Shown here piece after piece: positions 1 to 64,000 of a stretch of DNA of 64,000 nucleotides. The number at the start of each line of letters is the position of its first letter. Positions within the stretch are counted from its first letter, which is position 1. The position numbers and the translations under genes were made by a program. Source of the DNA: an uncultured Lachnospiraceae bacterium (GTDB taxonomy: Bacteria; Bacillota; Clostridia; Lachnospirales; Lachnospiraceae). The notes beneath the pieces were generated by a model, which saw only the letters and a list, made by a program, of their open reading frames with translations, was not told where the DNA came from and ran no database searches. The stretch lies in contig ONEK01000009.1 of the NCBI GenBank assembly GCA_900316855.1, positions 62,001-126,000 of the forward strand, in the 5' to 3' direction.

Positions 1-279
1 ATAATAAACTTTCCTTTCTGTTGGCGTTGCCATACGGGCGGATATTATTCGGGAAGCGTTATCACGCATCGTATAAACAACATACAGAATTCCCTGAACA
101 CAACCGATTACAACATAACGGTCTTCATCAACACTATGCACCCTGTCATAATATTCAATCCGTGAATCGTCGGCAAAAACCAAAGCAGCTGTTTCAAAGC
201 TGACGCCATGTTTTTTAATATTTATCTGGTTTTTATTATCATCCCACTCAACAAGTGTTTCGCGAATTGAAGTTCTCAT
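1..279 (-). CDS. brnT: BrnT-like type II toxin, partial (3' end outside window)
   Basis: This open frame runs off the left edge on the minus strand, so only the first 93 codons are visible. The product carries the BrnT signature: an N-terminal EWDDNKNQINIKKHGVSFE segment, a DRVHSVDEDRYVVIG middle and an RIISARMATPTERK end. BrnT proteins are RelE-fold RNases that are normally followed by a BrnA antitoxin, which would lie outside the window. The ATG at 279 is the only reasonable start; no ATG, GTG or TTG occurs in frame before the conserved EWDD. No ribosome binding site precedes it, and a strong promoter places the predicted transcript start at this ATG. Local base composition is more AT-rich than the neighbouring core genes, which suggests acquisition. 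The family call is firm; activity is unknown. Confidence 0.8.
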   Translation of the reverse strand, partial: MRTSIRETLVEWDDNKNQINIKKHGVSFETAALVFADDSRIEYYDRVHSVDEDRYVVIGCVQGILYVVYTMRDNASRIISARMATPTERKVYY

Positions 280-285
280 AACATA

Positions 286-314
286 TGTATAACTTGATGT
301 AATACATTTGTCAA
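286..314 (-). promoter_or_regulatory. Strong sigma-A promoter for brnT, apparently leaderless
   Basis: On the minus strand TTGACA (309-314) is followed after exactly 17 bases by TATACA (286-291). The expected transcription start, about seven bases beyond the -10 box, coincides with the brnT ATG at 279, leaving no room for a Shine-Dalgarno sequence. Confidence 0.7.
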
Positions 315-334
315 ATAATCAGTTAAATTCAAAA

Positions 335-356
335 GGGAGCCGTTTTAGCGGCTCCC
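335..356. repeat. 8-bp hairpin GGGAGCCG/CGGCTCCC
   Basis: Perfect 8-bp stem with a 6-base loop, A-run on its left and three T on its right. It could act as a weak bidirectional terminator between brnT and the chemoreceptor, and it begins a series of four further hairpins up to position 503. Confidence 0.6.
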
Positions 357-364
357 TTTCCGAT

Positions 365-390
365 AAAAAAGGCACCGCGTCAGCGGTGCC
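365..390 (-). terminator. Hairpin GGCACCGC-GTCA-GCGGTGCC with T-tract on minus strand
   Basis: Perfect 8-bp stem at 371-390. Read on the minus strand it is followed by six T (365-370), so it resembles a backup terminator for the chemoreceptor gene. The same 20-base core recurs inside mutL at 46718-46737. Confidence 0.65.
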
Positions 391-406
391 CCAATACCCG
401 GATTGA

Positions 407-469
407 GGAGAAAGTGCGAAGGCACTTTCTCCGATCAGCCACGAACACGCCGCTTCGCAGGCGTGTTCG
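407..469. repeat. Two perfect hairpins (11-bp and 10-bp stems)
   Basis: Positions 407-432 form an 11-bp perfect stem around a GAAG loop with tip GTGCGAAGGCAC. Positions 442-469 form a second 10-bp stem (CGAACACGCC/GGCGTGTTCG). Neither has a T-tract, so they are not ordinary terminators. The first belongs to a family with copies at 8071-8105 and 48180-48210. Confidence 0.7.
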
Positions 470-473
470 AAGC

Positions 474-503
474 AAAAAGGCACCGCATCGGCGGTGCCTT
501 TTT
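474..503 (-). terminator. Bidirectional intrinsic terminator of the chemoreceptor gene
   Basis: Perfect 8-bp stem GGCACCGC/GCGGTGCC (479-498) with loop ATCG, flanked by five A on the left and five T on the right. It lies eight bases past the chemoreceptor stop codon. Confidence 0.85.
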
Positions 504-510
504 GGTTTGC

Positions 511-2226
511 TTACTGCTCCGGTTTCAGCTGGAACGTTGCGATCATCTTGCGCAGCACATCGGACTGGCCTGACAGCTCCTGGCTGGCAGCGGCGCTTTC
601 CTCGGCTGTCGCGGCGTTCGTCTGCACAACCTTCGAAATCTGATCGATGCCCTCGTTGATCCGCTCGATTTCCTTGGCCTGCTGCTTCGAGGATTCCGCG
701 ATGCCGTCCATGAGGGAAACGGCTTCCTTCGTAACCTGAGACGATCTCGTCATGGACTCGGCCGTCTTCTGTACGATCTGAGAGCCGTTGTTGACAGCGG
801 CGATTGTTTCCTCGATGAGGGTCGTCGTATTCTTTACGGACTCGGCTGACTTCTTCGCGAGGTTCCCGACCTCACCCGCAACAACCGCGAAGCCCTTGCC
901 AGCCTGACCTGCCCTTGCGGCCTCGACGGACGCGTTGAGGGACAGGATATTGGTCTGGAATGCGATATCGTCGATCATCTTGACGATCTTGGAGATCTCG
1001 GAGGACTTCTCCTCGATCGTCTTCATGGCATCGACCATTTCCTTCATCATCTGGTTGCTCTCATGCAGCTCCTTGCCGGCGGCATTGGCCTTGTCGCGTG
1101 CACTCGTTGCGTCGTTCGCACTCTTCTTGATATTGTCGGAAACCTCCCTGATGCTGGAGGAGAGGGTCTGAACGGAATCGGCCTGCTCGGTCGAGCCCTG
1201 TGCGAGAGCCTGCGCCCCGTTTGCAACCTGGGAGGCACCCGCGTCGACCTGCGTCGTGGAGGAGTCGATCTGCCGCATCGTGCTGGAGAGATTTTCCAGC
1301 AGGTGCTCGAGGTTATCCTTGAGCTTGCGGAACTGGCCGTCGTAAGCACGCTGCGGAACAACCGTGAAATTCCCCTCGGAAACCTGCTGCAGGATTTCCG
1401 CCGTCTCATCAATGTAGCCCTGATAATCAGCGAGCTTAACCGTCGTTTCACTGAATGCCTTCTGCAGCTGGCCGACCTCGTCCTTCGACGTGACCTTCAC
1501 ATCGACGTTGAAGTCGCCGGAAGCGATCTTCTCCGCAGCGTCCTTCAGCAGGCTGATGGGCTTCACAATGCTGTTGCTGATGAACATGACTGCTACAATT
1601 GTCGCAATTACAATCAGGATGGCGAGAAGAGAGATGTTGCGGATGGTAGCTGCCTTGCCGCTTGCGATGAGGTTATTGACCTTCTCCATCGGAATGCCGA
1701 CGAAATAGATGCCCGTAACGCTGTTGCCTTCCTTGATCGGGACATAACCGGTCATGTACTTCGTTCCGAGGATTTCCGCCTCGCCGAAGTAATTGTTTCC
1801 GGCCTTCACAGCGGCGTAAGCGGCACCTGACGTATCGAGGTTTGTGCCGACAGCGCGGCTTCCGTCTTCCTTCTTAATGGTAGTGAGGACGCGGACGTAA
1901 TCGGAGCCGTTCGCCGCGAAGATCGTGGCAACCTCACCCATATCCTCGGCAAACTTGTCGATGTGATCGAACTTGCCCTCGATGGACGTTCCGTTCTGGG
2001 CGAGCATTTTGCCGTCACCCTTGCAGGTCAGCGTGCCGAATTTCTCGGACAGATAATCCTCGAGCATGCCGGCACCGCCCTCCAGCTGATCCGTCACGAT
2101 CGTGTTTACAACTGTGTCCGTGCTCTTCTGGCTGCTCTCAATCGTTGCCACCATTGTGACAAACGAGGCGATGATCGCAATGAGACACACGGTCACCGTC
2201 AGTTTTACTTTCAGGCTTTTTTTCAT
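511..2226 (-). CDS. Methyl-accepting chemotaxis protein (Cache sensor)
   Basis: Membrane chemoreceptor of 571 residues. Order of parts: transmembrane helix near 8-30, an extracellular Cache-type ligand domain near 35-185, a second transmembrane helix near 197-219, a HAMP linker, then the cytoplasmic coiled coil with the hairpin tip motif [20 protein letters not shown] and [15 protein letters not shown], which binds CheA/CheW. The start at 2226 is preferred over two upstream ATGs because AAGGGGG sits six bases before it. It stands alone, with a sigma-28-like promoter upstream and a strong terminator downstream. The ligand cannot be told from sequence. A second, longer receptor lies at 20986-23373. 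Confidence 0.93.
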
Positions 2227-2279
2227 ATTCATCCCCCTTACCAAAATGAATTTTTCAGGTAAAAAACGCCTTACTATAT

Positions 2280-2306
2280 TTATCGAACCAATATCTGTTA
2301 ATTATA
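2280..2306 (-). promoter_or_regulatory. Possible sigma-28 (flagellar/chemotaxis) promoter
   Basis: On the minus strand TATAATTA (2299-2306), an 11-base spacer and TTCGATAA (2280-2287) resemble the sigma-28 pattern TAAAGTTT-N11-GCCGATAA; the -10 CGATAA is exact, the -35 is poor. The position, about 50 bases upstream of a chemoreceptor start, fits the role. Confidence 0.4.
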
Positions 2307-2629
2307 AAACGATTGCGATAAAATTTACAGCCCGGATGTGATGGTTTTCGGAAGATCTGACCGGCAGGCGGAACATTCACGCCCCGGTGATGCTGAAGAT
2401 AATTTTCCGCTTGCATTCCGGCGTCTGTGGTGTTACCATCACACAGTATGCCGCTTGACGAGGCTTTTGCAGGCTGTGCGCACCAGTACCGTGCCGCACG
2501 GCAAGAAGACCGGATGAGCTTCCAGTTATCCATGATACACCATTCCGACACGGAAGGTGCAGGCAGGGACACGGGATACGAGATGCCGGCGCCTAAATCA
2601 GCGAGACTGATGAGAAGGAGGTACCGTAG
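2307..2629 (+). ncRNA. Probable structured 5' leader of rplU
   Basis: About 320 bases without a credible gene precede rplU. They contain an 8-bp inverted repeat, GTGATGGT (2337-2344) and ACCATCAC (2435-2442), enclosing about 90 bases. Firmicutes rplU mRNAs commonly carry an L21 leader that binds excess L21. I cannot confirm a match to that consensus by eye, so the assignment rests on position and the inverted repeat. Confidence 0.35.
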
Positions 2630-2935
2630 ATGTACGCAATTATCGCAACTGGTGGAAAGCAGTATAAGGTTTCTGAGGGTGATGTAATCGACGTTGAGAA
2701 GCTCAACGCCGAGCCCGGGAACAAGGTGACGTTCGACCAGGTTCTGGCGGTCAGCGGCGACACGTTAAAGGTTGCCGGTGACGTAAAGGGCGCTTCGGTA
2801 GAAGCAACCGTTATGGACCAGGGCCGCGGGAAGAAGATCACTGTCTTCCATTACAAGCCCAAGACCGGCTATCGCAAGAAGAACGGTCACAGACAGGCTT
2901 ACACAAGAGTGAAGATCGACGCCATCAAGGCCTGA
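2630..2935 (+). CDS. rplU: 50S ribosomal protein L21
   Basis: Complete L21 of 101 residues starting [18 protein letters not shown] and ending in the basic RNA-binding tail ([19 protein letters not shown]). L21 binds 23S rRNA domain VI in the large subunit. The start follows a GGAGG site at normal spacing. It heads the conserved rplU-prp-rpmA-obgE run, so it is probably co-transcribed with the L27 protease and L27. Confidence 0.97.
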
Positions 2936-2970
2936 GCCTCACCCTTTGTAAACCGCAGACAGAAGCCATT

Positions 2971-3306
2971 ATGACGAAGGTTCAGATAGTGAAGACGCGG
3001 GACGGACAGGTTCGTTCGTTTCACGCGACGGGCCACACCGGTTACGCCGAAGCGGGCGGGGATATCGTCTGCGCAGGTGTTTCCGCCATCGTAATCAGTA
3101 CGGTGAACAGCCTGCAGGATCTGCTGCATGAGGACATCGATGTCGAAGCCGACGAGGTGAACGGCGGAGATATCCGGGTCACATTCAACGGCGCACCGTC
3201 CGGGGGAGCCGCACTCCTTGTGGATTCCATGATCCACGGGCTGGAATGGATCCGGCGGCAGTACGGCAGTCAGTATCTGAGCTGTCAGATCAAGGAGGTA
3301 GAATGA
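2971..3306 (+). CDS. prp: Ribosomal-processing cysteine protease Prp
   Basis: Small (111 residues) YsxB/Prp family cysteine protease that removes the N-terminal prepeptide of ribosomal protein L27 in Firmicutes. The catalytic pair is visible: His in [18 protein letters not shown] and Cys in the same segment (IVCAGVS). It lies between rplU and rpmA, and its stop overlaps the first rpmA ATG (ATGA-type coupling). The adjacent L27 carries the matching cleavage motif LQFFA, so enzyme and substrate are translated back to back. Confidence 0.92.
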
Positions 3307-3593
3307 TGTTAAACTTAAGCCTTCAGTTCTTCGCACATAAAAAAGGTATGGGATCCACCAAGAACGGCCGTGATTCCAATGCCAAGAGACTTGGTGCCAA
3401 GAGAGCGGACGGACAGTTTGTCAAGGCCGGCAACATCCTTTACAGACAGCGCGGGACGAAGATTCATCCCGGCGTCAATGTAGGAATCGGCGGCGATGAT
3501 ACCCTTTTCGCGCTGGAAGATGGAATCTTAAGATTCGAGAGAGTGGGCAAGACTCAGACAAGAGCCAGTGTTCACCCTGTAGAGAACAGGTAA
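3306..3593 (+). CDS. rpmA: 50S ribosomal protein L27 with cleavable N-terminus
   Basis: L27 of 95 residues. It begins [20 protein letters not shown]: the first nine residues are the Firmicutes-specific extension cut by Prp after LQFF, exposing the AHKKG N-terminus that reaches the peptidyl-transferase centre. Two adjacent ATGs (3303, 3306) are possible; 3306 is preferred because AAGGAGG ends seven bases earlier. A hairpin terminator follows within 20 bases, which partly separates this ribosomal block from obgE. Confidence 0.95.
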
Positions 3594-3611
3594 TCCATTC
3601 AGGCTAAGGAA

Positions 3612-3641
3612 CCGTCCTGGCAGAAATGCCAGGGCGGTTTT
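3612..3641 (+). terminator. Intrinsic terminator after rpmA
   Basis: An 11-bp stem (CCGTCCTGGCA/TGCCAGGGCGG, one G-T pair) closed by a GAAA tetraloop and followed by four T. Confidence 0.85.
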
Positions 3642-3738
3642 GTTATCCGGCTTAATCATCATCAAAGCTGATTCAGCGGCAGTCGCGTTCCGGCCTCCGG
3701 TGCGGAACGCGGCTGCCGCTAAGACACAGGAGCATTCC

Positions 3739-5046
3739 ATGGCATTCGTAGATAAGGCCCGTGTATTCATACAGAGCGGCAGGGGCGGCAACGGCCATAT
3801 TTCGTTCCGCAGGGAGAAGTTTGTCCCGGCAGGCGGCCCTGACGGCGGCGACGGCGGCGACGGCGGCAGCGTGATCTTCGTCGTGGACGAAGGGCAGAAC
3901 ACGCTGGAGGACTATCGCCACGCTTCGAAATTTTCCGCGCCAAACGGTGAGGACGGCAAGGGCAGGAACATGACCGGCCGCCGCGGGGAGGATCTCATCC
4001 TGAAGGTACCGGAGGGGACGCTGATCCGCGAAGCATCATCCGGCAGAGTCATCACAGACTTATCCGGGGACAACCGCCGCTGTGTCATTTTAAAGGGCGG
4101 CAGGGGCGGCAAGGGAAACCAGCACTTTGCGTCCAGCACCATGCAGGCGCCGAAATTCGCGGAGCCTGGCGGTGAGGCGAAAACGCTCGAAATTCTCATG
4201 GAGCTCAAGGTCATCGCAGATGTCGGACTCGTTGGATTCCCGTCCGTCGGCAAATCGACGCTTCTGTCGATTGTCAGCAACGCAAAGCCGAAGATAGCGG
4301 CTTACCATTTCACGACGCTGACGCCCATGCTGGGCGTCGTGGACCTGCCTGATGCGCATGGCTTTGTCATGGCGGATATCCCCGGCCTCATTGAGGGAGC
4401 CGCGGACGGCGCGGGCCTGGGCGATGAGTTCCTGCAGCACATCGAGCGCTGCAAGATCCTCATCCACATGGTCGATGCCTCCGGCTCCGAGGGGCGTGAC
4501 CCGCTCGAGGATATCGAGAAAATCAACCACGAGCTGGAAAAATACAGCATCGACCTCATGAAGAAGAAGATCATCATCGCGGCCAACAAGATGGACCTCA
4601 TCCCCGCTGATCTTCTCGGGACGGAGCTCGATCCTGTTCTGCGCATCCGGGAAAAATATGAGCCTCTCGGCTATCAGATTTTTCCGATTTCGACCGCAAC
4701 CAGACAAGGCGTGCGCGAAATGCTGTATACTATCAGCAGCGAGCTCGACAGGCTCCCGAAGGGCGCGACCGTCTATGCGTCGGAATACGATCCCGAGACG
4801 GAGCTTGCTGCGCAGAGCGAGGCACCAGTCACCGTTTCCTATGATGAAGACAGCGGCATGTACGTCGTGGAGGGGCCCGGCGTCGAGCGTATGCTCGACC
4901 GCACGAACCTCGAGACGGAGAAGGGCCTTGCCTTCCTGCAGAAGTTCGTGGAGGAGCGGGGCATCAATGACCGCCTGAAGGAGCTTGGCATCCACGAGGG
5001 CGACATCGTCCGGCTCTACGGACATACATTTGAGTACTATGAATGA
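3739..5046 (+). CDS. obgE: GTPase Obg (ribosome assembly, stress)
   Basis: Obg GTPase of 435 residues acting in late 50S assembly. The N-terminal glycine-rich Obg fold covers about 1-158 (GGRGGNGHISFRREK, GGPDGGDGGDGG). The G domain follows with GFPSVGKSTL (P-loop), TLTPMLGVV (switch), DIPGLIEGA (G3) and NKMD (G4). A C-terminal OCT domain covers about 355-425. The ATG at 3739 is chosen over an earlier in-frame start because the Obg fold begins there and AGGAG precedes it. Right after its stop lies a copy of a dispersed 28-base repeat. Confidence 0.97.
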   Translation: MAFVDKARVFIQSGRGGNGHISFRREKFVPAGGPDGGDGGDGGSVIFVVDEGQNTLEDYRHASKFSAPNGEDGKGRNMTGRRGEDLILKVPEGTLIREASSGRVITDLSGDNRRCVILKGGRGGKGNQHFASSTMQAPKFAEPGGEAKTLEILMELKVIADVGLVGFPSVGKSTLLSIVSNAKPKIAAYHFTTLTPMLGVVDLPDAHGFVMADIPGLIEGAADGAGLGDEFLQHIERCKILIHMVDASGSEGRDPLEDIEKINHELEKYSIDLMKKKIIIAANKMDLIPADLLGTELDPVLRIREKYEPLGYQIFPISTATRQGVREMLYTISSELDRLPKGATVYASEYDPETELAAQSEAPVTVSYDEDSGMYVVEGPGVERMLDRTNLETEKGLAFLQKFVEERGINDRLKELGIHEGDIVRLYGHTFEYYE

Positions 5047-5047
5047 G

Positions 5048-5075
5048 TCGCCGATGCTCCATTTTGGGGATTCGA
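5048..5075 (+). repeat. 28-base dispersed repeat (copy at 8012-8039)
   Basis: 25 of 28 bases match 8012-8039, including the first 17 (TCGCCGATGCTCCATTT). At 8 kb the sequence is the tip and right arm of a perfect hairpin; here the left arm is replaced by the end of obgE. Confidence 0.75.
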
Positions 5076-5090
5076 TTTAAGGAGTTATCA

Positions 5091-5393
5091 ATGGAACTGA
5101 GCAGCAAGCAGCGCTCTTATCTGATGGGCCTTTCGCAGACCGTGGAGCCCATCATGCAGATCGGCAAGGCCTCCGTGACGCCTGAGGTCGTGCAGTCGGC
5201 GGAAGAGGTTTTCAACAACCGGGAGCTGATCAAGATCTCCGTCCTGAAAAACTGTGAGGAGGACGTCCGTCTCGTCGCGGACAAGCTCTCGAAGAGAACT
5301 CACGCGGTCCTGGTGCAGTGTATCGGGCGCCGCTTCATCCTGTACCGTCCGTTTAAGGATCCCGCGGACCGTAAGATCGTTCTTCCGAAATGA
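5091..5393 (+). CDS. yhbY: YhbY-family RNA-binding protein (CRM domain)
   Basis: 100-residue single CRM-domain protein that binds pre-50S particles. It starts MELSSKQRSYLMGLSQTVEP and holds the family GKASVTPEV and NREL-IKI segments and the C-terminal VLVQCIGRRFILYRP strand. The start at 5091 follows AAGGAG. Its stop overlaps the nadD start by four bases (ATGA), indicating translational coupling. Confidence 0.92.
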   Translation: MELSSKQRSYLMGLSQTVEPIMQIGKASVTPEVVQSAEEVFNNRELIKISVLKNCEEDVRLVADKLSKRTHAVLVQCIGRRFILYRPFKDPADRKIVLPK

Positions 5394-5995
5394 GAACCGG
5401 AATACTCGGCGGGACATTTGACCCGGTTCATCTGGGGCACCTTATTCTCGCGGAAACCGCACAGGAAGCGGCGGGGCTGGACCGGGTCCTTCTTGTCCCG
5501 ACCGGCTGCTCGTATTTCAAGAGGGACCGGGACGTCACGGATCCTGCCATCCGTCTTGAGATGACACGACTTGCGGCAGAGGGGAATCCGCACCTTTTCG
5601 TCTCGGATGTGGAGTCGAAGCGTCCCGGCAACAGCTATACCTGCGAGACGCTCGAAGAGCTCCACAGACTTTACCCGGAGGACACGCTCTTTTTCATCAT
5701 CGGGGCGGACACCCTGTTCATGATGCCACTCTGGAAGGACCCGCAGAGGATTTTTGACCTCGCGGACATCCTGGTGGAAACACGGGAGGACGAAATCCCG
5801 GAAGAAAAGCTTAAGGCTCAGATCCTCCTTATGGAGCAGCAGTACCAGGCACGGATCCATCCGCTTCCTGTCCGCAATATCGAGATCTCATCGACGGAAA
5901 TCCGCGAAAGGGTGCGGGATGGCCGCTCCATCCGCTACCTTGTCCCGCAGGCGGTGGAGGATAAGATACGGGAGCAGGGACTGTATTGCAGATGA
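5390..5995 (+). CDS. nadD: Nicotinate-nucleotide adenylyltransferase
   Basis: NadD (201 residues) transfers AMP from ATP to nicotinic acid mononucleotide in NAD synthesis. The nucleotidyltransferase motif GGTFDPVHLGH is at the N-terminus and ISSTEIRERV near the C-terminus. It overlaps yhbY by four bases. Its last codons form the left arm of a 9-bp inverted repeat (5973-5981 with 6000-6008) that closes just past the stop. Confidence 0.95.
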   Translation: MRTGILGGTFDPVHLGHLILAETAQEAAGLDRVLLVPTGCSYFKRDRDVTDPAIRLEMTRLAAEGNPHLFVSDVESKRPGNSYTCETLEELHRLYPEDTLFFIIGADTLFMMPLWKDPQRIFDLADILVETREDEIPEEKLKAQILLMEQQYQARIHPLPVRNIEISSTEIRERVRDGRSIRYLVPQAVEDKIREQGLYCR

Positions 5996-6024
5996 AACGG
6001 TCCCTGCTGCCGCAGGCACAATGA

Positions 6025-6052
6025 GTCAGGCAAAATAAGTCAGGCAAAATAA
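6025..6052 (+). repeat. Two tandem copies of GTCAGGCAAAATAA
   Basis: Exact 14-base tandem duplication in the 147-base gap between nadD and yqeK. No other feature is evident in that gap apart from the inverted repeat spanning the nadD stop. Confidence 0.8.
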
Positions 6053-6142
6053 CCCCGCATACTTTCGGGCTGCCCTTAAGGAGCTTTATCCCGATAAAAA
6101 AACATCAACAGCAGCAGTCATCCGCAGGGAGGGACATCAGGT

Positions 6143-6727
6143 GTGAAAAACAAGGACAGACTGAATCTGTACCGGCAGGTCGAGAAGGAGCTGAAATATT
6201 CGCGCTTCATCCACACCATGGGCGTCGCCTTCACGGCTTCCTCGCTCGCGGAGCGCTATGGCGCGGATGTGAAGAAGGCCGAAACCGCGGGCCTTCTGCA
6301 CGACTGCGCGAAGTACATTCCCGTCGCCGAGATGGAGAAAATCTGCGAGAAAGCCGGCATTCCGGTCTCCGAGACGGAACGGGGCAGCGCAGCGCTTCTT
6401 CACTCGAAGGCAGGCTCGGTCCTCGCGCGGACGAAGTACGGCATTGACGATCCCGAAATCACAGACGCCATCCGTTACCATACGACGGGCCGCCCGGACA
6501 TGACGCTGCTCGACAAGATCATTTTCATTGCGGATTACATTGAGCCGGGCAGAGACACCGCGCCGAATCTTGACAAGATCCGGGCCGCCGCCTTTCAGGG
6601 CAGCAGCATCAACGAAGCACTCGTCATGATCCTTCGCGATACACTGAACTACCTCGGCAAATCCGGGGCCGCCGTAGACCCCATGACGCGGAAAACATAC
6701 GAATATTACACAAATCCACCTGTCTAG
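6143..6727 (+). CDS. yqeK: HD-domain protein YqeK (Ap4A hydrolase type)
   Basis: 194-residue HD-superfamily phosphohydrolase. The metal motif HTMGV...LLHDCAKY is intact, with LLHSKAG and the later IADYIEPGR segment typical of YqeK, which cleaves diadenosine tetraphosphate symmetrically to ADP. The start is GTG at 6143 with AGGGAGGG upstream. The nadD-yqeK-rsfS order is conserved in Firmicutes. Confidence 0.92.
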   Translation: MKNKDRLNLYRQVEKELKYSRFIHTMGVAFTASSLAERYGADVKKAETAGLLHDCAKYIPVAEMEKICEKAGIPVSETERGSAALLHSKAGSVLARTKYGIDDPEITDAIRYHTTGRPDMTLLDKIIFIADYIEPGRDTAPNLDKIRAAAFQGSSINEALVMILRDTLNYLGKSGAAVDPMTRKTYEYYTNPPV

Positions 6728-6794
6728 AACAGGCTTTGTTACTTTATCTTAAATACTTTTATCACGCCAATCATTTACTGTTGAAAGGAACGTT

Positions 6795-7154
6795 ATGTCT
6801 GAAAACGCAAAGCAGCTTGCGAAGCTCGCAATCGAAGCACTGGAAGACAAGAAGGCAGTCGATATCAAGGTCATTGACATCAGCGAGGTGTCCGTCCTTG
6901 CGGACTACTTCATCATCGCCAACGGAAACAACCGCAGCCAGATTCAGGCCCTTTCCGATGCTGTCTGCGAGAAGCTCGGAAAGGCCGGTTACCCCGAACG
7001 GGAAGTAGAGGGCTACAACACCGCCAACTGGATCCTCATCGACTTCGGCGACGTCATCGTTCACATCTTTGACCAGAAGGACCGCCTTCTCTACGATCTC
7101 GAACGGATCTGGAGAGACGGGAAGCAGATCGATTCCGCGGAGCTGGGCGATTAA
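6795..7154 (+). CDS. rsfS: Ribosomal silencing factor RsfS
   Basis: 119-residue RsfS (YbeB/Iojap family). It binds L14 on the free 50S subunit and blocks joining with 30S under nutrient stress. Diagnostic segments are VLADYFIIANGNNRSQ, EGYNTANWILIDFGDVIVH and LERIWRDGK. AAAGGA lies upstream of the ATG. The following 110 bases hold a small GCCTG/CAGGC inverted repeat but no clear terminator. Confidence 0.95.
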   Translation: MSENAKQLAKLAIEALEDKKAVDIKVIDISEVSVLADYFIIANGNNRSQIQALSDAVCEKLGKAGYPEREVEGYNTANWILIDFGDVIVHIFDQKDRLLYDLERIWRDGKQIDSAELGD

Positions 7155-7264
7155 CGCGCCCCGGCTACGCGCATTTTCTGCTGATCTGTATATCGGCTTT
7201 AAGCCTGGGTGAAGCAGGCCTTCGCGGACAGATATTCACGGAGACTGCCTGCCGGCACGGTACA

Positions 7265-7975
7265 ATGGAAATTATGTCTTACATCGAATTTCAGCATGTG
7301 AACAAGGAGTACCGGATGGGAGAGACGACGATTCACGCCCTTCGCGATGCCTCGTTTCAGGCGGAAAAAGGCAGACTCTCCATCATTCTCGGTGCCTCCG
7401 GCGCCGGCAAGACAACCGCGCTCAATATTCTGGGCGGTATGGACCGGGCGGCCTCAGGGCATGTGCTCGTTGACGGAAACGACGTCACACGGTATACGAA
7501 CCGTCAGCTGACCGGCTACCGCAGGACAGATATCGGCTTTGTTTTTCAATTCTATAACCTCGTTCCCAACCTTACCGCGCTCGAAAACGTCGAGCTCGCG
7601 GTACAGGTGACGGGAAATCACCTCGATCCGTCCGAGGTTCTCGACATGGTTGGCCTTTCCGACCGGAAGGACAATTTCCCCGCGCAGCTCTCAGGCGGCG
7701 AGCAGCAGCGCGTCTCCATCGCGCGCGCCATTGCGAAGAACCCGAAGCTGCTGCTGTGCGATGAGCCGACCGGCGCGCTCGACGACGCGACCGGCAGACA
7801 GATCCTGCAGCTCCTGCAGGACGCGTCACGGGAACACGGAATCACCGTCCTCATCATCACCCACAATTCCCTCATCGCGCCGATGGCCGACCGCCTCATC
7901 CGTTTTAAGAGCGGCGAGGTCATCAGTCAGACAGACAACCCGTCCCCGAAGCCCGTTTCACAAATCGACTGGTAA
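7265..7975 (+). CDS. ABC transporter ATP-binding protein (MacB/LolD type)
   Basis: 236-residue ATPase of the lipoprotein/antimicrobial-peptide export class. Walker A is [13 protein letters not shown], the signature is [14 protein letters not shown], and Walker B is [12 protein letters not shown], with a D-loop and a late His (IITHN). Two in-frame ATGs (7265, 7274) are possible and neither has a good ribosome binding site; TACAAT at 7261-7266 might be a -10 box giving a very short leader. It pairs with the FtsX-type permease downstream; three hairpins occupy the gap. Confidence 0.92.
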
Positions 7976-7999
7976 TTTTTCCTTTCACTCCAAAGGAAG

Positions 8000-8105
8000 A
8001 TCAGCCAAATTTCGCCGATGCTCCATTTGGCTGATTCGAGCGGATGCCGGAGACACCCGCTCGGTGAATCCGTACAGGAAAGCGCCTTCGCACATTTCCT
8101 GTACG
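8000..8105 (+). repeat. Cluster of three hairpins between ATPase and permease
   Basis: Stem 1: ATCAGCCAAAT (8000-8010) with ATTTGGCTGAT (8024-8034), tip containing GCCGATGC. Stem 2: CGAGCGG (8037-8043) with CCGCTCG (8057-8063). Stem 3: 11 bp, 8071-8081 with 8095-8105, inner tip a GCGAAGGC variant. The array ends just before the permease ribosome binding site. Confidence 0.8.
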
Positions 8106-8122
8106 CCATAAGGAGAAAGCGA

Positions 8123-11100
8123 ATGAATTTAAGAATCCGGGAACGAAGCAGACCGGATGGATATAACTGCCAGATGAAGCCGCAAAATACTACAGCCGCA
8201 CATTCAGAAAACAGCACACAGACAGGATCGGGTACAACGCGTCATAGCTCCGCGCGCGGCGGCGCATTCAGGAAAGACATCCTCCGCGCGATCACAAAGG
8301 GGCGGAAACGGTTCTGGTCCATCGTGGCGATCGCGGCCCTCGGAACCATGATGTTTTCCGGACTGCAGGCAGGCTGTCAGGATCTTCGCGTCTGTGCGGA
8401 CCGCTTTTTCGACGCGCAGGGACTGCATGATCTGCAGATTGTTTCCACACTGGGCCTTACAGAAGGGGACGTTCAGGCCCTTTCTGCGCTCGATTCCGTG
8501 GAAAAAGCGGAGGGAATCTATACTGAAACTGTCTCCCTGAGCCTGCAGGATAACTCCGTCATGGATGCCGGTCTCGTCACCTTGAGCACGCAGGGAATCG
8601 ATGTCCCGTACATCGTGGAGGGCTCTCTGCCTCAGAAAGCGGATGAAGCCGCTGTATCACAGAAATTTGCCCGCGACACCGGTCTTGGCGTCGGAGACAC
8701 CTTCACCGTCACACCGGAAGATTCTGTACCGGGCGGCGATGCAGATGCTTCCGATTCTTCCGGCGGCACGTCCGGTACCCCCGATCCATCCGGTTTTGAG
8801 ATCAGTCTGCCAGAGGAATCCGGCAGTAAATCACATCTTCTGTGTACTGCCTTTACCGTCACCGGCATTGTGACGGATCCGCAGGACGTGGACAACCCGT
8901 TCAGTGCCGTCGCCTACCGCACCGACAGCACGAAAAAGGACACCGCCTTCATCCTGAAGGAAGCCGTGGACAGCACGGTTTACAGCTCTGTGGTTCTCAC
9001 GGTGAAAAATTCGGATAAACTATTCTGCTTCGGAGAGGATTACGAAAGCCTCGTCCGGAAGACCGGTGATGCCATCCGGGACACGGTCCGGAGCGACAGG
9101 ATACAGGCGCGCTATCACGAGGTCGCAGACTCCGCGCAGCAGGAGCTGGATGATCAGAAGGCGGAGGCGCAAGCAAAGCTCTCCGATGCGGAAAAGGAGC
9201 TGAACGGCAACCGCCGGAAATTGACCGCGTCCGAAGAAAAACTCAATGAGACCAGGCAGCGGCTCGAAGAGGCGTCAGCGTCGCTTGATACACAGCAGCA
9301 GGCCCTGGATGCGCAGACTGCGTCCATCCGTTCACAGCTTCCGGAGGACGTTCCCGTGCCGGAACCGCAGGCGTCACAGCTTGCCTCAGCTAGGGCACAG
9401 CTGGAAACTGTGCGTCAGCAGCTCAAAGAGGGACAAGCGAAGTATGAGAGCGGCCTTGCGGAATATCAGGATGGACTCGCCAGGCTGAATCAGGCGGAAA
9501 CGGAGCTTGATGAAAAAAGGGCGGACCTTGAGCAGGAGTTTGCAGACGCACAGGACAAGATCGACAGGATCGGACTGCCTTCCTGGTACATCCGCAGCCG
9601 TGAAAGCCTGTCGGGATACTCCAACATTTCATCAGACGCGGATTCCATCCAGTCCATCGGAACCGTGTTTCCGATCGTGTTCTTCCTGGTCGCGTTCCTC
9701 GTCAGTCTCACGACGATCACCCGTATGGTGGAAGAGGACAGGGGACTCATCGGGACGTACAAATCCCTTGGCTTCACAGACCGCGAAATCCGCCGCAAAT
9801 ATCTTGCCTTTGCGGGTCTTGCCTGCCTGACCGGCGTGACAGCAGGAACGCTTCTTGCGTTCCTGGGGCTCCCGACGTTCCTGTTTACGGTGTTTCAGGT
9901 GATGTACCTGATCCCCTCGTTTGTCTACACCTTTATTCCCGGCTGGGGTATTTCCGGTGCGCTGCTGTTTCTTTTCGGGATCGTCCTGGCGGCCTCGCTC
10001 GCCTGCCGGAATCAGCTGAAGCAGGTTCCTGCCACGCTCATGCGGCCGAAGGCTCCGCCGGCAGGTTCCCGGGTGTTCCTGGAGCGGATCACTCACGTCT
10101 GGAGGAGGTTCAGCTTCCTGCAGAAGGTGACGGCGCGGAACCTCTTCCGGTATAAAAAGCGCATGTTCATGACCATCTTCGGAATCGGCGGCTGCATGGC
10201 GCTTCTGCTGTTCGGATTCTCCATCCGGGATTCCGTCGCGGACCTTAGGCCGCGGCAGTACGGCGAAATCCAGCGCTACGATCTCATGGCTGTTTCCTCT
10301 GAAGAAAATAATGAGAACCTGCTGCAGATTATGGATGCCGATACCGGCACGGCAGTGCAGGACTGCCTGTCCGCCGGAATACAGTCTGTAAAAATCAGTG
10401 TTCAGGGTACTTCGGATTCCCCGGATTCCGGTTCGCAGAAGGAGCTGTCCGTCCAACTCATTGTTGTTCCGGACGGGGCAGACTTAAGTCCGTATACCCG
10501 TCTCGTAAGCGGTGGAAAAGAGCTTCGGCTGAATGACAAAGCTGTGATCTGCACGCTGAACGCGTCGAAGGTTCTGGGTTTTGCGGCGGGAGATCCGGTG
10601 AGGATCCAGCTTCCGGACCTCTCGGAGGCAGAGGCTGAGATTACTCAGATCTCGGACAATTATCTGGGCAACATGGTCTATATGACGCGGTCCGCGTTTG
10701 AGAGTCTGTTCGGGGAGGATGCGTATGAAGCGAACGCAGTGTTCGCAAACCTGCTCCTTCCTGCGGACCAGCAGGCGGCCTACGCTGACCGGCTGTCGGA
10801 AAAGGACGGAGTGCTGACCGCCGTCTCCACGCAGAAACTGAAGGACGAATTTGAAGACACGTTCCGACTCATGAACATGGTCGTCGCCATCATCATCGTC
10901 ATGTCCGCGGCGCTCGCCTTCGTTGTGCTGTTTACCCTGCAGACCACGAATATCTCGGAGCGCGAGCGGGAGCTCGCAACCATGAAGGTACTCGGCTTCT
11001 ATGACCGCGAGGTTCATTCCTATGTGAACCGCGAGACATTCCTCCTGTCCGCGATCGGCATCGTCCTCGGCATGCCGCTCGGCAGGCTCTTCGCGCAGTC

Positions 11101-11272
11101 GCTCGTTGTCATCCTGAACCTGCCCTCCATCTACCTGAAGGTCTCCCTGTGGCGGATCAGCTACCTTTATGCCGCCGGCCTGACCATTCTGTTTGCGCTC
11201 ATTGTCGGTCTTGTAACGAACCGCACCCTCAACCGCATCGACCCCGTCACCGCGTTGAAAAGCATTGAATAA
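8123..11272 (+). CDS. FtsX-family ABC transporter permease with coiled coil
   Basis: Large permease (1049 residues). An N-terminal cytoplasmic stretch leads to one membrane helix (IVAIAALGTMMFSGL), then a long extracellular region with a Ser/Gly/Asp-rich segment and an Ala/Glu/Gln-rich coiled coil at about residues 335-470. Two FtsX blocks follow: one near 510-640 (TITRMVEEDRGLIGTYKSLGF) and one at the C-terminus (ERERELATMKVLGFYD). This two-block plan with a coiled-coil insert is typical of stand-alone MacB-like permeases in Clostridia. The ATG at 8123 is chosen because AAGGAGA precedes it. Substrate unknown. Confidence 0.9.
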   Translation: MNLRIRERSRPDGYNCQMKPQNTTAAHSENSTQTGSGTTRHSSARGGAFRKDILRAITKGRKRFWSIVAIAALGTMMFSGLQAGCQDLRVCADRFFDAQGLHDLQIVSTLGLTEGDVQALSALDSVEKAEGIYTETVSLSLQDNSVMDAGLVTLSTQGIDVPYIVEGSLPQKADEAAVSQKFARDTGLGVGDTFTVTPEDSVPGGDADASDSSGGTSGTPDPSGFEISLPEESGSKSHLLCTAFTVTGIVTDPQDVDNPFSAVAYRTDSTKKDTAFILKEAVDSTVYSSVVLTVKNSDKLFCFGEDYESLVRKTGDAIRDTVRSDRIQARYHEVADSAQQELDDQKAEAQAKLSDAEKELNGNRRKLTASEEKLNETRQRLEEASASLDTQQQALDAQTASIRSQLPEDVPVPEPQASQLASARAQLETVRQQLKEGQAKYESGLAEYQDGLARLNQAETELDEKRADLEQEFADAQDKIDRIGLPSWYIRSRESLSGYSNISSDADSIQSIGTVFPIVFFLVAFLVSLTTITRMVEEDRGLIGTYKSLGFTDREIRRKYLAFAGLACLTGVTAGTLLAFLGLPTFLFTVFQVMYLIPSFVYTFIPGWGISGALLFLFGIVLAASLACRNQLKQVPATLMRPKAPPAGSRVFLERITHVWRRFSFLQKVTARNLFRYKKRMFMTIFGIGGCMALLLFGFSIRDSVADLRPRQYGEIQRYDLMAVSSEENNENLLQIMDADTGTAVQDCLSAGIQSVKISVQGTSDSPDSGSQKELSVQLIVVPDGADLSPYTRLVSGGKELRLNDKAVICTLNASKVLGFAAGDPVRIQLPDLSEAEAEITQISDNYLGNMVYMTRSAFESLFGEDAYEANAVFANLLLPADQQAAYADRLSEKDGVLTAVSTQKLKDEFEDTFRLMNMVVAIIIVMSAALAFVVLFTLQTTNISERERELATMKVLGFYDREVHSYVNRETFLLSAIGIVLGMPLGRLFAQSLVVILNLPSIYLKVSLWRISYLYAAGLTILFALIVGLVTNRTLNRIDPVTALKSIE

Positions 11273-11279
11273 GATCACA

Positions 11280-11386
11280 CGGGCTCCGCTGATGCGGAGC
11301 CCGTTGTGATTCGAACGCGACGCCATCCGGCATCGCGTTCGTGAAGCTTCGGAGAAAACGCCTCCGCGTTTTCTCCGAAGCTTCAC
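11280..11386. repeat. Three hairpins downstream of the permease, one with a 21-bp perfect stem
   Basis: CGGGCTCCGC/GCGGAGCCCG (11280-11303, loop TGAT, extended by ATCACA/TGTGAT). GAACGCGA/TCGCGTTC (about 11313-11340). A perfect 21-bp stem at 11341-11361/11366-11386 with loop CTCC. None is followed by a T-run on the plus strand. Confidence 0.85.
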
Positions 11387-11405
11387 GCTGTGAATTTATT
11401 GAAGC

Positions 11406-11452
11406 AGAACAAAACAGAAACAGGCTCCGCAATGCGGAGCCTGTTTCTGTTT
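11406..11452 (-). terminator. Terminator of lexA, 19-bp perfect stem
   Basis: Arms 11412-11430 and 11434-11452 pair perfectly around AAT. Read on the minus strand the stem ends in TTTCTGTTTTG. It begins one base past the lexA stop. The tip GGCTCCGC/GCGGAGCC repeats that of the 11280 hairpin. Confidence 0.8.
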
Positions 11453-11453
11453 A

Positions 11454-12071
11454 TCAGCGCATGATCCGGTAGACGCCGAAGACCTTGCCGAGGATGATGC
11501 AGTGGTCGACGATGATCGGCTCCATTTCATCATTTTCCGGCTGCAGGCGGATGTGTCCCTTCTCTTTATAAAAACGCTTTACCGTTGCGGAATCATCGAT
11601 CAGGGCAACTACAATCTCACCGTTCTCAGCCGTGCTGCACGAATTGACGAAGATGTAATCCCCGTCCAGGATACCGGCATTGATCATGGAGGTTCCGTGA
11701 ACCTTCAGGACATAAGACTCACCGGAAGGAACATTCTCGGACGGAACAGGGAAATAGCTCTCGATGTTCTGCTCCGCGAGGATCGGCTGCCCGGCGGCAA
11801 CGCGGCCCACAATCGGAAGCGAGGTTGTCTCCGTGCGGAGCATTTGGAAATTGTCATCACAGATCTCAATGGCACGCGGCTTCGTCGCATCCCGCTTAAT
11901 ATATCCGTTCTTCTCGAGCGTCTCCAGATGAGAATGAACGGAAGAGGTCGACTTCAGATTAACCGCCTTGCAGATCTCGCGGACCGCCGGCGGATAACCC
12001 CGGTCAAGGATTTCCTGCTTGATGTAATCCAGGATTTCCTGCTGTTTCTTGGTAATACGTCCCTTCGGCAT
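11454..12071 (-). CDS. lexA: SOS repressor LexA
   Basis: LexA of 205 residues. The N-terminal winged helix (ITKKQQEILDYIKQEILDRGYPPAVREI) recognises SOS boxes. The C-terminal S24 autoprotease has the Ala-Gly cleavage site in GRVAAGQPILAE, the nucleophilic Ser in HGTSMINAGI and the general-base Lys in DDSATVKRFY. RecA filaments trigger self-cleavage. The start at 12071 is chosen over an upstream extension because GGAGGG precedes it and the wHTH begins there. Its promoter region carries LexA boxes, so it is autoregulated and shares control with the divergent LysM gene. Confidence 0.97.
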   Translation of the reverse strand: MPKGRITKKQQEILDYIKQEILDRGYPPAVREICKAVNLKSTSSVHSHLETLEKNGYIKRDATKPRAIEICDDNFQMLRTETTSLPIVGRVAAGQPILAEQNIESYFPVPSENVPSGESYVLKVHGTSMINAGILDGDYIFVNSCSTAENGEIVVALIDDSATVKRFYKEKGHIRLQPENDEMEPIIVDHCIILGKVFGVYRIMR

Positions 12072-12230
12072 GTCTGTCCCTCCGCATTCATTCCTATCTG
12101 AAATCAGGTGACAGCAGTAACTGTATATTACAGCACTGCGTACAGTAAGCGCAGTCAGAAAAATCTGCGTGTCTGTATTCATCTCACAGCATGACCGGCC
12201 TGTTTACACATCCTGCATGACTGTCAGAAT

Positions 12231-12242
12231 GAACATAAGTTC
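12231..12242. promoter_or_regulatory. LexA box GAAC-ATAA-GTTC
   Basis: Perfect palindrome (extended to TGAACATAAGTTCA) placed at the predicted lexA transcription start, fitting the Gram-positive SOS box CGAACNNNNGTTCG core. Confidence 0.8.
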
Positions 12243-12250
12243 ATAACCTA

Positions 12251-12279
12251 ATTATAAGCACTATCTGACGAAAAGGCAA
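12251..12279 (-). promoter_or_regulatory. lexA promoter
   Basis: On the minus strand TTGCCT (12274-12279), 17-base spacer, TATAAT (12251-12256). The SOS box at 12231-12242 overlaps the start site. Confidence 0.75.
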
Positions 12280-12302
12280 ACACATTTTCCAAAAGTCTGT
12301 TC

Positions 12303-12316
12303 CGAAAAAATGTTCG
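12303..12316. promoter_or_regulatory. LexA box CGAAAAAATGTTCG
   Basis: Matches the CGAACNNNNGTTCG consensus at all but one half-site base; lies between the two divergent promoters. Confidence 0.7.
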
Positions 12317-12324
12317 ATTTTCCA

Positions 12325-12353
12325 TTGACATTCGAATGTCTGTTCGCTATACT
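12325..12353 (+). promoter_or_regulatory. SOS-controlled promoter of the LysM gene with LexA box in its spacer
   Basis: TTGACA (12325-12330), exactly 17 bases, TATACT (12348-12353). The spacer contains the SOS box CGAATGTCTGTTCG (12333-12346), so bound LexA would block RNA polymerase directly. A leader of about 180 bases follows before the gene. Confidence 0.85.
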
Positions 12354-12538
12354 TCAGCATGTGGGGGAAACAGGTGTTCCGAACGCATGAACCGAACAGA
12401 TATGCGCCTGTGATCTTCGAAAGTTTCCGGACAGCCGGCTGCGGGCTGTTTCGGCACGGATACAGACAGCAGACGGGTATTGGATCATGAAAGACATTCG
12501 GCCGGCAGCGGCAGAGTGAGAGCAGCAGGAGGCAGGAG

Positions 12539-12916
12539 ATGAGTTACCGGGTCAGGGCAGCGAGAGCCAGAAAGGCACGTGAAATTTATATTCAGAATGT
12601 ACACTTTGTGATGGTATTGATTACGATAGCAGCGGTGCTTCTGACAGCGATGACTGTTTTCCGTTTTTCCTCTCATGCACAGGCGGAGTCGGATCATCCG
12701 GCATACAAGTATTACACCAGTGTCACAGTCTCAGCGGATCATTCGCTGGACGACATTGCAGCTGAAAACTCCGATCCGGCCTACTACAGGTCTGTGGAAG
12801 ACTATCTTGAAGAGGTAGCGCAGATCAACCACCTTGCAGTGGAAGACGGTGCGGTTGTCGGCGCTGTCCCCGGAGCGCAGATCATCGTTCCCTACTACAG
12901 CTATGAATTCAAATAG
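12539..12916 (+). CDS. yneA: LysM-domain cell division suppressor, YneA-type
   Basis: 125-residue protein with a short basic N-terminus, one membrane helix (FVMVLITIAAVLLTAMTVF, about 23-41) and a C-terminal LysM-like domain (SVTVSADHSLDDIAAE...GAQIIVPYYSYEFK). Size, topology and divergent position from lexA match YneA, the SOS-induced inhibitor that blocks division while DNA is damaged. Sequence alone supports LysM plus anchor; the function is inferred from the SOS promoter and synteny. AGGAGG lies six bases before the ATG. A GACAGGC/GCCTGTC inverted repeat follows the stop. Confidence 0.82.
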   Translation: MSYRVRAARARKAREIYIQNVHFVMVLITIAAVLLTAMTVFRFSSHAQAESDHPAYKYYTSVTVSADHSLDDIAAENSDPAYYRSVEDYLEEVAQINHLAVEDGAVVGAVPGAQIIVPYYSYEFK

Positions 12917-13137
12917 AGACAGGCTCCGGACGAGGCCTGTCTGCTGTTACAGCAGCGTCGATTCAGCAATTCTCCTCAAAATGAAACGGATTCGCGGCTA
13001 TTTTTGTAAAAATATTTTTTGATTTCGATGCTAAGATAGTAGCGGTTCGTTTGATTTGATTGTGATTGCAGGAAATTGCCGTATATTTCTCCGAAACGTA
13101 TGGCTGAAACATTTTCCTGCAGAGAGGGGACAAGGGA

Positions 13138-14334
13138 ATGGATTCCTTGGAATTGTGCCGTGAACTGGCCATCATTATCGTCGCTGCCAAGATCTGCGGC
13201 CTGGTGGCGCGCAAGATCCGTGTGCCGCAGGTTGCCGGCGAGATTGTCGCCGGACTCATCATCGGACCCAGCCTGTTCGGCTGGGTGCAGACGTCTGATT
13301 TCCTGGGAGATCTCGCGGAAATCGGCGTGATCTTTCTGATGTTCAACGCTGGACTCGGCACGAACATCAACACACTGAAGAAGACCGGCATCAAGGCAAC
13401 GCTCATCGCCTGCGCCGGTGTGTTTATCCCGCTGATCTGCGGAGCGCTTCTGTTCATGACATTCTATGGCTGGTCAGCGCCCGGAACGGAGGAGTTCTAC
13501 CGCGGCATTTTTATCGGCACCATCCTGACCGCCACCAGTGTCAGCATTACGGTACAGGCGCTTAAGGAGCTGGGAAAGCTCTCGACAGAGGTCGGTCAGA
13601 CGATCATGAGTGCGGCCATCATCGATGACGTCATCGGCATTCTCGTCCTGACATTCGTCATCGGCCTGAAGGACCCTTCCCAGTCGATCGCGAAGGTGGT
13701 ATTCAGCACGGCGCTGTTCTTTGTGTTTGCCGTCGGTGCAGGCTATGTCATATTCATAGCATTCCGCAAAATCGATGAGCGCTGGCCTCATACGCAGCGT
13801 ATTCCGATCCTGGCGATGGCCCTGGCGTTCGGCTTCTCCTATATTGCTGAGCACTTCTTCGGCGTCGCGGATATCACAGGCGCTTACTGCGCAGGTGTCA
13901 TCCTGAGCTCCATTTCGGATTCCGATTATATTTCCCGCAAGATGGATATTGAGTCGTACATGCTGTTCGGACCCATTTTCTTTGCCTCCATCGGCCTGCA
14001 GACCAATGTCCGTGAGCTTGATATGACCATCCTGCTGTTCTCGGTATTCTTTGTGATTGTCGGTATGGCGGCAAAGGTTGTGGGCTGCGGCGCCATGGCA
14101 AGGATTCTCCGGTATAACGGCTCCGATTCCCTGAAAATCGGCTGCGGTATGATGACGCGCGGCGAGGTTGCACTCATTGTCGCGCAGCGCGGCCTGAAGA
14201 TGGGACTTCTGAAGGAGCAGTTCTTTACCTCCGTCATCCTGCTGATCATCGTCAGCTCCATTACAACGCCGATCATCCTCAAGCTCCTGTATTCCCGCAA
14301 TGTTACTAAGCCTGCGTCTATAAAGGCGCAGTGA
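13138..14334 (+). CDS. CPA2-family cation/proton antiporter
   Basis: 398-residue integral membrane protein of the KefB/NapA-like Na+/H+ exchanger family with about 12 helices. Characteristic pieces are VPQVAGEIVAGLIIGP in helix 2, the ion-binding Asp-Asp pair in SAAIIDDVIGILVLTF, and MTRGEVALIVAQRG near the end. It lacks the C-terminal TrkA-N domain of Kef channels. GAGAGGGG-like sequence precedes the ATG. It is transcribed alone and ends at a symmetric terminator shared with the convergent recombinase. The ion is not predictable. Confidence 0.9.
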   Translation: MDSLELCRELAIIIVAAKICGLVARKIRVPQVAGEIVAGLIIGPSLFGWVQTSDFLGDLAEIGVIFLMFNAGLGTNINTLKKTGIKATLIACAGVFIPLICGALLFMTFYGWSAPGTEEFYRGIFIGTILTATSVSITVQALKELGKLSTEVGQTIMSAAIIDDVIGILVLTFVIGLKDPSQSIAKVVFSTALFFVFAVGAGYVIFIAFRKIDERWPHTQRIPILAMALAFGFSYIAEHFFGVADITGAYCAGVILSSISDSDYISRKMDIESYMLFGPIFFASIGLQTNVRELDMTILLFSVFFVIVGMAAKVVGCGAMARILRYNGSDSLKIGCGMMTRGEVALIVAQRGLKMGLLKEQFFTSVILLIIVSSITTPIILKLLYSRNVTKPASIKAQ

Positions 14335-14379
14335 CCAGGTTTCCACCCGCCTGTCACGCACATCCACGTAAGGACGTGA

Positions 14380-14409
14380 AAATCCCCCGCTGCCGGCAGC
14401 GGGGGATTT
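14380..14409. terminator. Bidirectional terminator, 30-base perfect palindrome
   Basis: Arms AAATCCCCCGCTGCC/GGCAGCGGGGGATTT pair perfectly. It sits between convergent genes (antiporter on plus, recombinase on minus) and can serve both. Confidence 0.8.
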
Positions 14410-14426
14410 AAAGGGGCCCGTTCCGC

Positions 14427-15497
14427 TTATTCAGGCTTCTCACGCAGCTTCACGATATTGGCGGCGCTGCGCCTCCTGTCCTCGTCAATGGCGGCATAGT
14501 GGCGCTTTGTGGTATTGACATCCTTGTGGCCCAGCACATCCGCAACGAGGTAAATATCGCCTGTTTCGCGGTAGAGCTCCGTGCCGTACGTGGAGCGGAG
14601 CTTATGCGGGGTGATCTTTTTCAGCGAGGTGACCGTGAGGGCATATTTTTTCACAAGCTTTTCCACGGCGCGCACCGTGATCCTGCGGTTCTGCATGGAC
14701 AGGAAGAGGGCATTTTCCGAGCCCTTCTGCGGCTGCATTTCGTTTCTCTGTTCCAGGTAGATGTGCAGCTGCTGCTCAACCTCATCGCCGAAATAGACAA
14801 TCGCGTCGTATCCGCCCTTGCGGTGGACCCGGATTCCGTCCTCGTCGAAGTTGACATCCTGCACATCGAGTCCCACGCATTCGCTCACACGGATTCCGGT
14901 CCCCAGAAGGAGCGTCAGCAGAGCCATGTCGCGCGTCTTCGTTTTCTCATGGTATTTCAGCTGTGCCTTCGTCAGCCCCGTGCCGTCCTCCACCTGATCC
15001 AGGAGCCTTGCCACCTCGTTCGGCTCCAGCCGGATGATCGGCTTGGCGTGGCGCTTGGGCATGGCAACGAGGGCCGCCACATCCTTTTCGATCAGCTCCG
15101 ATGTATAGAAGTAGCGGTACATGCTGCGCAGGGCAGACAGCTTGCGCGATTTCCCGCGGTCGTCATTGGTGTAGACCTTTCCCTCTTTTTCATAATACGT
15201 GCAGTATTCCAGGAAGTCCTCGATGTCCTCCTTTTCAATGCGGTCCAGCACGGACAACGGGAAATCATGAATTTCCATTTTCGCAAGGATCGGGTTGTTC
15301 TCGTGCATATATTCGAAGAAAACCCTGAGGTCATAGGCATAGGCAAGCCTCGTCCTCGACTCTGTTGTCTCCGCAATCCCGCGGAAAAACTGCCTGCAGA
15401 ATGAGGGGAGCTCCCGGTATAATTCACGCATCTTCAGCGTATTCTGAATGTCCACCTTCTCGTTATACGTTTCGCGGTCGGCATCGGTGTGCTGCAT
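14427..15497 (-). CDS. Tyrosine recombinase (XerC/XerD type)
   Basis: 356-residue site-specific recombinase with an N-terminal SAM-like core-binding domain (about 30-150) and a C-terminal catalytic domain. All catalytic residues are visible: Arg in GTGIRVSE, Lys in VHRKGGYD, His-x-x-Arg in TPHKLRSTYG, His in VLGHKDVNT and Tyr in KRHYA. GAGGGA precedes the ATG. No phage or integrative genes flank it and no att sites were found, so a chromosomal Xer-like role seems likelier than an integrase. Which Xer it is cannot be settled here. Confidence 0.9.
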   Translation of the reverse strand: MQHTDADRETYNEKVDIQNTLKMRELYRELPSFCRQFFRGIAETTESRTRLAYAYDLRVFFEYMHENNPILAKMEIHDFPLSVLDRIEKEDIEDFLEYCTYYEKEGKVYTNDDRGKSRKLSALRSMYRYFYTSELIEKDVAALVAMPKRHAKPIIRLEPNEVARLLDQVEDGTGLTKAQLKYHEKTKTRDMALLTLLLGTGIRVSECVGLDVQDVNFDEDGIRVHRKGGYDAIVYFGDEVEQQLHIYLEQRNEMQPQKGSENALFLSMQNRRITVRAVEKLVKKYALTVTSLKKITPHKLRSTYGTELYRETGDIYLVADVLGHKDVNTTKRHYAAIDEDRRRSAANIVKLREKPE

Positions 15498-15678
15498 CTT
15501 CAGTCCCTCGTTTTTTGATTTTCCCGGATCCTGTTTCTGATTTTCCGGTTAACGCTGCTTCTGAGAGCAGGCAAGTATTCGTTAAACATCTGTTTTGAAT
15601 TGTAGCACGAAGCGGCAGGACAGGAGCGGATCAGGATGACAAAATCTTCCCGTTTTCAGGGACGCTCTGATTCCCGAA

Positions 15679-15986
15679 TCATGCTATGATTTAGGTGTCA
15701 AAAGTACCAATTGGTATAACATGACATACGAATTGCTTCGCAGCTCCGCTGCTTCCGCAATTCTACAAACATCCGAAATCCGCGCACCGCTATTGAGTTT
15801 ACAATACCCGAGGGGATGCCGAAGGCATCACCTCGTAGTATGAAAGATGGAGCGTAAGTGACATCTTTCATACTCACTTTCGGATGTTTGGACTCACTTT
15901 CGGATGTTTGGCGGGTCCCAAGTCCAAATCGCTATTCGAGCAAGCTCGAAAGCGATTTGGTACATTTGACCCTTATGTCATGCTAT
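15679..15986. repeat. Composite palindromic element with terminal inverted repeats and 9-bp direct repeats
   Basis: Lies in the 621-base gap between recombinase and AI-2E gene. TCATGCTAT occurs at 15679-15687 and 15978-15986. Just inside, 16-base terminal inverted repeats match at 14 positions (GTGTCAAAAGTACCAA against GGGTCAAATGTACCAA). Nested inside are an imperfect GAATTGC/GCAATTC stem, CGAGG...CCTCG around GCCGAAGGC, an 11-bp TATGAAAGATG/CATCTTTCATA stem, a 10+7-bp stem ending at 15960, and a 20-base tandem pair (15872-15891, 15892-15911). No coding capacity. Confidence 0.75.
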
Positions 15987-15989
15987 ACT
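15981..15989 (+). promoter_or_regulatory. Extended -10 element for the AI-2E gene
   Basis: TGCTATACT is a good extended -10 sequence; no convincing -35. It overlaps the right-hand direct repeat of the palindromic element, so the element may supply or border the promoter. Confidence 0.35.
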
Positions 15990-16118
15990 TTCATTGTTTA
16001 CATTTCAAAAGCGGGGATCAGCCGGCCGGCACGGCAATTCGTCCGTAAATCTTTCGTAATTCGTTCGCCGGTCACGCCTCTGTGACCCGCGGCGTTTCAT
16101 TTGACATCCGGGAGAGCT

Positions 16119-17465
16119 ATGCGCAAGTTTCGTCTTTCAAAGGATCAGATCACATGGGGAATCACAATCTTCCTGACTGCGGCGGCAGTGATGATATTCG
16201 TCTATCTGCTGTACAATGGTTCGAAATTTACCGGAACCGTGGGGAAGATGTTCCATTCGGTGGCCGCAATCCTCGTCGGCATCGTGATCGGCTACGTCCT
16301 GAGTCCTGTCCTGAACTTCATTGAGCGCAGCATTCTGGCCCCCATTTATAAAAAATGCGGCATCGACGTCTGGAGCAACCGCAGGAAGCTCCGCCAGATG
16401 CGCGCAATTTCTGTCGCCATAACGATCATATTCTTCATCCTGATGCTGTACGCGCTCATTATGATTGTCGTGCCGCAGCTGTTCACCAGTATCCAGACCA
16501 TCATCAAAAACATCGGTATTTACCAGGCGAACGTCGAGCATTTCTTCAACGATACGCTGCGGAACAACCCGCAGCTGTCGGAATCTGTCCAGAACATCAT
16601 CAACGACGTCACGGATAAGGTTGAGGAATTCATCAGCTCGGATGTCATGCCGAAGATGAGCGATGTCATGGAGACAGTATCGAAATGGGCCGTCAGCATC
16701 GTGAAGGGGTTCTTCAACTTCTTCGTCGGCATCATCGTTTCCGTTTACGTCCTTTATTCCAAGGACAAGTTCTGTGCGCAGGGCAAAAAGCTTGCCTATG
16801 CCGTTTTCAAGGAAAAATGGGCTAACGAGGTCATCGGTCTTTGCCGGTACACCCACTACACGTTCATCGGCTTCATTTCCGGCAAGATCCTGGATTCGCT
16901 CATTATCGGCATCCTGTGCTTTATCGGCACGACCATCATTGGCACCCCCTTCCCGGTGCTGGTGTCCTTCATCGTCGGCGTGACGAACGTCATTCCGTTC
17001 TTCGGGCCGTATATCGGCGCAATCATCTGCAGCATCCTGGTGTTCATGATCGATCCGCTGCAGGCGCTGTTCCTGCTGATTTTCATCATTGCGCTGCAGC
17101 AGTTTGACGGCAATATCCTGGGTCCCTGGATCCTCGGCGATTCTACCGGGCTGTCCAGCTTCTGGGTAATATTCGCCATCATGTTCTTCGGCGGCATCTG
17201 GGGTGTTATGGGCTGGATTATAGGTGTGCCGATCTTCGCCGTGTTCTACCACATTGTAGGACGCATTGTGCGGCATTTCCTGCGCGTGAAGAACCTGCCG
17301 ACGGATACCCACGATTACTACGACATTGCCTATATGGAGGGCGGCGCCATCCGCTCGCTCAGGGACCCGGACAGCACCGCCTATCATTCGAAGCGCCCCG
17401 GCAATTCCTGGAAGCGGATCCTTCGCCTGCACCGGATCGGGAAGAAGAAATCCGAAGGAAAATAA
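16119..17465 (+). CDS. AI-2E family transporter (PerM/YdiK type)
   Basis: 448-residue membrane protein of the AI-2 exporter-like family. Paired N-terminal helices, a soluble segment around 120-200 (NPQLSESVQNIINDVTDKVEEF) and the conserved block VGVTNVIPFFGPYIGAIICS with LQQFDGNILGPWILGDSTGLSS identify the family. Members export small molecules or act in Na+/H+ exchange; substrate here is unknown. The ATG at 16119 is preferred over an upstream start because GGGAGAG lies directly before it. The C-terminal tail is basic. Confidence 0.9.
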   Translation: MRKFRLSKDQITWGITIFLTAAAVMIFVYLLYNGSKFTGTVGKMFHSVAAILVGIVIGYVLSPVLNFIERSILAPIYKKCGIDVWSNRRKLRQMRAISVAITIIFFILMLYALIMIVVPQLFTSIQTIIKNIGIYQANVEHFFNDTLRNNPQLSESVQNIINDVTDKVEEFISSDVMPKMSDVMETVSKWAVSIVKGFFNFFVGIIVSVYVLYSKDKFCAQGKKLAYAVFKEKWANEVIGLCRYTHYTFIGFISGKILDSLIIGILCFIGTTIIGTPFPVLVSFIVGVTNVIPFFGPYIGAIICSILVFMIDPLQALFLLIFIIALQQFDGNILGPWILGDSTGLSSFWVIFAIMFFGGIWGVMGWIIGVPIFAVFYHIVGRIVRHFLRVKNLPTDTHDYYDIAYMEGGAIRSLRDPDSTAYHSKRPGNSWKRILRLHRIGKKKSEGK

Positions 17466-17534
17466 AACGGTTTTGCCTGTGTGCTGCCTTGCAAAGTTCC
17501 TGAAAGCGTAAGAAAAGGTAAGAAGGAAATCACC

Positions 17535-17990
17535 ATGCGTTTTGTCATTCAGCGTGTACAGCACGCGGACGTTAAAGTCGATCAGAAGACAGTAGGCTCC
17601 ATCGGGCACGGGTTTCTCGTCCTCATCGGCATCGCGGAGGATGACACGAAGGAGCGTGCGCAGAAGATGGTGCAGAAGCTGCTGCGCCTTCGGATCTTCG
17701 AGGATGAGAACGGCAAAACCAACCTCGACCTTGCGGCGGTCGGTGGGGAGCTTCTCCTCATATCCCAGTTCACACTTTACGCGGACTGCCGCCACGGCAA
17801 CCGTCCCTCGTTTATCAACGCCGCGAAGCCGGAGCTCGCTGAACCCCTTTATCAGTACATCATTCAAACCTGCAGGGAATCCGGCGTCCCCGTCGTGCAG
17901 CACGGCATTTTCGGCGCCGACATGAAGGTCAGCCTCCTCAATGACGGCCCCTTCACCATCGTTCTTGACTCCTCCGAGCTCGGATATTAA
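17535..17990 (+). CDS. dtd: D-aminoacyl-tRNA deacylase
   Basis: Dtd of 151 residues, which hydrolyses D-amino acids (and glycine mischarged on tRNA-Ala) from tRNA. The catalytic [17 protein letters not shown] and the cross-subunit Gly-Pro motif in [10 protein letters not shown] are intact. The start follows AGAAGGAAA. It is probably co-transcribed with the AI-2E gene, 69 bases upstream. Confidence 0.95.
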
Positions 17991-18089
17991 CACACCGGTG
18001 TTATTCTTTTCACCCGGAATTCTCCGCGCAGAAAACTCTTCAGCGGTAAAAACAACACGCAAAGAGCAGGCGTGATATTACGTTCATCT

Positions 18090-18111
18090 GTCTACTAATT
18101 AAATAGTAGAC
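18090..18111. promoter_or_regulatory. Operator-like palindrome GTCTACT-N8-AGTAGAC
   Basis: Perfect 7-bp half-sites in an AT-rich context resemble BlaI/MecI-type operators (TACTA...TAGTA). It lies in the 304-base gap before the broken phosphoesterase gene, which also holds a GCCTGC-TGAA-GCAGGC hairpin at 18256-18271. No regulator of this family is in the window. Confidence 0.35.
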
Positions 18112-18294
18112 TAATATATGTCGAAATTTTCCGTTCTGTGTTCTGCTCTTTTTCCATCTCCTGACCAAAATTGACCAAATCTTTACGGAGCCTGCGAATA
18201 ATCTTTTCTTTTGGTTGCTAGCATTTTTCCTGTACGAACAATCCCAATGTACAGCGCCTGCTGAAGCAGGCAGATAAGGAGACGAGGAGGAAAT

Positions 18295-19372
18295 ATGTTT
18301 AACAGGAAAAAGCTGGCAGCATTATGCATCAGTCTCTCGGCGGTGACCGCGTTCCCCGGAATGGCAGTCATGGCGTCGACCTCTCATTATGAGAACATCA
18401 ACGCCATCACGACGCCCGAGACCTGGAAAGGATCACCCCGATCTCTCGTTCATCGTTTCCGCGGGCGACCAGGTCAACAAGACCGGCAAGCCGAAGGAGG
18501 AAGAGTTTGCAGGCTATCTCAACGCGGACGCTCTGAAGTTCCTTCCGGTTGCTACCACGATCGGCAACCATGACTCCCTGACTGCCGACTACAAGGCACA
18601 CTTCAACACGCCCAATCAGACCGGCAACGGCGAAACCAAGGCCGGCGGCGACTATTATTACAGCTACGGCAACGCCCTGTTCATCGTCCTCAACACGAAC
18701 AACTACAATGTAGCCGAGCATGAGAAGTCCATCGAGCAGGCCGTGAAGTCCGATCCGAAGGCTGCCTGGAGAATCGTCTGCATCCATCAGGACATCTACG
18801 GTTCCGGCAAGGATCACTCCGAGACCGACGGCATGATCCTCCGCACGCAGCTTACTCCCATCATTGACAAGTATGACATCGACGTAGTTCTGCAGGGACA
18901 CGATCACACCTACAGCCGCTCAAAGCTTCTGCAGGGTGACGCGCAGGCTCACAACAGCTATGAATTCCAGCTCAACGCGGCCGGCGACGACTACGACTGG
19001 GACAACGCCTTCAACACCACAACGCAGACGAAGGTTGCCCTTTATCCGAAGGACAATGACAAGAACGGCCAGGCGGCTCTCGCAGCCTTCAAGGCGGACA
19101 ACCACTGCTATACCATCGACGAGGTGCAGGGCAATACCGTAGTCAATCCGGAAGGTACGCTGTACATGACCTCGAATTCCGCATCCGGATCGAAGTATTA
19201 CGAGCTCAACCCGATCCAGCAGGATTACATCGCACAGCGCTCCCAGAACTGGCTGCCCAGCTACTCCGTCATCGAGATCACGAAGAACAGGTTCGTCATC
19301 GACACCTATGAGATCACAGAAGCCGGTGTGACCGAGAAGATCGACGACACCTTCACGATCGAGAAGAAGTGA
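18295..19372 (+). pseudogene. Secreted metallophosphoesterase, N-terminal deletion with frameshift
   Basis: The start at 18295 (strong GGAGG site) encodes a clear signal peptide (MFNRKKLAALCISLSAVTAF) and about 20 further residues, then the frame is lost near 18430. The remainder continues in the +1 frame as the C-terminal two-thirds of a purple-acid-phosphatase-like enzyme: SAGDQVN, GNHD, HQDIYG and QGHDHTYSR supply metal motifs 2-5. The first metal motif (D-x-H, normally just after the signal peptide) is absent. A deletion joining signal peptide to mid-domain explains both losses. A simple sequencing indel would not restore the missing motif. Probably non-functional. Confidence 0.8.
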
Positions 19373-19400
19373 ACCGGTAAAACACAATATCAGGTACCAG

Positions 19401-19426
19401 ACGGCTGCCCCGGCCGGGGCAGTCGT
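19401..19426 (+). terminator. GC-rich hairpin after the phosphoesterase
   Basis: A 13-bp inverted repeat (ACGGCTGCCCCGG/CCGGGGCAGTCGT, one G-T pair) followed by TTGTGCATTTT. Confidence 0.6.
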
Positions 19427-19448
19427 TTGTGCATTTTAAGAGGTGAAA

Positions 19449-20588
19449 ATGAAGCACAAAATGACGAGGGTTCTTCTCCGGTGGGGCATCCCGCTGACGC
19501 TCCTTCTGGTATTTATACTTTTTGTTCTATGGATCAATCAGGTGAATAAAACGGAGCTGATCAACACGACCGGCCAGACGTTTGAGCGCGGCGTAGTGAC
19601 ACAGATCCTGCAGGACAACGTGCAGGAGAACGGGACCAGGGTCGGCGATCAGGTCGTCGTCGTCCGCATGACGACCGGCGTGCGCAAGGGCCAGGAGCTC
19701 ACGACCAACAGCTCCGCCGGCTTCCTGTTCGGCGCCGCCTGCAAAGTCGGCATGAAGGTCGTCGTCATTCAGTCCGTAGCAGGCGATTCCACGATCACCA
19801 CTGTCTACTCGCAGGACCGCGAGGGTGTCATTTATCTGTTTGCAGGGCTCTATCTTGCCGCGCTTGTGATCATCGGAGGCTGGAAGGGCGTGAGAGGCGC
19901 CCTGGGACTGGTATTCACGTTTTTTGCCATGATTTTCGTGGAGATTCCCATGGTGTACCGCGGCTATTCTCCGATGGGCTCCGCGGTGTTCCTGTGCTTT
20001 ATCACGACGCTGGTTACCATGGGCCTCATCGGCGGGTTTCAGACGAAAACGCTCGTCGCAACGCTGGGAACCGTGACCGGCGTCGTCCTGGCCTACGTCT
20101 GTGCCAAGCTGTTTTCCTTCGCGTCCGGTATCTCCGGCTGGAACGTCTCCAACATTGAATCGCTGCTGACGCTCTGGAATTCCAATGATATCCAGGTGGG
20201 AGAGCTGTTGTTCGCGGGGCTCCTCATTTCCGCGCTCGGCGCGGTGATGGACGTTGCCATGTCCGCGTCCTCGTCCATGCAGGAGATTGCCAACCAGAAC
20301 CCCGCAATCACGAAGAGAGAGCTGTTCCGGGCAGGCATGCGTGTCGGACGAGACATGATGGGGACCGACTCCAACACCCTGATCCTCGCGTTTGCGGGCG
20401 GCTCGCTCTCGGAACTCCTCCTGGATTATGCCTACGCGCTGCCTTACCGTCAGATCATCAACTCCAACAACATCGGCATCGCCATCATGCAGGGCCTCGG
20501 CGGCAGCTTCGGCGTCATTCTGTCCGTTCCCGTCACCGTCCTCCTCGCAAGCCTGCTGATCAGACCGACATCCATGAATAACTGCTGA
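19449..20588 (+). CDS. YibE/F family membrane protein
   Basis: 379-residue protein with one N-terminal helix, an extracellular beta-rich domain (about 40-130) and seven to eight helices in the C-terminal YibE/F region (YLAALVIIGGWKGVRGALGL, AGLLISALGAVMDVAMSASS, ADSNTLILAFAGG-like segment). The function of this family is unknown. In lactococci it is a two-gene pair; here a single long form. The ATG at 19449 follows AGAGGTG. It precedes a PIN-toxin fragment without a gap. Confidence 0.85.
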   Translation: MKHKMTRVLLRWGIPLTLLLVFILFVLWINQVNKTELINTTGQTFERGVVTQILQDNVQENGTRVGDQVVVVRMTTGVRKGQELTTNSSAGFLFGAACKVGMKVVVIQSVAGDSTITTVYSQDREGVIYLFAGLYLAALVIIGGWKGVRGALGLVFTFFAMIFVEIPMVYRGYSPMGSAVFLCFITTLVTMGLIGGFQTKTLVATLGTVTGVVLAYVCAKLFSFASGISGWNVSNIESLLTLWNSNDIQVGELLFAGLLISALGAVMDVAMSASSSMQEIANQNPAITKRELFRAGMRVGRDMMGTDSNTLILAFAGGSLSELLLDYAYALPYRQIINSNNIGIAIMQGLGGSFGVILSVPVTVLLASLLIRPTSMNNC

Positions 20589-20589
20589 T

Positions 20590-20724
20590 GGTCCGGTTCT
20601 ATACACAGCTATGCTCGAGAATATGGATATCCTTATTACAGGTGATAGCGATTTTAATGATCTTGGAGTAGATCGTCCTGAAATAATTACATTAGCAGAG
20701 TATCGAGACAAATATATGCATTAA
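20590..20724 (+). pseudogene. Remnant of a PIN-domain toxin (C-terminal end only)
   Basis: Immediately after the YibE/F stop, an open frame ending at TAA 20722-20724 reads VLYTAMLENMDILITGDSDF and then a PEIITLAEYRDKYM tail. This matches the C-terminal third of VapC-like PIN ribonucleases, including the last acidic site (GDSDF). The N-terminal catalytic part and any antitoxin are missing. The segment is AT-rich compared with the genes on either side, as expected of a decayed acquired module. Confidence 0.7.
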
Positions 20725-20729
20725 GAAGA

Positions 20730-20966
20730 CCGTGGGGTACTCTAAGCAAAACCTCCCGCTTACATGCAAGCATGTAGCGGGAGGTTTTGGGTTCCTCACT
20801 ATGTTACAAAAGCGCTCACGAATTGCTCCGCTGCTGCGCAGCTTCCGCAATTCGTACCACGGTCTTCGGAAATCGCGTCACTGCGTGCCGCTTCTTTCCT
20901 CATTCCGTGGGGTGCTCTAAGCAAAACCTCCTGCTCACATGCAAAAGCATGTGGCAGGAGGTTTTG
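20730..20966. repeat. Duplicated hairpin module flanking a CGAATTGC palindrome
   Basis: Two near-identical 60-base copies (20730-20789 and 20905-20966) each start CCGTGGGGT and contain a long hairpin (20747-20789 and 20922-20966). Where they differ inside the stem both arms change: CCTCCC/GGGAGG becomes CCTCCT/AGGAGG, and T-A becomes C-G. Between them is CGAATTGC (20819-20826)/GCAATTCG (20847-20854). The second copy probably also ends the chemoreceptor transcript on the minus strand. Confidence 0.8.
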
Positions 20967-20985
20967 TTTATTCGCCCTGAGAGCT

Positions 20986-23373
20986 TCAGTATTTACTGTC
21001 ATCAAAGGAAACAGGTGTCGACGGTTCCGGTTTGTATGCCGGAGCGGGAGCGGACTTTGTGACTTCCGGAGCCGGTGCCGGAGCGGCAGCTGATTCAGCT
21101 GCAGGTTCCTCTGCAGGGGCAGAATCCGCGGATTCCGCACTGACAGAAGCATCATACGTTGCCATGTCTTCCCCGTTATCACGCAGCCGGAACTTGCCGA
21201 CCATTTCCTGCATAACCTGTGCCTGGCCGGAGAGCTCCTCGCTGGCGGCCGCGGACTGCTCGGCCGTCGCGGAATTTGTCTGCACGACGGAGGAGATCTG
21301 TCCGATGCCCTCCGTTACCTGCGATACGCCGCCTGCCTGCTCGTCGGAGGCGGAAGAGATCTCTCCGATGATGCCGGTGATCTTCCGGAAGCTCTCGGAT
21401 ACCTTCTTCAGGGCATCCGCGGTATCGGTCGTAAGGCTCGCGCCCTTTCCGACAGATTCCACGGTATCCTCGATAAGGACAGCTGTGGACTGGGCCGCCT
21501 GCTGGGACTTGTGTGCGAGGTTGCCGACCTCATCGGCAACAACCGCAAAGCCCTTGCCGGCGGAACCGGCGCGCGCCGCCTCGATGGAGGCATTCAGCGC
21601 CAGAATATTCGTCTGGAACGCAATGTCGTCAATGGTCTTGATGATCTTGCCGATCTCATCCGCCTTCTCGGAAATTTCCTTCATGGCCTGACTCATCTCG
21701 TCCATCTTGGTATTGGACAGGGCAACGGCTTTGGAGGATTCCTTCGAGATATCCGAGGCTTCCCTTGCCTTGTCGGCCGTATCCTGGATCTTCCGGGAAA
21801 TCTCGGTCATGGAGCCGGACAGCTCCTCAATGGTCGATGCCTGCTCCGTAGAGCCCTGGGCCAGAGCCTGTGCGCCGTCGGAAACCTGGCTCGCGCCGAC
21901 GCTCACCTGCTCGGACGAGGTCTTGATCTCCTGGATCGTATTCGTGAGATCCTTCGTGATCTTGTCGAGGGAGGTCATGAGCGGAGCATAGCCTCCGACA
22001 TAAATATCGCGGTTTGTTTCCAGATCCAGGTCAAAGTTGCCATCGGACAGCTGGTTCAGCTTGTCAGACAGGTCGCTGATCATCCGGCGTATGCGGTCGA
22101 TGACGTCGCGGATGGAATCCGCCATGGCACCGATCTCATCATGCTTTTCATAGTTGATGGAAACGTCGAAGTTTCCTTTGGCAACCTCCTCCGCGGCGGA
22201 GGAGATTCCGGTCATGGGACTCAGCGCCTTCTTGAGCACGCTCAGCACAACGAGAACCAGCAGCACAACAATGATCAGTGTCGCAATGGCAATCATGACC
22301 GCCATCCTGGTCCGGGTCGCGTTATATTCCTTCACGGGAACCGCGGTCTGCACCCACCACGTCTCATCGGCGGCCTGCATCGGCTGGTAGAATCTCTGCA
22401 CCTCGCCGGAGCTCGAGGACGTCTGGATCTTGAACTGCTCGCCCTTGGTCCACGCGGCGCTGATCTTCGCGAACGCGTCCGCGGAAACCGTATCGCTGTA
22501 GGTCTTGCCGATGACATTCGTGTGTGTGGAATACAGGATTGTCCCGCTGCCGTTGATGATATTCACATACAGACCGGGGAAATTCGGATTCTCGGATTTG
22601 ATGACCCCGAAGATCTCCGCGTCTACGTCGATCTCCACCTCACCGGCAAACGAGCCGTTCCTCATGATGGGATAGTAGATCGTCACCATGTTGCGGTCTT
22701 CCTCGACATAGGCATCCGTGACGCCGGCCCTGCCGGTTTCCTTCGCCTTAGTGTAGTAAACCTCGTTCGCATACTCATCGGCAGCAAGGTTTTCGATCTC
22801 GCCCGCGTTCAGGTCGTCCTCGTTGATATAAGGCGCGTAGGTCGCGATATCCGCGGAAAACGCGTTCGGCTCGAAGAAAACACCCGCGCCGACGATGGAA
22901 TCATGGTTCTGCACGGCGGCAGTCAGCGTGTTGATGAGAACAGTCTCGGCGTTATAGCGTGAGGCGGAGATGGGATCTCCCGTCACACGGCTGACAAACG
23001 TGCCCGTCGTATCAGCAGGATCGGCACTGAGGGCGCCCGTTGCGGTCAGGACAGGCGAAGCGCCCGCCTCCTTGTCGTCCGGCTGCTGGTACATCTGGCT
23101 CAGGGCATCCTGTGCCTGATCGTCAATCGCCTGTACGACGTCCATGATGCCGGAGATCTTCTCCACGTTCGTCGCGCTCAGGGCGTAGAGCGTGTCATCC
23201 GTCTGCTTCGTCATCTGACCGCCGATTCCGACCGTCAGCACCACATTCAGCACGAGGAGCGCCGCGATAATCACCGCCCCCAGGATGATCGAAAGCCTCA
23301 TCCGGATGGTCAGATCATTCCATCTGATTCCCGCTTTTGCTTTTTTCTGCAGTTTCTTACCCATAGATGCCAT
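20986..23373 (-). CDS. Methyl-accepting chemotaxis protein (dCache sensor)
   Basis: 795-residue chemoreceptor. One N-terminal helix (about 28-50), a large double-Cache extracellular domain (about 60-335), a second helix near 358-380, HAMP and a second HAMP-like segment, then the signalling coiled coil with tip [20 protein letters not shown]. The C-terminus carries a long Ala/Pro/Glu-rich tail with repeated [15 protein letters not shown] units, which may be a flexible tether; it does not end in an NWETF-type CheR site. The ATG at 23373 follows GGAGAAGGAG closely; ATG at 23364 is an alternative. Ligand unknown. Confidence 0.93.
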
Positions 23374-23498
23374 TTCTCCTTCTCCGGATCATGAAATTTT
23401 TTCCCGTCCGGATTTTTCCCTTACAGCAGACAGGGCATTCTGACGGATCAGAGGCCCCGTTCCTGACTTATTTTACCGCAATTTTCTTCATAATCCTA

Positions 23499-23507
23499 TG
23501 GTATAAT
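23499..23507 (+). promoter_or_regulatory. Extended -10 promoter of the GGDEF gene
   Basis: TGGTATAAT is a perfect extended -10; no strong -35 is seen. It lies about 50 bases before the gene. Confidence 0.6.
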
Positions 23508-23559
23508 CGCAAATAACAGCGGGAAAAATGATTTTTTTTGCCGCGGAGGAAGCAATCCA

Positions 23560-24672
23560 ATGAAGAACATTGCATTCAGGAATCTGGCAGACGTATTTTT
23601 CCCGGATATTTCTGCGGAAAACCGGCGGGAGATCGACCGGGACAACATCCGGATGATGACTGTAATAGCCGTGATCACCATGATCATGGAGACGGTGATC
23701 CTCATTTTCCTTCTGGCCGCAAGGCACGCACACCCGGAAGATGCCGCGTCCTATGCGTTTTCGATCCGGAATGTATCCCTGTGCGTTGCCTTCTGCTTTG
23801 TATTCCTGTTCTGGTCACGGATTCTGCTGCGCAGGAAGGACAGCCTCAGTCACATCTCCTGTGTGTTCTGCCTCACGGTCGCTTATTTTGCCCTGTCCGT
23901 GTGGGGAGGCAACACCTCGATGATGCATTACGAACAGGGCGACCAGATGGTCACGTTCTTCATCGTGCAGCTGGTCTTTGTCGCCTTCATTGCTTTTGAA
24001 CCGGCGCACGCCATCATCCTGTATGCCGTCAGCTTCGCGGAAATGATGCGCCTTCTTCGCATGATCGACGGTGCCGGACGTGTGAACAGTGTCAATTTCT
24101 TCGCCTTTATGGCAATGTGCATGGCTGTCGCGGTCGTGAAATTCCACGAGGCGCTGAATGTCAGGACGCGCATCGACAAGATCGAGGACCTCAACGATAT
24201 CCTGAAGGACACGGCCGAACACGATGACCTGACCGGCATGCTGAACCGCCACGGACTTCAGGAGGATCTGCAGAACTACCTGAATATCAGCGTCCACGTC
24301 ATGATGTTCGACATCGACAATTTCAAGCAGTTCAACGATACCTACGGACACGCGATCGGCGACGAGGTGCTGAGCCGCGTCAGCAACACGCTCAAAAACA
24401 TCTTCGGCATTGAGCATTGCTACCGTTACGGCGGCGACGAATTCCTCGCCATCATTCCGGAAATGGAGGAAGAAAAATTCGAGGAATACATGAACCTCTG
24501 GGCCGGTGCGGTGTCCAGGATCCGCATTCCCGAAATGCCCGGCGAGCACATCACCTGCAGCTGCGGCTATGTATTCGACGCCGCCCGGAACGAGGCAACG
24601 CTCCGGGAACTCATCCGCACGGCCGACCAGAACCTCTATGAAATGAAAAAGCGCAAACACGTCGGCCGGTAA
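23560..24672 (+). CDS. Membrane-bound diguanylate cyclase
   Basis: 370-residue protein with five to six N-terminal membrane helices (about 30-205), a short linker helix and a C-terminal GGDEF domain. The active-site motif is canonical (RYGGDEFLAII, near 289-298), preceded by HDDLTGMLNR and MFDIDNFKQFNDTYGH, so cyclic di-GMP synthesis is likely. No RxxD inhibitory site is evident before GGDEF. GGAGGA precedes the ATG. It is divergent from the second chemoreceptor, suggesting joint control of motility behaviour. Confidence 0.93.
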   Translation: MKNIAFRNLADVFFPDISAENRREIDRDNIRMMTVIAVITMIMETVILIFLLAARHAHPEDAASYAFSIRNVSLCVAFCFVFLFWSRILLRRKDSLSHISCVFCLTVAYFALSVWGGNTSMMHYEQGDQMVTFFIVQLVFVAFIAFEPAHAIILYAVSFAEMMRLLRMIDGAGRVNSVNFFAFMAMCMAVAVVKFHEALNVRTRIDKIEDLNDILKDTAEHDDLTGMLNRHGLQEDLQNYLNISVHVMMFDIDNFKQFNDTYGHAIGDEVLSRVSNTLKNIFGIEHCYRYGGDEFLAIIPEMEEEKFEEYMNLWAGAVSRIRIPEMPGEHITCSCGYVFDAARNEATLRELIRTADQNLYEMKKRKHVGR

Positions 24673-25109
24673 GCCGCGCATTGCATACAGGCAGCGCGGG
24701 CCTGCCGGCCGATGTGTTTGACCGCTTACTATTCGTAAAAGCTGTCTTTTGCGAATAGTTATGAATATGTCTCCTTCTACCGGTCACGAGATCATTTTTG
24801 CGGTCATTCTCGAACAGGCATTCACGAAATCCTCCGGCTCCTTTTCGGTAAAGTGTGCCTATCACAGCCGGTTTTATATCTGTGTCAATAGTGCACAAAT
24901 TCCTGTGAATCCGAATGCCGCCTCATTATGCATTTCGTTGCAAATCCGAAAATATTTACCTATAATCCTTTCATAAGGATCAGGGAATCGATCGATAGAA
25001 AGCCTGCACGCCGGTGATCGGACTTAGTCCGGATCATGGGGATTTTCCTGACACCTGTAATGCAATAATTTCGGTCAGCAGGCTGCTGTGGATTGAGGAG
25101 ACAGATTTT
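24673..25109. other. 437-base intergenic region
   Basis: Holds an 8+5-bp hairpin (ACTATTCG/CGAATAGT, 24728-24759), the promoter of the kinase-like gene (24938-24966), and a near-palindrome TGATCGGAC/GTCCGGATCA (25015-25036) in that gene's leader. A 75-codon open frame at 24749-24976 has no recognisable features and was not accepted. Confidence 0.6.
24938..24966 (+). promoter_or_regulatory. Promoter of the cytidylate-kinase-like gene
   Basis: TTGCAA (24938-24943), 17-base spacer, perfect TATAAT (24961-24966). Predicts a leader of about 138 bases. Confidence 0.75.
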
Positions 25110-25751
25110 ATGAATACCATCATTACTATCGGAAGGCAGTTCGGATCGGACGGACACCTGATCGGCAAGAAGGTCGCGGAGCATTACGGGATCCAGTGCT
25201 ACGACAAGGAACTGATCGCGAAGGTTGCCAGCAATTCGTCGTTCTGCGAGGAGATGATCGAGCAGCACGACGAGCGGTCGACGAATTCGTTCCTGTACAA
25301 TCTGGTAATGGATACGTACTCGTTCGGGTACAACGCGTCGAGCTTCGTGGATATGCCGATTTCCCAGAAGGTGTTCCTGGCGCAGTTCGATACGATCAGG
25401 AAGGTTGCGCAGGAGGGACCCGCGGTATTCATCGGACGGTGTGCCGACAGCGCGCTGGCGGACCGCAGGGATGTGCTGAACCTGTTCATTCATGCTTCCG
25501 AGGACTATAAGATCAAAGAGATCATGAACCGCTATCCGGATATCACGACCGAGCAGAAGGCGCGCGACTTCATGGCCAAGAAGGACAAGCAGCGCCAGAG
25601 CTATTACAACTATTATTCCAGCAGGAAATGGGGACGCGCGGACACTTACGACTTCACGATTGATTCGTCCATTCTGGGCATTGACGGCACGGCGAAGCTG
25701 ATCATCCAGATGATCGATGATTTCGAGGAGAAGCGCAGCCAGGGCAAGTGA
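25110..25751 (+). CDS. Cytidylate kinase-like family protein
   Basis: 213-residue P-loop protein of the cytidylate-kinase-like family (AAA/NMP-kinase fold). The N-terminus ITIGRQFGSDGHLIGKKVAE is a variant nucleotide-binding loop typical of this family, with FIGRCADSAL and a basic KKDKQRQSYYNYYSSRKWG lid. True substrate is not established for the family; the essential Cmk is a different, shorter-loop protein. The ATG at 25110 follows GAGGAG at nine bases. It ends at a strong terminator convergent with rluD. Confidence 0.85.
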   Translation: MNTIITIGRQFGSDGHLIGKKVAEHYGIQCYDKELIAKVASNSSFCEEMIEQHDERSTNSFLYNLVMDTYSFGYNASSFVDMPISQKVFLAQFDTIRKVAQEGPAVFIGRCADSALADRRDVLNLFIHASEDYKIKEIMNRYPDITTEQKARDFMAKKDKQRQSYYNYYSSRKWGRADTYDFTIDSSILGIDGTAKLIIQMIDDFEEKRSQGK

Positions 25752-25793
25752 TCTTCTGTCACTCAGGCGCCAATACAGTCTGCAATATTTTCT

Positions 25794-25831
25794 CAGCCGG
25801 GACAGGCAGCTGCCTGATCCCGGCTGTTTTT
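25794..25831 (+). terminator. Intrinsic terminator between kinase-like gene and rluD
   Basis: CAGCCGGGA/TCCCGGCTG stem with an inner CAGGCAG/CTGCCTG stem, followed by five T. Confidence 0.85.
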
Positions 25832-25872
25832 CTGCACTGCTCTGCCGTTCTGACCCTGCAGGCGGTATAGAC

Positions 25873-26799
25873 TCACTCCCGCAGCACGCCGAGAAGGTGT
25901 GCAAAGTATTCGGGAAGCGGCGCGGTGGTCTCGATGTATTCGCCGGTCCGCGGATGTGTAAAGCCGAGAACCATGGCGTGCAGGCACTGGCCCTGCGTGT
26001 GAAACGGCGCCTTCCGGCCGCCCGCGTACAGCGGATCGCCAAGGAGCGGATGTCCGACAGATGCCATATGTACGCGGATCTGGTGCGTCCTGCCTGTTTC
26101 CAGCCGGCACTCCACATAGGTGTAATCCCGGAAGCGCTCCAGCACATGCACGTGCGTCACCGCGTGCTTGCCGCCGTTTACGACCGCCATCTTCAGCCGG
26201 TTCTGCGGATCCCGCCCGATCGGCTTGTTGATGACGGTGTCGTCCTTATTCAGCACGCCGCAGCAGATCGCGCGGTAGCGCCGTGTGATGGTATGGTCCT
26301 TCAGCTGCTGCGCGATGGACCGGTGCGCCATATCGTTCTTGCAGATGATGACCGAGCCCGTCGTGTCCTTGTCAATCCGGTGCACGATGCCCGGCCGCAG
26401 TACTCCGTTGATGCCGGACAGCGAATCGCCGCAGTGATACAGCACCGCGTTGACGAGCGTCCCGCTGTAATGGCCGGGGGCAGGATGAACGACCATATCC
26501 TTCGGCTTGTTGACGACGAGGACGTCCTCATCCTCGTACAGGATATCCAGCGGGATGTCCTCCGGCAGGATGTCCGGGATAACCTTCTCCGGAATCTGAA
26601 ACGTCACGACGTCCCCGTCCGAAACCTTCACAGACGGCTTCACCGCCTCGCCGTTCAGCAGAACATGGCCGTCCTTCATGATTTTCTGCAGGAAGCTTCG
26701 CGAGTAATCCTTCAGCTCGCCGGTCAGCAGCCGGTCCAGCCGCTCGCCCTCGAACTCCTCCGTGATCGTGAAACTGTTCCAGTCCGTTCCGTTAGCCAT
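25873..26799 (-). CDS. rluD: RluA/RluD-family 23S rRNA pseudouridine synthase
   Basis: 308-residue pseudouridine synthase. An N-terminal S4 RNA-binding domain (about 15-75: ERLDRLLTGELKDYSRSFLQ) is joined to the catalytic domain with the active Asp in GIVHRIDKDTTG, plus RRYRAI and LETGRTHQIRVHMASVGHPL. It belongs to the large-subunit RluD subclass, whose E. coli member modifies helix 69; the exact target here is inferred. It lies downstream of lspA, a pairing frequent in Firmicutes. Confidence 0.93.
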   Translation of the reverse strand: MANGTDWNSFTITEEFEGERLDRLLTGELKDYSRSFLQKIMKDGHVLLNGEAVKPSVKVSDGDVVTFQIPEKVIPDILPEDIPLDILYEDEDVLVVNKPKDMVVHPAPGHYSGTLVNAVLYHCGDSLSGINGVLRPGIVHRIDKDTTGSVIICKNDMAHRSIAQQLKDHTITRRYRAICCGVLNKDDTVINKPIGRDPQNRLKMAVVNGGKHAVTHVHVLERFRDYTYVECRLETGRTHQIRVHMASVGHPLLGDPLYAGGRKAPFHTQGQCLHAMVLGFTHPRTGEYIETTAPLPEYFAHLLGVLRE

Positions 26800-26895
26800 G
26801 ATTTCCAGTGATACTGTTTCCGTTCGGGGCTCTCCGCCCCCGGGGCTTCGTTCCCGAACCCTTCCGCTGAATCAGCCCTGCCTTCAGCCACGCGT

Positions 26896-27438
26896 TCACT
26901 CCGGCAGATGATCCTGCGACTGCGGTTTCCCCTCCCTGTGCAGGAAGGCGAAATCCTCGTCCTTATAGACGAACAGGACGTAAATGACGAGCAGTGCCGT
27001 GCAGACCGTGACGTACATGTCCGCCACGTTGAATACCGGAAAGTGAATGAGTGAAATATAGATGAAATCCCGCACATAATGAAGCTGCAGCCGGTCGATG
27101 AGATTCCCGACAGCCCCCGCCGCGATGAAAATCAGGCAAATATGGAGAGGCACCATCCGCTTCACCGAAGGGATCCGCAGGATGAACCAGGCAATGACGG
27201 CAGCTGCCGCGACCGCGACAATGCAGAAAAACCACTGCGCGTTCTCCAGCATCGAAAAAGCCGCGCCGGTATTTTCGAGGTAATACAGCTCCAGTGCCCC
27301 CGGAATCAGCGGGATGAACGGCTTCCCCTTAAGCGCCGCGACCGCCTCCGCCTTCGTCCACTGGTCAAAAAAGATCAGGAAGCAAAGCAGCATCAGCTCC
27401 GCGGCGTAGAAAACAAATTTTCTCTTTCTGTTATTCAT
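26896..27438 (-). CDS. lspA: Signal peptidase II (prolipoprotein)
   Basis: 180-residue membrane aspartyl protease that removes lipoprotein signal peptides after lipidation. Four helices are visible, with the conserved NTGAAFSML and the two catalytic Asp residues in GAVGNLIDRL and FNVADMYVTV. The start at 27438 (MNNRKRKF) is chosen because the first helix begins soon after; the ribosome binding site is weak. Substrates in this window include the carboxypeptidase and BMP lipoproteins. Confidence 0.95.
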   Translation of the reverse strand: MNNRKRKFVFYAAELMLLCFLIFFDQWTKAEAVAALKGKPFIPLIPGALELYYLENTGAAFSMLENAQWFFCIVAVAAAAVIAWFILRIPSVKRMVPLHICLIFIAAGAVGNLIDRLQLHYVRDFIYISLIHFPVFNVADMYVTVCTALLVIYVLFVYKDEDFAFLHREGKPQSQDHLPE

Positions 27439-27458
27439 AGAAATTGCCAGCCTCAAAA

Positions 27459-27610
27459 GGATCACTCGGAATCTTCCTTTATCATGCCGGCTCTTCGCCG
27501 GCATCGCATCACGCGAAATCCGCGCAGGCGGTTTCGCGCGTATGTTCCCGCCGGGGGCAGCCCACCCGGCGTATTCCGTGTGATCCGCATCGGCGGATCA
27601 CTCGGAATCT
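27459..27610. repeat. Hairpin array bounded by a 16-bp exact direct repeat
   Basis: GGATCACTCGGAATCT occurs at 27459-27474 and 27595-27610; the second copy is the end of aroB. Between them lie four hairpins: ATGCCGGC/GCCGGCAT (27484-27504), CGCGAAA-CCGC/GCGG-TTTCGCG (27512-27538), CGCCGGG/CCCGGCG (27549-27571), and GTGATCCGC-ATCG-GCGGATCAC (27580-27601), which contains the aroB stop codon. Confidence 0.85.
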
Positions 27611-28698
27611 CCGCTCCATGTAATTTCTTCAATCGCCTTCCGGATTTCATCATCACCAACGTCCGTCGCGATGAAGGCGTCGCCGACGCCGTGCAGCAGG
27701 ATGAAGCGGAGCGTCCCGTTTGCCACCTTCTTGTCCGATTTCGTGAGGGCAAGGACAGCCTCCGTGTCCACGTCCGTCACGCTGATCGGCAAACCGAACG
27801 GCACGAACATATCGCGGATTTCGTAATATTCCTCCATCGGAAGATCTCCCCGCTGCCACGACAGATACGCCGCCGCGACGCATCCCAGCGCGACGCACTC
27901 CCCGTGCGTCATCGTGAAGTTCTTGTACTTCTCGATTGCGTGTCCGATCGTGTGTCCGAAGTTCAGCAGCATCCGCCCGCTCTTCTCCGTCGGATCCTTC
28001 TCCACGACCTCCTTCTTGATCCGGTTGCTGCGGATCAGCATCTGCTGCAGCACCTTATGATCGCGGTCGCGGATTTCATACATATTGTCGATGAGCCAGG
28101 TATAGTACTCCTCATCGCGGATCAGCCCGTGCTTCATGATCTCGGCAAAGCCGGAGGCGAACTGCCTTCCGTCGAGCGTATCCAGGAAATTCACATTGGC
28201 ATAGACAAGGCGCGGCATGTAGAACGCGCCGACCATATTTTTGTAACCCTCAAAATCGACGCCGGTCTTGCCGCCGATCGACGAATCCGCCTGGGCGAGG
28301 AGCGTCGTCGGAATCTGAATAAAATCGATGCCGCGAAGGAATGTCGCCGCCGCATACCCCGTCATGTCCCCGGTGACGCCGCCGCCGAGCGCGATGAGGT
28401 ACGACTTCCGGTCATAATGATGCCTGATAAGGAACCGGTAGATCCCCTCGATTTCGTGAAGGTTCTTATGCTCCTCCCCCGCGGGCAGCGTATAAACGTC
28501 ACACTCTCCCGGGACCTGTGCCTTCACGCTCTTTGCGTACAGCGGTCCCACACTGGAATCCGTCACAATCAGTGCCTTCCGGCCGCGGAACGCGTCACCC
28601 GACAGCTCCGCCCCAAGGTCCTTCAGGTCTGTGGAATAAACGATATCGTAGCACGGCTTCCCGTCCCGGTTCACCGTAAGTCGCTTGGCAGCTTCCAT
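27598..28698 (-). CDS. aroB: 3-dehydroquinate synthase
   Basis: AroB (366 residues) makes 3-dehydroquinate from DAHP in the shikimate pathway, using NAD+ and a divalent metal. Visible motifs are LPAGEEHKNL, ALGGGVTGDMTGYAAATFLRG, PTTLLAQADSSIGGKTGVD and the metal-binding GHTIGHAIE. GGAGGA precedes the ATG. A terminator separates it from sepF upstream, and its stop codon is embedded in a palindrome downstream. Confidence 0.96.
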   Translation of the reverse strand: MEAAKRLTVNRDGKPCYDIVYSTDLKDLGAELSGDAFRGRKALIVTDSSVGPLYAKSVKAQVPGECDVYTLPAGEEHKNLHEIEGIYRFLIRHHYDRKSYLIALGGGVTGDMTGYAAATFLRGIDFIQIPTTLLAQADSSIGGKTGVDFEGYKNMVGAFYMPRLVYANVNFLDTLDGRQFASGFAEIMKHGLIRDEEYYTWLIDNMYEIRDRDHKVLQQMLIRSNRIKKEVVEKDPTEKSGRMLLNFGHTIGHAIEKYKNFTMTHGECVALGCVAAAYLSWQRGDLPMEEYYEIRDMFVPFGLPISVTDVDTEAVLALTKSDKKVANGTLRFILLHGVGDAFIATDVGDDEIRKAIEEITWSGDSE

Positions 28699-28715
28699 GA
28701 TTCCTCCAAAATTAA

Positions 28716-28747
28716 AGGGAACCGGATAGTCTCCTATCCGATTCCCT
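28716..28747 (-). terminator. Terminator between sepF and aroB
   Basis: 14-bp stem with one mismatch (AGGGAACCGGATAG/CTATCCGATTCCCT), followed on the minus strand by TTTAATTTT. Confidence 0.8.
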
Positions 28748-28770
28748 CAGTATCCTGACTTTGTAATCGC

Positions 28771-29424
28771 TCAGTTCTGTCCGTACATCGGCTGCGGAGC
28801 CTGCTGCATGTATCCGGTGCTGTCCATAGGCTGCTGGATCATGCCGCCGTTGTTCATGGCGCCCAGCATACCCATGACGCCCGCTGTGCCAAGCTCCTGG
28901 CCGTTTTCCATCGAGATATCGCCGGCAATATCCACATCCTCCGGCGTGATGACGATAATGAAATGCGAGATCTTCATGAAATTGCCGTGCAGTGCGTAGC
29001 AGGAACCGGACGCGAAATCCACGATCCTCTGCGCGGTATTGACATCAAGACCTTCGAGATTCAGCAGCACGGTCCTGTGCGACAGCAGCGTGTCCGTGAT
29101 TTCCTTCGCCTGGTCAAACGAGCTCGGCTTGATGATCCTCACCTGCATGCTGCCGGATCCGCCGCTTCTCCTGCCGGAGATCGCAGGGGGATTCTGGACG
29201 CCCTGACGGCCTCTTCCGCGGCCACTCTTCGGTGCGGGTTCATCCTCGTCCTCATCCTCGGCGTCACGACTGCTCCGCCGTCCGCCGAACGAGAAGCGGG
29301 ACCTGGAATCACGCCCGTCCAAATCATCATCGTAGCCGTCTTCCATATCATCATCGAGATCGTCATCATCAGCATCGTCGGAATTAAATCTCATGCCTCT
29401 GATCAGATTGTCAATCATGCTCAT
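28771..29424 (-). CDS. sepF: Cell division protein SepF
   Basis: 217-residue SepF, a membrane anchor of the FtsZ ring. An amphipathic N-terminal helix (MSMIDNLIRGMRF) is followed by a very acidic, disordered linker (about 14-92, runs of Asp, then Arg/Gly), the SepF beta domain (about 93-180: QVRIIKPSSFDQAKEITDTL, GSCYALHGNFMKIS) and a Met/Gln-rich tail. It follows the PLPBP gene by 20 bases, as in many Firmicutes. The linker is longer than in Bacillus. Confidence 0.93.
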   Translation of the reverse strand: MSMIDNLIRGMRFNSDDADDDDLDDDMEDGYDDDLDGRDSRSRFSFGGRRSSRDAEDEDEDEPAPKSGRGRGRQGVQNPPAISGRRSGGSGSMQVRIIKPSSFDQAKEITDTLLSHRTVLLNLEGLDVNTAQRIVDFASGSCYALHGNFMKISHFIIVITPEDVDIAGDISMENGQELGTAGVMGMLGAMNNGGMIQQPMDSTGYMQQAPQPMYGQN

Positions 29425-29444
29425 GCTTACTTATCTCCAATCGT

Positions 29445-30176
29445 TTAAGAGTAATGTCTCTCCCCGAATATCGCAGAACCAACTCTTACGATTGTTGCAC
29501 CTTCTTCGACAGCAACCTCGAAGTCTCCCGACATCCCCATTGAAAGCTCATACATACTGACATTATCAATATTTTGACCATTTATGTCAATGGCTAATTC
29601 GCGCAAATTCCGAAAATAAACGCGGTTCGTTTCGGGATTTTCCGTATAAGGTGCCGACGTCATAAGCCCCCGGATTTTCATGCCGGGAAGCGGTGCGATG
29701 GTCCTGATGAACTGTGCGGCATCCTCCGGCATCACACCGAACTTGCTCTCCTCCTTCGCGATGTTCACCTCGATGAGGACCGGAATCTCGATTCCCAGCT
29801 TTACGGCCTGTTTGCTGATCTCGTTTGCGAGGTGCTCCGACTCCACGCTGTGGATCATCACCACATTCGGCAGGACCTGCTTCACCTTGTTCGTCTGCAG
29901 GTGCCCGATCATATGCCAGCGGATGTCCGAAGGCAGCTGCGGCTTCTTGAGGGAGATCTCCTGCACCTTGTTCTCGCCGAACGCGCGGTACCCGTCGCGG
30001 TACGCCTCCTCCAGCATCGGAAGCGGCTTCGTCTTCGTCACACAGACGAGCTTCACCGAATCCCGATCGCGTCCTGCCCTCCGGCATGCCGCCGCGATCC
30101 GTTCCTCCACGGACTTCAGGTTCCCTGTAACGTCCACCGGGGACTCTTCCGCCGGATTTCTGTTCTCTTCTGCCAT
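29445..30176 (-). CDS. PLP homeostasis protein (YggS/PLPBP)
   Basis: 243-residue fold-III PLP-binding protein that buffers pyridoxal phosphate. The PLP-Lys lies in LVCVTKTKP; HMIGHLQTNKVKQVL, LIEVNIAKEESKFG and ELSMGMSGDFEVAVEEGATIVRVG segments are family hallmarks. The ATG at 30176 is preferred over one at 30194 because AAAGAGG precedes it. The N-terminus has about 15 extra residues. Neighbouring sepF is a conserved partner gene. Confidence 0.93.
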   Translation of the reverse strand: MAEENRNPAEESPVDVTGNLKSVEERIAAACRRAGRDRDSVKLVCVTKTKPLPMLEEAYRDGYRAFGENKVQEISLKKPQLPSDIRWHMIGHLQTNKVKQVLPNVVMIHSVESEHLANEISKQAVKLGIEIPVLIEVNIAKEESKFGVMPEDAAQFIRTIAPLPGMKIRGLMTSAPYTENPETNRVYFRNLRELAIDINGQNIDNVSMYELSMGMSGDFEVAVEEGATIVRVGSAIFGERHYS

Positions 30177-30321
30177 GTTCTTATCCTCTTTCAATCGTTA
30201 TCGTCATTCCAATGATGCCGGGGTTAAAAGGTCCTGCCAGGCTGAAACGGCCAGCGGATTTCCCTGCAGCTGTGCCGCTGCCGCAATTCTGAAAGCCTCC
30301 GGGATCCGCACGCCCGGCTGC

Positions 30322-31773
30322 TCATTCGTATATGAATTCATTCGGGTCCATGGTCGATGCGTCGAGCACGATGTAATCGTACTCCCTCAGGCCGTAGGCC
30401 GAATCCGGCACGACGATCGCGTAATCCTCGTTCTGCTCCAGAATCTGCACCTGGCGGAAATCCGCGTAGCCCTTGTTGATATTGTAAACGCCCTGCAGCT
30501 TCGCCGTCTGACTCACGGTATATGTCTCGTTCGAATCCGTCTTCAGCAGCACGTCACCGGTCCGCAGCACAGACTGATCGAGGTAGAAATTGCCGTCGCT
30601 GTCCACGCCGTACGGCGAAACCGTGAGGACCTCGGAGGACAGCTGCCCGTTATCGCCTGTCACCTGCCGCAGCAGGCTCACATGATCCCCGTTGCCCGTT
30701 GTGACAAAGTCGGAAGGAACGAGGAAGAACGAATCATCGATCAGCGCGGACAGCGGAATCTTCAGCCCCTTCGTGGTATCCGTCAGAAGCTCCACATCGA
30801 TAAACCGGTCGCCGCAGAACGTCACCATGGAATTCGTGAACGACAGCTCCGCAAAGCTGTTTCCGTCCGCGTCCGTCCTCGTCTTTACGGCAGCCCAGGA
30901 CTCGTCGTTGTTTTTCAGGAAACGGACCCGCACGACGCCGAGGTCCTCGAGCTTTTTCGCTTCCTCCTCCGAGGACAGCAGGATGGCGACCGACCAGTCC
31001 TCGGCAAGCTCCATTTTATAAGCCGGATCGCCCGCGGATACCATCGCGTTGTTTTCGAGCGTCTTCTTCTCATAATTGGCGCTGTCGAAATCCGCCGCGG
31101 TCAGGCCCTCGAACGTCTTTCCCTCGTAGCCGTCCGTCGAATAGACCATATAGCCGGTCTCATCCGTGTTCACATAATGCACGCTCGCGGACTCTCCGAC
31201 GGACTGGATGTCCGCCAGGATCGACTCGTTCGTAAGCTTCTGGATTTTTCCTTCCGTGGTGCTCTTGAAGTCATAGACACTCGAAAAGTCCGCCGGTGAG
31301 AACGCCTTCGTGAAGCTCACGGCATCGCTCCTGAACGATGTGTAATCCTCATCGGTGAAAACCGTCTCGTCCGCGGCGGAGGCTCCGGACAGCAGGTCCT
31401 GAATCTTGCCGGACTCATCCACCGTATAGGCAAGCTTTCCCTGCGCGAGACGGTCTCCCTCCTTCGAATAATAATTGATGTGTCCCGCGAATTCGGAATT
31501 CGCGACCTCCTCCTGCCGCAGTGCGATTCCCTCGTACACACTGTTTGCGGACAGCGACCCCGTCCGCACCTCATATCCCGCCACGTGCTTCATCGTCGCA
31601 TAGCGTATGATGTTATATAACGCGTAGATGAAGATCACGCCCAGGATAATCCAGCCGATGTTGTTCTGCCGCCACGGGTAGTGCACGACCCGGGAGGAGC
31701 GCGGGGTGCCCCCGTGATTTCCGGATGCGTTCCGGCCCTTATTCAGATTTTTCCCGCGCGGCTTCGATGTCAT
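30322..31773 (-). CDS. HlyD-like membrane protein of the sepF cluster
   Basis: 483-residue protein with a basic, disordered N-terminus, a single helix (IGWIILGVIFIYALYNIIRY, about 38-57) and a large extracellular region. The segment GYEVRTGSLSANSVYEGIALRQEEVANSEFAG resembles the first barrel-sandwich strand of HlyD/biotinyl-lipoyl adaptors, and IPLSALIDDSFFLVPS a later one, but no export pump is adjacent. Similar proteins often sit beside PLPBP-SepF in Lachnospiraceae, which suggests an envelope or division role; that is inference. No good ribosome binding site precedes the ATG; a hairpin occupies the leader. Confidence 0.75.
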   Translation of the reverse strand: MTSKPRGKNLNKGRNASGNHGGTPRSSRVVHYPWRQNNIGWIILGVIFIYALYNIIRYATMKHVAGYEVRTGSLSANSVYEGIALRQEEVANSEFAGHINYYSKEGDRLAQGKLAYTVDESGKIQDLLSGASAADETVFTDEDYTSFRSDAVSFTKAFSPADFSSVYDFKSTTEGKIQKLTNESILADIQSVGESASVHYVNTDETGYMVYSTDGYEGKTFEGLTAADFDSANYEKKTLENNAMVSAGDPAYKMELAEDWSVAILLSSEEEAKKLEDLGVVRVRFLKNNDESWAAVKTRTDADGNSFAELSFTNSMVTFCGDRFIDVELLTDTTKGLKIPLSALIDDSFFLVPSDFVTTGNGDHVSLLRQVTGDNGQLSSEVLTVSPYGVDSDGNFYLDQSVLRTGDVLLKTDSNETYTVSQTAKLQGVYNINKGYADFRQVQILEQNEDYAIVVPDSAYGLREYDYIVLDASTMDPNEFIYE

Positions 31774-31784
31774 GTGTTCAGCAA

Positions 31785-31818
31785 GAAAGCCTTGGAAACA
31801 TCCATTCCCAAGGCTTTC
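31785..31818 (-). terminator. Hairpin between P-loop gene and HlyD-like gene
   Basis: Perfect 11-bp stem GAAAGCCTTGG/CCAAGGCTTTC with a 12-base loop, ending 11 bases before the HlyD-like start. T-tract is weak, so it may attenuate rather than end transcription. Confidence 0.5.
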
Positions 31819-31883
31819 GTTTTGATCGTTTTCAGCAGATCGTTAAATCGTTAAATCAGTAAAAAAGGTTGAAACAGGAGGTT

Positions 31884-32303
31884 TTACAGGTCGATGATCA
31901 CCAGGGGAACCAGCTCCTCCGGGAGCTCTGACTTGTCCATGGATACGCTCAGGATGAACTCGGTCTTAAACTGTGCGGACAGATCCCGGAGCTTGTTCAC
32001 CGCGGTACGGATATCTTCGCCGCGAAGATGCGCAATATCGAGGAAGCTGTCAAAATACATCTGCTGCAGGTCGTGATCCTGGGACAGAATGCCCTCTACG
32101 AATCCGAGGAACTGATCGGCGTTTTCCACGCCGTAATCATTTACATTGATGAGACGGACCTTGTTGTTCAGCTCAAACATGTGCTGTGTGCTCTTGTCGA
32201 GATATACAACACTGCCCGCAATATTCTTGACCTCGTTATTGACCTTATCCAATAAGCACTTTGTTTTGCCCTTCCCCTTCTTGCCTACAATCAACTGAAC
32301 CAT
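31884..32303 (-). CDS. Small P-loop protein of unknown function
   Basis: 139-residue protein beginning MVQLIVGKKGKGKTKCL, a Walker A-like GKKGKGKTK loop. A possible Walker B is MYFDSFLDIAH or LVIIDL at the very end. Proteins of this kind are common single-copy genes in Lachnospiraceae and are sometimes labelled PilT-like, but the sequence is far shorter than PilT and no pilus genes are near. GGAGG lies nine bases before the ATG and a good promoter lies upstream. Function not known. Confidence 0.75.
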   Translation of the reverse strand: MVQLIVGKKGKGKTKCLLDKVNNEVKNIAGSVVYLDKSTQHMFELNNKVRLINVNDYGVENADQFLGFVEGILSQDHDLQQMYFDSFLDIAHLRGEDIRTAVNKLRDLSAQFKTEFILSVSMDKSELPEELVPLVIIDL

Positions 32304-32389
32304 TGGACATGTCCTCCTTCTGAGTTTTGAAAAGGCGCCGGCGGACGGCTGATTTTACCTCCGTTTGTGACCGGCTCCCTGATGAAAAT

Positions 32390-32418
32390 ATTATAAGGGA
32401 TACGCCCGTAAAAAACAA
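32390..32418 (-). promoter_or_regulatory. Promoter of the small P-loop gene
   Basis: On the minus strand TTGTTT (32413-32418), 17 bases, TATAAT (32390-32395). The -35 box is part of the T-tract of the preceding terminator. Confidence 0.7.
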
Positions 32419-32433
32419 TGCGGGCACCCCGCA
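32409..32433 (-). terminator. Terminator of the carboxypeptidase gene and upstream operon
   Basis: TGCGGG-GTG-CCCGCA (32419-32433) followed on the minus strand by TTGTTTTTTA. It starts two bases past the stop codon. Confidence 0.8.
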
Positions 32434-32435
32434 AA

Positions 32436-33437
32436 TCAGCCCTGCGGAATCAGTGACAGCACCTCTTCCATCTGGTCATACAGCGCGTCCTCGTCGATCG
32501 CCTTCATGACAATCGCGATGTACGGATGCCCCGACGTGTCCTTGCAGTACAGCACGAGGTTGTGCCCCGCTGCTGTCGTGGTCCCCGTCTTGCCGCCGAT
32601 GATCGTAACGCCCGTCGGTGCCTTCTTCAGCCCCTGCTGGTAGTAATTCGTGGAATTGACCGTGATTTCCTTCGCGTTTCCGTCTGAATCATGGTACGCC
32701 GTCGAATAGGACGCCATGTTGATGATCTGCGTGAATTCATCGTACGTCACTGCCCGGTTGAAAATAAGGTACATGTCGTACAGCGTTGTGTAGTGGTTCT
32801 CGTCCGTCAGGCCGTTGGAATTGATGAAGTTCGTGCCGGTTGCTCCGAGCTTTTTCGCCTCCTCGTTCATCATGTTGATGAACTCCTCTTTCGAGCCGGC
32901 GACGTTCTCCGCGATCATGATTGCCACGTCATTGGCGGAATAAATGAGCAGAAGGTGCAGCGCCTGATCGAGCGTCATCGTATCCCCGGGATTCACACCC
33001 GCGACCTGTGCGCCCTGCTCCGTCACCCACACGTCCTGCGGGGCGGTCAGGATCGTATCCGGCGAGGAGTGCTCGAGCGCAACCAGCGCCGTCATCACCT
33101 TCGTGAGCGACGCGGGATACACTCTGGCATAGGCGCTCTTTGCGTACAGTGTCTCCTTCCGGTCCAGGTCGAACAGGGCGGCGGACGTCGTTTCCGCAAG
33201 GTCGGGTATCTTGTCCGTGTTCACATCCCCGTCAACGACACACAGATCTGCCGCAAAGGGCTGTGCGGCCTTGGCCGCGCCGGACCCTGACACGAGAAAA
33301 TTGAAATTGGAATTGCTGGAATTCTGCTGGAAAGACAGCAAAACAGAAGAACTGCAGCCTGTTGCCAGGCTGCAGACCATAATCAATATAAGGGTCAGGA
33401 CTGTTTTGCCTCTTCGTAATTCTGATCCTGCGCTCAA
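32436..33437 (-). CDS. dacA: D-alanyl-D-alanine carboxypeptidase (lipoprotein)
   Basis: Peptidase S11 enzyme of about 333 residues that trims peptidoglycan pentapeptides. The triad of penicillin-binding motifs is complete: SLTK (PASLTKVMTA), SAN (YSANDVAIM) and KTG (GGKTGTTTA). The N-terminus is a lipoprotein signal ending in SLATGC. The start is uncertain: TTG at 33437 has GGAGAG before it and lies past the stop of the upstream gene; a GTG at 33476 would overlap that gene. It closes the long morphogenesis operon. Confidence 0.88.
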   Translation of the reverse strand: MSAGSELRRGKTVLTLILIMVCSLATGCSSSVLLSFQQNSSNSNFNFLVSGSGAAKAAQPFAADLCVVDGDVNTDKIPDLAETTSAALFDLDRKETLYAKSAYARVYPASLTKVMTALVALEHSSPDTILTAPQDVWVTEQGAQVAGVNPGDTMTLDQALHLLLIYSANDVAIMIAENVAGSKEEFINMMNEEAKKLGATGTNFINSNGLTDENHYTTLYDMYLIFNRAVTYDEFTQIINMASYSTAYHDSDGNAKEITVNSTNYYQQGLKKAPTGVTIIGGKTGTTTAAGHNLVLYCKDTSGHPYIAIVMKAIDEDALYDQMEEVLSLIPQG

Positions 33438-33454
33438 CAGACTCTCCGTTACAA

Positions 33455-33853
33455 TCACTTGTACATCTCGCGCCACTCAAGGTCTCCCCGGTCCAGGGAC
33501 TTGATGAGGAGCTCCGCCGTCGCAAGATTCGTCGCGAGCGGTATATTGTGGATATCACACAGACGTACGATGTTGTTTACGTCCGGCTCATGCTTCTTCG
33601 AATCCGAGAAGGGATCCCGGAGGAAAATCACCAGGTCGATCTCATTATTCTCGATCTGGGCACCGATCTGCTGCTCGCCGCCCAGATGCCCCGCGAGGAG
33701 CTTGTGAATGTTGAGATTTGTCACCTCTTCGATGAGTCTGCCCGTCGTCCCCGTCGCGTACAGCTCATTCTTGCTGAGAATCCCGCGGTAAGCGATGCAG
33801 AAATTCTGCATCAGCTTCTTCTTCGCGTCATGTGCTATGAGTGCAATTGTCAT
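33455..33853 (-). CDS. mgsA: Methylglyoxal synthase-like protein
   Basis: 132-residue MGS-like domain protein: [61 protein letters not shown]. Methylglyoxal synthase converts dihydroxyacetone phosphate to methylglyoxal and phosphate. The E. coli SGPMGGDQQ loop is AGHLGGEQQ here, so the catalytic Asp (Asp71 in E. coli) is Glu. Length is shorter than E. coli MgsA. Start 33853 is preferred over ATG at 33874. Fold is certain, activity less so. Confidence 0.85.
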
Positions 33854-33950
33854 ATACCCCACCTGTCCTTCCATTGCTGCTGAACTCACCCGTCTGCCGG
33901 ACTGTGATCCGCATCCCCCATGCCGACCCCGGCCCATTCTGCAGTCAGGG

Positions 33951-35090
33951 CTACTTGCCGTTACTGCCAGGCTGTTTGCTTTGCATTCTCACATTCAGTA
34001 CGAGCCCGATGCCGACATACAGACAAACGAGCGACGTAAGGCCGTAGCTGACAAACGGCAGTGGAATGCCGGTGTTGGGGACCACCCCGGTCGCAACACC
34101 GATGTTCATGAAACCCTGAAAGCCGATCCACGCGCCGACACCCGCTGCTATGACAGCCCCCGCCTCGTCCTTGGCAGACCGGGCATTTGCCAGACACTTG
34201 ACCGCAATCAGTACCAGCAGGATCACAACCGTGCTGGCTCCGATGAATCCCAGCTCCTCACCTACCACGGTGAAGATAAAATCCGTCTGGGACTGCGAAA
34301 TATATCCGCTGTTCAGAAGGGATGAAAACTCGTTGGTATTATAGCCCTTTCCCGTGAGCTGTCCCGAGCCGATCGCCATCAGTGAATTCATCGTCTGGTA
34401 GGCAATGGTGTCCTGGTAATCCTCCGGATGGAACCACGCCAGAATACGGCCTCTCTGGTAACCCTGCAGGATCGTGGAGCCCTCCTGCGTCACCATATTC
34501 AGAAAAACCAGAACCGTTGGAATCGTGATTACCAGCACGCCGAGCACAAACTTGTAGCTCAGCCCCGCGACAAAAATCATGACGGTGAAAATAAGGAACA
34601 CCATAACCGTTGTCGACAGATCCGGCTGCCTTAAGATCAGTGCCAGAGACGGCAGCACCAGCAGGAAACAGATCAGGTAAAACAGCTGACTTTTCGCCCT
34701 GTTCTTATATTTCATAATAAACTTGGCATAAAATAAAATCAATAATATTTTAGCCGCTTCCGAGGGCTGGAACGTCACCGGGCCGACCGCAATCCAGCGC
34801 TGTGCGCCGCCGCCAGACGTGCCGACGAGAAGCACCATAAGAAGCAGCACGATATTCAGCACATAATATCCCACGTACAGCTTCAGGAGCTTCGTGTAAT
34901 CCAGCGAAGACACGAACAGCATCAGCACCATCCCGATGACCGACCCGTAAATCTGCCGCATCTTAAGATCCGGCGCAGCCGACCCCACCGCACGGATGCC
35001 GATCACATTCAGCGCGATCACCAGCACCACCAGGATGAAATCAAACCGCCTTATCGAAAATGACTTGAAAAACTCGTGCTTCCTGCGCAT
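33951..35090 (-). CDS. rodA: SEDS peptidoglycan polymerase RodA
   Basis: 379-residue SEDS-family membrane glycosyltransferase (about ten helices) that polymerises lipid II in the elongasome. Family marks are [30 protein letters not shown], and the C-terminal [21 protein letters not shown]. It lies directly downstream of mrdA, its transpeptidase partner, supporting RodA rather than FtsW. The ribosome binding site is weak; a 93-bp tandem repeat fills the 304-base gap to mrdA. Confidence 0.94.
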
Positions 35091-35141
35091 AGATTATCTT
35101 CACATAATTTCCTGCTATTTCCTGCTGTGATAGGCCATGGT

Positions 35142-35389
35142 GCAGCGCATCCTTCCAGCGCTGCGCCGAGCGAGGACAAATCCGGCATCAGCCGGATTTG
35201 GCGTCTTCGGTAATTTCGGCCTGCGTTTCACAGCGCAGCGCATCTTTTCAGCGCTGCGCCGAGCGAGGACAAATCCGGCATCGGCCGGATTTGGCGACGC
35301 CGATGATTTCGGCCTGCGTTTCACAGCGCAGCGCATCTTTTCAGCGCTGCGCTTAACGATGACAAATCCGGCATCAGCCGGATTTGTCA
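35142..35389. repeat. 93-bp tandem repeat, about 2.7 copies
   Basis: Units start at 35142, 35235 and 35328 with an exact 93-base period. Each holds a GCGCAGCGC/GCGCTGCGC palindrome and an AAATCCGGC/GCCGGATTT palindrome with tip GCATCAGC or GCATCGGC. Because the period is 31 codons, both strands stay open through the array. It occupies the mrdA-rodA gap. Confidence 0.88.
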
Positions 35390-35394
35390 TCGTC

Positions 35395-38300
35395 TTAGTC
35401 ATTGGCTCCGGTAGGTGCGGTGATGTTCGACTCCTCGGACAGGATCTCCTCCTTATCTGCCAGGCCGAAGTAATACCGCAGCACCTCCTGCGTCGTCTGC
35501 GCCGCGTACGTGCTCGTGTAGCCGTTTGCGATTCGCGTTGCCACCGCGATCTGCGGCATCTCATACGGCGCGTAGCACACAAACAGCGCGTGGTCGGGCC
35601 GGTCCGCCGCTTCCTGCGCGGTTCCCGTCTTGCCGGCAACGTCAACCGGGAAGCCGGAGAAGAAGCTCATGCCCTCGACGACGAGCCGCATGCCCTGATG
35701 GATCGCGTTCCAATACGTGGTGTCCATCCGGATGACGTTGCGCGTCTTCGCCGCATTGTCGACGAGGACGTCTCCCGTCTTGTTCTCGACCCTTCTGACG
35801 AGCGTCAGGTCGAAGCACGTCCCGCTGTTGGCAACCGCCGTGATGTATCTTGCAAGTCCGACCGTCGTGTAGTTGGAGTTGCCCTGTCCGATGGCGGAGC
35901 GGACCGCGTCCTCCGTGGACACCTTCGGACTCGCCTCCTCGATCTCCACGCCGGACTTCTCATCGAGTCCGTAGAGGTCCGCGTATTTGGACAGCTTGCT
36001 GATGCCGATGTCCGAGATGTACTCCATCGTCGGGTCATCAGCGTCCGTGATGCCCTGCGTGAGGTATTTGACGCCCCCGATCACCGTGCCGGTATCTTCC
36101 CCGTCCGCTCCCGTGCCGTTTTCCGTACCCGTGGAGCCGGCATCAGCGCTCCCCGGCTGACCGGTTTCCTCCTCCGCGGCATCCGCTGCCGTCTTCTTCA
36201 CGAGGCCGAGCCGGTAGCCCACCTCGTAGAAATAGTCATTGCAGGAATTGTGGATGGCCTGCGCGAGGTTCAGCACGCCGTGCGCACTGGGATAAATCCA
36301 GCAGTGCGGCTCCGGCTGTCCGATCTTCGTGAACACTCCCGTGCAGTCGACGGTCGTATCCGTCGTGATGGCTCCCTCCAGGAGGCCCGCCGTCGCAACG
36401 AGCGGCTTGAACGTGGAGCCGGGCGCTGTCCGCTGCTGCGTCGCATAGTTGATGAGCGGATGGGAATTGTCATTGCGCAGCTGCTCGTAATAGTCCGCGT
36501 CCACCTGATTCGCCATCCGGTTGTTGTCAAAGCTCGGATACGAAACCATCGCGAGCACATCCCCCGTATTGACGTCCGTGATGACCATGGAGCCGGAATA
36601 AGGATCGAGGTTCAGCTGGGCCGGCGTAAGATCCAGGTTTTCGATGCGGTTCCGCATGAACTGGTAGCCCGACTCCGTCCCGGCAGCCAGTGCCGCCTTC
36701 TCCGCCTCCCCGACATTGACGCACCCCTGCTCCATGAGAAGGTCGCACACCTCCTTGCCCGTGATGGTGTCGGACAGGATCATGTAATGGTAAATATGCT
36801 TGACGAAATCGCGGTCCTCCGAAAGCGTGCGGATGATATAGTCCACGAGCTGCTGATACACCTCGTCGGCGCTGGAATACTCCTGCTCCACTTCCATGTT
36901 GGAGACGTTGACCCAGTCCTGCGAAATCGCGTATTTCAGGTACTGCGCCATCGGGATCGTCTCATCCTTCGTCCAGGCAATATAGGTCTCGTCATCCTCA
37001 TCGACCCTGCTCCGGTCGATGACGTTATTGCTGTACAGGGCCTGGATGATGTAGCTCTCGTAATCCTTGTACTCGTCCGTCAGCATGCTGTACGGCGTCA
37101 GCGTGCTCGTCATCTGGTCGCGCAGCTGCGCCGCCACATCCTCAGCGTAAGCCGTGTATCGGGCATAAATCTCCCGTTCCACATCGCCCGCGTCGCCGCC
37201 CGACATGTGATCGAGGCTGATCACGTTGTTGCGGATCACGGCATAGTACACGTCGTAGATCGGTATGACGATCTTATAGGTCGATTCGTCCTCGTCCAGC
37301 TTGAATGTTCGGATATTCTCCAGCTTGGCGAGAATGATGTTCGACAGCTCCTTCTCCAGGATGTCGTACGCGGCCTCCTGCAGATCCTTGTCAATCGTGA
37401 GATAGACGTCGTTGCCGGACAGGGGCTCCACAACGTTCGTCGTCTCCAGGATATTGCCGAGGTTGTCGACGTAGACGGTCTGTGTCCCCTTCTTGCCCTG
37501 CAGCTGGCTCTCCATTGACTTCTCGATGCCGGATTTGCCGACGACATCGGTGCTGTCGTACGAGGGATCCTCCTGACTCAGCTCCTCGAGCTCCTCCGTG
37601 TTGATCCTGCCCGTATAGCCGAGGATCTGGGCAAAATACGTCGCATCCACATAGCGCCTTGCCGTCTGGTCCCGGATGTCGATGCCGCTCATGTTGTTCG
37701 TGTTCTCGAGAATCGCGGCGACCGTGTTCTCCGAAACATCCGTCGCGATCGTCGTCGGCACATAGCGCTGATAGCTGTTGAGGTTTACGAGATACCGGAT
37801 GGTCACAAGCTGCAGGAAGCGCTTGCGGTTGTAGCCCTTGCCGGGGACGAAAACGGGCTGTGCCTCGGTCTCCCCGGATTTTTCCGCGCCGGCTTCGTCA
37901 TCTGCGGAGCCGTCATAAGAAGCGGCTTCCGGGTCAAGGGCACCTGCCGCGGCCGGTTGGGCAGTGCCGTCACCGCCGTCAGCGGCCACCTTCTCCAGCG
38001 CGCTAAGCGCCGTGGAATAGCTGTCCGAATCCACGTTTGCGTATTCGCCGATCCCGAACCTTCTGCCCAGCATCGCCAGGATCTCGTCCGCGGTCAGCTC
38101 CTTCTCCTCATCGGTGAGCTCGTCGATCGTCTTGTGGCCGCACACATCCGCAAGGAAGCGAAGGAGCGTCCTGCCGCTCACCGTGTACTCGTACTCATTG
38201 TCGTTGTTCAGGCGGATGTTGAAATCCGTCGTCACGCTGTCTCCGTTGCTCTCGATGATATCGATGGCCCTTCCGATCGTCTCATTGAGGCTGTGGTCAT

Positions 38301-38616
38301 GCTTCGAATCGTTCTCCTCGACGTCGGAGAGCGTCACGGAATATGCCAGCTCATTGTACGCCAAAAGCTTCCCGTTCCGGTCGTAGATATTCCCGCGCGT
38401 CGAGGGCAGGCTGATCTCCCTGCGGATCCGCAGCTGGAAGTTGTTCATGTAATCCTCGCCGTTGACGATCTGCAGCGTGAAAAGACGCGAGATCAGACCC
38501 GCGCCGAGCGCAATGATGACCGCCGCCACGATGATAAGGCGCAGATTCACCCTGCGGAAAAATTCCACAAAAGCTTCAAATTTTCCGGGACCCCTCGTCC
38601 CGTCAACAATGCCCAT
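35395..38616 (-). CDS. mrdA: Penicillin-binding protein 2 (elongasome transpeptidase), very long
   Basis: Class B PBP of about 1073 residues, much longer than the 600-700 usual in other bacteria. One N-terminal helix (about 24-46), a dimerisation domain starting RREISLPSTRGNIYDRNG, and a C-terminal transpeptidase with Ser-x-x-Lys in APGSTFKPL (near 731), SCN in HNSCNDYFYEVG and KTG in VAGKTGTAQE. Two low-complexity acidic/Gly-rich insertions interrupt it (about 200-260 and 820-865), with a long extra region before the catalytic domain. Start 38616 follows only a weak GGGA site next to a large palindrome; 38655 and 38712 are in-frame alternatives. Confidence 0.92.
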   Translation of the reverse strand: MGIVDGTRGPGKFEAFVEFFRRVNLRLIIVAAVIIALGAGLISRLFTLQIVNGEDYMNNFQLRIRREISLPSTRGNIYDRNGKLLAYNELAYSVTLSDVEENDSKHDHSLNETIGRAIDIIESNGDSVTTDFNIRLNNDNEYEYTVSGRTLLRFLADVCGHKTIDELTDEEKELTADEILAMLGRRFGIGEYANVDSDSYSTALSALEKVAADGGDGTAQPAAAGALDPEAASYDGSADDEAGAEKSGETEAQPVFVPGKGYNRKRFLQLVTIRYLVNLNSYQRYVPTTIATDVSENTVAAILENTNNMSGIDIRDQTARRYVDATYFAQILGYTGRINTEELEELSQEDPSYDSTDVVGKSGIEKSMESQLQGKKGTQTVYVDNLGNILETTNVVEPLSGNDVYLTIDKDLQEAAYDILEKELSNIILAKLENIRTFKLDEDESTYKIVIPIYDVYYAVIRNNVISLDHMSGGDAGDVEREIYARYTAYAEDVAAQLRDQMTSTLTPYSMLTDEYKDYESYIIQALYSNNVIDRSRVDEDDETYIAWTKDETIPMAQYLKYAISQDWVNVSNMEVEQEYSSADEVYQQLVDYIIRTLSEDRDFVKHIYHYMILSDTITGKEVCDLLMEQGCVNVGEAEKAALAAGTESGYQFMRNRIENLDLTPAQLNLDPYSGSMVITDVNTGDVLAMVSYPSFDNNRMANQVDADYYEQLRNDNSHPLINYATQQRTAPGSTFKPLVATAGLLEGAITTDTTVDCTGVFTKIGQPEPHCWIYPSAHGVLNLAQAIHNSCNDYFYEVGYRLGLVKKTAADAAEEETGQPGSADAGSTGTENGTGADGEDTGTVIGGVKYLTQGITDADDPTMEYISDIGISKLSKYADLYGLDEKSGVEIEEASPKVSTEDAVRSAIGQGNSNYTTVGLARYITAVANSGTCFDLTLVRRVENKTGDVLVDNAAKTRNVIRMDTTYWNAIHQGMRLVVEGMSFFSGFPVDVAGKTGTAQEAADRPDHALFVCYAPYEMPQIAVATRIANGYTSTYAAQTTQEVLRYYFGLADKEEILSEESNITAPTGAND

Positions 38617-38644
38617 ATTTATTCCCGCGAGGCACGAGCCACGC

Positions 38645-38763
38645 GAACATGCTTGCATGTTCATGTGGCGACGCCCGCGAGGGTCAAATACCCCGCCCCT
38701 TGGGGCGTTCAAAATCAGATAGATGTTAAGTCATGCCCCGCTGCTTGCGGCGGGGTATTTGAC
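38645..38763. repeat. Nested palindrome in the mrdA leader
   Basis: GTCAAATACCCCGCC (38683-38697) pairs perfectly with GGCGGGGTATTTGAC (38749-38763). Inside lies CGCCCC/GGGGCG and a CCCCGC-TGCTT-GCGGGG stem. Nearer to mrdA is GAACATGC-TT-GCATGTTC (38645-38662). The element fills the space where the mrdA ribosome binding site would be expected. Confidence 0.8.
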
Positions 38764-38778
38764 TAATGTCTGCTCGGA

Positions 38779-38812
38779 TCACGAGGTTCCTGCATCGGCA
38801 GGAACCTCGTGA
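38779..38812 (-). repeat. 15-bp perfect hairpin forming the mreD 3' end
   Basis: TCACGAGGTTCCTGC/GCAGGAACCTCGTGA with loop ATCG. It encodes the last ten MreD residues and the stop codon. On the coding strand the tip is GCCGATGC. Confidence 0.85.
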
Positions 38813-39312
38813 TTGGGTTCCATGAATTTGTGGTACACCCACGTGATGACCGGAAACACCGGCACCGTCACAACACACGTATAAATCATCTCCGGCAGCA
38901 TCAGCTGCACGAAGAAATCCGCAAGGAACAGCCGGTTCCGGATGAGGAACAGGAACACGTACGACAGGAAGCTGTACACAAGATCGCTCACTGCCACCAT
39001 CACAACCGGAAAGCCCAGCCCCTCGACGAACAGCAGACGCTTGAACTTCCCGCACAGGAACCCGATGAGTGCATACACCGCCCCGTAGAAGCCGAACATC
39101 GGCCCGAACATGAGATCCGACAAAAGCCCTGCGAACAGGCCCAGGAACAGTCCCGGCGTCTCGCCCAGGAGGAACGAAAAGGCGCACGTCACGACGATCA
39201 TCAGGTTCGCCGTCACCCCTCCGGCCTTAAGGTACGGAAGGACCGACGTCTGTATAGTGAAGCTTGCCAGGATCGTCACGACGACGATCACGAAGTTAAG
39301 TACTTTTCTCAT
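38779..39312 (-). CDS. mreD: Rod shape-determining protein MreD
   Basis: 177-residue membrane protein with five to six helices, a component of the MreBCD elongasome. The family is recognised from FGFYGAVYALIGFLCGKFKR, the hydrophobic pattern and the place between mreC and mrdA. Start 39312 (MRKVLNF) has no clear ribosome binding site. Its C-terminus, HEVPADAGTS, is encoded entirely by a perfect hairpin of the kind scattered between genes here, so this tail is probably not ancestral. Confidence 0.9.
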   Translation of the reverse strand: MRKVLNFVIVVVTILASFTIQTSVLPYLKAGGVTANLMIVVTCAFSFLLGETPGLFLGLFAGLLSDLMFGPMFGFYGAVYALIGFLCGKFKRLLFVEGLGFPVVMVAVSDLVYSFLSYVFLFLIRNRLFLADFFVQLMLPEMIYTCVVTVPVFPVITWVYHKFMEPNHEVPADAGTS

Positions 39313-39395
39313 ATGAGGATCACGGCGAAGAAGGTTCCTTCGCTCCAATTTAAGGCCCGGTGACTGTTTAAACCCCGGTCCCTTATTTCGTCACG

Positions 39396-40298
39396 CTACG
39401 GCGCGGTCTGCTTCAGCGCGCGGATGACGAGAACCGTGTCCAGGTGTGCGAAATCCACGGCGGGCGTCAGTGTTCCGCTCCGCGTAAGATCATTCGCGTC
39501 ATTCGTGATCTCGCTGATATAGCCGATGAGAATGCCCGGCAGGTACTTGTCGGACACATTGCTCGTGACGACCTTGTCGCCGGCTGTCACGTTCTGGTCC
39601 GCGTCCGTGAGCCGCGAGAAGGCGATGAGCCCGCTCTCGTACAGCGTCAGATCGCCGGAGACAATCATGTTGTCCTTCGTGGACAGCACGGTCGCCGAGA
39701 CGTTCGAATCATCGTCGATGATGGCTTCGACCCTCGCCCAGTGCTCGCCGATATCCACAATCCTGCCGACGAGCCCCGACCCGGACAGGACGTTCATATC
39801 GATGTCCAGATCGTCCGCCGTCCCCTTGTCGATAATAAAGGAATGATACCAGTTGCCCGTATCCTTCGCGATGACGCGGGCGCCGGTCTTTTCGTAGGAA
39901 GGATACTGCTGATCGAGCGCGTACAGCTTGCGCAGCTCCTGCAGCTCGTATTTTTCCTGCTGCAGGGAATTGTTCTCGATCGCGAGCGCGTCGTTCTCCT
40001 CCCGAAGCTCCTGGTTCTGTGCCTGCAGGTCCTTAATGTTTTCGTGCAGCTGATCCTGCGTTACAAACCACCGCCCGATCTTCGAAATGCCGTTCTGAAA
40101 CGGCGCGACCAGGTAGTCTGCCGTCCTCGACAGCGGCGTCGTCAGAAGATCCGTCGAATATGTGATTGTGATCAGTCCGATGCAGAACAGTGTCACGAGG
40201 AGCAGCTGATACCTGCCGGGAATTTTAAACTGGAACGGTTCCCGGTTCGCCGCCTTCCTCGCGCGCGCCTTCTGCTGGTTTTCCTTGTCGTTATCCAT
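39396..40298 (-). CDS. mreC: Rod shape-determining protein MreC
   Basis: 300-residue MreC: cytoplasmic basic N-terminus, one helix (YQLLLVTLFCIGLITITYST), an extracellular coiled coil (about 85-125, DLQAQNQELREENDALAIEN) and the beta-barrel domain (VIAKDTGNWYHSFIIDKG, GLVGRIVDIG). It scaffolds MreD, PBP2 and RodA outside the membrane. No good ribosome binding site is seen; a 17-bp tandem repeat lies directly upstream. Confidence 0.95.
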   Translation of the reverse strand: MDNDKENQQKARARKAANREPFQFKIPGRYQLLLVTLFCIGLITITYSTDLLTTPLSRTADYLVAPFQNGISKIGRWFVTQDQLHENIKDLQAQNQELREENDALAIENNSLQQEKYELQELRKLYALDQQYPSYEKTGARVIAKDTGNWYHSFIIDKGTADDLDIDMNVLSGSGLVGRIVDIGEHWARVEAIIDDDSNVSATVLSTKDNMIVSGDLTLYESGLIAFSRLTDADQNVTAGDKVVTSNVSDKYLPGILIGYISEITNDANDLTRSGTLTPAVDFAHLDTVLVIRALKQTAP

Positions 40299-40303
40299 GG
40301 GAT

Positions 40304-40337
40304 GATTCGGTTACAGTCATGATTCAGTTACAGTCAT
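40304..40337 (-). repeat. 17-bp tandem duplication upstream of mreC
   Basis: GATTCGGTTACAGTCAT and GATTCAGTTACAGTCAT abut with one mismatch. The rest of the 230-base mreB-mreC gap holds further partial ATGATTCAG copies and, at its left end in mreB direction, an imperfect terminator-like hairpin near 40517-40545. Confidence 0.8.
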
Positions 40338-40528
40338 GTCTCAGGTAAATCATGATTCAGCTTTCCATCATTATTCCTGTTCCGGTTACAGCTCATTTAT
40401 TCTCTCTGGTGTCGGTAATGGGGAATACAGAGCCTCTGATCTCCAGCCGGATACCGGCTTCCGGAATGGACGAATCTGCTTCACAGATTGGATGCACATG
40501 CACTCCGGTAAGAAAAGAGCCCCGGGAA

Positions 40529-41614
40529 TTACTTCCCAAGGCCCTCAATCGTATAAGCCAGACTCCGGTACTGGGTCTTCTTGACCACCTGGGAGAGTCC
40601 CAGCGCAACCGTGTTGACCGGGGAATCCGCCATGTTTACTTCCAGACGCACCTCCGACTGCAGGGCTTCCGCAAGGCCCTCCTCCTGGCAGGCGCCGCCC
40701 GTCAGGAACATGCCATGCCGGTAAATATCCGCGGACAGCTCCGGCGGCGTCCGCTCCAGAATCACCTTCACGTTGTCGACGATCGTCCGGAAGTTCTCCT
40801 TAAGCGACGAGGAGACGAAGTCATGCGTCAGCGTCCGCTCCATCGGCAGTCCCGTCACGATGTCGCGCCCGTAGATCGTCGCGATGCCGCCGTTGTTCGA
40901 CAGATCGTTGAACGAAATCCGCACGGCCTCCGCGGTCTTCATGCCGATGACAAGATTGTACTCGCGCCGCACCGCATTCACGATCGACGTATCGAAAACA
41001 TGCCCGCCGATCTTGATGAGTCTCGACAGGACGATGCCGCCCAGCGACAGGATGGAAATCTCCGTCGTATCGTACCCGACATCGACGACGAGCACACCCT
41101 GTGAGTTTTTCACGTCGATTCCAAGTCCCAGCCCGTCCGCGATCGGCTTCTCGACCGCCATGATGCGGCGCGCCTTCACGCCTGCGTCCTTGACAAGGTC
41201 GTAGAACGCCCTGCGCTCCACCTCCGTCACGTCCGTCGGCACCGCGATGTAGAAGTCCGCCGGATGGAGCGAGCCCCTCTGCATATCGAGCAGGAACGAC
41301 TTCAGCAGCAGCTCCATGTTGCGTATATCCGCGATGACGCCGTTTCCGATCGGATTGGAAACCTTGATGTTGGCAGGCGCCTTCTCGAACATCTCATACG
41401 CGTCATCCCCGTAGGCGATCATGCGCTTGCGGTTCGCGACCGCGATGATGTTCTTCTGCACCATGATCTTGTCGCTCTGCGTGTTGTAGATCTTGATGTT
41501 GCACGTCCCCAGATCAACGCCGTATGTATTGTTCGAAACGCCCGGATCGTGAAACTCCTCCTCCGGGAGCACCTCGTCATTGAAATTGTTTACCTTCTTC
41601 CGACCAAACAGCAT
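40529..41614 (-). CDS. mreB: Actin-like rod shape protein MreB/Mbl
   Basis: 361-residue bacterial actin. Phosphate loops and adenosine motifs are visible: YGVDLGTCNIKIY, VVDVGYDTTEISILSLGG and GMFLTGGACQEEG; VEKPIADGLGLG is the interdomain hinge. An unusual N-terminal extension of about 30 acidic residues precedes the first strand. ACGGAG lies before the ATG. It leads the mreBCD-mrdA-rodA series; whether it is MreB or Mbl cannot be decided. Confidence 0.93.
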   Translation of the reverse strand: MLFGRKKVNNFNDEVLPEEEFHDPGVSNNTYGVDLGTCNIKIYNTQSDKIMVQKNIIAVANRKRMIAYGDDAYEMFEKAPANIKVSNPIGNGVIADIRNMELLLKSFLLDMQRGSLHPADFYIAVPTDVTEVERRAFYDLVKDAGVKARRIMAVEKPIADGLGLGIDVKNSQGVLVVDVGYDTTEISILSLGGIVLSRLIKIGGHVFDTSIVNAVRREYNLVIGMKTAEAVRISFNDLSNNGGIATIYGRDIVTGLPMERTLTHDFVSSSLKENFRTIVDNVKVILERTPPELSADIYRHGMFLTGGACQEEGLAEALQSEVRLEVNMADSPVNTVALGLSQVVKKTQYRSLAYTIEGLGK

Positions 41615-41742
41615 GCCGACTCCGTCATCAGCCCGGCAGCGGATTCATTTTTCTGGCTCCGCACCGGTCCTGCGTATTTTTATAGAGGGGGGAGAATCGT
41701 GCGTCCCCGCAAAATCCCTGCCTTCGGGAAGCATTTCTCCCG

Positions 41743-42444
41743 TCACAGATATCCCGCCTCCTTGAAGGACAGGTATTCATGATCCCCGATAATGATATGG
41801 TCCACGAGCTGGATGTCCATCATCCGGCCGAGCTCCTGCACCCGCTGTGTTATATTCAGATCTTCCTGGCTCGGCTCCGTACTGCCGCTCGGATGATTGT
41901 GCAGCAGCATGACATTGACCGCCCGCGACTTCACGGCGCGCACGAAGACCTCACGCGGTGAGACGAGCGAGGCGTTCACCGTCCCGATGGACAGGATTTC
42001 CTCGCGGATCAGCGCCAGCCGGTTGTCGAGGAGCAGCAGCATGACCTGCTCCTGCTCGAGGTTGCACAGCGTCTCCATGTAGTAATCCGCAACCGACGAC
42101 GGGGAGGAAAAGATCAGCTTCTCCCCGGCGCGCTCCGTCGAGAGCCTTCTCGAGAGCTCCGCGATGCACAGGATCTTGACAGCCTTCACTTCGCCGATCC
42201 CGTTGAACGACATCAGCTCCTCGAGCGAAATATTGCAAAGGCTCCTGAGCCTCGGCCTGCCGTCGCGGTTTCCGCTTGTCAGGATCCGCTCCGCAAGATC
42301 CACGGCACTCTCATTCGCCGTGCCCGTCCGGATGATAATCGCCAGAAGATCCGCGTCGCTGCACGCGTCCGGTCCCCGCTCAAGGAACCGTTCGTACGGC
42401 ATGTCCCGCTCATCGAGCATGATTCGATTTTCACTTCTTTCCAT
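41743..42444 (-). CDS. radC: RadC-family JAB/MPN protein
   Basis: 233-residue RadC. N-terminal helix-hairpin-helix region (about 40-100, FNGIGEVKAVKIL) and a C-terminal JAB1/MPN metal domain with the signature HNHPSGSTEPSQED. The old link to recombination repair is not supported; the family's biochemical role remains unclear. It sits immediately upstream of mreB, an order conserved in many Firmicutes. GGAG precedes the ATG. Confidence 0.93.
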   Translation of the reverse strand: MERSENRIMLDERDMPYERFLERGPDACSDADLLAIIIRTGTANESAVDLAERILTSGNRDGRPRLRSLCNISLEELMSFNGIGEVKAVKILCIAELSRRLSTERAGEKLIFSSPSSVADYYMETLCNLEQEQVMLLLLDNRLALIREEILSIGTVNASLVSPREVFVRAVKSRAVNVMLLHNHPSGSTEPSQEDLNITQRVQELGRMMDIQLVDHIIIGDHEYLSFKEAGYL

Positions 42445-42504
42445 CTTACTCCGTTCCCAGGGCCTCTCCGGGCAACAGAGACAGATTCTATTCTATCGTC
42501 CCGC

Positions 42505-43800
42505 TCAGAACTTCGCAAGGCCGCGGTCGTACATATTCTGAAGGGTTTTCAGAATTCCGAGCTTCGCGTGCGGCCACGTGAGGCCGCCCTGAAAATACAC
42601 ATTGTACGGAGGCCGGATGGGTCCGTCCGCGGACAGCTCGATGGAGCTTCCGGACACAAACGCGCCCGCCGCCATGATGACGTCGGAGTCATATCCCGGC
42701 ATCGGTGCGGGCTGTGCGGTCACAAAGCTGTCAACCGGCGACGCCGCCTGGATCCCCTGGCAGAAAGCGATGAGCCCCTCCTTCGTCCCGAACGTGATGG
42801 CCTGGATGATGTCGTGACGCTCCTCCTTCCCGTCCGGCAGGACGGCAAAGCCCAGCTTTTCATAGCAGTTGGCCGCGAAGATCGCCCCCTTCAGGGCCGA
42901 GGCCGTCACGACCGGTCCCATAAAGAACCCCTGATAGAACGACTGCATGACGTTGAGGCTTGCGCCGACCTCTTTTCCGAGGCCGGGCGACGTCAGCCGG
43001 ACCGCCGCGTTTTCAACACATTCGGATGTCCCCGCAATATAGCCTCCCGTCGCGGCAAGTCCGCCGCCCGGATTCTTGATAAGGGATCCGACCACCATAT
43101 CGGCGCCGACGTCCGTCGGCTCCTTCGTCTCCGTAAATTCACCGTAGCAGTTGTCCACCATGTAGACGCAGTCCGGGCGGATACCCTTCATGAACCGGAT
43201 GGCATCCCCGATCTGGCCGACAGACAGCGTCCGTCTCGTCTGGTAACCCTTCGAGCGCTGGATCGTCACGAGGTGAATGGAGGGATCGCTCGTAAGCGCC
43301 TCCTTCAGCCCGTCGAAGTCAAAGCTTCCGTCCTCCCTAAGGTCCACCTGCCGGTAATGGATCCCGTACTCGGCAAGCGACCCCCTCGAGGGCCGGATGC
43401 CAATCACCTCCTCTAGCGTGTCATAGGGCTTGCCTGCCGCGCTCATAAACATCTGACCGGGCCGCAGGTTCGCGAAGATCGCAAGCGCCAGCGCGTGCGT
43501 CCCGCACGTAATCTGCGGCCGCACCAGCGCATCCTCCGTATGGAAGTACAGCGAATACACCTTCTCCAGCCCGTCGCGCGCGATATCATCGTATCCGTAG
43601 CCCGTCGTTCCTGACAGGTTCGCTTCCCCGATATGCGCTTCCTGCATTGCCTTGATCACACGCAGCTGATTGTACTCCGCCACCGCGTCAATTCTCTTAA
43701 ACCTCCCATCAAGACTCTCCAGGATCGGTTCCGCAAACGCCAGCACCTCTTCCGAAATCCCCAGCTCCTTCCAGATCTTCCCCGTATCAGCACACTCCAT
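42505..43800 (-). CDS. Methionine gamma-lyase / aluminium-resistance family PLP enzyme
   Basis: 431-residue PLP-dependent protein of the Alum_res family, related to Cys/Met metabolism enzymes. Key segments are TTGYGYDDIARDGLEKVYS, VRPQITCGTHALA, the Asp-binding MVDNCYGEFTETKEP and the PLP-Lys in VGSLIKNPGGGLA. In vivo substrate is not established. The ATG at 43800 is preferred because GGGAG precedes it and the upstream in-frame residues look non-conserved. The miaA-Alum_res neighbour order is common in Clostridia. Confidence 0.88.
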   Translation of the reverse strand: MECADTGKIWKELGISEEVLAFAEPILESLDGRFKRIDAVAEYNQLRVIKAMQEAHIGEANLSGTTGYGYDDIARDGLEKVYSLYFHTEDALVRPQITCGTHALALAIFANLRPGQMFMSAAGKPYDTLEEVIGIRPSRGSLAEYGIHYRQVDLREDGSFDFDGLKEALTSDPSIHLVTIQRSKGYQTRRTLSVGQIGDAIRFMKGIRPDCVYMVDNCYGEFTETKEPTDVGADMVVGSLIKNPGGGLAATGGYIAGTSECVENAAVRLTSPGLGKEVGASLNVMQSFYQGFFMGPVVTASALKGAIFAANCYEKLGFAVLPDGKEERHDIIQAITFGTKEGLIAFCQGIQAASPVDSFVTAQPAPMPGYDSDVIMAAGAFVSGSSIELSADGPIRPPYNVYFQGGLTWPHAKLGILKTLQNMYDRGLAKF

Positions 43801-43937
43801 ATTCACACACTCCCTGCTTCTCATTTCCTGCCGCGCGCAGCCCCGCTTCGAATATTTCATAATCCTATTCCTGTTCACTTCAGATTTGCCTATTGTCAAG
43901 CATCCGCCTCATGCCGCTGAAACTCCTTCGCACAGAT

Positions 43938-44897
43938 CTATGTCATAATCCCGAACCGCCCGCGGATCACACTTTCCATGTCATCCAGCATCGCGTCCTC
44001 GTCCGCGTAGGCATCCCGGTCCATCCAGATGATCTTCGACCTGCCCATGGCCTCCTCGCGGCGAAACCACGTCAGCTGCCGCTTGGCGAAGTGCCGCGTT
44101 TCTGTTTTGATCCTTGTAACCGCATCCTCCAGTGTACACTTGCCGTCAAGCGCCTGCAGGATCTGCCGGTATCCAAGCCCCTGCATGGACACGTCGCGTT
44201 CCGTAAGACCCAGAGCCCTAAGCCGCTTCACCTCATCGACAAGCCCCTGCTCCAGCATCCGGTCCACACGTGCGTCGATCCTCCGGTACAGCTTCTCCCG
44301 ATCCATCGTCAGCACAAAAAATACCGCGTCATACGCGGCAGGCTTCTCGTGCTCCGCTGCGTTATGCTGCGATATCCTCTCCCCCGACTGATGATAGTAT
44401 TCCAGCGCCCGGATGATCCGCTTCACATTATTCGGATGCACCTCGAGCGCTTCCTCCGGATCCACCTCCGAGAGCTCCCGGTAAAGGCTTCCCGGCTCCT
44501 GTTTCTCCCTCGCTTCCAGCTCCTTCCGGTACTCCGGAGAGTCCTCCATCTGTGTAAAATCAATATCATACAGGAGTGACTGGATGTAGAACCCGGTCCC
44601 GCCGACGAGGAACGGCAGCCTCCCAGCGGCATGAATCTCCCGCACCGCCTTCCGGGCTTCCTTCTGGAACCGCACGACGTTCCACTCCTCCGTCGGCTCC
44701 AGTACATCGATGAGGTAATGCGGCACCCCGTCCATCTCCTCCGCCGTCACCTTCGCGGAACCGATATCCATTCCCTTGTAAACCTGCATGGAATCCGCCG
44801 AGAGGATACTGCCGCGGAGCCTCTTTGCAAGCGCGATGCCCGCTCCCGATTTTCCCGAGGCCGTCGGTCCGGCAATGATAACAAGCTTATCCTTCAT
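43938..44897 (-). CDS. miaA: tRNA dimethylallyltransferase
   Basis: 319-residue MiaA, which adds a dimethylallyl group to A37 of tRNAs reading UNN codons. P-loop AGPTASGKSG, SADSMQVYKGMDIGSAK, LVGGTGFYIQSLLYD and QLTWFRR are present. Its product is the substrate of MiaB, encoded in the same series at 51194-52699. Confidence 0.96.
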   Translation of the reverse strand: MKDKLVIIAGPTASGKSGAGIALAKRLRGSILSADSMQVYKGMDIGSAKVTAEEMDGVPHYLIDVLEPTEEWNVVRFQKEARKAVREIHAAGRLPFLVGGTGFYIQSLLYDIDFTQMEDSPEYRKELEAREKQEPGSLYRELSEVDPEEALEVHPNNVKRIIRALEYYHQSGERISQHNAAEHEKPAAYDAVFFVLTMDREKLYRRIDARVDRMLEQGLVDEVKRLRALGLTERDVSMQGLGYRQILQALDGKCTLEDAVTRIKTETRHFAKRQLTWFRREEAMGRSKIIWMDRDAYADEDAMLDDMESVIRGRFGIMT

Positions 44898-44937
44898 TTT
44901 CGTTATCCCGATTTTCCGCTGCAGACCAGCGTTTTTT

Positions 44938-45711
44938 CTATGGCATCGTCAGCCCTGTCTCCTCCACCCTGCGCTCCGGTCCCCGCCGGAACCCGTAGCC
45001 GATCCGGCAGACAATGATATCCAGCGTGACCTTGATCATGTAGTAGACGGCACGCCGCAGGTTGATCGAGCTGACGCCGCCGGTCCGCTCATGCATGACA
45101 ACCGGGATTTCCTGAATCCGCCCCTGCCGCATCACCGCGTCCACGATCGCTTTCGGCTCAGGATAATCCGCGGGATAATCCTCCGCGAACGTCTCGATAA
45201 ACATCCGGTCTACCGCCCGGAATCCGCTCGTCACATCCTTCACCCGATGCAGCGTCATGAGATAAATCAGACCGGACAGGAACCGGATTCCTGTCCTCCT
45301 TGCACCCGACGACTGGAAGCCCTCATGCGTCACAAACCGCGAGCCTATGCAGTAATCCGCCTTTCCTTCTACAATCGGACGGATCAGGTCCGCAATGTAC
45401 TGCGGATCGTGCTGACCGTCCCCGTCGAGCTGGATCGCGATATCATACTCATGCTCCGCCGCGTACCGGTAACCGGTCTGGATCGCTCCCCCGATTCCCA
45501 GGTTCTGCGGCAGACACAGGTAATGAAACTCATTCTGCTTCAGAATATCCAGCGTCTCATCGGAAGACCCGTCATTGATCACAATATAATCGTACTGCGG
45601 GTAATTCCGGTTCAGATTCTCCACCACACGCCGGATATTCTCCTGCTCGTTATAGGCCGCGATCATGATCAGCACCCGTGCCGGCCTCTTGTTTTCACCC
45701 TGTCCCGTCAT
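44938..45711 (-). CDS. Family 2 glycosyltransferase (DPM1-like)
   Basis: 257-residue GT2 enzyme: MIAAYNEQENIRRVV, VINDGSSDETL, and the metal-binding Asp in QLDGDGQHDPQYI. It resembles polyprenyl-phosphate sugar transferases but lacks long C-terminal membrane helices; a short hydrophobic stretch (MIKVTLDIIVCRIGYG) lies near the end. Donor and acceptor unknown. It sits between mutL and miaA. Confidence 0.88.
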   Translation of the reverse strand: MTGQGENKRPARVLIMIAAYNEQENIRRVVENLNRNYPQYDYIVINDGSSDETLDILKQNEFHYLCLPQNLGIGGAIQTGYRYAAEHEYDIAIQLDGDGQHDPQYIADLIRPIVEGKADYCIGSRFVTHEGFQSSGARRTGIRFLSGLIYLMTLHRVKDVTSGFRAVDRMFIETFAEDYPADYPEPKAIVDAVMRQGRIQEIPVVMHERTGGVSSINLRRAVYYMIKVTLDIIVCRIGYGFRRGPERRVEETGLTMP

Positions 45712-45735
45712 CCCCTGCTTATGCGTTCCCTTCCT

Positions 45736-45751
45736 GCCTGCGTCAGCAGGC
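45736..45751. repeat. Hairpin GCCTGC-GTCA-GCAGGC
   Basis: 6-bp perfect stem with the same GCGTCAGC tip as 371-390 and the hairpin inside mutL; it lies between mutL and the GT2 gene. Confidence 0.65.
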
Positions 45752-45803
45752 GCCCCTGATAACTGCTATGATAAGCGGATTCCCACCTGTTCCGCAATTC
45801 TCA

Positions 45804-48077
45804 TCACACAATCCTCTTGAACTTCTTCTCGACCTCCGCCTTTGACAGGACGATCATGGTCGGGCGTCCGTGCGGGCAGTGGTAGGGGTTGTCGAGGGAC
45901 AGCAGCTCATCGATGAGCGCCTTCGCTTCGGCCGTTGACAGGCGCATATTCCCCTTGACGGCCGCCTTGCAAGACATCGAGGCGATCTTGTACAGGATCG
46001 CGGCAGGCGTTCCCGACATCTTCTGCGCGAGGATCTCGTCCAGCACCTCCCGGATCAGCGCATCCGGCTCGTTGGCATACAGCTCCATCGGCACGCCGCG
46101 GATCGCGTATGATCCATCGCCGAAATCCTCAATCTCGTACCCCATTCGGTGAAAATAATCCCGGTACTGTACGTAGGCGGCTTCTTCCTTCCCCGTGAGG
46201 TTCAGGATGATCGGCGGCGCAACCATCTGCGAGGCAGCAGGCCCCTGCATGCTCTTTGCCAGCCGTACCATCAGCCGCTCGAAATTCACCTTCTCATGTG
46301 CCGCGTGCTGATCAATCATCAGCATCTTATCCTCATACTCAATAATCCAGTACGTGTCGAAAATCTGCCCGACGATCCTGTAACTGAGCGCGTTCTCCTT
46401 CGTCAGGATGCGCTCCGTCAGCGAGTACGAGCCAAGCCCCTCCGCCCGGTCCCGGCTCTCCCGCTCCCTGATATACGCCATCAGGGCATCGTCCTGCCTT
46501 GCCTGCTCCGCGGCCTCCGCCTCCTCCGGCGTCGCCAGATGCTCCTGTGCAAACAGTGCCGCCTTCTCGTATTTATCAATCCCCGCAGCATCGGAAACGG
46601 CGCTCTTGCCCTGCCCGGCAGCCACAGCATCCCTGGGCTTATCCTCCGGACGCAAATCTGTAAATGTAAATTCCTCCGTCTGAACTCCGCCGCGGTCCGA
46701 AAACGACTCTGCTGTCTGCACCGCGTCAGCGGTGCCCTTCTCGAAGACCTCGCGCGGCTTTTCGCTCTTAAGCGCAGCCTCGCGCTCCTTCGTTTCCTTC
46801 CGCGCCGCAGCGTTCTCCTCCGCCTGCGTCATCAGTGTCGCGTGCGGAATCAGCTCCACCTTATGGAGCGTTCTGTGGACCGCCTCGTTCACAAAATCGT
46901 ACAGCGGCTTTGCGTTCGAAAAGCGCACCTCCATCTTCGAAGGGTGCACGTTCACGTCGCACTCCGCGGCAGGAATCGTAAGGTACAGGATGGCAAAGGG
47001 AAAACGGTGCTGCATGAGGTCCGTGCGGTACCCCTCCTCCAGCGCCTTCGACAGCACATCGCTCTTTAAAATCCGCCCGTTGACGAAGATGATCTCAAAG
47101 CTCCGCGAAGACCTGGAAAATTCCGGCCGGCCCAGATACCCCTGAATGCGGAATTTCGCAGCTTCTTTTCGTTCAGAATCCTTCTCATCATCGAAAACAA
47201 TTTTTCCTTCACCGCCATGCCCGGACGCATCCGCCTGCCCGCTCACGTCGATCGGGATGACGGAATTTGCCATTTCGCGCCCGAAAATACGGTAAATCAG
47301 CTCCTTCTCGTTTCCATTGCCCGTCGTGTGAAGCTTCTCCTGCCGGTTCACAATGTAGTGGAACGACACGTCCGGGTGCGACAGCGCGAGCTTCTCCACG
47401 AGGTCCGTAACATACCCTGCTTCCGTCTGCGGCATTTTCAGGAACTTTTTTCGAACAGGAACGTTGTAAAACAGGTCCCGCACAATCACGGTTGTTCCGT
47501 CCGGCGCACCGACCTCCTCCAGCTCCAGCGGAATCACGTCCGTTGTCTGAAGGCTCGCCGCCCCGGCATCCGCGTCCGGTCCTGCAGCAGCTGCCGTACC
47601 GTCGGAAACATCCCGGTATGAGCCGGCAGTCCCGACGGACTTTTCTGAACCGGAAAATCCCGGATTCTGATCGTTTCCGATCCTTCCGTGGAGGACCACA
47701 TTCGTCGCCCGAATGCCGGACAGCGCGTCCGCCGTCTTCGTGATCATCTCTACCTGCGACACCGCCGCGATACTCGAGAGAGCCTCGCCGCGAAAGCCCA
47801 GCGAATGAAGCCGCGCGAGGTCATCACTGTCCTCAATCTTGCTCGTCGCGTGCCGGCGGAACGCCTTCGTGATCTGCGAAGCCTCGATGCCGCACCCGTT
47901 GTCCGTAACACGGATCATCGAAGTCCCGCCGTCCTTAATCTCGATCGTGACCGCAGTCGCACCGGCGTCGAGCGAATTCTCCACCAGCTCCTTCACCACA
48001 TTCACCGGCTTCTCCACGACCTCGCCCGCCGCGATCTTATTGATTGTCTCCGAGGACAGAACATGAATCTCCGCCAT
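45804..48077 (-). CDS. mutL: DNA mismatch repair protein MutL
   Basis: 757-residue MutL. GHKL ATPase motifs: VVKELVENSLDAGA, DNGCGI, SLGFRGEALSSIA. C-terminal endonuclease motifs: DQHAAHEKVNFE, SCKAAVKGN, CPHGRP and FKRIV, so it is a nicking-type MutL. Two insertions interrupt the ATPase half, at about 132-182 (Gly/Ser/Ala-rich) and 275-310 (charged). The long linker (about 400-540) contains, in frame, a hairpin identical in its 20-base core to an intergenic one at 372-391. AAAGGA precedes the ATG. Confidence 0.95.
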   Translation of the reverse strand: MAEIHVLSSETINKIAAGEVVEKPVNVVKELVENSLDAGATAVTIEIKDGGTSMIRVTDNGCGIEASQITKAFRRHATSKIEDSDDLARLHSLGFRGEALSSIAAVSQVEMITKTADALSGIRATNVVLHGRIGNDQNPGFSGSEKSVGTAGSYRDVSDGTAAAAGPDADAGAASLQTTDVIPLELEEVGAPDGTTVIVRDLFYNVPVRKKFLKMPQTEAGYVTDLVEKLALSHPDVSFHYIVNRQEKLHTTGNGNEKELIYRIFGREMANSVIPIDVSGQADASGHGGEGKIVFDDEKDSERKEAAKFRIQGYLGRPEFSRSSRSFEIIFVNGRILKSDVLSKALEEGYRTDLMQHRFPFAILYLTIPAAECDVNVHPSKMEVRFSNAKPLYDFVNEAVHRTLHKVELIPHATLMTQAEENAAARKETKEREAALKSEKPREVFEKGTADAVQTAESFSDRGGVQTEEFTFTDLRPEDKPRDAVAAGQGKSAVSDAAGIDKYEKAALFAQEHLATPEEAEAAEQARQDDALMAYIRERESRDRAEGLGSYSLTERILTKENALSYRIVGQIFDTYWIIEYEDKMLMIDQHAAHEKVNFERLMVRLAKSMQGPAASQMVAPPIILNLTGKEEAAYVQYRDYFHRMGYEIEDFGDGSYAIRGVPMELYANEPDALIREVLDEILAQKMSGTPAAILYKIASMSCKAAVKGNMRLSTAEAKALIDELLSLDNPYHCPHGRPTMIVLSKAEVEKKFKRIV
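46718..46737 (-). repeat. Hairpin module inside the mutL linker
   Basis: GCACCGC-GTCA-GCGGTGC, 7-bp stem, encoding GTADAVQ in MutL. The 20-base stretch equals 372-391 exactly. Confidence 0.75.
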
Positions 48078-48111
48078 TGAAATTTCCTTTCATGATCCCC
48101 ACAATTTTCTT

Positions 48112-48276
48112 CGCGCGAAATCCGCGAAGGCGGTTTCGCGCGTATGATCTGCGGCGGGCGTCTACTGACGCCCGCCCATGACGGGAAATGTGCGAAGGCA
48201 CTTTCCCGTCTATGATCCGCAGCCGGACGCCGAAGGCTCCGGCTTATCCTGAATGGCTCGCATCGGCGAGACATTC
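48112..48276. repeat. Five hairpins filling the mutL-mutS gap
   Basis: 48112-48142: CGCGCGAAA-CCGC-GAAG-GCGG-TTTCGCGCG. 48153-48176: GGCGGGCGT/ACGCCCGCC. 48180-48210: GACGGGAAA-GTGC-GAAG-GCAC-TTTCCCGTC. 48221-48244: AGCCGGA/TCCGGCT with GCCGAAGGC tip. 48251-48276: GAATG-CTCGC-ATCG-GCGAG-CATTC, reaching into the mutS stop codon. Linkers share ATGATC(C/T)GC. Confidence 0.85.
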
Positions 48277-51148
48277 ATGATCGCCACCTGTTTTTCAGCT
48301 CCGACTGCAGCCGGTACAGCGTATTCAGCGCGTCCATCGGCGTCATGTTCTGGATGTCGATCTTCTTCAGCTCCTCCAGCACATCGTTGTCGGAAACGGT
48401 GTCAAACAGCGACATCTGCCCGAGGTCCACCTCGTCGTAGTGCGGCACCTTTTCGCTGCCTGCGTGCTTCCCGCCTTCGGCATCCCCGGTCTTTACCTCG
48501 ATGGACTGGATCTTCTCCGTGATGTCGTTGTCCGACACCTGATCCAGAATCTCCCGCGCCCGGTCCAGCACGATATCCGGCAGACCCGCGAGCTTCGCGA
48601 CCTGGATGCCGTACGAGCGGTCCGCGCCGCCCTTGACGATTTTCCGCAGGAAAATAATGTCGTCTCCCTTTTCCTTCACGGCGACGCAGTAGTTATTGAC
48701 ATTGTCGATCTTGCCCTCGAGCTCCGTCAGCTCGTGATAGTGCGTGGCAAACAGCGTCTTCGCGCCCAGGAACTTCTTGTTCGAAACATATTCGATGACG
48801 GCCCACGCGATGGACAGGCCGTCAAACGTCGACGTGCCCCGCCCGATCTCATCGAGGATGAGGAGCGATTTCGGCGTCGCATTCCGCAGGATATTCGCGA
48901 CCTCGTTCATCTCGACCATAAACGTCGACTGCCCGCTTCCGAGATCGTCCGACGCGCCGACTCTCGTAAAAATCCGGTCCACAACGCACAGATCCGCCTC
49001 GTCCGCCGGCACGAACGACCCGATCTGGCTCATGAGCACAATAAGCGCCACCTGCCGCATGTACGTGGACTTGCCTGCCATGTTCGGGCCTGTGATAATC
49101 GCGATCTGGTTCTTTTTGTTGTCGAGGAGTGTATCGTTGGAGACAAAATCTCCCTGCATCATCTGCTCGACGACGGGGTGCCGTCCCGCCTTGATGGACA
49201 GGATTCCCTTTTCGTTCAGGGAAGGCCGCACATAGCGGTTCCGCTCAGCGACAAGAGACAGACTGCAGTACACATCGAGGAGCGCCACGGCCTTCGCGGA
49301 TCTCTGGATCTCACTGACCCGCGCCGTGATCTCGTTCCGGATTTTGCAGAACTCCTCGTATTCCAGGTCGTTGAGCTTGTCCTGCGCGTTGAGAATCGTA
49401 TCCTCAAGCTCCTTGAGCTTCGGCGTCGTGTACCGCTCGGACCCGACGAGCGTCTGCTTCCTCGTCCAGTCCGCGGGTACCTTGTCCCTGAACGAATTCG
49501 TCACCTCGAAGAAATACCCGAACACGCTGTTGTACTTGACCTTGAGCTTCGAAATACCGGTCGAGGCCTTCGCCTCCTCCTCGAGGTCCGCGAGCCACTG
49601 CTTCCCGTCTGTCTTCGCCTTGCGGAACCGGTCGATATCCTCATTAAACCCGGTCCGGATAATGCCGCCCTCCTTCATCGCAAGCGGCGGGTCCTCGACA
49701 AGAGCGGCATCCATCAGGGCAACGAGGTCATCAAAGTCCCCGATCGCCTCGCGGATCGAAACGAGTTCGCCGTCACTTTCCGCGCTTTGCTTTTCAGAAT
49801 ATGCAGCCCTCCCGGAGCCTTCTTTCCCGGAACATTCCTTTTCTGAGCCTTCAGTCAGGGTAAAATATTCATTGATTTCCGGAGACTCTCCCCGGCTCCC
49901 CTCCGGCGAACCCATCCCCTCCGTTCCGGCAGCTCCGCGTGATTCGAAGGCTTCGTCTTCCGGCGCGAAGGCAGCAAGCGCCTGCCGGATGGGCTTTAAC
50001 ATCTTCAGTGACTCGCGGAACGCCAGCACGTCCCGCGGGTTTGCGCTGCCGTAGCTGATCTTCGTAAGGAGACGCTCGAGGTCATAGATCGGCGAGAGGT
50101 ATTCGCGGATTTCATCCCGGTCCACACTCTGCTCCGACAGCGCCTGCACCGCGTCAAAACGCCGCTCGATGAGCTTCCGGTCGACGAGCGGCTGCTCCAG
50201 AAACTGATGCAGGAGCCTCGCGCCCATGGCGGTCTTCGTCTTGTCAAGGACCCACAGAAGCGAGCCGTGCACCTTCTTCTCGCGCATCGTCTCGACGAGC
50301 TCGAGGTTCCGCCGCGTCGCGGAGTCCAGCAGCATATATTTGCCCGTCGCGTACGCCTCGATCCGGTTGATGTTCTCAAGCCCGTTCAGCTGCGTGTCAT
50401 ACAGGTACTGCAGGAGCGCGCCGCACGCGACAGCCCCTGTTTTCAGCGTGTCGATCCCGATCGCGAGAAGGCTCGACACCCGGAAATGCTTCAGGAGAAC
50501 CCCCGTCGTTTCCTTCTCGCCGAAATAATGACTATCCAGCGCGTTGATGACGATATTCATCCGGTTCCGCAGGTCGTTGAAATCGATCCCGCACACAAGG
50601 AACGCGTCATTGCAGATAATCTCGGACGGGGCGTATTTGTTGATCTCGTCCAGGATTTTCGCCGTGCCCGAAACCTCCGTCGTGTAAAAATCGCCGGTCG
50701 AAACATCGGCAACGGCGATTCCACTGGTATTGCTCTCATAAAAGATGCACAGGATGTAATTGTTTTTGTTCTCATCCAGCGTCTCGAGCGCTGTTTTCGT
50801 ACCGGGGGTCACGATCTTCGTCACGGCCCGCTTCACAAGCCCCTTCGCGAGCTTTGGATCCTCGACCTGGTCGCAGACCGCGATCTTGTACCCCTTCTCC
50901 ACCATCCTGGAAATGTAGATATCCACCGCGTGGAAGGGCACGCCGCACATCGGCGCACGCTCGGCAAGCCCGCACGACTTCCCGGTCAGCGTAAGCTCGC
51001 ACTCCTTCGACACCACCTCCGCGTCGTCGAAGAACGCCTCGTAGAAATCTCCGATCCGGTAGAACAGGACACAGTCCCCGTACTCCTCCTTCACCTTCAG
51101 ATACTCCTGCATCATCGGGGATACATCATTGATATTCGGATATGCCAT
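48275..51148 (-). CDS. mutS: DNA mismatch repair protein MutS
   Basis: 957-residue MutS, about 80-100 longer than usual. The mismatch-reading F-x-E is in RIGDFYEAFF near the N-terminus; the ATPase has GPNMAGKST, DDLGSGQSTFMVEM and LLILDEIGRGTSTFDG. A low-complexity Glu/Ser/Gly insertion at about 392-460 breaks the lever/core region and explains the extra length. The C-terminus has a dimerisation helix-turn-helix. It lies between miaB and mutL, the standard Clostridial order. Confidence 0.96.
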   Translation of the reverse strand: MAYPNINDVSPMMQEYLKVKEEYGDCVLFYRIGDFYEAFFDDAEVVSKECELTLTGKSCGLAERAPMCGVPFHAVDIYISRMVEKGYKIAVCDQVEDPKLAKGLVKRAVTKIVTPGTKTALETLDENKNNYILCIFYESNTSGIAVADVSTGDFYTTEVSGTAKILDEINKYAPSEIICNDAFLVCGIDFNDLRNRMNIVINALDSHYFGEKETTGVLLKHFRVSSLLAIGIDTLKTGAVACGALLQYLYDTQLNGLENINRIEAYATGKYMLLDSATRRNLELVETMREKKVHGSLLWVLDKTKTAMGARLLHQFLEQPLVDRKLIERRFDAVQALSEQSVDRDEIREYLSPIYDLERLLTKISYGSANPRDVLAFRESLKMLKPIRQALAAFAPEDEAFESRGAAGTEGMGSPEGSRGESPEINEYFTLTEGSEKECSGKEGSGRAAYSEKQSAESDGELVSIREAIGDFDDLVALMDAALVEDPPLAMKEGGIIRTGFNEDIDRFRKAKTDGKQWLADLEEEAKASTGISKLKVKYNSVFGYFFEVTNSFRDKVPADWTRKQTLVGSERYTTPKLKELEDTILNAQDKLNDLEYEEFCKIRNEITARVSEIQRSAKAVALLDVYCSLSLVAERNRYVRPSLNEKGILSIKAGRHPVVEQMMQGDFVSNDTLLDNKKNQIAIITGPNMAGKSTYMRQVALIVLMSQIGSFVPADEADLCVVDRIFTRVGASDDLGSGQSTFMVEMNEVANILRNATPKSLLILDEIGRGTSTFDGLSIAWAVIEYVSNKKFLGAKTLFATHYHELTELEGKIDNVNNYCVAVKEKGDDIIFLRKIVKGGADRSYGIQVAKLAGLPDIVLDRAREILDQVSDNDITEKIQSIEVKTGDAEGGKHAGSEKVPHYDEVDLGQMSLFDTVSDNDVLEELKKIDIQNMTPMDALNTLYRLQSELKNRWRS

Positions 51149-51193
51149 GTTGATTCGTCGTCTTCTTTCCTGCTGGTTTGCAACTTCCGGTTC

Positions 51194-52699
51194 TCAGTAC
51201 CCGGGATCCGTCTCCGGCTCGTCTGTCACATGTCCGAAGTAGTAGAACCCCCGGCACTCCTCGAGCTTCACATTGAAAAACCTCCCGATCATGGACGCGT
51301 CGCCCGGCACATGCACGATGAGGTTGTTCGACAGCCGGCAGGTAACGTAGCCTTCAAGCTGCGCATTCACCTCCTCGCACAGGGCTTCCTTCACCATGCC
51401 CTGCTGCCGCGCTGTCTGCTCCTTCGCGCTATCCTGCACCGCCGCGAGGATCCGGTCAAAACCTTCCTTCACCTGCTCTTCGGGTACCTGCTCCATCTGT
51501 GCGGCCGGCGTCCCGTGCCGCATGCTGTACACAAACGTATAGGCGTTGTCGAACCGTACCTTCCGGATAACGTCGATCGTATCGTCCACGTCCTTTGCCG
51601 TCTCCCCGGGGAATCCCGCGATGATGTCCGTCGTAATCGCGGCGTCCGGAATGACCTCCCGGATCCTGAGTGCCCGCTCGATAAACTGCTCCCTCGTATA
51701 GCGGCGGTTCATTCTTTTCAGGATCTCATTCGAGCCCGACTGCAGCGGGAAATGCACATGACGCGCGATGTTTTTATGGCGCCGGATGACCTGCAGTGTC
51801 TCCTCGGAAATATCCTTCGGATGCGGCGTCATGAAGCGCACCCTCCGGATGCCCGGCACCTCAGCCACCGCTTCGAGAAGCTGTGCAAAGCTCACGGGAT
51901 CGGCAAGATCCTTCCCGTAGGAATCCACGTTCTGGCCAAGGAGCATCACCTCCACGACCCCGTCCGCGGACAGCCGCTCGACCTCCTGAATGATATCCTT
52001 CGGCTCGCGCGATCTCTCACGCCCCCGCACATACGGCACGATGCAGTACGTGCAGAAATTATTGCACCCGAACATGATGTTGATGCCGGATTTGTACGGA
52101 TACTTCCTCGCGACCGGCAGGTCCTCGACGATCTCATCCGTCGAATCCCAGATGTCCACGATTTTCTTCCCGCGGATGTCGAACTGCTCCCCGCGGTTTT
52201 CGTACACCCCGCACAGATATTCCGGAAAGCGGAACAGGTTGTGCGTGCCGAACACGAGATTTACATAGGGATAGCTCTTTTTGATCTTCGCGACATTTTC
52301 CGCTTCCTGCATCATGCAGCCGCACACCGCGATCTTCATATAGGGATTGGACTTGCGCCAGTGGCTCGCCCTCCCGAGCCTTCCGTAGAAGTGCTGGTCC
52401 GCGTTGTCGCGCACCGTGCACGTATTGTAGATGACGAAATCCGCCGACTCGTCCGCAGTCTCTGTAAAGCCCGCCGTCTCCAGGATGCCGGAGAGCTTCT
52501 CCGCGTCCCGCGCGTTCATCTGGCAGCCGAAATTCTGCACATGGTAAGTCGGCTGCCGCCCCAGGACCGCCTCCAGCTCCCCGACGTACAGCTTCGCCCG
52601 CTCCAGATATTTCTCCTGCCTTACAAGCTCCCTCGCGTCCTTCTCCTCCACGGACTCCTTCCGAAGCAGCCGCTCCGGAGCCTTAGCTTCATTCTCCAA
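51194..52699 (-). CDS. miaB: tRNA-2-methylthio-N6-dimethylallyladenosine synthase
   Basis: 501-residue radical-SAM methylthiotransferase. An N-terminal extension of about 55 residues precedes the UPF0004 domain (YHVQNFGCQMNARD). The radical SAM cluster motif is CNNFCTYC (near 210-217), followed by VRGRERSR, and a C-terminal TRAM domain (about 425-490). It acts on i6A37 made by MiaA. The start is TTG at 52699 with AAGGA eight bases upstream. Confidence 0.95.
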   Translation of the reverse strand: MENEAKAPERLLRKESVEEKDARELVRQEKYLERAKLYVGELEAVLGRQPTYHVQNFGCQMNARDAEKLSGILETAGFTETADESADFVIYNTCTVRDNADQHFYGRLGRASHWRKSNPYMKIAVCGCMMQEAENVAKIKKSYPYVNLVFGTHNLFRFPEYLCGVYENRGEQFDIRGKKIVDIWDSTDEIVEDLPVARKYPYKSGINIMFGCNNFCTYCIVPYVRGRERSREPKDIIQEVERLSADGVVEVMLLGQNVDSYGKDLADPVSFAQLLEAVAEVPGIRRVRFMTPHPKDISEETLQVIRRHKNIARHVHFPLQSGSNEILKRMNRRYTREQFIERALRIREVIPDAAITTDIIAGFPGETAKDVDDTIDVIRKVRFDNAYTFVYSMRHGTPAAQMEQVPEEQVKEGFDRILAAVQDSAKEQTARQQGMVKEALCEEVNAQLEGYVTCRLSNNLIVHVPGDASMIGRFFNVKLEECRGFYYFGHVTDEPETDPGY

Positions 52700-52771
52700 A
52701 TTTTCTATCCTTCCGCCACTTTTTCGCTATATTGTAATCTGTGCAATTCATCCTATGCCGCCCCGCGGCCT

Positions 52772-54091
52772 TCAGCCATCCACCTCAAACGAGGCGTATT
52801 TATTCAGGATCCGCAGCAGGATCTCCGCGCCGAGGCACATCTCGTCGACGCTCACATATTCGTACCGGCTGTGGTAGTTATACGCGCCCGTCCCCAGGTT
52901 CGGGCACGGAATCCCGCGAAACGACAGCACCGCGCCGTCCGTCCCGCCCCGGATCGGATTTGTGACAGGCACAAGCCCCGCCTCCCGGATCGCGGCCTCC
53001 GCGTTCTCGATGAGGTGCTTCTGCGGCAGAATCTTCTCAGCCATGTTGTAGTACGAATCCTTCACGTCAACCGTTACGACGCCCTCGCCGTACTTCTCAT
53101 TCAGCTGTGCCGCAATGTCCTGTACCTTCCGCTTCCTCTCTTCGAATTTTGCCCGGTCATGATCGCGGAGAATGTAATCCAGGAAGGCTCTCTCCGTCGT
53201 TCCCGAAAGCTCGTCGAGATGATAGAAGCCCTCGTACCCACGCGTGCAGGCAGGAATTTCCTCCGGCGGCAGCAGGCGGTTGAACTCCATCGCAACAAGG
53301 AGGGCGTTCCGCATCTTTCCATAGGCGTCACCCGGGTGTGTCGACAGCCCCCGGACCGTCACATGCGCGGAAGCCGCGTTGAAGTTCTCGTACTCCAGCT
53401 CACCGACCGCGGAACCGTCCACCGTGTACGCGTAATCCACGCCGAAGTGATCCATGTCGACGTTCCGCGTCCCGTTTCCCACCTCCTCGTCCGGTGTAAA
53501 CATTATGCGGATCGTCCCGTGCGCGTACTCCTTATGCCGCAGGAAAAATTGCGCCGCCTCCATGATCTGCGTAACCCCGGCCTTGTCGTCTCCGCCGAGC
53601 ACCGTTGTCCCGTCCGTCACGACAATCGACTTTCCGATCTGGTTCTTAAGAAGCGGATACTCCGCGGTGCTCATGGAAATACCCTGCTCCGCGTTCAGGA
53701 CAATCTCCCCGCCGTCATACTGCTTGATAAGCCTTGGGTGCACGAAGGGATGCTCCTTCGCATCCACCGCATTGGAAGTATCCATATGCGCCACAAGGCC
53801 CAGAATCGGCGCCGTATTCTCACGGTGCTTTTTCGCCGCGTCCGGAAGCGCTGGAACCATCGCGCCATCCGCGGGAATCGTCCCCGGAATCGTCGCGTAC
53901 ACATAGCACTTCGCCTCATCGTAATACACGTCTGCGGCGCCCATCGCCTCAAGCTCATCCCTGAGCATCACCGCAAGATCCCGCTGACACTTGGTCGAAG
54001 GCGTATCCGCGACACCCTCCTCCGACTGCGTGAACACCCCCGCGTACCGCAGGAACCTCGCCGCCACTTCCCCTTTGTCAAAATGTCCCAT
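52772..54091 (-). CDS. pepT: Peptidase T (tripeptidase)
   Basis: 439-residue M20 metallopeptidase that removes N-terminal residues from tripeptides. Metal and catalytic residues appear in LVAHMDTSNAV, LGGDDKAGVTQIMEA, FTPDEEVGNGT and PIRGGTDGAVLS. It is about 30 residues longer than E. coli PepT through loops such as the segment near 75-90. AAAGGA precedes the ATG. Confidence 0.94.
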   Translation of the reverse strand: MGHFDKGEVAARFLRYAGVFTQSEEGVADTPSTKCQRDLAVMLRDELEAMGAADVYYDEAKCYVYATIPGTIPADGAMVPALPDAAKKHRENTAPILGLVAHMDTSNAVDAKEHPFVHPRLIKQYDGGEIVLNAEQGISMSTAEYPLLKNQIGKSIVVTDGTTVLGGDDKAGVTQIMEAAQFFLRHKEYAHGTIRIMFTPDEEVGNGTRNVDMDHFGVDYAYTVDGSAVGELEYENFNAASAHVTVRGLSTHPGDAYGKMRNALLVAMEFNRLLPPEEIPACTRGYEGFYHLDELSGTTERAFLDYILRDHDRAKFEERKRKVQDIAAQLNEKYGEGVVTVDVKDSYYNMAEKILPQKHLIENAEAAIREAGLVPVTNPIRGGTDGAVLSFRGIPCPNLGTGAYNYHSRYEYVSVDEMCLGAEILLRILNKYASFEVDG

Positions 54092-54238
54092 AATCAGAAT
54101 TCCTTTCGTCAGATACCACGATGCCGTCCATCAAAGGAAATGATAATACTGCTTTGCACAACGTCATAATACTACATCACACCGCCGCGGTTTAGAAAGC
54201 TCCCGCACTTTAAGGTTCAATTTCGGCTCAATTTGTCG

Positions 54239-54267
54239 TTGTATTTATCCTAGAAAATGTCTATTAT
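54239..54267 (+). promoter_or_regulatory. Possible promoter of the phd-doc module
   Basis: TTGTAT (54239-54244), 17 bases, TATTAT (54262-54267). The transcript would start right at the ribosome binding site, so this may not be the only promoter. Confidence 0.4.
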
Positions 54268-54287
54268 CCATTTGGAGGTGCTTTACT

Positions 54288-54530
54288 ATGATGATTAACA
54301 CAGACAACATTGTTCCCATTTCAACTGCAAACCAGAATTTTTCCAAAGTCGCAAGAATGGCTGACGAAAATGGAGAAGTTGTGATTATGAAAAATAATGC
54401 GCCGTGCTATGTCCTTATGGAGTTCAGCAGGTTTGAGAAAACCCGGACCGCGCCTTCTGAGCAGGTTGAATCACTAGCTGAACAGATCATGTATGAAAAC
54501 GACGAAGTATTCAGGGAACTTGCCAAATGA
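54288..54530 (+). CDS. phd: Antitoxin of the Phd/YefM family
   Basis: 80-residue antitoxin. It starts MMINTDNIVPISTANQNFSK, the Phd/YefM DNA-binding fold, followed by VVIMKNNAPCYVLMEFSRFE and a C-terminal tail that would wrap the toxin. GGAGG lies nine bases upstream. Its stop overlaps the toxin start by four bases. It would neutralise the downstream Doc protein and repress the operon. Both genes are visibly richer in A and T than all neighbours, which suggests transfer. Confidence 0.9.
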   Translation: MMINTDNIVPISTANQNFSKVARMADENGEVVIMKNNAPCYVLMEFSRFEKTRTAPSEQVESLAEQIMYENDEVFRELAK

Positions 54531-54907
54531 TCAGATTATCCGAAGAGGAAATTATCTATCTGCATGCAAGGTTAATACAGAGATATGGCGGTTCTGATGG
54601 CATTCGTGACAGACGTTCCCTTGATGCCGCAATAAATGCACCGTTTCAGACATTTGAAGGTCAGGATCTATACCCGACCGTAATTGATAAAGCAGCCAGG
54701 TTTGCCTATGGTCTGATCAGTAACCACCCGTTTGTTGATGGAAATAAACGCGTAGGGACTATGGCAATGCTCCTGTTGCTCAGGTTAAATGACATATCTC
54801 TCTCATACACACAGCAGGAATTGATCAAAATCATGCTGGATATCGCAGCCGGCAGGAAAAATGATCAGGATCTGCGGAAATGGATAGACAAGCATCATGT
54901 GGATTGA
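54527..54907 (+). CDS. doc: Doc-type Fic-domain toxin
   Basis: 126-residue Doc kinase-type Fic protein. The active motif HPFVDGNKRVG is intact, with YLHARLIQRYGGSDGIRDR at the N-terminus. Doc of phage P1 phosphorylates EF-Tu and halts translation. Translation is coupled to phd through an ATGA overlap. Its 3' end overlaps the convergent gene at 54895-55701 by 13 bases, an intimate junction for a recently acquired cassette. Confidence 0.93.
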   Translation: MIRLSEEEIIYLHARLIQRYGGSDGIRDRRSLDAAINAPFQTFEGQDLYPTVIDKAARFAYGLISNHPFVDGNKRVGTMAMLLLLRLNDISLSYTQQELIKIMLDIAAGRKNDQDLRKWIDKHHVD

Positions 54908-55701
54908 TTCCTGCATTCCCTCCTCCGATACAGGTACGCCCGTCTTTGTGTGACGCCGACCCGCTCCACCGCGCCGACCTGCGTCAGGATCCTGAGGACC
55001 GTGGCAAACGACACCGCCTTCCGGTGGATCCCGGCGGAATTCTCGAACTCCTTCGCCGTAAAAGGCTCCGGAAGGGATTCCGGCACCAGCCGTAAATAAT
55101 CCGCAGCCGTCTTCAAATCAATCTCATCGAAAATCCCCGACGGCACACGGTCATACCGATGGCTCCCCCGCTTCCCGTCTGTGCTCCAGCCATCGCGCAC
55201 CCGGTACTCCGTAAGGTCCAGCAGCACCGGATGAATCGTCAGGTTCGGATCCGCAAGGAACGAATCGATCCGGTACAGCTCGCGGAAAACCTCGTAGAAG
55301 CTCCCCTTCACCCCCCGCCGGTTCGTCTCCAGCAGCTCCCCCGTCGCGGGATCGATCCACGTCACATACTTCACATGCGGAATCGGATAGACAATCCGCA
55401 CCGGATACTCCGGCAGAAAAGCCGCAAGCTTCTCCCGCATGGCGTAAAAATTGGCGGTCTGGATCTCCGTAATGCCCTGACCGTCAAAAATATCCGCAAT
55501 ATAATTCCCGACCGGAATTTCCTGATGCGAAGGATCCGGATCCATGTAATCCTTCAGGATCGCGTGCACCGACTTCTCCTTCTGCATGCCGATCCCGACC
55601 CGTTCCCGCTCATCCAGCGAAACCACCCGGTTCACCGCCGCCTGGAACCGCTCCGCGTCCGGATGCCCCAGCCGCACCTCCGCAGGCCCTGTCTTACCCA
55701 T
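54895..55701 (-). CDS. Uncharacterised protein, possible nuclease fold plus C-terminal winged helix
   Basis: 268-residue protein I do not recognise by name. IADIFDGQGITEIQTANFYA resembles the D-x(n)-E-x-Q core of PD-(D/E)xK nucleases, and the preceding HQEIPVGNYIADIF supports a substrate-binding beta sheet; this is inference from the motif. The C-terminal 80 residues (LPEPFTAKEFENSAGIHRK...RILTQVGAVERVG) look like a winged helix. It overlaps the DUF5662 gene by eight bases, so the two are one operon. Confidence 0.7.
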   Translation of the reverse strand: MGKTGPAEVRLGHPDAERFQAAVNRVVSLDERERVGIGMQKEKSVHAILKDYMDPDPSHQEIPVGNYIADIFDGQGITEIQTANFYAMREKLAAFLPEYPVRIVYPIPHVKYVTWIDPATGELLETNRRGVKGSFYEVFRELYRIDSFLADPNLTIHPVLLDLTEYRVRDGWSTDGKRGSHRYDRVPSGIFDEIDLKTAADYLRLVPESLPEPFTAKEFENSAGIHRKAVSFATVLRILTQVGAVERVGVTQRRAYLYRRRECRNQST

Positions 55702-56419
55702 CCGCTTCTCTCACATGCCTGCTGTGCCCGGACAGCTTATCCGTCATAAGACGCATCACCGGGTCCTCCTGCAGCCTCTGCTCCAGGAAAACACGCCGCT
55801 TCCCCTGCCTGTAATACAGATGCTCCCGGATGTAGCGGAACGTCTTCTCCTCGCCTTCCTCCGCCAGCATACGCAGCAGCTTCTCCAGAAGGTCCGCCGT
55901 GTCCGGATGCATGAACATCCGCGTACTCCCCTGTTCGTAATACTTCAGAGGATCCGAATCCACATAGGCATCTGCGCGGTAAATCTTCGACGCCGCTACC
56001 CGGTCCATGAACATCTCGATCACATACCGCCCCGGCATCTTGCACCCGACAAGCCCCGGCTTGTCCGCAAACCCCGGCGACGGCCTCGTCGCGTAATCGA
56101 TCCAGTACTCGTAATGATGGCGGTTGCGCCCCTTGTGATGCAGCCACGCCAGCGACCGCCCCGTCGCCTCCCGCTCCGCGTTGTTCGGCGACCGCGTCCC
56201 CTGGTAATACTTCGCACCCGCCAGAAACTCCACCGGCGAATACTTCGACAGATCATGCAGCAGACCCTGCCGGTACAGCCCCACCTGGAAGCATCCCTCC
56301 GCCACCTTCATCTTGTGACGCGTAATCGTGCACAGATGCTTCCACGCCTTCTCCGGCGTCATGTGATAATCCGCTGCTGTAAGCTTCCTGCCCTCTCCGG
56401 GCGCTGATTCACACTTCAT
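55694..56419 (-). CDS. DUF5662 family protein
   Basis: 241-residue protein of the DUF5662 family: TITRHKMKVAEGCFQVGLYR, GLLHDLSKYSPVEFLAGAKY, RSPNNAEREATG and WLHHKGRNRHHYEYWID. The HD-like LLHDLSKYS and the clustered His residues suggest a metal-dependent phosphohydrolase-like helical fold, but function is unproven. It is co-transcribed with the gene that follows (8-base overlap). Confidence 0.85.
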   Translation of the reverse strand: MKCESAPGEGRKLTAADYHMTPEKAWKHLCTITRHKMKVAEGCFQVGLYRQGLLHDLSKYSPVEFLAGAKYYQGTRSPNNAEREATGRSLAWLHHKGRNRHHYEYWIDYATRPSPGFADKPGLVGCKMPGRYVIEMFMDRVAASKIYRADAYVDSDPLKYYEQGSTRMFMHPDTADLLEKLLRMLAEEGEEKTFRYIREHLYYRQGKRRVFLEQRLQEDPVMRLMTDKLSGHSRHVREADG

Positions 56420-56450
56420 AAATGTCCCTGTTCTAATTTATTGTACTGCA

Positions 56451-56488
56451 GGCCCGCACAGACGAAGACGGCGCCGCCTGCGCGGGCC
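56451..56488 (-). terminator. GC-rich hairpin downstream of the GH13-like gene
   Basis: GGCCCGC/GCGGGCC (7 bp) around a 24-base interior. No T-tract, so only a weak candidate. Confidence 0.35.
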
Positions 56489-56498
56489 GCCTCAGCTT

Positions 56499-58451
56499 TC
56501 AGAACCCCTGCGCGTCAGCCGCCTTCTTCCCGGCAGACGCCTTCTTCCCGGCGGTCCCCTTCGCCGCCTTCTCCGGCTCGAACTCCTTCTTCGCGATCAG
56601 AATCCGCACACTCCGCCCCTTCACGAACACATGCCTCTGATCCTTCAATAGCTCCGGCTCCGCAAGGAACGCCGGCTCCTCGAACGTATCCATCACAACC
56701 CGCCACCGGTACCCCGCAGGCACTGACGGAACCGCCAGCTGCTGATTGTGCCAGTGCATGTTGATCGCCACATACACAAGCGTCTTCGTCGGATTCTCCG
56801 GCGCGTACTCCTCGTTGTACAGCACACCCACCGTGTGACTGTACCCCGCAAAATCCGGCTTCCACGCCTCACGCCCGTGGAACGACACATCCGGGAACCC
56901 CGTCGACCTGTAATCACTGAACTTAAACGGCACCCGCATCCGGAAAACCGCATGCTCCTTCCGGAACTGTGTCATCTTCTCCGTGAAATTCAGCAGCTCC
57001 TTCCCGTCCACCGTCTCGCGCCAGTTCATCCAGCCCGTCTCATTGTCCTGACAGTAGACATTGTTGTTGCCGCCCTGCGAATTGCACCGCTCATCACCCG
57101 CCGTGATAACCGGTGTCCCCTGCGCCAGCAGGTTCAGCGCCATGAAATTCCGCATCTGCCGGTTTCTGAGGAACCGGATCTCACGCTTGAAGCTTGGCCC
57201 CTCGACGCCGCAGTTCCACGAATCATTGTCGTTCGCGCCGTCCTGGTTGTTCTCCCCGTTCTCCTCGTTGTGCTTGTAGTTGTACGAGACGAGATCGTTC
57301 AGCGTGAACCCCTCGTAATTCGTCACATAATGCACCGCACCGTGCTCCGCGGGAACCGTCACGAACTCCTTTACAAACGGCCGCAGCACGTTGTCGTCGC
57401 TCTTGACAAACTTACGCGCCAGCTTCTCGAACGTATCACGATACTCGCACAGATGCCGGATCGAAGGCTTCCCCGCCGCGATATTGCGCCGGTCCTCCTT
57501 CTGCAGATCCTCATAAGGGAAATCGTAGTAGAAAAGATCCGTGTCCGCCAGCAGCGGATCGGAAGCGATCTCATCGAGCCGCCGGATGTCGCCCTTCAGG
57601 TGGAACCCGTCCACCTGGTAATGCGTCACATAGAACCGGCACGCCTGCAGCTGCGTCCTCGCTGCCGCCTGCTCGCTGAAAAACATCTGCAGATACACGT
57701 AAATCCCGTTCTCGTGGAGCTTCTGCACCAGCTCCAGGAACTCCTTCTGCGGCTCGCCGCAGCTGTACGAGCGCTTCGGGGCAAAATACCGCCCCGTCCC
57801 GAAATTCCAGTAATTGTCCTTGCCGCCCGCCTGCTCCTTCGCATCCTGCACCGAATCGTGCCCGGACAGAACCAGCTCCTCAATCGACAGGTCATGTGTC
57901 TGCGGAAACAGCTCATAGCACGGCAGCAGCTCGATCGCCGTGACGCCGATTTTCTTCAGATAGGGAATTTTCTCCATGATTCCGGCGAACGTGCCGCGGT
58001 GCTGCACGCGCGACGTCTTCGACGCCGTGAAGCCCTTCGCGTGGCACACATAGATCACCCGGTCGGACCAGGCGCTCTTTTCGCCGTTATGATTGAACGG
58101 AAGCTCCTCCTCCGGATAGGGGAACAGCTTGCAGATGTTCGCCGGTCCGTCCTTGAGCTTCACGCTCAGGACCTCCCGGGCGTACGGATCCTCGAAGATC
58201 TCGTCGTCCCGGTAGTAGCGGTAGCCCCACTCGGACGGATCCAGCCCCCGGATCTTCATGGAATACAGTGACCCGCACCGGTACTCCCCGGGGAACGGCA
58301 CCTTCACCTCGCGAAGATCCGGCAGATGATACAGGATCACACCGCAGTCCTTCGTATCGCGGAAAACCTTCGAGAAGACCACCCCGTCCCGCTCCGTCAC
58401 CGTGCCGGGTGAAACACAATGCGCCGCTGTTGTCTCAAATTCCTTTGCCAT
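56499..58451 (-). CDS. GH13 isoamylase/GlgX-like protein lacking catalytic residues
   Basis: 650-residue protein with an N-terminal CBM48-like region (GVILYHLPDLREVKVPF), a GH13 barrel and a C-terminal beta domain with a Lys/Ala-rich tail. The frame of conserved blocks is clear (NYWNFGTGRYFAPKRSY, GFTLNDLVSYNYKHNEENGE, ITAGDERCNSQGGNNNVYCQ). Yet the nucleophile region GFRFD is GFHLK, no general-acid Glu (AEPWD-type) block is found, and the HDGFTL Asp/His are Tyr-Glu. It is likely a pseudo-enzyme that binds glycogen or starch. The start follows an AGGAGACAGG region. Confidence 0.85.
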   Translation of the reverse strand: MAKEFETTAAHCVSPGTVTERDGVVFSKVFRDTKDCGVILYHLPDLREVKVPFPGEYRCGSLYSMKIRGLDPSEWGYRYYRDDEIFEDPYAREVLSVKLKDGPANICKLFPYPEEELPFNHNGEKSAWSDRVIYVCHAKGFTASKTSRVQHRGTFAGIMEKIPYLKKIGVTAIELLPCYELFPQTHDLSIEELVLSGHDSVQDAKEQAGGKDNYWNFGTGRYFAPKRSYSCGEPQKEFLELVQKLHENGIYVYLQMFFSEQAAARTQLQACRFYVTHYQVDGFHLKGDIRRLDEIASDPLLADTDLFYYDFPYEDLQKEDRRNIAAGKPSIRHLCEYRDTFEKLARKFVKSDDNVLRPFVKEFVTVPAEHGAVHYVTNYEGFTLNDLVSYNYKHNEENGENNQDGANDNDSWNCGVEGPSFKREIRFLRNRQMRNFMALNLLAQGTPVITAGDERCNSQGGNNNVYCQDNETGWMNWRETVDGKELLNFTEKMTQFRKEHAVFRMRVPFKFSDYRSTGFPDVSFHGREAWKPDFAGYSHTVGVLYNEEYAPENPTKTLVYVAINMHWHNQQLAVPSVPAGYRWRVVMDTFEEPAFLAEPELLKDQRHVFVKGRSVRILIAKKEFEPEKAAKGTAGKKASAGKKAADAQGF

Positions 58452-58591
58452 GCCTACCTGTCTCCTTTGCAGATTCCCGCAGAACCACGTTTACACTTCC
58501 CCCATTTTCATAATCTGCTTTATTTTAGCACACACGCGCCCCCTCCGCCGAAAAAGCTCCCCGGATGCCAAAAGATCATCTGAAGTAGGCA

Positions 58592-58948
58592 TCATGATCT
58601 TTTCTTTCCAGTTTTCTGCCCTTTTTCTTTCTCCGCGGCTCTGCCGTTTTTCCTGATGCGCTTATGTTCTGCTGGCTGGCCTGTAGCACTTTCCGGTCCT
58701 TTTTCCGCCGCCCTGTCCTCTGCCTCGAAAACATTCCGCGCCGACTGATCCAGGTCTCCCGTGAAGGCATAGCTCTCCTTCAAATGGTCAATGAGACACC
58801 CGGCATACCAGTCATACAGCCCGCACTCCTTATGAAAAACCGTGCAGTCCGTAAGAATCGGCAGGATCAGTCTCCTGTCACCGACCGTCGTTTCGATGCA
58901 GTCCGAATCCGCGTCTTGAATCCAGGTAAAGGTCATGCGGCTTTTCAA
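58592..58948 (-). CDS. Small hypothetical protein
   Basis: 118 codons, MKSRMTFTWIQDADSDCIET start, globular-looking N-terminal 75 residues with three Cys, then a highly charged Lys/Glu-rich tail. No family recognised. Codon pattern in the first part fits a real gene and no better frame competes, but the ribosome binding site is unclear. Could be a small cytosolic protein or a chance frame. Confidence 0.4.
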   Translation of the reverse strand: MKSRMTFTWIQDADSDCIETTVGDRRLILPILTDCTVFHKECGLYDWYAGCLIDHLKESYAFTGDLDQSARNVFEAEDRAAEKGPESATGQPAEHKRIRKNGRAAEKEKGQKTGKKRS

Positions 58949-59011
58949 ATCGCCGCTGCGTTATAATCTCTTCATGGATATTGAATCGGTATGCCGATAT
59001 ATTGACAAGAG

Positions 59012-59048
59012 AAAAAAAGCACCCATCTCACAGATCGGAGAAGGGTGC
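59012..59048 (-). terminator. Terminator of the nucleoside transporter operon
   Basis: GCACCC (59019-59024) pairs with GGGTGC (59043-59048), with inner CTC/GAG pairs. On the minus strand seven T follow (59012-59018). It lies 140 bases past the last permease gene, beyond three other hairpins. Confidence 0.75.
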
Positions 59049-59049
59049 A

Positions 59050-59157
59050 ATCACGAAACATCCGCCGATGCGGATGTTTCCGTGATACGAGGCGATACCA
59101 AATGCATTCGCCTCGATTTATCATAAGGCGAAACCGCCTGCGCGGATTTCGCCTTAT
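59050..59157. repeat. Three hairpins downstream of the nucleoside permease
   Basis: 59050-59086: ATCACG-AAACATCCGC-CGAT-GCGGATGTTT-CGTGAT. 59088-59115: CGAGGCGA/TCGCCTCG. 59123-59157: ATAAGGCGAAA-CCGC-CTGC-GCGG-TTTCGCCTTAT, which shares its GCGAAATCC/GGTTTCGC core with 27512-27538 and 48112-48142. Confidence 0.85.
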
Positions 59158-59189
59158 GGGCGCCAGTCAAAGCGGGCGTAATAAGGAAA

Positions 59190-60128
59190 TCACCTTGACC
59201 CCTTGTCGTAGGGGATGCCCTCCGCCTTCGGCGCGCGCGAATTGCGCGACGTAAACGCCAGAACGAGGAGTGAAATGATGTACGGCATCATGTTGTAGAC
59301 CGTGCCGGGGATATGCAGCGCCGCCATCCAGTCGAAGCCGGAATACACATTCGACAGAGCGCGGAAGAACCCGAACAGGAGCGCTGCCAGTCCGATGTTC
59401 ACCGGCTTCCACGCGCCGAAGATCATAACGGCCAGGGCGAGGAACCCGAAGCCCGCGACGCCTGTCTCAAACTTCCACTCCGATGTGCCTGCCGTGATGT
59501 AGACGATGCCGCCGATGCCGCCGAGAACGCCGGAAATCAGCACGCCCGCCCAGCGCATTTTGTACACATTGATGCCGACGGAATCCGCCGCCTGGGGATT
59601 TTCGCCGCAGGCCATGAGCCGCAGGCCGAACTTCGTCTTATACAGGATCACATACGCCAAGGTCAGCGCGAGCAGCGCGACCAGCATGAACCAGTTGAAA
59701 TCAAACGATCCGATCCGGACGATGAACGCCTTCTTCGACGCGACATACTGCACGGTCGAGGAGACATTGTCCTCGTTCTCCGCCATGTTGATTGCCTTCA
59801 CGATAACCGTCGCAGCAGCGGTCGACAGAATGTTCAGCGCCGTCCCGACGAGCGTCTGGTCCGCCTTGAAATTAATGCAGGCGACGCCCAGCAGCACCGT
59901 ATAAGCAAGGCCCGACAATGCCGAAACGAGGAGCACGACCAGCACCGTGACGAGGGCATGCGCCGAACCGAGTGACTTCATTGTGAGCGCTCCGCCGAGC
60001 GCCCCCATGACCATAACGCCCTCCAGGCCCAGGTTGATGACACCCGAATGCTCGGAGAAGCACCCGCCCAGCGCAACCAGTGACAGAACCGAAGCAAAAA
60101 TCAACGTGTACTGAATGAGGAGTACCAT
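59190..60128 (-). CDS. nupQ: Nucleoside ABC transporter permease (NupQ/YufQ type)
   Basis: 312-residue permease of the BPD_transp_2 family with eight to nine helices. GGCFSEHSGVINLGLEGVMVMGA and LMACGENPQAADSVGINVYK are family signatures; the Asn/Gly ENP loop contacts the ATPase. It ends the bmp-nupO-nupP-nupQ series and overlaps nupP by one base (TGATG junction at 60128). Nucleoside or base uptake is inferred from family and context. Confidence 0.9.
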   Translation of the reverse strand: MVLLIQYTLIFASVLSLVALGGCFSEHSGVINLGLEGVMVMGALGGALTMKSLGSAHALVTVLVVLLVSALSGLAYTVLLGVACINFKADQTLVGTALNILSTAAATVIVKAINMAENEDNVSSTVQYVASKKAFIVRIGSFDFNWFMLVALLALTLAYVILYKTKFGLRLMACGENPQAADSVGINVYKMRWAGVLISGVLGGIGGIVYITAGTSEWKFETGVAGFGFLALAVMIFGAWKPVNIGLAALLFGFFRALSNVYSGFDWMAALHIPGTVYNMMPYIISLLVLAFTSRNSRAPKAEGIPYDKGSR

Positions 60129-61348
60129 CAGTCATCCCCTCCCTTCTTCTCCTGTTCGGACTCAGCAGTTCCGAATGCCTCTTTTGCATCCGCCGCCTCA
60201 GAGCGCGCCGTTTCCGCAGCACCAGCCGCGGCCCCGGCCGCCTTCGCCGCGAGGATCTTCTTCTCCTCGCTTGCCGCGAGCCGCGTGTTCATCACGTATT
60301 TGAAAAACAGCACGAAGCCGCACAGGTAGATGATGATCGCCGAGATGAGGTCAGACACCTGTGAGGGGTAAATTTTCTTGTTAAGGTACGAGCCGCCGCT
60401 CGTGATGTGCTGGATGAAAAACGACGAGAAAATCGTTCCGATGGGATGGAGGCCTCCGAGGAACGTCGCCGCGATGCCGTTGAAGCCCATGTCCGGCACG
60501 GATGACTGCGTCGTCGACCACTGCTCGTAGCCCGAAAGATACAGGAATGAAGCCCCGACGCCCGCGAGCGCGCCGCCGATGACGAGCGTGAGGATCAGGT
60601 TCTTCTTCTCGTTCATGCCGGCGTATTTTGCCGCGTCCTTGTTGAATCCGGTCGCGAGGATCTCGTAGCCCAGCTTTGTTTTCGACAGAACCACCCAGAT
60701 GAGAACCGCGACGAGAATCGAGATCGGCACCGCGATCGTCACATACTGGTTATGCGTAAACAGCTTGTCCAGTCCCGCTGTCGGCAGGAGCGCGCCGCTG
60801 TTCACCGCGCCGACCTGAATCGTGTACGGGCTCGCGGGATCCTTCACGTTCGCCAGCAGCATGTTCACGAGATACAGGCCGATCCAGTTCAGCATGATGC
60901 CGGAGATAACCTCGTTCACGTTGCCGTAGGCCTTCAGAACCCCGACGATGGCGCCCCACACCGCACCGGCTGCAAGCGCAAGAAGCACGCACAGCGGCCA
61001 CGGCAGCTTCCAGGCAAGCGCCGCCCACAGGCACGCTCCCGCACCCACGACGTACTGCCCCGCGGCGCCGATATTAAACAGCCCCGCCTTGTAGCAGAAG
61101 TTGATGGACAGCGCGCACATCAGGAGCGGCGCCGTCTTCGCCAGCGTATTGCCCAGATATTTCAGGGCGGCAGGCTTCGACGGATAGTTGAAAAAGTTTT
61201 TGATGATCGTCAGGATTGCCTCGCCCGCGCCCGCGGGATCAATCGCCAGCAGCACAAGGTAGCCCACGAACAGACCCAGGATTACACAGATCACCGCGGC
61301 CAGGATCGACTGGAAGGCGGAATTTTTCAGAATGCTTTTCTTATTCAT
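60128..61348 (-). CDS. nupP: Nucleoside ABC transporter permease (NupP/YufP type)
   Basis: 406-residue partner permease. About ten helices; family segments SINFCYKAGLFNIGAAGQYVVGA, NEVISGIMLNWIGLYLVNMLL and GFNKDAAKYAGMNEKKNLIL. The C-terminus carries an extra cytoplasmic Ala/Glu-rich tail of about 45 residues (AAGAAAGAAETARSEAADAKE) not needed for transport. It overlaps the ATPase gene by four bases. Confidence 0.9.
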   Translation of the reverse strand: MNKKSILKNSAFQSILAAVICVILGLFVGYLVLLAIDPAGAGEAILTIIKNFFNYPSKPAALKYLGNTLAKTAPLLMCALSINFCYKAGLFNIGAAGQYVVGAGACLWAALAWKLPWPLCVLLALAAGAVWGAIVGVLKAYGNVNEVISGIMLNWIGLYLVNMLLANVKDPASPYTIQVGAVNSGALLPTAGLDKLFTHNQYVTIAVPISILVAVLIWVVLSKTKLGYEILATGFNKDAAKYAGMNEKKNLILTLVIGGALAGVGASFLYLSGYEQWSTTQSSVPDMGFNGIAATFLGGLHPIGTIFSSFFIQHITSGGSYLNKKIYPSQVSDLISAIIIYLCGFVLFFKYVMNTRLAASEEKKILAAKAAGAAAGAAETARSEAADAKEAFGTAESEQEKKGGDD

Positions 61349-62895
61349 GCCTTCACCTCTTTATCTCTTTTTGCTCCCGCCATATACAGGCCGAGCTCCT
61401 GCGTGTTCGTCTTCTTCGGGTCAAGCTCTCCCGCGATCTCGCCCTCATACATAACGAGGATCCGGTCGGACAAATTCATGACCTCCTCCAGCTCCAGCGA
61501 AACCAGCAGCACCGCTGCGCCGGCGTCTCTTGCCTTTATGAGCTGCTTGTGGATGAATTCGATGGCGCCGACATCGAGGCCGCGCGTCGGCTGCACCGCT
61601 ACGACCAGCTTCGTGTTCCGGTCGAGCTCACGCGCGATGATCGCCTTCTGCTGATTGCCGCCCGACATCGACCGCGCTATCGTCACAGGCCCCTGTCCGG
61701 AGCGGACGTCATATTCCTGGATCAGGCGGTTCGCGTATTTGCGGATCGCGCCCTTTTTCAGGAACCCTGCCCCGCTCACGAATTCCGGCTTGTAATAGCT
61801 CTGCAGCGCCAGGTTGTATTCCAGCGAATAGTCCAGCACGAGGCCGTGCTTGTGCCGGTCCTCCGGGATGTGACACATATCCTTCGAGCGGTCACGGATC
61901 GTGGCGTGCGTAATGTCGCGCCCGCAGACCGTGATCGACCCCGACTTCACAGGCTCGAGTCCCGTAAGCCCGTAGATCAGCTCCGTCTGCCCGTTCCCGT
62001 CGATGCCGGCAATGCAGACGATCTCGCCTGCGTGCACCTGGAACGAAACATTTTTCACCGCGTTGTTGTGATGCAGCTTCGAGGCAACCGTCATGTCCTT
62101 CACGTCGAGCACGACATCCCCCGGCTTTGCCTTGTCCTTGGCAACGACAAGCTCCACATCGCGGCCGACCATCATGCGGGACAGCTCGTTTTCATTCGTG
62201 TCCCTGATATTCACCGTCCCGATGCACTTGCCGCGGCGAAGCACCGTACACCGGTCCGCCACCTCTATGATCTCGTTCAGCTTGTGGGAGATGAACAGAA
62301 TCGACTTCCCCTCCTTCGCGAGGTTCTTCATGATCTGCATCAGCTCCTCGATCTCCTGCGGCGTCAGCACCGCCGTCGGCTCGTCGAAAATCAGGATATC
62401 GTTGTCCCGGTACAGCATCTTAAGGATCTCGGTCCTCTGCTGCATGCCGACCGTGATATCCTCGATCTTCGCGTCCGGGTCAACCTTCAGGTTGTACTTC
62501 TGTGACAGGGCGAGGATCTTCTTTTTCGCCTCGTCCTTCTGCAGGAACCCGTTCTTCGTCGACTCCACGCCGAGGATGATGTTGTCGAGCACCGTGAAGC
62601 ACTGCACCAGCTTGAAGTGCTGATGCACCATGCCGATGCCCAGATCGTTCGCGACGTTCGGATTCGTGATCTTCACGTCCTTCCCGCCGATCCGGATCGT
62701 GCCCTCCTCCGCCTGATACAGGCCGAACAGCACGCTCATAAGCGTCGATTTCCCCGCGCCGTTCTCGCCAAGAAGCGCGTGAATCTCGCCCCTTTTCACC
62801 TGCAGCGTGATATTGTCATTCGCCACGATCCCGGGGAACCGCTTCGTGATCCCCAGCATCTCGATTGCATACGGCTCTTCCAACTTCTGCCACAC
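61345..62895 (-). CDS. nupO: Nucleoside ABC transporter ATPase, two nucleotide-binding domains (NupO/YufO type)
   Basis: 516-residue duplicated ATPase like RbsA. Domain 1: Walker A LLGENGAGKSTL, signature replaced by TVGMQQRTEI, Walker B ILIFDEPTAVLT. Domain 2: GIDGNGQTELI (degenerate A), signature MSGGNQQKAII, VVAVQPTRGLDVGA. The second Walker A and Walker B depart from consensus, as is usual for this family. The start is GTG at 62895; TTG 62883 is possible. An interspersed palindromic element lies between this gene and bmp. Confidence 0.92.
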   Translation of the reverse strand: MWQKLEEPYAIEMLGITKRFPGIVANDNITLQVKRGEIHALLGENGAGKSTLMSVLFGLYQAEEGTIRIGGKDVKITNPNVANDLGIGMVHQHFKLVQCFTVLDNIILGVESTKNGFLQKDEAKKKILALSQKYNLKVDPDAKIEDITVGMQQRTEILKMLYRDNDILIFDEPTAVLTPQEIEELMQIMKNLAKEGKSILFISHKLNEIIEVADRCTVLRRGKCIGTVNIRDTNENELSRMMVGRDVELVVAKDKAKPGDVVLDVKDMTVASKLHHNNAVKNVSFQVHAGEIVCIAGIDGNGQTELIYGLTGLEPVKSGSITVCGRDITHATIRDRSKDMCHIPEDRHKHGLVLDYSLEYNLALQSYYKPEFVSGAGFLKKGAIRKYANRLIQEYDVRSGQGPVTIARSMSGGNQQKAIIARELDRNTKLVVAVQPTRGLDVGAIEFIHKQLIKARDAGAAVLLVSLELEEVMNLSDRILVMYEGEIAGELDPKKTNTQELGLYMAGAKRDKEVKA

Positions 62896-62935
62896 TCCTT
62901 CCCCTCATGATGCAAAATCCAGCAGTTAGACCAGA

Positions 62936-63087
62936 GGTGTTCCTGTAACACATGAATTGCTTCGCGCGTCCGCAACGCTATAAACATCCCAAATCCACGC
63001 ACCGCATTGTTTCCGGATGTTTAGCGTCTTTCGGGTATCAGATTCTAATTCGGATATGTCCGGAATCAATTTGATGCCCTGAACCCT
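62936..63087. repeat. Interspersed palindromic element, relative of 15694-15911
   Basis: GAATTGCTTCGC (62954-62965), AAACATCC (62982-62989), AAATCC-CGCACCGC (62991-63005) and GGATGTTTAGCG (63015-63026) align in order with the 15.7-kb element. CGCTATAAACATCC and GGATGTTTAGCG arms can pair. Lies between bmp and the ATPase gene in an otherwise geneless 315-base gap. Confidence 0.75.
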
Positions 63088-63102
63088 TGCGTTAATAATA
63101 AC

Positions 63103-63136
63103 AAAAATGCCCGCCGGATAAAATATCCGGCGGGCA
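63103..63136 (-). terminator. Terminator/attenuator after the BMP lipoprotein gene
   Basis: Perfect 13-bp stem TGCCCGCCGGATA-AAA-TATCCGGCGGGCA, with five T following on the minus strand. Probably lowers expression of the transporter genes relative to the binding protein. Confidence 0.85.
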
Positions 63137-63210
63137 CCTCTTATTCGTTATTTACCTGTTCAGCCCGGGACGAGTGCCAATTTCATTCGGGAATATCCGG
63201 AGCGCCAGGA

Positions 63211-64000
63211 TTACTTCAGGTTTCCTTGATAGTTAACCTTCACGCTGTCAGCAGAAGGCTGCTCCGCGGAGATATCGTTGGAAACGGTGATCTTGCCGCT
63301 GAACATATCGGCAACGAGCTGCTTGTAGTCATCCTCGGAGAAACCGTCGGACCACTGCGTGGACTCCAGCGGCAGCTGAACGTAGTTGAGGGTCGGGTCA
63401 TCGCCGGAAACCATGCCGAGCGTCTGGATCTGTCCCTTGTAATCGTCCCACTTGCCGTCGCGGATCGCATCCAGCAGTGTGTTAACCGTTGCGCCGAGGC
63501 CCTTCATTGCGGACGTAACCGTCATGCCGTCGCCGTACTGGCCGTCGATCGTGCCCTTCTGGTCGACATCGACACCGATGACCTTGCCGTCAACCTTGGC
63601 CGCAGCCTCCGCCGCGGACGTATAGATACCGCCGCCGCAGGCGAATACAACCTCAGTGCCTCCCTGGTACCAGGTATCCATGGCAGCTGTGATATCCGCG
63701 TCGCCGTAGAACTGGTTGCCGTAAGCGTAGTTGATCTCCACGTCGCTCTCGCCGAGCTCCTTCGCCGCGTCATTCGCGCCCTGTACGAAGCCGTAGCCGT
63801 AGCGCATAACGGCGGGAACCGCCATACCGCCCAGGAACCCGAGCTTCTTGTAACCGAGCTTTACAGCAGCGACACCGGCCATATAGCCTGCCAGCTCTTC
63901 CTGGTATACCGCGCAGTAAACATTGTCGGAGTAGTAGTAATCCGCTACATTCCAGTTGTCCGGATTGTAGTCGTACTTGTCACCCAGGGCCTCGCCCAGC
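63211..64000 (-). CDS. bmpA: BMP-family nucleoside-binding lipoprotein, partial (5' end outside window)
   Basis: The last 263 codons of a substrate-binding protein. YCAVYQEELAGYMAGVAAVK, GFLGGMAVPAVMRYGYGFVQG, the ligand-loop FACGGGIYTSAAEAA and VIGVDVDQKGTIDGQY identify the BMP/Med family of purine nucleoside receptors. The lipoprotein signal lies beyond the right edge. It heads the importer operon and is followed by a strong hairpin, giving the usual excess of binding protein over membrane parts. Confidence 0.92.
   Translation of the reverse strand, partial: LGEALGDKYDYNPDNWNVADYYYSDNVYCAVYQEELAGYMAGVAAVKLGYKKLGFLGGMAVPAVMRYGYGFVQGANDAAKELGESDVEINYAYGNQFYGDADITAAMDTWYQGGTEVVFACGGGIYTSAAEAAAKVDGKVIGVDVDQKGTIDGQYGDGMTVTSAMKGLGATVNTLLDAIRDGKWDDYKGQIQTLGMVSGDDPTLNYVQLPLESTQWSDGFSEDDYKQLVADMFSGKITVSNDISAEQPSADSVKVNYQGNLK

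Follow-up and report, generated by a model that had tools for sequence, protein, structure and literature searches.

The window, meaning the whole 64,000-nucleotide stretch of DNA that was analysed, comes from the draft genome of an uncultured Lachnospiraceae bacterium (GCA_900316855.1, contig ONEK01000009.1, positions 62,001 to 126,000). Between a divergent xerC-like gene and an AI-2E permease gene, a pair that is adjacent in many genomes of the genus, lies a small, non-coding, hairpin-rich mobile DNA element with a Clostridiales-1 body (Table 1). No open reading frame of 100 amino acids runs across its 292 bp, and long chance reading frames proved to be common in the host genome when its intergenic position was examined by an ORF-overlap test. 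The 9-mer TCATGCTAT stands at 15679-15687 and again at 15978-15986, so the first-pass annotation was right that a direct repeat flanks the element on both sides; its length of 9 bp did not hold, as comparison with other copies places the target duplication at the 7 bp ATGCTAT. The extra TC belongs on the right to the end of the element (...TTATGTC) and is a chance match in the left flank. The inverted terminal repeats that had been described are present as imperfect repeats of 25 nt with 80% agreement (15686-15710 and 15957-15981).

Table 1. Features of the mobile element and of related copies in the window (window coordinates; a minus sign denotes the strand of the Rfam model)
Feature	Position	Strand	Remarks
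Target duplication ATGCTAT, left copy	15681..15687		7 bp
Whole mobile element	15688..15979	-	292 bp; ends defined from a comparison among copies
Left terminal inverted repeat GATTTAGGTGTCAAAAGTA	15688..15706	+	
Clostridiales-1 (RF01699) core, enlarged by insertion in H2	15722..15980	-	89.2 bits; gathering score 48
Closing stem GACATA	15723..15728		Partner TATGTC at 15974-15979
Hairpin H1 (GAATTGC...GCAATTC)	15730..15763		
Hairpin H2, stem CAAACATCCGAAA / TTTCGGATGTTTG, with expanded head	15766..15890		
Pair of additional hairpins in the H2 head	15810..15874		15810-15834 and 15837-15874; common to L002, L003, L005 and L010
20-bp tandem duplication ACTCACTTTCGGATGTTTGG	15872..15911		2 copies; window copy only
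Hairpin H3, basal stem GGGTC / GACCC	15914..15972		Apical part 15925-15959
Right terminal inverted repeat GACATAAGGGTCAAATGTAC, read on the minus strand	15960..15979	-	
Target duplication ATGCTAT, right copy	15980..15986		7 bp
Second Clostridiales-1 copy	20811..20985	-	88.4 bits; contains CGAATTGC
Degenerate Clostridiales-1-like copy	about 62958..63097	-	By eye: TGAATTGC, plus AAACATCCCAAATCCACGCACCGC with two mismatches

A scan of the locus with cmscan under permissive filters matched the Rfam family Clostridiales-1 (RF01699) on the minus strand, over model positions 1-166. The score of 89.2 bits, against a gathering cut-off of 48, together with a conserved, covarying three-hairpin structure, places the element in the family, a motif that Weinberg et al. 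2010 (PMC2864571) list as a probable RNA, not of the cis-regulatory kind. At the gathering score, an Rfam scan of the whole window reported only the copy at 20811-20985 and missed the element, probably because of its expanded H2. In Rfam orientation the hairpins follow in the order H3, H2, H1 and are closed by GACATA/TATGTC. The mobile form consists of this core and a tail of about 30 nt on the H1 side, in which the end sequence is repeated to give the second terminal inverted repeat; many RF01699 copies are without this tail. The likeness to Clostridiales-1 as described (PMC2864571) lies in the core, as judged from the covariance model score and the arrangement of three hairpins. The mobile form adds the second-repeat tail and flanking target duplications, and H2 is enlarged in the window copy.

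Folded as single-stranded DNA, the stretch reaches -75.2 kcal/mol compared to -34.5 +/- 4.3 kcal/mol for shuffled sequences (z = -9.6, 0/100 shuffles). Several nested palindromes are indeed seen inside the element, as had been noted, and their source is a module of about 100 nt with two nested hairpins in the middle hairpin, H2. At least four other genomic copies carry the module, and the window copy is a member of a subfamily with this extra two-hairpin insertion, which is why the nesting had looked odd for a MITE at first reading.

In the host genome (2.69 Mb in a draft of 44 contigs), BLAST with the window element gave 62 matches and with a consensus 61, in addition to 54 RF01699 matches, 35 of them over the cut-off. 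Merged, these searches give at least 71 related loci. Several contigs end within a copy (e.g. C8, C12, C26, C32, C34, C39, C41 and C42), so that the true copy number is probably above 71 and the elements can be said to break the assembly of this genome. The host copies form several subfamilies whose stems are quite unlike in sequence. Within the window, the recurrence of internal words reported near 20.8 kb and 63 kb was confirmed and traced to family members, the first being the additional RF01699 copy that contains CGAATTGC and the second a degenerate copy with no Rfam match at the gathering score. In the copy at 20811-20985, the H3 hairpin is duplicated on the other side (window 20743-20790 and 20918-20970, TAAGCAAAACCTCC...GGAGGTTTTG). 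The same genome also holds a second mobile subfamily, B, with ends GATTACAGTGTCAA / GATTAAGRTGTCAAAAGTGATTAC and its own 7-bp duplications (the second elements at L012 and L004; L087, L107).

Copies bearing a tail could be compared across genomes by their termini. The ends of mobile copies resemble GAYATAAGGGTCAAAAG...CTTTTGACACCTWMATC and, in Rfam orientation, read GACATAAGGGTCAAAAGTA...TACTTTTGACACCTTAATC in the host genome, GATATAAGGGTCAAAAGT...ACTTTTGACACCTACATC in G020 and G034, GATGCTAAGGTCAAAAGG...CCTTTTGACCCCAATATC in G082, and GATGCCAGGGTCAAAAGG...CTTTTGACACCCACATC in G349, a member of another genus in the same family. Exact 7-bp duplications surround 10 of 16 host-genome copies, with 0.75 expected from re-paired flanks, and exact duplications of 7, 8 or 9 bp surround 10/16 copies of the sister species G020, G034 and G082 (1.1 expected); inspection by eye found target duplications likewise in G349. 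The ends of the window element are shared by other copies, and the duplications vary in length over 7-9 bp, where the first-pass annotation had proposed to look for variable duplications of 9 bp. Targets are A+T-rich, often with or overlapping TATAAT-like words, and ATGCTAT was hit more than once.

Uninterrupted sites were sought by joining 11 flank pairs from G020 and G034 and searching both genomes with them. Six elements are filled in one of the two genomes and absent at the same place in the other, and in five of these six empty sites the target is present once, as 7 or 8 bp (ATATCAT, ATATAAAT, ATAGATT, ATTTACAT and ATAATAT). The ATAGATT empty site reads ATATATT in its filled counterpart; the sixth pair (L155) has no clear duplication. 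Two more sites are filled in both genomes. Members of this family have inserted with target duplication, spread and been rearranged internally, and the proposed reading of a non-autonomous, MITE-like element is borne out by the number of related loci, the shared ends, the 7-9 bp duplications and the single-target empty sites in sister species.

At the window locus itself, an Rfam scan showed the window copy to be absent from the permease loci of all 13 relatives. Only G020 among these 13 has a Clostridiales-1 match, which belongs to its own subfamily and was inserted separately, and G034 presents a clean empty site at that same insertion point (L191). The relatives at the window locus are too distant to display the exact uninterrupted ATGCTAT site; the empty sites that had been predicted in relatives are accordingly documented for family members in G020 and G034, the window-locus relatives being simply without the element. 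Across a wider set, RF01699 occurs in 33 of 99 relatives, with between 0 and more than 20 matches among species of one genus. At the level of the class, 18 of 393 genomes have it, mostly in the same family. Such patchiness would be typical of a mobile element and not of a conserved gene, although part of it may reflect incomplete genomes.

We therefore consider it very likely that the locus holds a non-autonomous MITE-like element, in which a three-hairpin Clostridiales-1 core is accompanied by a tail of about 30 nt supplying the second terminal inverted repeat, and which inserted between the xerC-like and AI-2E permease genes with duplication of 7 bp of target. Transposition would have occurred in trans through a putative DDE-type transposase recognising GAYNNNRGNGTCAAAAG-like ends, and the 7-9 bp stagger would come from the cut made by this enzyme. 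Less certainly, the conserved hairpins may serve mainly as DNA structure, in a single strand or as a cruciform. A transposase with matching ends, which the first-pass annotation suggested looking for, did not turn up. A profile search of the draft host genome with PF00872 (Transposase_mut), the one family profiled, gave no match, and derivation of the element from an IS256-type transposon was rejected on this ground. A search for the end pattern, by exact matches in the relatives, found no autonomous transposon with these ends in the drafts of the host genome and five relatives. One pair of terminal repeats does lie 0.5-3 kb apart in the host genome (C6:3989 and 5457), enclosing an open reading frame of 355 amino acids. 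This frame stands between two inverted left ends, 1.5 kb apart and with no target duplication (L048 3985-5475, G000:C6), and the pair was judged to be two truncated copies and not an autonomous element.

The nature of the conserved hairpins can be addressed through their pairing. Among 32 diverse cores, double compensatory changes occur in 29 of 32 pairs, 91.8% of cells are paired, and the covariation score was reached by no shuffle. G-U pairs are acceptable in the sense strand of an RNA helix and read as A.C on the opposite strand; on this logic 76 cores were folded without G-U pairs and the single mismatches inside helices were counted. The Clostridiales-1 cores gave 21 G.T and 24 A.C mismatches, and G-U pairs made up 2.5% of an ordinary RNA fold and 1.8% for the opposite strand. 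As a control, 29 SRP RNAs from relatives taken through the same procedure gave 28 G.T and 9 A.C, a ratio that reversed on the antisense, with 17.4% G-U. The cores differ from the SRP RNAs with Fisher p values, which are rough since the sequences are related, of 0.012 for mismatches and about 1e-105 for G-U. As the covariation is strand-symmetric and wobble pairs are almost absent, the simplest reading suggests that the helices are preserved at the level of Watson-Crick DNA, whether a DNA hairpin is under selection or palindromes undergo arm-templated correction. The internal loops are conserved in sequence (e.g. ATGAGGAAGAAG / CGGATTCCGAATG), and the core could for this reason have an additional role as RNA. 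Taken at the level of the family, Clostridiales-1 may be a long-lived class of mobile DNA and not an RNA gene, with its three DNA hairpins part of movement or regulation, a reading that we hold tentatively, as somewhat short of probable. If true, the Rfam family would need reclassifying, and selection would be acting in many genera on a structured core at the level of DNA.

It could instead be that Clostridiales-1 is a true small-RNA gene family, some copies of which were captured by or turned into mobile elements in the manner of SINEs, with structure kept for the RNA and mobility secondary. The curation of the family as RNA (Weinberg et al. 2010, PMC2864571), the strong covariation, the conservation of internal loops on one strand and the existence of copies without the terminal-repeat tail all speak for this account. 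We regard it as rather unlikely, since wobble pairs show no strand preference in either the mismatch or the G-U counts, presence is patchy within one genus, and a sigma-70 promoter and terminator scan of the window copy gave signals no better than chance. In addition, on the Rfam 5' side each mobile copy has a flank unrelated to those of the others, and therefore no upstream promoter travels with them. A plain MITE whose hairpins covary only through replication, which would correct imperfect palindromes by arm-templated template switching and leave the structure without function, appears slightly less likely still. The strand symmetry of the covariation and the near absence of one-sided changes are what such correction would leave; asymmetric internal loops and the three-hairpin order are nevertheless conserved across genera and families, though correction would tend to erase them. 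Finally, a REP/REPIN-like palindromic repeat that a Y1 (RAYT) transposase mobilises in single-stranded form would share the hairpin-rich, extragenic-type sequence, the high copy number and the DNA-like pairing. It is highly improbable because terminal inverted repeats are present and the target duplications are clean, at 7-9 bp, whereas Y1 transposition is not known to make a target duplication. For the form with terminal repeats, membership of this RAYT-mobilised class was rejected on the target duplications.

Among systems already described, bacterial MITEs such as Correia elements and RUP are short and non-coding, with terminal inverted repeats, target duplications, many copies and insertion polymorphism. 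The family described here is alike in each of these respects and differs in its conserved multi-hairpin core covarying across genera and in a target duplication that varies in length between 7 and 9 bp. REP, BIME and REPIN sequences are palindromic repeats at high copy number, as are these elements, which differ in having target duplications and terminal inverted repeats and in being larger and three-armed. MITEs mistaken for microRNA genes in plants have been discussed by the authors of Rfam (PMC4383904), and these MITE-derived 'microRNA' families, like eukaryotic SINEs, offer a parallel in which a mobile element coincides with a catalogued RNA family; the present case differs in being bacterial, and its ends and footprints point to a DNA transposon and not to a retroelement. 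In the texts found, Clostridiales-1 is treated as a probable RNA and mobility goes unmentioned. No paper on its mobility was found in the open-access literature searched, so earlier remarks on repetitiveness may exist. Clostridiales-1 and MITEs are each known, and what appears new, within the literature searched, is that here both are the same thing. RF01699 is annotated as a small RNA with a function open since 2010, a question made testable by transposing copies and by pairing that is without an RNA signature. The case also serves as a warning that covariation alone is no proof of RNA, and the comparison of G.T with A.C mismatches is simple and applicable to other high-copy orphan families in Rfam.

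Several further arrangements were observed among related copies. A subfamily in G008 consists of near-identical copies with other outer sequences, TTTACTG before the core and ...GGCAGTTTAC after it (L167, L172-L174, L176, L178 and L179), and given this difference, the Clostridiales-1 core may be mobile with ends of more than one type. About 15 fragments in the host genome retain the left (tail) end alone, broken off inside or just after H1 (e.g. L036, L049, L050, L051, L053 and L055), and right-end-only fragments were scarce, at about three in the consensus search; this excess of left ends suggests hairpin-prone deletion or abortive insertion. A series of RF01699 units without H3, about 127 bp long, is arrayed in tandem and ends in one fuller copy (G000:C34:54705-55490; L111, L115, L116 and L094); this is a local amplification and not transposition.
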